A DNA stretch of 25,942 bases, taken from the NCBI GenBank assembly GCA_009921765.1, contig RFXC01000033.1:1-25942 (forward strand), written 5' to 3'. Both the position numbers and the translations under genes were made by a program. Positions 1 to 25,942 of the stretch are shown one piece after another; position 1 is the first letter of the stretch; every line of letters starts with the position of its first letter. This DNA is from Betaproteobacteria bacterium. Its GTDB lineage: Bacteria; Pseudomonadota; Gammaproteobacteria; Burkholderiales; Burkholderiaceae. Below the pieces are notes generated by a model. That model saw nothing but the letters and a program-made list of their open reading frames with translations. It searched no databases and was not told where the DNA came from.

Positions 1-19
1 AGATGTGTATAAGAGACAG
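1..19 (+). other. Nextera transposon mosaic-end adapter (contamination)
   Basis: The first 19 bases, AGATGTGTATAAGAGACAG, are identical to the Tn5 mosaic end used in Illumina Nextera libraries. This is library sequence left on the contig end, not genomic DNA. The genomic sequence starts at about base 20, just before the parB ribosome binding site. Confidence 0.97.
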
Positions 20-33
20 CCGGAGCACTGACC

Positions 34-936
34 ATGAGCAAACCGAAGAGCAAGGGCCTGGGCCGCGGGCTGGATGCGCTCCTCGGCGCTGACGCGCCAC
101 CCCTTCCGGCCGCAGACCCGATGGCCCCCACCGCCCTGCCCCTGGGGCAGTTGCAGCCCGGCCGTTATCAGCCGCGCACCCGGATGGACGAAACCGCGCT
201 CCAGGAACTTGCCGAGTCGATCCGGCAGCACGGGCTGATGCAGCCCATCGTGGTCCGGCCGATTGCCGCGAGCCGCTGGGAGATCATCGCAGGTGAGCGA
301 CGCTTCCGCGCCGCGAGACTGGCGGGCCTTGCCGAGGTGCCGGTGGTTGTCCGGGAGGTTGCCGACGAGCAGGCGCTTGCGCTTGCGCTCATCGAGAACA
401 TTCAGCGTGAAGACCTCAATCCGCTCGAAGAGGCGCAGGCCATTCGCCGGCTGATTGCAGAGTTCGGCTACACCCATGAGCAGGCGGCCGAGGCCATCGG
501 TCGCTCGCGCAGCGCCACCTCCAACCTGCTGCGGCTGCTTGCGCTTTCGGAGCCCGTCCAGACTATGCTGCTCGCGGGCGACATCGAGATGGGCCATGCC
601 CGCGCGCTGCTTGCGCTGCCCGCGGCACGCCAGACCATGGCGGCAAGCGAAATCCACGCGCGTCGACTGTCGGTGCGCGAAGCCGAGCGGCTGGCGGCCC
701 GCCATGTGGCCGAGCTCGCCTCGACCGCCCCGGGTGCACCCGCGAAGCGCGCGCGCGGCGGCACCGACCGTGACCTGGAACGGCTTCAGGAGCGGCTTGC
801 CGACCTCCTTGGCACGCGGGTTGAATTGCGACAACGCGCACGCGGCGCAGGCGTTCTGTCGTTGCATTTCGCCGACGCGGAGCACTTTGAGGCGCTCCTC
901 GGGCGGCTTGAGCTCGCCTCGGCGCTGGAAGGCTGA
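34..936 (+). CDS. parB: ParB chromosome-partitioning protein (CTP-dependent clamp)
   Basis: This 300-residue protein has the full layout of chromosomal ParB/Spo0J. The N-terminal ParA-stimulating motif KGLGRGLDALL is at residues 7-17. The CTP-binding boxes are GERRFRA at 87-93 and ENIQREDLNP at 121-130. A parS-reading helix-turn-helix spans about 145-172, and a C-terminal dimerisation region follows. ParB loads at parS sites as a CTP-gated DNA clamp and works with ParA to segregate replication origins. The start is supported by GGAG at 22-25, 8 bases upstream. parA would normally lie directly upstream and is cut off by the contig end. No canonical parS palindrome was seen in the window. Length is normal and no damage is visible. 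Confidence 0.96.
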   Translation: MSKPKSKGLGRGLDALLGADAPPLPAADPMAPTALPLGQLQPGRYQPRTRMDETALQELAESIRQHGLMQPIVVRPIAASRWEIIAGERRFRAARLAGLAEVPVVVREVADEQALALALIENIQREDLNPLEEAQAIRRLIAEFGYTHEQAAEAIGRSRSATSNLLRLLALSEPVQTMLLAGDIEMGHARALLALPAARQTMAASEIHARRLSVREAERLAARHVAELASTAPGAPAKRARGGTDRDLERLQERLADLLGTRVELRQRARGAGVLSLHFADAEHFEALLGRLELASALEG

Positions 937-971
937 GCAGAGCGGCGGCTGACCCGTACGGTCGGCGCGGG

Positions 972-1003
972 TCGGGCGCTAGGCGGATCGGGCGCTAGTC
1001 GGA
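972..1003. repeat. Two tandem copies of a 16-bp unit
   Basis: Bases 972-987 and 988-1003 are two head-to-tail 16-bp units built on TCGGGCGCTAGnCGGA, differing at one base. They lie in the short gap between the convergent parB and PDZ-protein genes, just before another 16-bp tandem array. No function is known. Confidence 0.8.
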
Positions 1004-1022
1004 CCTCGTTCGAGTTAGACCT

Positions 1023-1086
1023 GCCGCAAGCCACACCCGCCGCAAGCCACGCCCGCCGCGAGCCACGCCCGCCGCAAGCCACACCG
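1023..1086. repeat. Four tandem copies of a 16-bp unit
   Basis: Four adjacent 16-bp units, based on GCCGCAAGCCACRCCC, run from 1023 to 1086 with only one or two changes per unit. They fill much of the parB/PDZ-protein intergenic space (937-1108). They might act as a transcription boundary between convergent genes, or simply be a minisatellite. No clear intrinsic terminator was seen in this gap. Confidence 0.85.
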
Positions 1087-1108
1087 GTCGCGCCCCGTTC
1101 CCCCTGGG

Positions 1109-2221
1109 TCAGATGCCCCGTGGCTGGGTGATGAAGTCCGCGCGGTCGATCGAGCGCAGCGGCTGCTCGCGAATGTCACCCGACTTCAAAAACCGCAAGG
1201 TCACCTCGGTGCCCGCCGGGCCGCGGGAGAAAAGCTTGCGGTAGAACTCGGCCTGGTCGGCAACGCGCTCACCGGCGACCGCCAGCAGAATGTCACCGGT
1301 TGCGATGCCCGCCCGGTCGGCTGGCCCATCGCGCTGCACCCGTGTCACCATGAGGTGTCCGCGCACCATCTCCGTGTTCATCCCAAACCAGGGCTGTGCG
1401 CCCCCACTGCGCCGCCCACGCGCACGCAGGTCATCCAAAATGGGTTTGAGCAGATTGGTGGGCACATAAAGGTTGCCCGGTACGCCCGCCCGATCGCTGG
1501 CCGCGTCGTTGACCACCAGCGAGCCGATTCCGATCAGCTTGCCGTCTTCGGTGAAGAGCGCAGCGCCACTCCAGTTGTTGACCGGCGGGAAGGTGAAGAT
1601 CGGGCTGTCGAGCAGATACTCCCAGCCCGCTGCAAAGGTTTTGCGTGACAGCACCATCAGCTCGGTGAGCTCGCTCTCGCCCTGGCCCAGCGTCAACACC
1701 CGTGAGCGCTCCTTGGCGAGGTCAGAGTCGCCAAGCTCCATCGGTGCGGCGTCTAAGGGGATGGCGGTCCGAACCAGCCCAAAACCGGTCTGGTGATCGT
1801 AGCCTCCGAGGCTCGCGGGAATTCGCCGCCCGGATTGCGTCACGACGTCAACCGTCTCGCTCTCGAGCACGAGATAACCGATCGTGATGACCGTACGCGA
1901 ATCAAGCACCACCCCGGTGCCCGAGCGCGCGCGGCCAAGGGTGGCCGAGCTCGGTGCATCGCGCGGAGCCTGCGCTTCGATCCGGACCACGGCCGACATC
2001 ATCTTGGCATCGGCCGGCCCTGCCGAGCGCGGGGCGGGCGGCTGAACCGCGCGGGCCTGGACCGGTATTCCCACAACCGGGGCAAGGGCGTGGGACTCAG
2101 CCGCTACCGTCCCGACAAGCGCCACGTTCAGTAGAAGTGCAAGCGCCCAGCCAAGCAAGGCCGCGGGGCGGAACAACACCGTGCGCAGGCGAGCGCTGCG
2201 AGGGATTGACGAGGCAGTCAT
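1109..2221 (-). CDS. HtrA/Deg-like PDZ protein, probable inactive protease
   Basis: The 370-residue reading has an N-terminal hydrophobic export signal (about residues 18-41), a trypsin-fold domain (about 75-265) and a PDZ domain (about 278-350). The alignable HtrA landmarks are present, but the catalytic ones are altered. The position of LTNNHVV reads ITIGYLV (His to Tyr116). The position of QTDIAL reads QTGFGL (Asp to Gly146). GNSGGAL reads NWSGAAL, which keeps Ser218 but not the usual oxyanion context. HtrA proteins are periplasmic quality-control proteases; this one looks like a pseudoprotease that may only bind peptides. The ATG at 2221 is preferred over an upstream in-frame start at 2401, because the extra 60 residues would precede the signal peptide. 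It lies on the opposite strand between parB and the atp operon. The domain call is firm; inactivity is inferred from motifs. Confidence 0.85.
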   Translation of the reverse strand: MTASSIPRSARLRTVLFRPAALLGWALALLLNVALVGTVAAESHALAPVVGIPVQARAVQPPAPRSAGPADAKMMSAVVRIEAQAPRDAPSSATLGRARSGTGVVLDSRTVITIGYLVLESETVDVVTQSGRRIPASLGGYDHQTGFGLVRTAIPLDAAPMELGDSDLAKERSRVLTLGQGESELTELMVLSRKTFAAGWEYLLDSPIFTFPPVNNWSGAALFTEDGKLIGIGSLVVNDAASDRAGVPGNLYVPTNLLKPILDDLRARGRRSGGAQPWFGMNTEMVRGHLMVTRVQRDGPADRAGIATGDILLAVAGERVADQAEFYRKLFSRGPAGTEVTLRFLKSGDIREQPLRSIDRADFITQPRGI

Positions 2222-2323
2222 GGGGAGGGCCTTGAGAAGTTTTTTGGAGTGCCATGATTGTCCGTCGGACGCCCAAACCGCGCAGCAAAATCCGCGCTCC
2301 CCGGATGTTGCGTCGCAGCAGAT

Positions 2324-2352
2324 TTGACCGGAATCATTCAACCCAATAAAAT
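2324..2352 (+). promoter_or_regulatory. Probable sigma70 promoter of the atp operon
   Basis: TTGACC (2324-2329) and TAAAAT (2347-2352) are separated by 17 bases, each matching the sigma70 consensus at five of six positions. They lie in the divergent gap between the PDZ-protein gene and atpI. Transcription would start at about 2359-2360, almost at the first possible atpI start codon, so a slightly later start or a near-leaderless message is implied. Confidence 0.6.
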
Positions 2353-2361
2353 CCACAGGCT

Positions 2362-2856
2362 TTGTCCGTAGCGAATGGATTGAGAGCCCTCGAAGAGGCA
2401 AGACGTTCGCTGCGAGTTGGAGGGTTTGCGAAATCGGCCACGGGTTGTTGGGTCATCGTCGCAAGCCTGCTTACCGGAGATGCAGGCCAAACAGGTCCGA
2501 TGATGAGCGTCATGTTCGCCGCCGTCGGTTTGCAGGCCGCAGTAGTGCTCGGTCTATCGATCGCTGCGCTCGGGGTATCCGGCGGAACAGCGTCCTGGCA
2601 TCTGGTGCTGGGTGGGCTGGCTGCCATTGTGCCCAACGGGTTGTTTGCGCTCAGACTGGCATTGCATCGGGGTCGCAGCCCTGAGTCGTATCCGACGGTG
2701 TTCTTCCTCGGGGAGTTCGCCAAGATCGGATTGACCGTCGGGTTGCTGGCCCTGCTGATTCGGTATGAACCCGACTTGCAGTGGCTGCCCATGCTCATCG
2801 GTCTGATTGCTGCGCTCAAGGCACCGCTCCTGATGATGGCCTGGAAGCGCGCTTGA
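2362..2856 (+). CDS. atpI: ATP synthase subunit I (AtpI-like)
   Basis: This small hydrophobic protein has about four membrane segments and sits at the head of the atp operon, where AtpI is expected. The stretch with GEFAKIGLTVGLLALL followed by a last hydrophobic helix and a basic tail is typical of ATP synthase I chain proteins. AtpI helps assemble the c-ring and is dispensable in many bacteria. The start is uncertain: the frame opens with TTG at 2362, only about 2 bases from the predicted transcription start, and a second TTG at 2380 is possible. The first in-frame ATG (near 2500) would remove the first membrane segment. Confidence in the family is good, in the start low. Confidence 0.8.
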   Translation: MSVANGLRALEEARRSLRVGGFAKSATGCWVIVASLLTGDAGQTGPMMSVMFAAVGLQAAVVLGLSIAALGVSGGTASWHLVLGGLAAIVPNGLFALRLALHRGRSPESYPTVFFLGEFAKIGLTVGLLALLIRYEPDLQWLPMLIGLIAALKAPLLMMAWKRA

Positions 2857-2976
2857 AGCGCAACGCAGCGGCAGGATTCAAGCGGTACAGGATTTCAGGA
2901 CGGGCCGCCGGCAGGGCGGGTCATACAGCGGTTAGTACGGCGGGCAACACGGCGGAACAAAACGGGCAGACATGAC

Positions 2977-3971
<995 letters not shown>

Positions 3972-4023
3972 TTCGCCCCGGCATCCCGAACACGATCAAC
4001 CTCTTAGCTGAAGGGAGCCCGTC

Positions 4024-4497
4024 GTGAACATCAACGCGACGCTCATTGTTCAGATCGTGGTCTTTCTGGGCCTGTGGTGGTTCACCGCGCGCTATGTCTG
4101 GCCGCCGATCACCAAGGCGCTCGATGAGCGCAGCCAGAAGATCGCCGACGGACTGGCCGCGGCCGACAAGGCGCGAACCGAATTGGCTGCCGCTGAACGG
4201 CGGGTCGAGCAGGAACTGCAGCAGGCCCGTTCGGGCGCGGCTGAGGTTCGTGCCGGCGCCGAGAAGCAGGCGGCTGCGCTGATCGAAAAGGCGCGCGAGG
4301 AAGCCTCGGCCATCGTTTCCGCTGCCCGCAAGGCGGCTGAGGACGAAGCCGTGCTTGCAGCGCAGAAGGCTCGCGATCAGCTTCGCGATCAGGTCGCCCA
4401 ACTCGCGGTTGCCGGTGCCGAGCGCATCCTGCGGCGCGAAATCGACGCGGCCCGTCACGCTGAACTGCTCGCCAACCTGAAGAACGAGCTGCGCTAG
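4024..4497 (+). CDS. atpF: ATP synthase Fo subunit b
   Basis: The 157-residue protein has one N-terminal membrane helix (about residues 6-27) followed by a long charged Ala/Glu/Lys-rich coiled coil, the peripheral stalk that holds F1 still against the rotor. The length is typical of bacterial b subunits. Translation starts at GTG 4024, supported by AAGGGA at 4011-4016. It lies between atpE and atpH in the usual operon order. Confidence 0.96.
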   Translation: MNINATLIVQIVVFLGLWWFTARYVWPPITKALDERSQKIADGLAAADKARTELAAAERRVEQELQQARSGAAEVRAGAEKQAAALIEKAREEASAIVSAARKAAEDEAVLAAQKARDQLRDQVAQLAVAGAERILRREIDAARHAELLANLKNELR

Positions 4498-4520
4498 GCG
4501 CGGCAAGGGGAAGCGCGTCC

Positions 4521-5054
4521 ATGGCGGAAATGATCACCATCGCCCGGCCGTATGCCGAGGCTGCTTTCAAGTTTGCGCGCGACGCGCAGGCACTGCCTGC
4601 GTGGTCCGAGGCGCTCGGTCGGCTGGCTGAAGTGGCCGCCACCGAGGCGGCGCATCACTTGATCGGCCACCCTGGCATACCGGCAGCCAAAGTCGCAGCC
4701 ATCGTCTCCGAGACGGCCGGCGGTCTTGACGCTGCCCAGACCAACTTCGTGCGGCTTCTCGCCGACAACGAGCGGTTGGCTGCGCTTGCCGAGATCGCCA
4801 GTCTCTTCGAGGGACTGCGCAACGAGCACGAGGGGGTGCTCGAGGCAGCGATTTCGTCGGCGTTTCCCATCGACGCCGCCCAGGTTGAATCCATCGTGGC
4901 CACGCTCGCACAGCGCTACGGTCGCCGCATCAAGGCGAGCGTCAGCGTTGATCCGGAACTGATCGGCGGGGTGTCGGTCCGGATCGGCGACGAGGTCATC
5001 GACGCATCGGTGCGCGGCAAACTCGCCCAGATGGCGAGTGCGCTCACAGCTTGA
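4521..5054 (+). CDS. atpH: ATP synthase F1 subunit delta
   Basis: The 177-residue protein matches the OSCP/delta family in length and layout. It has an N-terminal helical bundle beginning ITIARPYAEAAFKFA, and a C-terminal part ending with the DPELIGGVSVRIGDEVIDASVRGKL-type signature, which is highly conserved in delta subunits. It connects the b-subunit stalk to the top of the alpha3beta3 head. It sits 23 bases after atpF and 17 bases before atpA. Confidence 0.96.
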   Translation: MAEMITIARPYAEAAFKFARDAQALPAWSEALGRLAEVAATEAAHHLIGHPGIPAAKVAAIVSETAGGLDAAQTNFVRLLADNERLAALAEIASLFEGLRNEHEGVLEAAISSAFPIDAAQVESIVATLAQRYGRRIKASVSVDPELIGGVSVRIGDEVIDASVRGKLAQMASALTA

Positions 5055-5071
5055 AGAATTAGGGGAAGTCC

Positions 5072-6613
5072 ATGCAACTGAATCCGGCTGAGATCAGCGA
5101 ACTGCTCAAGAGCAAGATCCAGAACCTGAATGTCGCGGCTGACACGCGCAATCAGGGGACGGTCGTGTCGGTTACCGACGGCATCTGCCGCGTCCACGGT
5201 CTGTCCGACGTGATGCAGGGCGAGATGATCGAGTTCCCGGGCAACACCTTCGGCCTTGCGCTGAACCTCGAGCGTGACTCGGTGGGTGCGGTGGTGCTGG
5301 GTAACTACGAACACATCTCCGAGGGCGACACGGTCAAGGCCACTGGCCGCATTCTCGAGGTGCCGGTCGGCCCCGAGCTGATCGGGCGGGTGGTGAATTC
5401 GCTTGGTCAGCCCATCGACGGCAAGGGCCCGGTCAACGCCAAGATGACCGACGTTATCGAGAAAGTGGCGCCTGGCGTGATCGCGCGACGCTCGGTATCG
5501 CAACCGGTGCAAACCGGTCTGAAGGCGATCGATGCCATGGTGCCGGTCGGTCGTGGTCAGCGCGAGCTCATCATCGGTGACCGCCAGACCGGCAAGACCG
5601 CGGTGGCTGTCGACACCATCATCAACCAGAAGGGCAAAGACCTGATCTGCGTTTACGTCGCGGTCGGTCAGAAGGCCTCCACCATCGCCAACGTCGTTCG
5701 CAAGCTCGAGGAAACCGGCGCGATGGATTACACCATCGTGGTGGCGGCGACCGCTTCCGAGTCGGCTGCGATGCAGTTCATCGCGCCCTACTCCGGTTGC
5801 ACCATGGGCGAATATTTCCGTGACCGCGGTCAGGACGCGCTCATCATTTATGACGACCTCACCAAGCAGGCCTGGGCCTATCGCCAGGTGTCGCTGCTGC
5901 TGCGCCGCCCGCCGGGCCGCGAAGCCTATCCTGGCGACGTCTTTTACCTGCACTCGCGTCTGCTTGAGCGCGCCGCCCGCGTAAACGAGGAATACGTCGA
6001 GAAGTTCACCAACGGTGCGGTGAAGGGCAAGACCGGTTCGCTGACCGCGCTTCCCATCATCGAAACCCAGGCGGGTGACGTGTCGGCATTCGTGCCCACC
6101 AACGTCATTTCCATCACCGACGGTCAGATCTTCCTGGAAACCGATCTGTTCAACGCAGGCATCCGTCCCGCCATCAACGCCGGCATCTCGGTGTCGCGGG
6201 TGGGCGGTGCGGCGCAGACCGACATCATCAAGAAGCTGGGCGGCGGCGTGCGTCTTGCGCTCGCGCAGTATCGCGAGCTGGCCGCGTTTGCGCAGTTTGC
6301 CTCCGACCTCGACGAAGCCACCCGCAAGCAGCTTGAACGCGGCCGCCTCGTCACCGAGCTCATGAAGCAGCCCCAGTACCAGCCGCTTGCGGTCTGGGAA
6401 ATGGCGCTCACGCTGTTTGCGGTCAACAACGGTTATTTCGACGACGTCGAAGTGGCCAAGGCGCTGGCGGCCGAGAAGGCGCTTCGCGACTTTGCCCGCA
6501 GCAAATACTCGGCACTGGTTGACGAAGTCGAGCGCGACAAGAAGTTCTCGAAAGATGTCGAGGCCAAGCTCCACGAGCTGGTCAAAGACTTCAAAAAGAC
6601 CGGTTCGTACTGA
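5072..6613 (+). CDS. atpA: ATP synthase F1 subunit alpha
   Basis: At 513 residues this equals the E. coli alpha subunit in length. The P-loop GDRQTGKT is at 169-176, and the arginine finger in [10 protein letters not shown] falls at Arg376, the same number as in E. coli. The N-terminal beta-barrel region and the C-terminal helical domain are complete. Alpha carries the non-catalytic nucleotide sites and supplies the arginine finger to the catalytic beta sites. A purine-rich AGGGGAA site precedes the ATG. No anomaly is seen. Confidence 0.98.
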
Positions 6614-6688
6614 TCGCCGGTTCGCGTGTCGCCCATGCCATACCGAATGAGCGACGCGCTGCCAGCCAGCCTCACAGGGGAATGATCG

Positions 6689-9015
<2,327 letters not shown>

Positions 9016-9036
9016 CCCAACCAAGGACAGCGGCCC

Positions 9037-9459
9037 ATGGCCAACACGATCCAGGTTGACGTTGTCAGCGCCGAGGCTTCGATCTTCGAGGGCCAGGCCG
9101 AGTTCGTGGCATTGCCGGGTGAATCGGGCGAACTGGGCATCTATCCCCAGCATACGCCGCTGATCACCCGCATCCGCCCCGGTGCGGTTCGCATCAAGGT
9201 GGCCGGTCAGGCAGACGAGGAATTCGTTTTCGTCGCGGGCGGCATTCTCGAAGTGCAGCCCAACCGGGTCACGGTGCTGGCCGACACGGCCATTCGCGGC
9301 CAGGACCTGGACGAGGCCAAGGCCGAGGCAGCCAAGAAAGCGGCTGAAGAGGCGCTCGCCAATCGCGCCGGCGAAATCGATTACGCCAAGGCACAGGCCG
9401 AGCTGGCCTCGGCCGTGGCCGAACTCGCCGCGCTGCGCAAGTTCCGCAACAAGCGCTAG
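9037..9459 (+). CDS. atpC: ATP synthase F1 subunit epsilon
   Basis: The 140-residue protein has an N-terminal beta-sandwich ([15 protein letters not shown], then [14 protein letters not shown]) and a C-terminal helical hairpin rich in Ala, Lys and Glu, as in proteobacterial epsilon subunits. It joins gamma to the c-ring, and its helices can inhibit ATP hydrolysis. It is the last gene of the operon and is followed 23 bases later by a hairpin terminator. Confidence 0.96.
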
Positions 9460-9482
9460 GCTCGCGTCGCGCCAGTGCGCCG

Positions 9483-9514
9483 GGCGGGGCGGTTGAGCCC
9501 CGCCTGTCAGTTTT
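9483..9514 (+). terminator. Intrinsic terminator of the atp operon
   Basis: GGCGGGGC (9483-9490) and GCCCCGCC (9497-9504) form a perfect 8-bp stem around a six-base loop. TTTT follows at 9511-9514 after a short spacer. It stands directly after atpC, so it probably ends the atp transcript. The T-run is short and set back, so termination may be partial. Confidence 0.7.
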
Positions 9515-9552
9515 CGCCCTTCAGAGTCTGACGCCCGTCATGCTCCGCGGCG

Positions 9553-9566
9553 CCGGTCTTGACCGG
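9553..9566. repeat. Short perfect inverted repeat upstream of the epimerase gene
   Basis: CCGGTC-TT-GACCGG is a perfect 6+2+6 palindrome, 60 bases before the epimerase start codon. It could be an operator half-site pair or a small hairpin in the leader. There is no other support for either role. Confidence 0.35.
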
Positions 9567-9625
9567 ACGCGTCCCAACGCGCCCACCTTCCCCGCAGTAT
9601 CGGTTCGACCCTTCAAGGACGACCG

Positions 9626-10975
9626 ATGCCGGATACGCTTGCACCCGCCGCACCGCGGCCCCCCCTCGGGCAACACGCCTCCGATCCCAACAGCGCCACG
9701 CTGACCTTGCCGCGTGCCGCGCACGCCGCGAATCACCGTCGTGCCGAGCCGCCAGTCGATCCGCCGCGACCGTTGGTCGTATGCATCGGAACGCGGCCCG
9801 AGATCATCAAGATGGCGCCGGTCTGCCGGGAACTCCGGCAGGCCGGCCTGCCGATGCGGCTCCTTCATACCGGCCAGCATGTCGAACTGGCAGGCCCCAT
9901 CTATGACGCACTGGGGCTCGCACCGGACCAGGCGCTGCACCTCGAACGCACAGATGACGGCATTGCCTCGCTTGCAGCCGGTTTGCTGCGCGCTGTCGAT
10001 CCGGTGCTCGTGCAATGGCGGCCCGCTGCGCTCCTGGTGCATGGCGATACCAGTAGCGCAGCCATGGCCGCGCTTGCCGGCTTCTGGCGCGGCGTGCCGA
10101 TCGCGCATGTCGAGGCGGGACTGCGCTCGCATCAGCCGCGGGACCCCTTCCCCGAGGAGCTCAACCGGACGCTCATCGCGCGGGTGGCGACCTGGCACTT
10201 CGCGCCGACCCAGGCCGCAGTCGCCAACCTGCGCGCCGAGGGCATCGCGGCGCGCGCGATCTACCCGGTTGGCAACACCATCGTGGAGGCGACGCACCAG
10301 GCGCTCGAGCGGCTGGACGCAGCCGGACCACTCGCCGCGAGCCGCCCCGGGGCGAAACTCGTTCTCGTGACGGCGCATCGGCGCGAAAACTGGGGCGCGC
10401 CGATTCGCGGCTTTATCCGCGCCCTGGGCGCCGTGCTGTCCGCGCACGCCGACCTCGAGGTGGTCTGGACCCTGCACGCGAACCCCGCCCTCGCACGCGA
10501 TGTGCGCGAGGCCCATGCGGAGCTTCCGCCCGAGCCGGCCGCGCGTCTGCACCTGGTGCCGCCCCTCGACTACCTGAGAATGATTGCGCTGCTTCGCGCC
10601 GCATGGCTGGTGTTGACCGACTCGGGCGGGATTCAGGAAGAGGCGTGTGCGCTTCGCGTGCCGGTTCTGGTGCTCCGCCATTCCACCGAGCGCCCGGAGC
10701 TGATTGAAGCGGGCGCGGGTCGACTGATCGGCACCGACCCGCTTCGTGTCGCCGCCGAAATCGAGCGACTGTGGCGTGAGCCCGCGATCCATCATGCGAT
10801 GCAGGCCGCGACCAATCCGTTCGGTGACGGCGCCGCCAGCCGGCGGATCGCCTCGGTGCTCGCGCAGTGGTATGCCGGTGCCGGTCAGACCGATGCGGCG
10901 CGCGCGCGCGGACCCGCCTCGCCCCATGGCGGCCCGCCCACCGTCGCACCGGCCCGCGTGAGCCCCGCTGCATGA
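9626..10975 (+). CDS. wecB: UDP-N-acetylglucosamine 2-epimerase (WecB family)
   Basis: WecB-type enzymes interconvert UDP-GlcNAc and UDP-ManNAc in the cytoplasm. The family signatures are all present: GTRPEIIKMAP at 55-65, HGDTSS at 139-144, HVEAGLRS at 161-168, HRREN at 251-255 (with the catalytic His) and TDSGGIQEEA at 331-340. At 449 residues it is longer than the usual 370-380, because of a roughly 48-residue Ala/Pro-rich N-terminal extension and a Pro/Ala-rich C-terminal tail. The start is supported by AAGGA at 9615-9619. Its stop overlaps the next gene by ATGA, which suggests the epimerase supplies UDP-ManNAc to the neighbouring glycosyltransferase, as WecB does for the E. coli NfrB pathway. 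Enzyme class is sure; product use is inferred. Confidence 0.92.
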   Translation: MPDTLAPAAPRPPLGQHASDPNSATLTLPRAAHAANHRRAEPPVDPPRPLVVCIGTRPEIIKMAPVCRELRQAGLPMRLLHTGQHVELAGPIYDALGLAPDQALHLERTDDGIASLAAGLLRAVDPVLVQWRPAALLVHGDTSSAAMAALAGFWRGVPIAHVEAGLRSHQPRDPFPEELNRTLIARVATWHFAPTQAAVANLRAEGIAARAIYPVGNTIVEATHQALERLDAAGPLAASRPGAKLVLVTAHRRENWGAPIRGFIRALGAVLSAHADLEVVWTLHANPALARDVREAHAELPPEPAARLHLVPPLDYLRMIALLRAAWLVLTDSGGIQEEACALRVPVLVLRHSTERPELIEAGAGRLIGTDPLRVAAEIERLWREPAIHHAMQAATNPFGDGAASRRIASVLAQWYAGAGQTDAARARGPASPHGGPPTVAPARVSPAA

Positions 10976-12567
10976 TTGCCGCGCCAGAGAGTCTGATGGA
11001 CGCGGGCGCGTGGCTCGTCTCAATCGAGGGCGCCTACGCCCACGCGCTCGGCGGCGCGCTCCTCGCGCTTGCGATCGTCTACCTGCTCTCGGGGCTCGAC
11101 GATCTGCTGATCGATGCACTCTACTGGCTGCGGGCCTTTCGTCGCGCCACCTGGAAGCGCGGCCGGATCCGCTCGCTGCCGCCCGAGACGCTCACCGCGC
11201 GGCCCGAGCAACCGGTCGCGATCATGATTCCCGCGTGGGATGAGTCCTCGGTCATCGAGCCGATGCTCGCCCGCCTGGCCCGGACGATCGACTATCAGCG
11301 CTATCGGGTCTATGTCGGGGTCTACCCCAATGATCACGCGACCCGTCAGGCCGTCGGCCGCGCGGCAGCGTTGGATGCCCGCATTCGCACGGTGGTGCTC
11401 GACCATGATGGCCCGACGGTCAAGGCTGATTGCCTGAATGCCATCTGGAGCGCGATTCAGCGTGACGATGCGGTGCAGGGCGAGCCCACCGCAATCTATG
11501 TGATGCAGGACTGCGAGGATGTGATCGATCCGCTCGCCTGCCGCCTCTTCAACTGGCTGATACCGCGCAAGGACATGGTCCAGCTGCCGGTGTTGTCGCT
11601 GCCGCGGCGCTGGTGGGAGTTCACCGCAGCCCATTATCTGGACGAGTTTGCGCAACAGCATCTGAAGGATCTGGTGGTGAGAGAGGCGCTCGCGCGCGGG
11701 CTGCCGGCCGCGGGCGTGGGCGTGGCCTTCAGCCGGCGTGCGCTCCTTGGCCTCGCCAGGGCGGAGCCATCGGGTGTGCCCTTTCGCACCGACTCGCTCA
11801 CCGAGGACTATGACCTGGGCCTGCGCCTCCAGCGACTGGGCTTTCGCCAGATCTTCGCGCGGTACTGGGTGACCCGCGCCGGCGTGGCCTATCACGGCAA
11901 GACCGGTGAGGTACGCCCCGATCACCGACGCGACCTGGTCTGCATCCGCGAGTATTTTCCGTCGACCTTGCGGGCGGCGGTCCGCCAGAAGGCGCGCTGG
12001 GTGGTGGGCATCGCACTGCAGGGATGGCGGACCTGGGGCTGGCGCGGCGACTGGCTCAGCCGATATCTGTTTGTGCGTGATCGCAAGGTGTTGGCGATGA
12101 GTCTGGTCGCGCTCGCGGGATATGGGGTCTTTGCGCTTCTGCTGGTGCAAGGGCTCTGGCTGCGGTTCGACTCGGGCGTCTGGATGAGCCCGGTGCTGCC
12201 TGATCCGACGGGATGGCTGTCGGCCCTTCTGGTGGCCAACCTTGCGCTGCTTGCCGTGCGCGCGTTTCAACGGGCCCTGTGCACCGGGCTTTTGTATGGA
12301 CCCGCGCAGGCGGTGCTGTCGCTGCCCCGAATGGTCTGGGGAAGCCTCATCAACATCCTCGCCACGCTGCGCGCCTTGCGCCAGTGGCTCGGGCATCTGT
12401 ACAGCGGCCAGCCGATCGGCTGGGACAAGACCGTTCATCAATTTCCGGATGCTGCACCGGCGCCCGAGTTCGTCCTGTCGGTCGTGCCGGTCGCGCGGCC
12501 GGCGCCGCCAGACGGCGGCCCCGCGGCATCCACCTCCCCTTTGCCCAACGATGGAGTCCGACGATGA
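10972..12567 (+). CDS. nfrB: NfrB-like processive membrane glycosyltransferase
   Basis: This 531-residue GT2 protein has an N-terminal membrane helix (about 27-46) and a cytoplasmic catalytic domain. Motifs are the nucleotide-sugar QDCED at 179-183, TED at 277-279 and QKARW at 339-343 (the QxxRW of processive synthases). Two or more membrane helices follow (about 374-393 and 414-432). The sequence style and the end of the catalytic part (GWDKTVHQFP, 483-492) match NfrB, the E. coli inner-membrane transferase that makes the phage N4 receptor glycan. E. coli NfrB is about 745 residues and continues with a c-di-GMP-binding region; here only a Pro-rich tail of about 40 residues follows. The ATG at 10972 overlaps the epimerase stop and is preferred over an upstream in-frame start at 10867. 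Confidence 0.85.
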   Translation: MIAAPESLMDAGAWLVSIEGAYAHALGGALLALAIVYLLSGLDDLLIDALYWLRAFRRATWKRGRIRSLPPETLTARPEQPVAIMIPAWDESSVIEPMLARLARTIDYQRYRVYVGVYPNDHATRQAVGRAAALDARIRTVVLDHDGPTVKADCLNAIWSAIQRDDAVQGEPTAIYVMQDCEDVIDPLACRLFNWLIPRKDMVQLPVLSLPRRWWEFTAAHYLDEFAQQHLKDLVVREALARGLPAAGVGVAFSRRALLGLARAEPSGVPFRTDSLTEDYDLGLRLQRLGFRQIFARYWVTRAGVAYHGKTGEVRPDHRRDLVCIREYFPSTLRAAVRQKARWVVGIALQGWRTWGWRGDWLSRYLFVRDRKVLAMSLVALAGYGVFALLLVQGLWLRFDSGVWMSPVLPDPTGWLSALLVANLALLAVRAFQRALCTGLLYGPAQAVLSLPRMVWGSLINILATLRALRQWLGHLYSGQPIGWDKTVHQFPDAAPAPEFVLSVVPVARPAPPDGGPAASTSPLPNDGVRR

Positions 12568-12791
12568 AAGCGAAGTCAATCTCTGATCGGTCAACCCGCA
12601 TCGCGCAGTGGTTCGTGCCCTGCGTTGCAGTCGTCGGAATGGTTGGTTGTGGCGGGGTCGAATCGCCGCCAGGCCGCACCGACGCTGCAACCGCTGCCAC
12701 AGGAAGCCGAGTCGCTTGCGCTCGAACGCGGCAAGGCCGCGCGAATCGCGCGATAGGTCGCGCATCCCGATCCCGAAACAAGGAGTCATGA
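12564..12791 (+). CDS. Small lipoprotein, possible frameshift
   Basis: The ATG overlaps the nfrB-like stop by ATGA. The peptide has a basic N-terminus, a short hydrophobic stretch and a lipobox-like VGMVGC with Cys29, so a small lipoprotein is likely. As written, the frame runs 75 residues to 12791 through an odd Arg-rich tail. If one G of the GGGG run at 12654-12657 is removed, the frame reads CGGSNRRQAAPTLQPLPQ and ends at TAG 12754-12756 with a more natural composition and third-position GC. Either a sequencing indel or a real frame change is likely. Its function is unknown; the position suggests a part in glycan export or modification. Confidence 0.6.
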   Translation: MKAKSISDRSTRIAQWFVPCVAVVGMVGCGGVESPPGRTDAATAATGSRVACARTRQGRANRAIGRASRSRNKES

Positions 12792-12793
12792 TC

Positions 12794-14515
12794 ATGTCCA
12801 CGTCTTTTCTTTGGTTGCGCCGGCGCCTGCTGACGCTTCTATTGGTGGGCCTTGCGCTGTCGCTCGCCCTTGCGCTGCTCGCCGCGCCTGCGCGCGCGCA
12901 GCAGGGGCCGCCTGTGCTGGTTCTGTACGACGCGCCCGCCGGTTCGCCCTATGCCAAGCTGGGCCGCGCCTACGCGATCATGCTGGCCAATCTGCTGGGG
13001 CGTTGGGATGCGCAGGTGGTGACCCAGCCGGTCGAGACCTACCGCGCCGGCACGATCGCGGGCTATCGGGCAACCTTCTATCTGGGGTCGCATTACGACA
13101 ACCCGCTGCCGGCCGCACTGATCTCGGATGTTGCGACCACCACCAACACGGTGGTCTGGTTCCGCTACAACCTGTGGCAGCTGTCGCAGACAGCAGGGCT
13201 CGACCTGGCCGCGAAGTTCGGCTTCCGGTTCGTGGCCAATCGCGGCCTCGAGGGCAGCCCGGCCGCCAGCACCCCCGACTTCTATGACACCGTGCACTAT
13301 CGGGGCCAGGCGCTGGCCAAGTACTACGCGTTCGATGCGGTGGGCAATCGGGTGTTTGCCGATCCCGATATCGGCCTCACCGAAGTCGTCGATCCGGCTC
13401 GGGTACGGGTTCACGCAGACATCGAAAACCGGGCCAACGGCGCGCGCGCCCCGTATGCCTTGCAGGCGGGAAACTTCTGGTACGTCGCCGACATGCCGTT
13501 TTCGTACATCGGTCCGCGTGACCGCTATCTGGCGGTTGCGGACCTTCTGCATGAGGTGATGACACCCGGTGCTCCCGCGCCGAGCGCGCCGCGGCAAGCG
13601 CTCATCCGGCTTGAGGATGTGAGTGCGCTCACCGACCCGGCTCATCTCGCGACGCTGGCTGCGCTGATGCAGCAGTGGCAGAACCCGGATACCGGAAGCG
13701 CAACGCCGATCCCGTTTTCGATCGCGCTCATCCCGCGCTACCGCGATCCGCTTGGCATCTACAACGGTGGCGTCGCACAGGACATCAGGCTGCGCAATGC
13801 CCGGGCGTTAAAGCCCGCGCTCAACGATGCACTCGCGCGCGGTGGGCGCCTGGTGATGCACGGCTGGACGCATCAGTACTCGAATGTTCGCAATCCCTGG
13901 TCTGCCGTGAGCGGCGATGATTTCGAGTTCTGGGACATCGTGAACAACCGGCCGCTGCCGAAGGATTCGCTGCGCGACTGGCGCAGCTACATCGATGCCG
14001 GCATCAAGGAACTCACCGGCGCAGGCTACACGGCGTTTGCCTTCGAGCCGCCGCACTACCGGGCATCGCCCCGCGCCTACCGGGCCGTGGCCGAACGCTT
14101 CCGGGTGGCTTACGAGCGCGCGCATTACTACACCTCGGAGTCACCGGTGCTGGATCCGAATTCGAGCGTGCGCGATTTCGCGGTCGGCCAGTTCTTTCCC
14201 TACCCGATTCAACGCGACTGGTACGGGCGCAAGGTGCTGCCGGAGAACCTGGGCAACATCGAGTACGACATCTCCGAGATCGACCCCAGCTCGAATCTGA
14301 ACTATGGCTGGGAAGAACTCGCGCGCAATGCCGAGGTGCTGCAGGCGGTGGTGCGTGACGGTACAGCATCCTTTTTCTTCCATCCGTTCTGGCTCGGAAC
14401 CTTCACGCGGCCCGATGGCAGCGTCTACCCGATCGATGCGCTGGGGGACCTCCGACGGTTGCTGACCGTGATCGGCCGGCTAGGCTTCCGGTTTGCCGAC
14501 CCGACTGCACTGTGA
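12794..14515 (+). CDS. Secreted DUF2334 polysaccharide-deacetylase-like protein
   Basis: The 573-residue protein has a signal peptide (hydrophobic core about 12-30, likely cut after ARA at residue 35). Its N-terminal region (about 37-260) has no named domain that I recognise. A DUF2334 domain follows at about 268-545. In it, LIRLEDVSA, HGWTHQ (the H-x-x-x-H metal motif of NodB-type deacetylases, near residue 355) and EPPHYRAS resemble the three deacetylase motifs. It probably removes acetyl groups from, or otherwise modifies, the periplasmic polymer made by the NfrB-like enzyme, much as PgaB does for PNAG. ATG 12794 is chosen over ATG 12788 because AGGAG at 12781-12785 is spaced correctly only for the former. 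The substrate is inferred from context. Confidence 0.8.
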   Translation: MSTSFLWLRRRLLTLLLVGLALSLALALLAAPARAQQGPPVLVLYDAPAGSPYAKLGRAYAIMLANLLGRWDAQVVTQPVETYRAGTIAGYRATFYLGSHYDNPLPAALISDVATTTNTVVWFRYNLWQLSQTAGLDLAAKFGFRFVANRGLEGSPAASTPDFYDTVHYRGQALAKYYAFDAVGNRVFADPDIGLTEVVDPARVRVHADIENRANGARAPYALQAGNFWYVADMPFSYIGPRDRYLAVADLLHEVMTPGAPAPSAPRQALIRLEDVSALTDPAHLATLAALMQQWQNPDTGSATPIPFSIALIPRYRDPLGIYNGGVAQDIRLRNARALKPALNDALARGGRLVMHGWTHQYSNVRNPWSAVSGDDFEFWDIVNNRPLPKDSLRDWRSYIDAGIKELTGAGYTAFAFEPPHYRASPRAYRAVAERFRVAYERAHYYTSESPVLDPNSSVRDFAVGQFFPYPIQRDWYGRKVLPENLGNIEYDISEIDPSSNLNYGWEELARNAEVLQAVVRDGTASFFFHPFWLGTFTRPDGSVYPIDALGDLRRLLTVIGRLGFRFADPTAL

Positions 14516-14526
14516 GGCCGACCCGG

Positions 14527-15954
14527 ATGAGCAAACAGTCGGGACGCCGCGCAGTTCAGCGGCCCAGCGTGTGGGCGACGACCGTGCTGGCTTCGGCGTT
14601 GTCAGCGTCGCACGTGCTTGCGCAGGCCCCACCCTCGAATCGGGTGGAGTCTGCGCAGGCCGCGATGTCGGCGGAATCCAGCCGCGAGCGCTGGGCCGAG
14701 CGGCGCGCCCGCGCGCATACGCGAGCGCTGCAATCGGACTGGACGGCGGCCGCCGAAAGCTTCAGCGAACTCGCGCGCGAGACGGGTGATCCGGGCGATC
14801 GCCTGGCCGCCATGCGCTCGTTTGCGCAGGCGCAGCGCTTCGAGCAGGCGATTGCCGAGGGCGAGCGCCTGATGGCAACCGTATCGGGCTTGCCGGAGCG
14901 CGATCGCCGCGATGCGTTCGCCGAGCTCGCCAATCTTCACGAGTCGCAGGGTTATCGGTTGCGCCGCGCGGGCGAGGCGCGACGTGCGGCGCTTGCCTTT
15001 GAACGCGCCTATGAGCTGGACCGCGATCGGGTGCGGCTCCTTGCCGAGGCGGGCTATGCCCGGCTCGCAGCCGGTGATCGTGCGCTGGCGGCAGACCGGT
15101 TTGTGGATGCCATCGACCGGCTGCCCGAGACGGTGACCTCCGACCGCGCGGTCTCGGCAGACCCCGGGGATGAGTTGCCGCTTCGCGAGCGGCTGCGACG
15201 CGAGGTGCTTGAGGCGCGACGGGTGTGGACGCTGTCGGCCTTCCAGGCCTGGCGACCGCGCGGGTCGGGGCCCGGCGCGGGCGCGGGCACTGTGGGTTTG
15301 CAGCGCGACGGCCTGATCGCGGCGCAAGGCGGTGCGGAGCTTGCACTTCGCCTGCCCGAGATGCGAAGCGAAACAGGCGCCCGGCAGGCCGATGTGTTTG
15401 CCCGGGCATTGTGGTCGCAGCGCGGCGACTCGCTCGAAATCAACGATCGAAGCGTCCAGGGCGGTGCGGGCGTGCGCTGGCAGCCGGTGATCGGTTCGGC
15501 CTGGCGGGTCACCGCAGAGCGTCTGATCGCGATTGGCGAGGACGCACGCAATGACTGGCTGCTCCGTGTGGCGTGGGGCGCGATGGTGGGCGATCAGCCC
15601 GCGCCCGGCCGGCGCTACTGGCCTGCCGGGCAGCTTTACATCGAGGCCGGACGGTTCTTTGAGAATGGCGGCAGCACGGCGATGTATGGCGAGGGTCGCT
15701 TCGGCCTTGCGACGACACTGGGCGACGGCTGGATGTTGACCCCGCATGCGGTGGTGGCCGCGCGCGAAGTGCGGCCGGACCCGGGCGCAGAGTCCTGGGC
15801 CGAGGCGGGCTTGGGTCTTGCGCTTCGGCGTGCGTTTGGCGGCACGCCCCACAGCGCCGACCGGGGGCGGTTTGAATGGATCATGCAGTATCGGCTGGGT
15901 ATCTCTGGCGCCGGGCGGCAAGGGTGGCTGTTTGCCGCCTCCATCCTGTGGTGA
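14527..15954 (+). CDS. nfrA: NfrA-like outer-membrane export protein (TPR plus C-terminal barrel)
   Basis: This 475-residue protein has a signal peptide (likely cut near LAQA at 31-34). An Ala/Arg-rich helical region with TPR-like pairs follows (about 55-200), then a beta-rich C-terminal half ending in Trp, as outer-membrane barrels do. The segment ERLIAIGEDARNDWLLR (331-347) resembles the NfrA C-terminal domain. E. coli NfrA is about twice as long, so the TPR part is shortened here. It probably exports or displays the glycan. The start could be GTG 14512, overlapping the upstream stop, but ATG 14527 has GAGG at a suitable distance. The role is inferred from homology in style and from the gene neighbours. 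Confidence 0.78.
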   Translation: MSKQSGRRAVQRPSVWATTVLASALSASHVLAQAPPSNRVESAQAAMSAESSRERWAERRARAHTRALQSDWTAAAESFSELARETGDPGDRLAAMRSFAQAQRFEQAIAEGERLMATVSGLPERDRRDAFAELANLHESQGYRLRRAGEARRAALAFERAYELDRDRVRLLAEAGYARLAAGDRALAADRFVDAIDRLPETVTSDRAVSADPGDELPLRERLRREVLEARRVWTLSAFQAWRPRGSGPGAGAGTVGLQRDGLIAAQGGAELALRLPEMRSETGARQADVFARALWSQRGDSLEINDRSVQGGAGVRWQPVIGSAWRVTAERLIAIGEDARNDWLLRVAWGAMVGDQPAPGRRYWPAGQLYIEAGRFFENGGSTAMYGEGRFGLATTLGDGWMLTPHAVVAAREVRPDPGAESWAEAGLGLALRRAFGGTPHSADRGRFEWIMQYRLGISGAGRQGWLFAASILW

Positions 15955-15976
15955 GCCGGCGCGAACGCTGCGTTGC

Positions 15977-16005
15977 TCGACTCGGCCGCCTGCCGTCGCG
16001 ATAAT
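15977..16005 (+). promoter_or_regulatory. Possible sigma70 promoter of the sulfatase gene
   Basis: TCGACT (15977-15982) and GATAAT (16000-16005) are 17 bases apart. The -10 box is good and the -35 weak. They lie in the 115-bp gap after the nfrA-like gene, so the sulfatase may have its own transcript. There is no further support. Confidence 0.4.
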
Positions 16006-16069
16006 GCGGGCGCGAGGCTGGGCGAGCACTCCGCTTCCGGGGTGACCCAGGCGAGACAGGAGTGCGCGC

Positions 16070-17395
16070 GTGCGCCGACCCAACTTCATTTTCATGGTGG
16101 CCGACGATCTGGGTTATGCCGATCTCGGCTGCTATGGCGGCCGGCCCGCCGACTTCGGACCGGTGTCGCCGGTGCTCGACAGCCTGGCGGCAGGGGGGTT
16201 GCGTTTTACCCAGGGCTACAGCAATTCGCCGGTGTGTTCGCCGACCCGATTTGCGCTCATGACCGCCCGCTATCAGTACCGTCTGCGCGGGGGTGCCGAT
16301 GAGCCGATCAACAGCCGCAGCAAGGGCAGTGCGGTCCTGGGCTTGCCGCCCGAGGTGCCCACGCTGCCGTCGATGCTGCGTGCGGCGGGCTACCGCACGG
16401 CGCTGATCGGCAAATGGCATCTGGGCTATCCGCCCCATTTCGGGCCGCTCCGCTCGGGCTATGAGCAATTCTTTGGCCCGATGTCGGGCGGGGTCGACTA
16501 CTTCACGCATTGCAGCAATGCCGGCAGCCACGACCTGTTCGAGGGCGAAACCGAGCGCCATGAGCCGGGCTATCTGACCGACCTGCTGTCGCGCCGCGCA
16601 GTGCAGTGGGTGCGCGAGCGCGCCGCTCACGCGGCGAGCGACCAGCCGTTTTTCCTGAGCCTGCACTACACCGCGCCGCACTGGCCCTGGGAGACCCGGG
16701 ACGACGCCGCGCTCTCGGCGTCGGTTCGATCCAACCTCTTTCATCTGGACGGCGGCAACATTCAAACCTACCGCCGCATGATCCACCACATGGACGAGGG
16801 CATCGGCTGGGTGGTGCAGGCCTTGCGCGAGACCGGGCAGCTCGACAACACGCTCATCGTCTTTACGAGCGACAACGGAGGCGAGCGCTTCAGCGACAAC
16901 TGGCCGCTGGTGGGCGGCAAGATGGACCTGACCGAAGGCGGCATCCGGGTTCCCTGGATCGCGCACTGGCCGGCGGGCATCGCGCCAGGCGGGGTCTGCG
17001 AGCAACTGTGCATGACCATGGACTGGTCGGCGACCATGCTCGAGCTTGCCCAGGCGCGGCCACCGGCCGGGCACGTGCTGGACGGCGTATCGCTTGGCGC
17101 TGTCTTGCGCGACCCCTCGCGCACGATGCCGCGCGACCTGTTCTGGCGCATGAATCATCGCGGGCAACGCGCGCTGCGTCAGGGCCCCTGGAAATATTTG
17201 CGGGTGGATGGGCATGACTACCTGTTCGACCTCTCGCGCGACGAGCGCGAGCGCGCCAACCTGGGCAAGCGCGATCCCGACCGGCTTGCCGCGATGCGTG
17301 AGACCTGGGAGCAGTGGGAGAAGAGTGTCCCGCCCATTCCGCCCGATGCGGTGGTGAGCCTGGGGTATTCGGAGGCGGATATGCCGAGGCGGTGA
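16070..17395 (+). CDS. Sulfatase (formylglycine-dependent arylsulfatase family)
   Basis: The 441-residue protein has the sulfatase signature. The first metal site is in VADDLGYADLG (Asp12, Asp13). The formylglycine motif is CSPTR with Cys56 and Arg60. GKWHLG follows at 114-119, and the second metal site is TSDNGG with Asp268 and Asn269, then Lys284. Sulfatases hydrolyse sulfate esters after the Cys is oxidised to formylglycine by FGE or an anaerobic maturase, neither of which is in the window. No signal peptide is seen, so it may be cytoplasmic, or exported by an unseen route. GTG 16070 is supported by GACAGGAG at 16055-16062. It follows the glycan export genes and may act on a sulfated sugar; the substrate is unknown. 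Confidence 0.9.
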   Translation: MRRPNFIFMVADDLGYADLGCYGGRPADFGPVSPVLDSLAAGGLRFTQGYSNSPVCSPTRFALMTARYQYRLRGGADEPINSRSKGSAVLGLPPEVPTLPSMLRAAGYRTALIGKWHLGYPPHFGPLRSGYEQFFGPMSGGVDYFTHCSNAGSHDLFEGETERHEPGYLTDLLSRRAVQWVRERAAHAASDQPFFLSLHYTAPHWPWETRDDAALSASVRSNLFHLDGGNIQTYRRMIHHMDEGIGWVVQALRETGQLDNTLIVFTSDNGGERFSDNWPLVGGKMDLTEGGIRVPWIAHWPAGIAPGGVCEQLCMTMDWSATMLELAQARPPAGHVLDGVSLGAVLRDPSRTMPRDLFWRMNHRGQRALRQGPWKYLRVDGHDYLFDLSRDERERANLGKRDPDRLAAMRETWEQWEKSVPPIPPDAVVSLGYSEADMPRR

Positions 17396-17400
17396 GGCGG

Positions 17401-18127
17401 TTACGTAGACGGTTTGAATCGGCAGCTCGGTGCCAAGCGAATCGCGGCACCGGATGCGTAGCCGCCGGATCAGCGTTTCGATGCGTCGATAGTCGAAATT
17501 TTCCGGCTGGGCACCCTGGCTTTCAACCAGGCGCTCCTTGGTCAGCACCTCACCGGCGGGCTGCATCAGGGCCTGCAGCAGCAACCGCTCGGCGTGCTTG
17601 AGAAGAAGCCCCTGCCCGTTGGGCGCGGTGAGCATCCAGGTTTGGGTGTTGAGCTGCCAGGCGGGCTGCCTGGCGGCAAGCGCGGCGTTCGGTTGCCTCT
17701 CGGCGCGGCTCGCCGAGGGCGCGCCGACTCTGGCAAACAGCCGCTTCACATGAAGCGCGAGCTCTTCCAGCGGAACCGGCTTGACGAGATAGGCATCGGC
17801 ACCGGCGCGCAGCCCCTCGAGTCGCTGCGCCGGCGCGCCGCGCGCGGTGAGAATCAGCACGCCACGATCGCCGAGCACGCCGGATTCCTGTAGCCACGCG
17901 AGCGCGTCTCCGTCGGGCAACCCCAGATCGAGGATCAGGACGTCGAAGTCGTTGGCCTCGCACCAGGACTGTGCCTGTGCCAGGCTGCCGACGCCGCTGA
18001 TCGCGACCGCGTCCAGCGACAGATAGGCGACGATTGCCTCCCGCAGATCGGGCTCATCTTCAACGATCAGCACGCGCGCAGGCCGATCGGGGCTCAGCGG
18101 CGTGGGATGGGTTGTGGCCGGGTTCAT
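17401..18127 (-). CDS. OmpR-type response regulator with abnormal C-terminus
   Basis: The receiver domain (about 18-132) has the acidic pocket Glu23/Asp24, phospho-acceptor Asp67 in LILDLGLPDGD, Thr94 and Lys116. A winged-helix domain of Trans_reg_C type follows (about 155-241), with recognition helix RRIETLIRRLRIRC. Instead of the usual GxGY hairpin after IQTVY (residues 237-241), the frame reads VTASPP and continues without a stop to 15881, wholly antisense to the sulfatase gene. In a neighbouring frame the same bases read RFKPST and stop at TAA 17403-17401, five bases from the sulfatase stop. That ending resembles the normal end of such regulators, so a small deletion or indel is likely. 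It is translationally coupled (ATGA) to the kinase upstream. Confidence 0.82.
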
Positions 18128-20205
18128 GGGCTCGAGGCGCTGGCGGTATCGGGGAACCAGACGGTAAAGATGCTGCCGAGGCCCGGCTCGCTCACCAGCT
18201 CGACCTCACCCTGATGCTGCTCGGCAATGAAGCGGACCAGGCTCAGGCCCAGGCCGATGCCGCTGACCGGGCCTTCGGGCTGGATGCGGAAGTATCGATC
18301 AAACACACGCGGCTGCAAGGCCGGCTCGATGCCCACACCCTGGTCACTGACCCGCAGGCCGACCATCCGGGTGCCGCCGGACCCTGTTTTCGAGCAGGTT
18401 CCGACCTCGATCGAGGTGTGGGCCGGGGAGTATTTGCAGGCATTGGTGAGCAGGTTCATGAGAACCACTTCGAGCAGATTCGGATCAGCCCAGATCGTAG
18501 TCGCGTCGGGGGCAATGTTCCAGCGAATCTCGTGCCCGTCAAAGCCGTCGGGCTGCTTGCTGATGAACTGCGCGAACCAGGCCGCGCAGTCGATCGGCTC
18601 ACGCTCGGGCGGTGCGGGCGTATTGAGCAGCTGATCGGACTTCAGCCAGGTATTGGTGAGCTGCGCGAGCCGCGCCACGTGGCTGCGGATCACCTGGGTA
18701 CGCTCGGCGATGCGGGGGTCGATTGCCTGTTTGTGGAGCACGTCGGACTGGGCCGAGATCACATTGAGCCCGTTTCTGAACTCGTGCGATACCAGCGCCG
18801 CGAACCTGAGGTATTCGGCGAGCGTCCGTCGCTCGCGATCCGCCGCGTCGGCGAGCGCCCGGGTCCGCGCCTCGACCGATTGTTCGAGGCGCTGCTCTTG
18901 CGACCGCAGGTCTTCGATCATGGTCTGTTGCAAGGCAAGGCGAACGCGCCGCTCCTGCCGAACGATGCTCGCGAGCATGAAGGCAAGGAGCAGCATCTCG
19001 ATTGCGGTGGCGATCTGAACCGCGTAATGGGTGAGCGTCGTGCTGGGGACCCAGCCGACGACGCGAAGGGTGGCAACCAGCACGCCCACGCCGAGCACCG
19101 ACCAGCTCAGCATGAAGAAACCCGTGCCGGGCAGGGCGAGCGTCCGAACCTTCCAGGCGGCGATGCTCACCAGCGTCACACCCAGCAGGCCGAGCGCAAA
19201 CAGGCACTGGAACAGGGCTGCAGTCCAGTCGCCGCGGCCGGCGCTCAAAAACATCAGGCCCGCGCAGATTGCGGCGAGTACCGCGGTACCGACGATGATT
19301 CGGTCGCCCCAGCGCGGCAGGGTGTGCCGGGTCTTCAAAATGGTTCGGACAAACAGCAACAGCGTGGTGACCGACAGCGACAGGAAAATGCCGGGCGATA
19401 CGCCATCGAATTCGGTCTGTCCCGGCCAAAAGAGGATGCTGCCCCAGCCGTTGCCGGTGAGCATCCCCAGGCTCAGCATCGTTCCGTAGAGCGCGTACAG
19501 ACCGAAGCGCGCATCGCGAAGCGACACGCCGATGAAGCAGGCGTGAAGAATCATGGCGAGCAGCGCGCCGTGGTAGAGCGCCTGAAGCAGTCGCTCGTGG
19601 AGCGCATTTCGGGCATACGCTGGCTGGTGCCAGGCGCGCAGCGGAACACTCACCGCATAGTTCGAGGCCACCCGGAAGTAGAAGTCTTGCGGGCTATCCG
19701 ATACCGCGACCGGAAACGCGAAGTGCTGGCTGAGCACCGGCCGGTTTTCAAGCGGGCGCCCATGTCCGGTTTGCACGACCGGCCGACCCGGCGCATGAAA
19801 ATCGATCAGCCTGTTGTAGGCGTAGGGAATATCGAGCACCCATGCCGACGGGGCGGCGGCGCTGCGCTGCAGGCGCACCCGAATCCACCAGGCCGAGGCA
19901 CTGAAGCCGAGATTGACGTCGCCGCGGGATGCGTCCCAGGGGACAAACCGCGACTGCGCCGAGGGCGCCAGAACCTGCTCCAGCGTGAGCGCACCATCGG
20001 GGTCCTCGAGCAACCAGACCGCGTTGGCCAGGTTTTCGCTGGGCAGCGCGAGCGTTCGCTCGGGCGCTGCGGCGGCCACGGCCGCCACGCACGCCAGACA
20101 CGCGGCGAGGCCTGCCGCAACGCTCGCGATCAGGCCCCTGATCGTGCCCGTGATCCGGCCTCGGAGCGGCCCCGCCCAACAGGATTGGAGATTTCGAACA
20201 CGCAC
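18124..20205 (-). CDS. Sensor histidine kinase with 7TMR-DISM input
   Basis: With the GTG start at 20205 the protein has 693 residues. It has an Arg-rich N-terminus and signal-like hydrophobic stretch, then a periplasmic 7TMR-DISM extracellular-type domain (about 50-190). About seven membrane helices (roughly 205-430) and a coiled linker follow. The HisKA domain has His474 in SHEFRNGL, and the HATPase domain has Asn588 (N box), DQGVGI at 621-626 and GIGLGL near 649. The HEFRN box also fits the HExxN pattern linked to phosphatase activity. The frame is open upstream to a TTG at 20346, but the extra 47 residues look non-coding and fall in AT-richer promoter DNA. It forms a pair with the following response regulator; the signal is unknown. 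7TMR-DISM sensors often read carbohydrate-related cues, which would suit the glycan neighbours. Confidence 0.87.
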   Translation of the reverse strand: MRVRNLQSCWAGPLRGRITGTIRGLIASVAAGLAACLACVAAVAAAAPERTLALPSENLANAVWLLEDPDGALTLEQVLAPSAQSRFVPWDASRGDVNLGFSASAWWIRVRLQRSAAAPSAWVLDIPYAYNRLIDFHAPGRPVVQTGHGRPLENRPVLSQHFAFPVAVSDSPQDFYFRVASNYAVSVPLRAWHQPAYARNALHERLLQALYHGALLAMILHACFIGVSLRDARFGLYALYGTMLSLGMLTGNGWGSILFWPGQTEFDGVSPGIFLSLSVTTLLLFVRTILKTRHTLPRWGDRIIVGTAVLAAICAGLMFLSAGRGDWTAALFQCLFALGLLGVTLVSIAAWKVRTLALPGTGFFMLSWSVLGVGVLVATLRVVGWVPSTTLTHYAVQIATAIEMLLLAFMLASIVRQERRVRLALQQTMIEDLRSQEQRLEQSVEARTRALADAADRERRTLAEYLRFAALVSHEFRNGLNVISAQSDVLHKQAIDPRIAERTQVIRSHVARLAQLTNTWLKSDQLLNTPAPPEREPIDCAAWFAQFISKQPDGFDGHEIRWNIAPDATTIWADPNLLEVVLMNLLTNACKYSPAHTSIEVGTCSKTGSGGTRMVGLRVSDQGVGIEPALQPRVFDRYFRIQPEGPVSGIGLGLSLVRFIAEQHQGEVELVSEPGLGSIFTVWFPDTASASSP

Positions 20206-20666
20206 GGCGCTGGAGTCTACCCGGGCTCGCGCGGCACACCTACCGTAACGTGATTCGCCATCCGATTCCGATGCGAATTGGTCGAAATTTGTCGAAATTG
20301 AGGGGCAGACGAATCGAGGCAAAAAAGGCAAAATTAACGAATGCAATCTTTTCCGTGATTTATCTCTGGGAGTTCGACTTCGCCTGAAGGTTTTTCGAGC
20401 GGGCAGACACCGTCTGCACTGTCGATTTGGAGCACGGCATCGGCGTCATGGCCCATGCCGTTTCCGTGCTTTCTAAAAAGCATGGCTGCCGGGTCGATTG
20501 CCAAGGGTCTGCGCGTTTCAGTTGCTGTCGACGTTTACACACGAGTTGTCGCCATGAAGTTTGCACCGGTTTTCCCGATCGAGTCTGATGTGCCCGCCGC
20601 GCAAGTGCGCCCGGTGGATGCAGGCCCTGTAGCGGCCAGCCCGCGCGCGGCAAAGGAATGCCTCAA
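20206..20666. promoter_or_regulatory. Divergent intergenic region between kinase and giant repeat protein
   Basis: These 461 bases separate two divergent genes. Bases 20270-20375 are clearly AT-richer than the surroundings and contain a 10-bp tandem repeat, GTCGAAATTT/GTCGAAATTG, at 20281-20300. This is the likely site of promoters for both genes and of regulator binding. I found no convincing -35/-10 pair, riboswitch or terminator. A short frame, 20554-20670, overlaps the next gene by ATGA but has no clear ribosome site. Confidence 0.5.
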
Positions 20667-23600
20667 ATGAGCCAGAGCAAACGATTCAAACGGTGGTCTC
20701 CCAAGGGGCGACGGCTCGCGTGGGCGCGCAATCGTGCCAACGTCGAGCGGCTCGAAGACCGGGTGCTGCTGTCAGCCGAGCCCATGGTGCAGCAGTCTCG
20801 GCCGGAGCTCGAAGAGTCGATCGAAGCGGCCAATGTCACGCTCGAAATTGGTGCACGGCAGTCCGACCTGCCCACGATCGATGACTTCTCTGCCGGCGCA
20901 ACCCGAATCGACCTCACGCGCGGGGCGACACAAAACGCGCAACTTGCGAGCGGCGGCGGAAAGCTGCTGGAACTCAACAACCCGCTCGCCAGCCTCATCA
21001 TCGACCTGGGTGCGGGCGACGATCAGGTTCAACTCTCGCAGCAGTCCGATGGCCGCCTGAAACTGTCCGGGGGATCCGACCTCTACGAACTCGTCTTTGC
21101 CAAGCCCACGTCGGTCCTCGCCATTCGCGGCCTGGACGGCGTCGACAAGGTCACGCTCGACAGCCTCTCGCTCGATACCGCATCGCTCATGGTCGAGGGC
21201 GAATCCATCTCGCTTGCGGGCGGGAAATCGCTCACCGTTGGCGGCAATGTCCAGCTGCGGGCCGAGGACCGGCTGGAGGCCGACGAGCTCGATGATCCCG
21301 CAGAGCTGAAGGCGTCTGTCGTGATTGACGGCACCATCCGCTCGGGTGGCTCGGTGGTGCTGCAGTCACTGGTCTCGGCCAATATCGCCCTTGACAGCAC
21401 CGGCGTCCTGGCCAATCTCGATCTCGAAGCCAGCACGTCGGCCATTTCGCGGATTGGCGCAACCGCGCTGATCCAGGCGCAGGCGCTCGAGGTTGTTGCC
21501 ATCACCGACAACCGGCTCTCGGCCCAGGGCGAAGGCGGCTTCGGCCTGGTCAACATCACGGCCTCGCAAACCACCTCAGCGGTGGTTGCCGGGGGCGCGA
21601 AGCTCGTGATCGACGCCGAGGAGGACAGCGAGGGCATCGACATCCTCATCGAAGCGGTCGACACCAGCCGGTATGCGGCTGCGCTCGATACCGCGGGCAG
21701 CCTGGTCTCGGCCTTTACCGGGGGCTTCGATCTGGGCATCAGCCAGATCGAGATCGTGCGCAACACCCAGGCCCTGTTGGGCGATGGCGGACTCGAGGTC
21801 TCGGTGGGTGCGCCCAAGAACGGCAACGCGCCCTCCATCCAGGTGTCGGCAGCCTCGGTTGATGCCGAGCCCGATGAGTCCGAAGAGGAGCCCGGCGCCG
21901 GCATCGACGGATCGGTCGAATCCAATCTCGTGGGTGTCCAGACGGTCGATGTGGTCGACAACGTCATGGCGATCGTGGCCGGTGCCGACATCGATGCGTC
22001 GGCGCTCAGCATTTATGCGCTGAGCGGCAGCACCGTGAGCTCGCGCGCCAAGGTCGCCAAGATCAACGCTTCGGGCACCACCGAGGTCCGCCTGTCCGAG
22101 GCAGTGGTGAGCGCGCCTGGGGCAGTTGCGATGGTTGCGCGCGATGAGTCGGTGTATGCGGCAGAAAGTGCCGGCTTCTCGGCCGAACTTCCGCTGGTGA
22201 AAAGCATTCAGATCGCGATTGCGGCAGCGAGTGCCACAGTCGATCGCGTGGTGCGCGCGCAGGTGTCCGAGGCCGAGGTTGATGCGGGTGACTTTGCGGT
22301 CATCGCGAGCAACGAAGGGCGCCTCAGTGCGCTCACCGAGTCGATGGCCGTGACCGGCGATGCGGAAGAGGCCTCGTCCACATTTTCGCTGTCGATGGGC
22401 GGAACCGTGGCCTGGACGCAGCTGACCGGTGCGGTTGAAGCGCTGGTTGAAAACAGCACCGTTACCGTTGGCGACGAAGGCAACATCGTGGTCGATGCGC
22501 TCAACGCGAGCGAGCTCGAGACCACCACGTCGGCGGGCAGCACAGTGACCAACGCGCCGGGTGCCGCGGGCGGCATCACGCTTGCATTCAACGCCGTCGG
22601 CTGGGACATGGGCAACATCGCGCTTGCCGGGCTCAATGCGCTGCTCGGCACCGATCTGCTCACCGACGAGATTCCGCTTCGCACCGAAGCCATCGTGAGC
22701 GGCACCGACCTTGCCGCGGGCGGCGACATCACGGTGCGTGCGATCGACTCAATCTCGCTCACCGCCGAAATCAGCAACGAATCCGAGACCGATGCCGGGG
22801 CATCCACCGGATCTGCGGTGGGCGCCTCGGGCATTCTGGCGAGCAACCGGGTGCGGTCCGAAACCCGTGCGCTGATCCGGGGCCATGATGATGACGATGC
22901 GCCGCTGGTAAGCATCGTCGCGGGCGGTGCGGTCACCGTCGAAGCCGAGGATGAGTCGGCGATCGAGGCCGAGGTCACCATGACCGCATCGGCCTCCTCG
23001 AGCGGATCGGCCGTGGCGGTTGGCGGCATCATCGTACGCAACGACATGCGGGCGGGCGTGCTGTCGTCGGTGACCGATGCGGCCGTCGAGGCCGATGGCG
23101 ACCTGTCGGTCACGGCCACCTCGGATGCCTCGATCACTGCCACGCTGAGTGGCGAGGTCAGTGCCAGCAGCGAATCCGAATTCGGTGATTCGGCTGAAGC
23201 CGATGCCGGTGCCGACGCGGGCGCCGATGCCGGTGCAGACGCTGGCGCCGATGCCGGAACCGATACCGGCGCCCCGGCCGCTTCCGGCTCGCTGTCCGTC
23301 AATGCGCTGATCGCCAACAATCTGGTGCTCAACACAGCCGAAGCCGAGGTGCTCGACAGCGAGCTCACGGTATTGGGGAGCTTTGGCGTCGAGGCCGAAA
23401 ACATCTCCACGATCGAGGCGAGCAACAGCGCCACCACCGAGAGCACGGGCGGCACTGCCGCTGGCGTCACGCTCGCCTTCAACACCATCGGCTGGGAGGC
23501 GCAGAACATCCTCTTTGCCGCCATCGATGCGCTGCTCGGCACCAGCATCGGTGATGAGGATCCGGCCGAGGTGCGCGCCGAGGTCGCCCGCACCTCGTTC

Positions 23601-25942
23601 GAGGTGGGCGAAGACATGACGGTGAGCGCGGTGTCCGAGCCGCAGATCACCGCCGACATCGAAAATTCGGTCGCCTCCGAAGGCGGCGCATCGGCGAGCT
23701 TTGTGCTCGCGAGCAACATGCTGAGCTCGCGAGCATCGGCGCTGCTCACCGATCTGCCCGGCATCGACGCGCATACGGCGGGCAGCCTCACGGTGGAGGC
23801 AAGCGACACCGCGGGCGTCGCCTCTCGCATCAGCCTGTCGGCTGACGCGGCAGGGGGCGCGTCGCTCGGCGGAATGGCTGCCCGCAACGACTTGCGAAGT
23901 ATCGTCACCACCCTGGTCGAATCGGCCGATCTCGAGATCGATGGCGATGTGGCGATTACCGGCGAGGGCTCAAGCACCGTCACGGCGCTGATCACCGATC
24001 AGCCGCTCGAGGACCAGCCTGAAGGGGACGCGACGACCGGCGATGGCGGAACGACCTCTGACGGGCAAGACACGCCCGCCAATCAGCCGCAAGGCGGCGG
24101 CACCGCCGGCGTCGAAGACAAGGAGGATGCGAGCTTTGCCTTCAACGGCATCATCGCCACCAACCTGATCCTGGGCGAGGTCAATGTCTCGGTCCTCGAT
24201 TCAACGGTGACCGCGGCGGGCGATCTCGAGGTGTCGGGCACCAACGCCTCCTCGATCGAGGCCGAAAATGCTGCAGCCGCCGAGGCCGGCGGCACCGCCA
24301 TCGGCGTCACGCTCGCCTTCAACACCATCGGCTGGGAGGCGCAAAACGTTCTGTTCGCCACCATCGATGCGCTGCTCGGAACCGACATCGGTGACGAGCA
24401 GCCGGCGGGCGTCACCACCACCGTTCGCGGCACCGATCTCTCGGCCGAGGGCGCGATCAGCATCTCGGCGGAAACCGAGGAAAGCGTCTCGGCCAACATC
24501 GAGCGCACCACCGCCTCGAGCGGCGCGAGCACCGCAGCAGGCTTTGTGCTTGCGAGCAACATGATCGCCTCCGAGGCGATCACAAAAATCAGCCCCAACA
24601 GCGCCGCATCGCCCCGCGTACAACTGGTGGCCGGAGAAGGTATCGAGGTCAACGCTGCCGACAGCGCATCCATTCAGGCGCAGGTCTGCATGGTCACCCA
24701 AAGCGGTGGCGCCGTAGCGGTGGGCGGCTTGGTTGCGCGCAACGATCTGCGCAGCAGCGTCGATGCCATCGTCGATCGGGTGGATGCGGTCTCGGGCGGC
24801 GAGCTCACCGTGATGGCGCTCGAGGGCGCGTCGATCGAGGCGTGCCTGAGCGGTGAAACCAGCACGGCCGCCGAACCGGAAGCGGCGCCGGCGGCGGAGG
24901 CAACGCCGCCTGCAGAGGCGCCCGCCGAGGAAGCGCCTGCGGATGCCGCGGCGGGCGAGGCTACTGCCGGCAGCGACTCGGGCACTAGCACCGGCACCGA
25001 CCTGACAGCCGCGCCCGAGGCACCCGCCTCGCCCAGCCTCGCGGTCAATGCGCTGATTGCCACCAACATGGTGCTGAGCCGCGCCAACGCGGTCATCTCG
25101 AACAGCGATGTGCTGGTTGAGGGCGATCTCACGGTTGCCGCCGACAACGTGTCCTCGATCGAGGCGAACAACCTCGCCTCGATGAGCTCGGACGGTACCG
25201 CCGTCGGCGTGACGCTCGCCTTCAACACCATCGGCTGGGAAGCGCAAAACGTGCTCTTCAACAGCCTCGATGCGCTGTTGGGCACGAGCATCGGTGACGA
25301 GCAGCCGGCATCGATCAGCGCGCGAATCGTCAATACCGGGATTGAGGCCGCAGGCGACGTCAAGGTGCAGGCGGGCGCACTCGATGAGGAGCCCGGCGCC
25401 GACCAGGGCGCGCATATCCAGGCGGTGGTGAGCAACGAAGCGACGTCCAATTCTGATGGCGCAGCCGCAAGTTTCGTGCTCGCCAGCAACAAGGTGAGCA
25501 CCAGCAGCCTCGCCTGGCTCAGTCCCATCCTCTCGGGACCTGCCGAGGCCGATGCGAGCAAGCGCGCCATCTCCGACCGGCTCACCGCCATCATCGGCGG
25601 CTCGCTCGAGGTGGTGGCCAATGATTCAGCAGTGATCGACTCCGAAGTGAGCCTGGTCGCAACCAGTGGAGGCGGGGCTGCGCTGGGCGGTGTTGCCGCA
25701 CGCAATGATGTCCGGGGCGACGTCGATGCCGGCATCGACCGGATGATCATCGATGCCGGCGGCGATGTCTCGGTCATCGCGGTCGAACTCGCACAGATCA
25801 ATGCCTCGCTCACCGGCGTCTGTGAAACGCTGTCCGAGGAAGAGGCCGAGGTTGCAGAGGATCCGGTGGCCGAAGTAGCGCCGGCGGCCGACGCCGGCGC
25901 TACTTCGGCCACCGGATCCTCTGCAACCTCGGCCTCTTCCTC
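20667..25942 (+). CDS. Giant LEPR-XLL repeat protein (3' end outside the window)
   Basis: An uninterrupted frame runs from ATG 20667 (AAAGGA at 20652-20657) off the contig end, 1,758 codons. The basic N-terminus leads into LEDRVLLSAEP at 29-39, a match to the LEPR-XLL motif that opens many giant secreted proteins. A beta-rich region follows (about 60-560, including IDLGAGDDQ), then four homologous repeats starting near residues 570, 875, 1156 and 1457. Each has a VTLAFNTIGWEAQN-like core, a DALLGT-IGDE segment, SFVLASN and ARNDLRS, then a variable acidic or Ala-rich linker. No Sec signal is seen; type I secretion is an inference. Composition is Ala/Glu/Asp/Ser-rich with very few Cys. The last 51 bases belong to a fold-back and may be false. 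It is probably a surface or secreted adhesin-like protein. Confidence 0.85.
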   Translation, partial: MSQSKRFKRWSPKGRRLAWARNRANVERLEDRVLLSAEPMVQQSRPELEESIEAANVTLEIGARQSDLPTIDDFSAGATRIDLTRGATQNAQLASGGGKLLELNNPLASLIIDLGAGDDQVQLSQQSDGRLKLSGGSDLYELVFAKPTSVLAIRGLDGVDKVTLDSLSLDTASLMVEGESISLAGGKSLTVGGNVQLRAEDRLEADELDDPAELKASVVIDGTIRSGGSVVLQSLVSANIALDSTGVLANLDLEASTSAISRIGATALIQAQALEVVAITDNRLSAQGEGGFGLVNITASQTTSAVVAGGAKLVIDAEEDSEGIDILIEAVDTSRYAAALDTAGSLVSAFTGGFDLGISQIEIVRNTQALLGDGGLEVSVGAPKNGNAPSIQVSAASVDAEPDESEEEPGAGIDGSVESNLVGVQTVDVVDNVMAIVAGADIDASALSIYALSGSTVSSRAKVAKINASGTTEVRLSEAVVSAPGAVAMVARDESVYAAESAGFSAELPLVKSIQIAIAAASATVDRVVRAQVSEAEVDAGDFAVIASNEGRLSALTESMAVTGDAEEASSTFSLSMGGTVAWTQLTGAVEALVENSTVTVGDEGNIVVDALNASELETTTSAGSTVTNAPGAAGGITLAFNAVGWDMGNIALAGLNALLGTDLLTDEIPLRTEAIVSGTDLAAGGDITVRAIDSISLTAEISNESETDAGASTGSAVGASGILASNRVRSETRALIRGHDDDDAPLVSIVAGGAVTVEAEDESAIEAEVTMTASASSSGSAVAVGGIIVRNDMRAGVLSSVTDAAVEADGDLSVTATSDASITATLSGEVSASSESEFGDSAEADAGADAGADAGADAGADAGTDTGAPAASGSLSVNALIANNLVLNTAEAEVLDSELTVLGSFGVEAENISTIEASNSATTESTGGTAAGVTLAFNTIGWEAQNILFAAIDALLGTSIGDEDPAEVRAEVARTSFEVGEDMTVSAVSEPQITADIENSVASEGGASASFVLASNMLSSRASALLTDLPGIDAHTAGSLTVEASDTAGVASRISLSADAAGGASLGGMAARNDLRSIVTTLVESADLEIDGDVAITGEGSSTVTALITDQPLEDQPEGDATTGDGGTTSDGQDTPANQPQGGGTAGVEDKEDASFAFNGIIATNLILGEVNVSVLDSTVTAAGDLEVSGTNASSIEAENAAAAEAGGTAIGVTLAFNTIGWEAQNVLFATIDALLGTDIGDEQPAGVTTTVRGTDLSAEGAISISAETEESVSANIERTTASSGASTAAGFVLASNMIASEAITKISPNSAASPRVQLVAGEGIEVNAADSASIQAQVCMVTQSGGAVAVGGLVARNDLRSSVDAIVDRVDAVSGGELTVMALEGASIEACLSGETSTAAEPEAAPAAEATPPAEAPAEEAPADAAAGEATAGSDSGTSTGTDLTAAPEAPASPSLAVNALIATNMVLSRANAVISNSDVLVEGDLTVAADNVSSIEANNLASMSSDGTAVGVTLAFNTIGWEAQNVLFNSLDALLGTSIGDEQPASISARIVNTGIEAAGDVKVQAGALDEEPGADQGAHIQAVVSNEATSNSDGAAASFVLASNKVSTSSLAWLSPILSGPAEADASKRAISDRLTAIIGGSLEVVANDSAVIDSEVSLVATSGGGAALGGVAARNDVRGDVDAGIDRMIIDAGGDVSVIAVELAQINASLTGVCETLSEEEAEVAEDPVAEVAPAADAGATSATGSSATSASS
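22377..25835 (+). repeat. Four long coding repeats of about 280-300 codons
   Basis: Repeat units begin near 22377, 23289, 24132 and 25035. Their cores (near 22570, 23461, 24301 and 25201) share ITLAFN/VTLAFN-IGW at protein level, and the last three are nearly identical in DNA over about 40 bases. The first unit is the most diverged (AFNAVGWDMGN). This suggests later duplication of units 2-4. Confidence 0.85.
23199..23270 (+). repeat. Six tandem 12-bp units coding Ala-Asp-Ala-Gly
   Basis: Six 12-base units of the form GCC GAY GCN GGN run head to tail (the last is ACC GAT ACC GGC) within the linker of the giant protein. They keep the reading frame. Alternating units 1, 3 and 5 are almost identical, so the array may have grown in 24-bp steps. 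Such tracts are prone to copy-number change. Confidence 0.85.
25836..25942. repeat. Terminal fold-back: 51-bp perfect inverted repeat
   Basis: Bases 25836-25886 are the exact reverse complement of 25892-25942, with a 5-nt spacer. The right arm ends precisely at the contig end and lies inside a coding repeat, so it is most likely an assembly or amplification fold-back rather than a natural hairpin. Confidence 0.95.

Follow-up and report, generated by a model that had tools for sequence, protein, structure and literature searches.

The nearest described relatives of the locus reported here include the N4 glycan receptor (NGR) system of E. coli, in which NfrB, NfrA and YbcH are combined with WecB for UDP-ManNAc. 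In the text of the 2021 papers, the composition of the Nfr glycan is postulated rather than solved, and the link between wecB and nfrB, ManNAc as the donor and O-acetylation accessories are already described (PMC8669469, PMC8669472). According to the text of the first of these, wecB stands beside nfrB in genomes that have no other copy, the c-di-GMP-binding MshEN domain is usual in NfrB homologs without being universal (1,705 of 1,841), and E. coli YbcH is dispensable for N4 infection (PMC8669469). In Pseudomonas, Simplicispira and Achromobacter, some Nfr clusters place wecB beside nfrB, and such clusters include accessory modification or secretion genes. The accessories named are O-acetyltransferase-type genes, a BcsB homolog and diguanylate cyclases, and neither a deacetylase nor DUF2334 is among those named in the text, figures and supplements aside (PMC8669469, PMC8669472).

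Further described systems that may share a component with the locus are ydaJKLMN of Bacillus subtilis and pss of Listeria, which are Gram-positive and therefore have no outer-membrane NfrA. In the text of the corresponding papers, the deacetylase given for the Listeria ManNAc exopolysaccharide is PssB (PMC6307706), and the exopolysaccharide of B. subtilis is stated to require ydaLMN (PMC13274460); the main text of a paper on Listeria c-di-GMP contains 0 occurrences of PssB or deacetylase (PMC4125290).

The window, that is, the whole stretch of 25,942 nucleotides analysed here, contains an Nfr-type module that, unlike the E. coli NGR genes, has wecB in the operon and an added DUF2334 enzyme. 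All five open reading frames (ORFs) of the module are on the plus strand, between ATP synthase genes and a sulfatase gene:

7615-9015, atpD, ATP synthase, upstream flank
9037-9459, atpC (F1 epsilon), ATP synthase, upstream flank
9481..9506, plus strand, weak terminator-like hairpin between atpC and wecB
9626..10975, plus strand, wecB, non-hydrolysing UDP-GlcNAc 2-epimerase yielding UDP-ManNAc (PF02350, 318 bits; NCBIfam TIGR00236)
10972..12567, plus strand, nfrB, processive GT2 inner-membrane synthase of 531 aa without MshEN (Pfam and NCBIfam)
12564..12791, plus strand, 75-aa ORF, read as a lipoprotein gene remnant from comparison with sister genomes
12794..14515 (open from 12788), plus strand, secreted DUF2334 (YdaL-type) protein (PF10096)
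14527..15954 (open from GTG 14512), plus strand, short nfrA (PF13283)
16070-17395, sulfatase gene, the downstream neighbour of the module (PF00884, 195 bits)

The genes are tightly packed, as an earlier note on this DNA had described, with ATGA at 10972 (wecB/nfrB) and at 12564 (nfrB/small gene) and GTGA at 14512 (DUF2334/nfrA). Given the hairpin between atpC and wecB, the module may have its own transcription unit; the hairpin scan returned 2 overlapping sites in the region versus 3.2 expected by chance. The earlier note had proposed a five-gene exopolysaccharide module and had staked that reading on matches of two of its proteins to NfrA_C and the NfrB family. Both matches were found, as was DUF2334, and profile searches upheld wecB, nfrB, the DUF2334 gene and nfrA as members, whereas the small lipoprotein gene proved to be broken. 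Chance assembly of ORFs is ruled out by the curated matches and by the low dN/dS of the four main genes. A PADLOC search of four proteins for known defence systems gave 0 matches at E values up to 0.01.

The module is probably a UDP-ManNAc-fed exopolysaccharide synthase of the NfrB/NfrA type with a periplasmic DUF2334 N-deacetylase. The observations behind this reading are the gene content, homology, a predicted fold, conserved residues, co-occurrence, no second wecB found in sister genomes and purifying selection. WecB would convert UDP-GlcNAc to UDP-ManNAc, which NfrB would polymerise and move across the inner membrane as a chain. The DUF2334 enzyme, presumably taken to the periplasm by its own N-terminal helix, would use CE4-type metal chemistry to strip the N-acetyl group from part of the residues, with E276/D277 and H358/H362 as the putative base and metal site and H532 as the putative acid, and the TPR helices of NfrA would guide the chain that its barrel would export. 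Partial deacetylation of a ManNAc polymer is a sound prediction, and the tie of DUF2334 to wecB, nfrB and nfrA points to a deacetylated ManNAc-type polymer that would stand beside PNAG and Pel. The PNAG (PgaABCD) and Pel systems differ from the window in synthase family and predicted sugar, and no Pga or Pel family match was found among the eight window proteins scanned with Pfam and NCBIfam.

The first gene of the module encodes the epimerase that had been proposed, with matches to PF02350 and to TIGR00236 (357.5 bits; cut-off, 210). By analogy with E. coli genetics, UDP-ManNAc would be the donor for NfrB. Donor specificity is unreadable from sequence and NfrB is only 38% identical to its E. 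coli counterpart, so that WecB might instead feed another pathway and the synthase take another donor. The distribution of wecB makes such a different product very improbable. Five genomes of the nearest genus, of 190-520 contigs each, were searched (the assembly of the window is not among them). Three of these, G001, G004 and G005, have a single wecB match, at the module locus, the G001 piece scoring below the cut-off because it is cut by a contig end; G002 (78% complete) has a remnant, and G003 (97% complete, 8% contamination) has none. No second wecB was found in any of the five. Confined to the module locus and going with it, the epimerase looks dedicated to the module, as the rule for genomes without another wecB, stated in the text of PMC8669469, predicts. 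Outside the genus, wecB lies near the nfr genes in 11 of 12 Nfr loci, nfrB running into a contig end in the 12th. The earlier idea of a self-contained module with its own sugar-nucleotide enzyme therefore stands as far as wecB at this locus is concerned, but the arrangement is published and common and cannot be regarded as special.

NfrB matched PF13641 (123.7 bits) and NCBIfam PRK14716.1-3 (429 bits; cut-off, 409), fell just below the cut-off of PRK15489 (534 versus 537 bits) and missed that of the equivalog PRK11234 (470 versus 1170 bits), covering positions 13-475 of the 723 in this profile. In an alignment of six sequences, the GT2 DxD-type, TED and QxxRW residues (D180/E182/D183, T277-D279 and Q339..R342-W343) are invariant with those of E. 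coli NfrB, which agrees with the processive GT2 enzyme proposed earlier. The protein ends before the MshEN domain, for which Pfam gave no match in the window's NfrB, whereas the same profile library does match it in E. coli NfrB. A comparison of the NfrB sequence with solved structures yielded no match at E values up to 0.001. The third E. coli component, YbcH, is a DUF4434 protein (235 bits); none was found in the operon or in any of the five sister genomes.

The last gene of the module fits the prediction of an outer-membrane protein with an NfrA-like C terminus, with 64.8 bits against PF13283 (NfrA_C; cut-off, 25). Counted from GTG 14512, the protein has 480 aa; its closest relative starts at the position of ATG 14527 (475 aa, 97% identity), so that either form compares with 990 aa in E. 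coli. Both proteins have NfrA_C and may share the TPR-plus-strand layout: the model of the window's NfrA (mean pLDDT, 71.5) has TPR-like helices to about residue 236 and then about 12 long strands in a region of low confidence. No TPR Pfam domain was matched in NfrA, and the sequence comparison with solved structures gave weak matches only. No PgaA- or PelB-like barrel is among the structure matches listed for NfrA, which is no evidence because TPR entries fill the list.

Among loci with a YdaL-type DUF2334 gene, a short NfrB tends to go with a long NfrA. By heuristic ORF calls, with MshEN itself checked in few NfrBs, all 7 loci with a short NfrB (507-569 aa) among the 35 in which both genes were read pair it with an NfrA ORF of 1078-1377 aa (L056, L063, L071, L075, L083, L116 and L119), and 27 pair an NfrB of 646-820 aa with an NfrA of 542-957 aa; the 35th locus, L055, is cut. 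MshEN was also not matched in the NfrB of L083. The window is an exception to this pairing, since its NfrB is short and its NfrA is short too.

The small gene between nfrB and the DUF2334 gene departs from the earlier note. The distance from its start to that of the DUF2334 gene is 224 nt in the window versus 475 nt in G001, the nearest relative, leaving 251 nt missing, and the remainder is out of frame relative to G001; the 75-aa ORF thus ends by accident at the start of the DUF2334 gene. Judged by this comparison, the small gene is what an internal deletion left of a lipoprotein gene, its frame lost relative to the genes of sister genomes, and not the normal gene that had been supposed. An intact lipoprotein is encoded in G001 (147 aa, its gene stopping before the DUF2334 ribosome-binding site) and in G005 (157 aa), and elsewhere the slot before DUF2334 holds small proteins of about 107 aa (Comamonas) or about 152 aa (Ralstonia).

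This damage raises the question of whether the module is on its way out in the lineage of the window, with polymer export perhaps lost. Beyond the deleted small gene, such decay would account for the reduced NfrA, at 480 aa versus a frame of 1087 aa in G004, and for the absence of MshEN and YbcH. It would also be in keeping with the loss or decay of the module in two of the five sister genomes: G003 retains just the C-terminal half of nfrA, its alignment with the window skipping from position 9633 to 15184 in one loss of about 5.5 kb, and in G002, fragments of wecB and nfrA remain after several deletions. However, the genes that persist are under purifying selection. Relative to G001, the four main genes have dN/dS values of 0.06-0.20 (with wecB compared over 173 codons and the DUF2334 gene over 496 owing to contig ends), and relative to G005 and G004 it is 0.086-0.289 for wecB, nfrB and the DUF2334 gene, which argues that the four main genes are real and in use. 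The values for atpD are 0.009 and 0.036, so that the module is constrained, although less than a core gene. Furthermore, short NfrA relatives are common in a protein search that covers proteins up to about 840 aa, and in G004, where the whole locus occupies the same atpC site, the gap is too short for a lipoprotein gene and the other module genes are whole. (In G001 and G005 the locus is split over contigs, with wecB partial in the former and nfrA in the latter.) A module in decay is therefore quite unlikely, and a working synthase with a DUF2334 N-deacetylase is preferred. The downstream sulfatase gene (dN/dS versus G001, 0.155) was rejected as part of the module, as it persists in G002 and G003 after module loss, and is probably a neighbour only.

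The DUF2334 protein scored 134.5 bits against PF10096 (cut-off, 26), and B. subtilis, as a control, has a PF10096 match. An AAGGAG at 12780-12785 favours the start at 12794 over that at 12788, from which the residue numbers given here are counted. The protein consists of an N-terminal amidotransferase-like domain and a C-terminal CE4-type domain, the latter with a CE4-type (beta/alpha) fold in a structure model of pLDDT 90.7. Eight residues, R274, E276, D277, H358, H362, E420, H423 and H532, do not vary across 51 aligned sequences, that of the window among them, and of these E276-D277, H358-x3-H362 and H532 are located at or adjoining strand ends in the model. In CE4 enzymes, an Asp and an HxxxH motif form the metal site and a His near the C terminus serves as the acid. 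The secreted DUF2334 protein with HxxxH and the deacetylase-like enzyme of the earlier note are thus matched by the profile, the fold and the motif set, and we infer a CE4-type N-deacetylase as the predicted function, the modelled fold being no proof of activity.

A Foldseek search with the model placed NDST1 at rank 1 and ArnD at rank 3. Both enzymes act on amino sugars, and their ranks speak for N-deacetylation, although global TM-scores are low (0.31 for NDST1). The matches also include esterases, allantoinase, GH57 amylases, a CE4 pseudoenzyme and a virus turret protein. On the strength of this mixed list, and of the O-acetyltransferases that can occur in Nfr clusters according to the text of PMC8669469 and PMC8669472, the DUF2334 protein might belong to the polymer pathway in another capacity: it might O-deacetylate or cleave the chain, or bind and guide it as a CE4-like pseudoenzyme or scaffold. 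The invariance of E276/D277, H358/H362, E420/H423 and H532 in the 51 sequences is unlike what is expected of a pseudoenzyme, and such another role is unlikely. In the viral structure library, the DUF2334 protein had 4 matches at E values up to 0.001, with low TM-scores, the DUF2334 alignment found no solved structure by sequence at E values up to 1, and the protein matched only DUF2334, and not Polysacc_deac_1, in Pfam at E values up to 1.

The earlier note had also staked its reading on co-occurrence of these genes, and they do co-occur. Among 7998 candidates scored, 877 relatives of the DUF2334 protein were found; the best 120 of the 877 are mostly 540-585 aa long and are often named YdaL by JGI, a name that links the window's protein to B. 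subtilis YdaL and suggests a parallel with the Gram-positive YdaL/PssB systems. A scan for loci that took a single genome from each species yielded 165 pattern matches, of which 96 were confirmed and 80 kept; the 80 loci are not independent, since one genus contributes several and the genus of the window four, and 54 of them hold at least one of wecB, nfrB and nfrA. Where at least 8 kb was available on both sides (43 loci), all three partners were present in 28, wecB and nfrB in 1 and none in 14; among the 37 cut loci, the numbers were 13 with all three, 12 with one or two and 12 with none. Nine of the 14 wide orphan loci are, judging by record names, additional copies in genomes that also have a partnered locus, and the other five, together with one cut locus, come from genomes with NfrA_C elsewhere (6 of 6). 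In Burkholderiales and in some gammaproteobacteria, the long YdaL-type DUF2334 gene is tied to wecB, nfrB and nfrA. The gene order varies: Comamonas has wecB-nfrB-nfrA-small-DUF2334, Ralstonia nfrB-nfrA-wecB-small-DUF2334, Ramlibacter wecB-DUF2334-BcsB-like-nfrB-nfrA and Halopseudomonas DUF2334-wecB-nfrB-nfrA, and in Microbulbifer wecB/nfrB are divergent from DUF2334.

Clustering of the neighbours placed DUF4434-type genes in at least 20 of the 80 loci, with scores in the two clusters scanned of 185.6 and 153 bits or of 29.9 and 29.6 bits (cut-off, 30); L063, outside these clusters, has a DUF4434 match of 131 bits. With one member of each cluster scanned, BcsB-like genes were found in 9 loci and genes of the glmS type in 4.

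The same tie emerged from genomes drawn at the class level (369 obtained of 400 requested), among which YdaL-type proteins (E values up to 1e-20) occur in 7, NfrA_C in 7 and both in 5, compared with 0.13 expected (hypergeometric, 7.9e-9, or 3.0e-7 without the genus of the window, phylogeny ignored). In 3 of these 5 genomes, the two genes are on one contig within 10 kb. Among 300 genomes drawn at the order level, 13 have NfrA_C, and a strong YdaL-type match was confined to the genus of the window; two further weak matches were both in genomes without NfrA_C, and of the 20 genomes in which PF10096 exceeded its cut-off, 19 carry other DUF2334 proteins. The idea that Nfr loci generally carry DUF2334 is rejected, as 12 of the 13 NfrA_C genomes have no YdaL-type match, and DUF2334 therefore does not belong to the Nfr core. 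A YdaL-type gene predicts Nfr much better than Nfr predicts a YdaL-type gene.

The tie between DUF2334 and Nfr was not found in searches of the open-access literature, figures and supplements aside. This tie, and the variant without MshEN and YbcH, are what is new here, the linkage of wecB and nfrB being already known. There is almost no literature on DUF2334, with one paper found to name it, and association with wecB, nfrB and nfrA provides it with a testable substrate and reaction. Because the Nfr glycan is a phage receptor of only postulated composition, an enzyme dedicated to modifying it would offer a handle on both its structure and phage sensitivity. According to the text of the respective papers, the tail fibres of N4 and Vequintavirinae carry a predicted deacetylase domain (PMC8594841), as do those of N4 and other wecB-dependent phages (PMC8594841, PMC8669472); this domain may work on the Nfr glycan. 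It is conceivable, if on balance doubtful, that the YdaL-type enzyme edits this receptor glycan on the side of the host. If so, stripping of the acetyl groups in the periplasm beforehand would give a cationic ManN/ManNAc polymer with altered surface adhesion, such phages would be denied their substrate, and phage pressure of this kind would also lie behind the loss of the module in sister species.

Finally, several features of the surroundings were recorded. Near the module, a sensor kinase with 7TMR-DISM domains and an HATPase is encoded at 18124-20346 on the minus strand, and the minus strand of about 20660-25942 contains five scanned ORFs without a Pfam match. Within this region, parts of 23394-25309 align at several sites in both G004 and G005 and may belong to a large repeat surface protein. 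The contig of the nearest relative (L054, record CAMBZS010000286.1) is titled Bordetella parapertussis (MAG), yet its locus is close to those of same-genus 'ErkenSummer' MAGs, and this label may be wrong.
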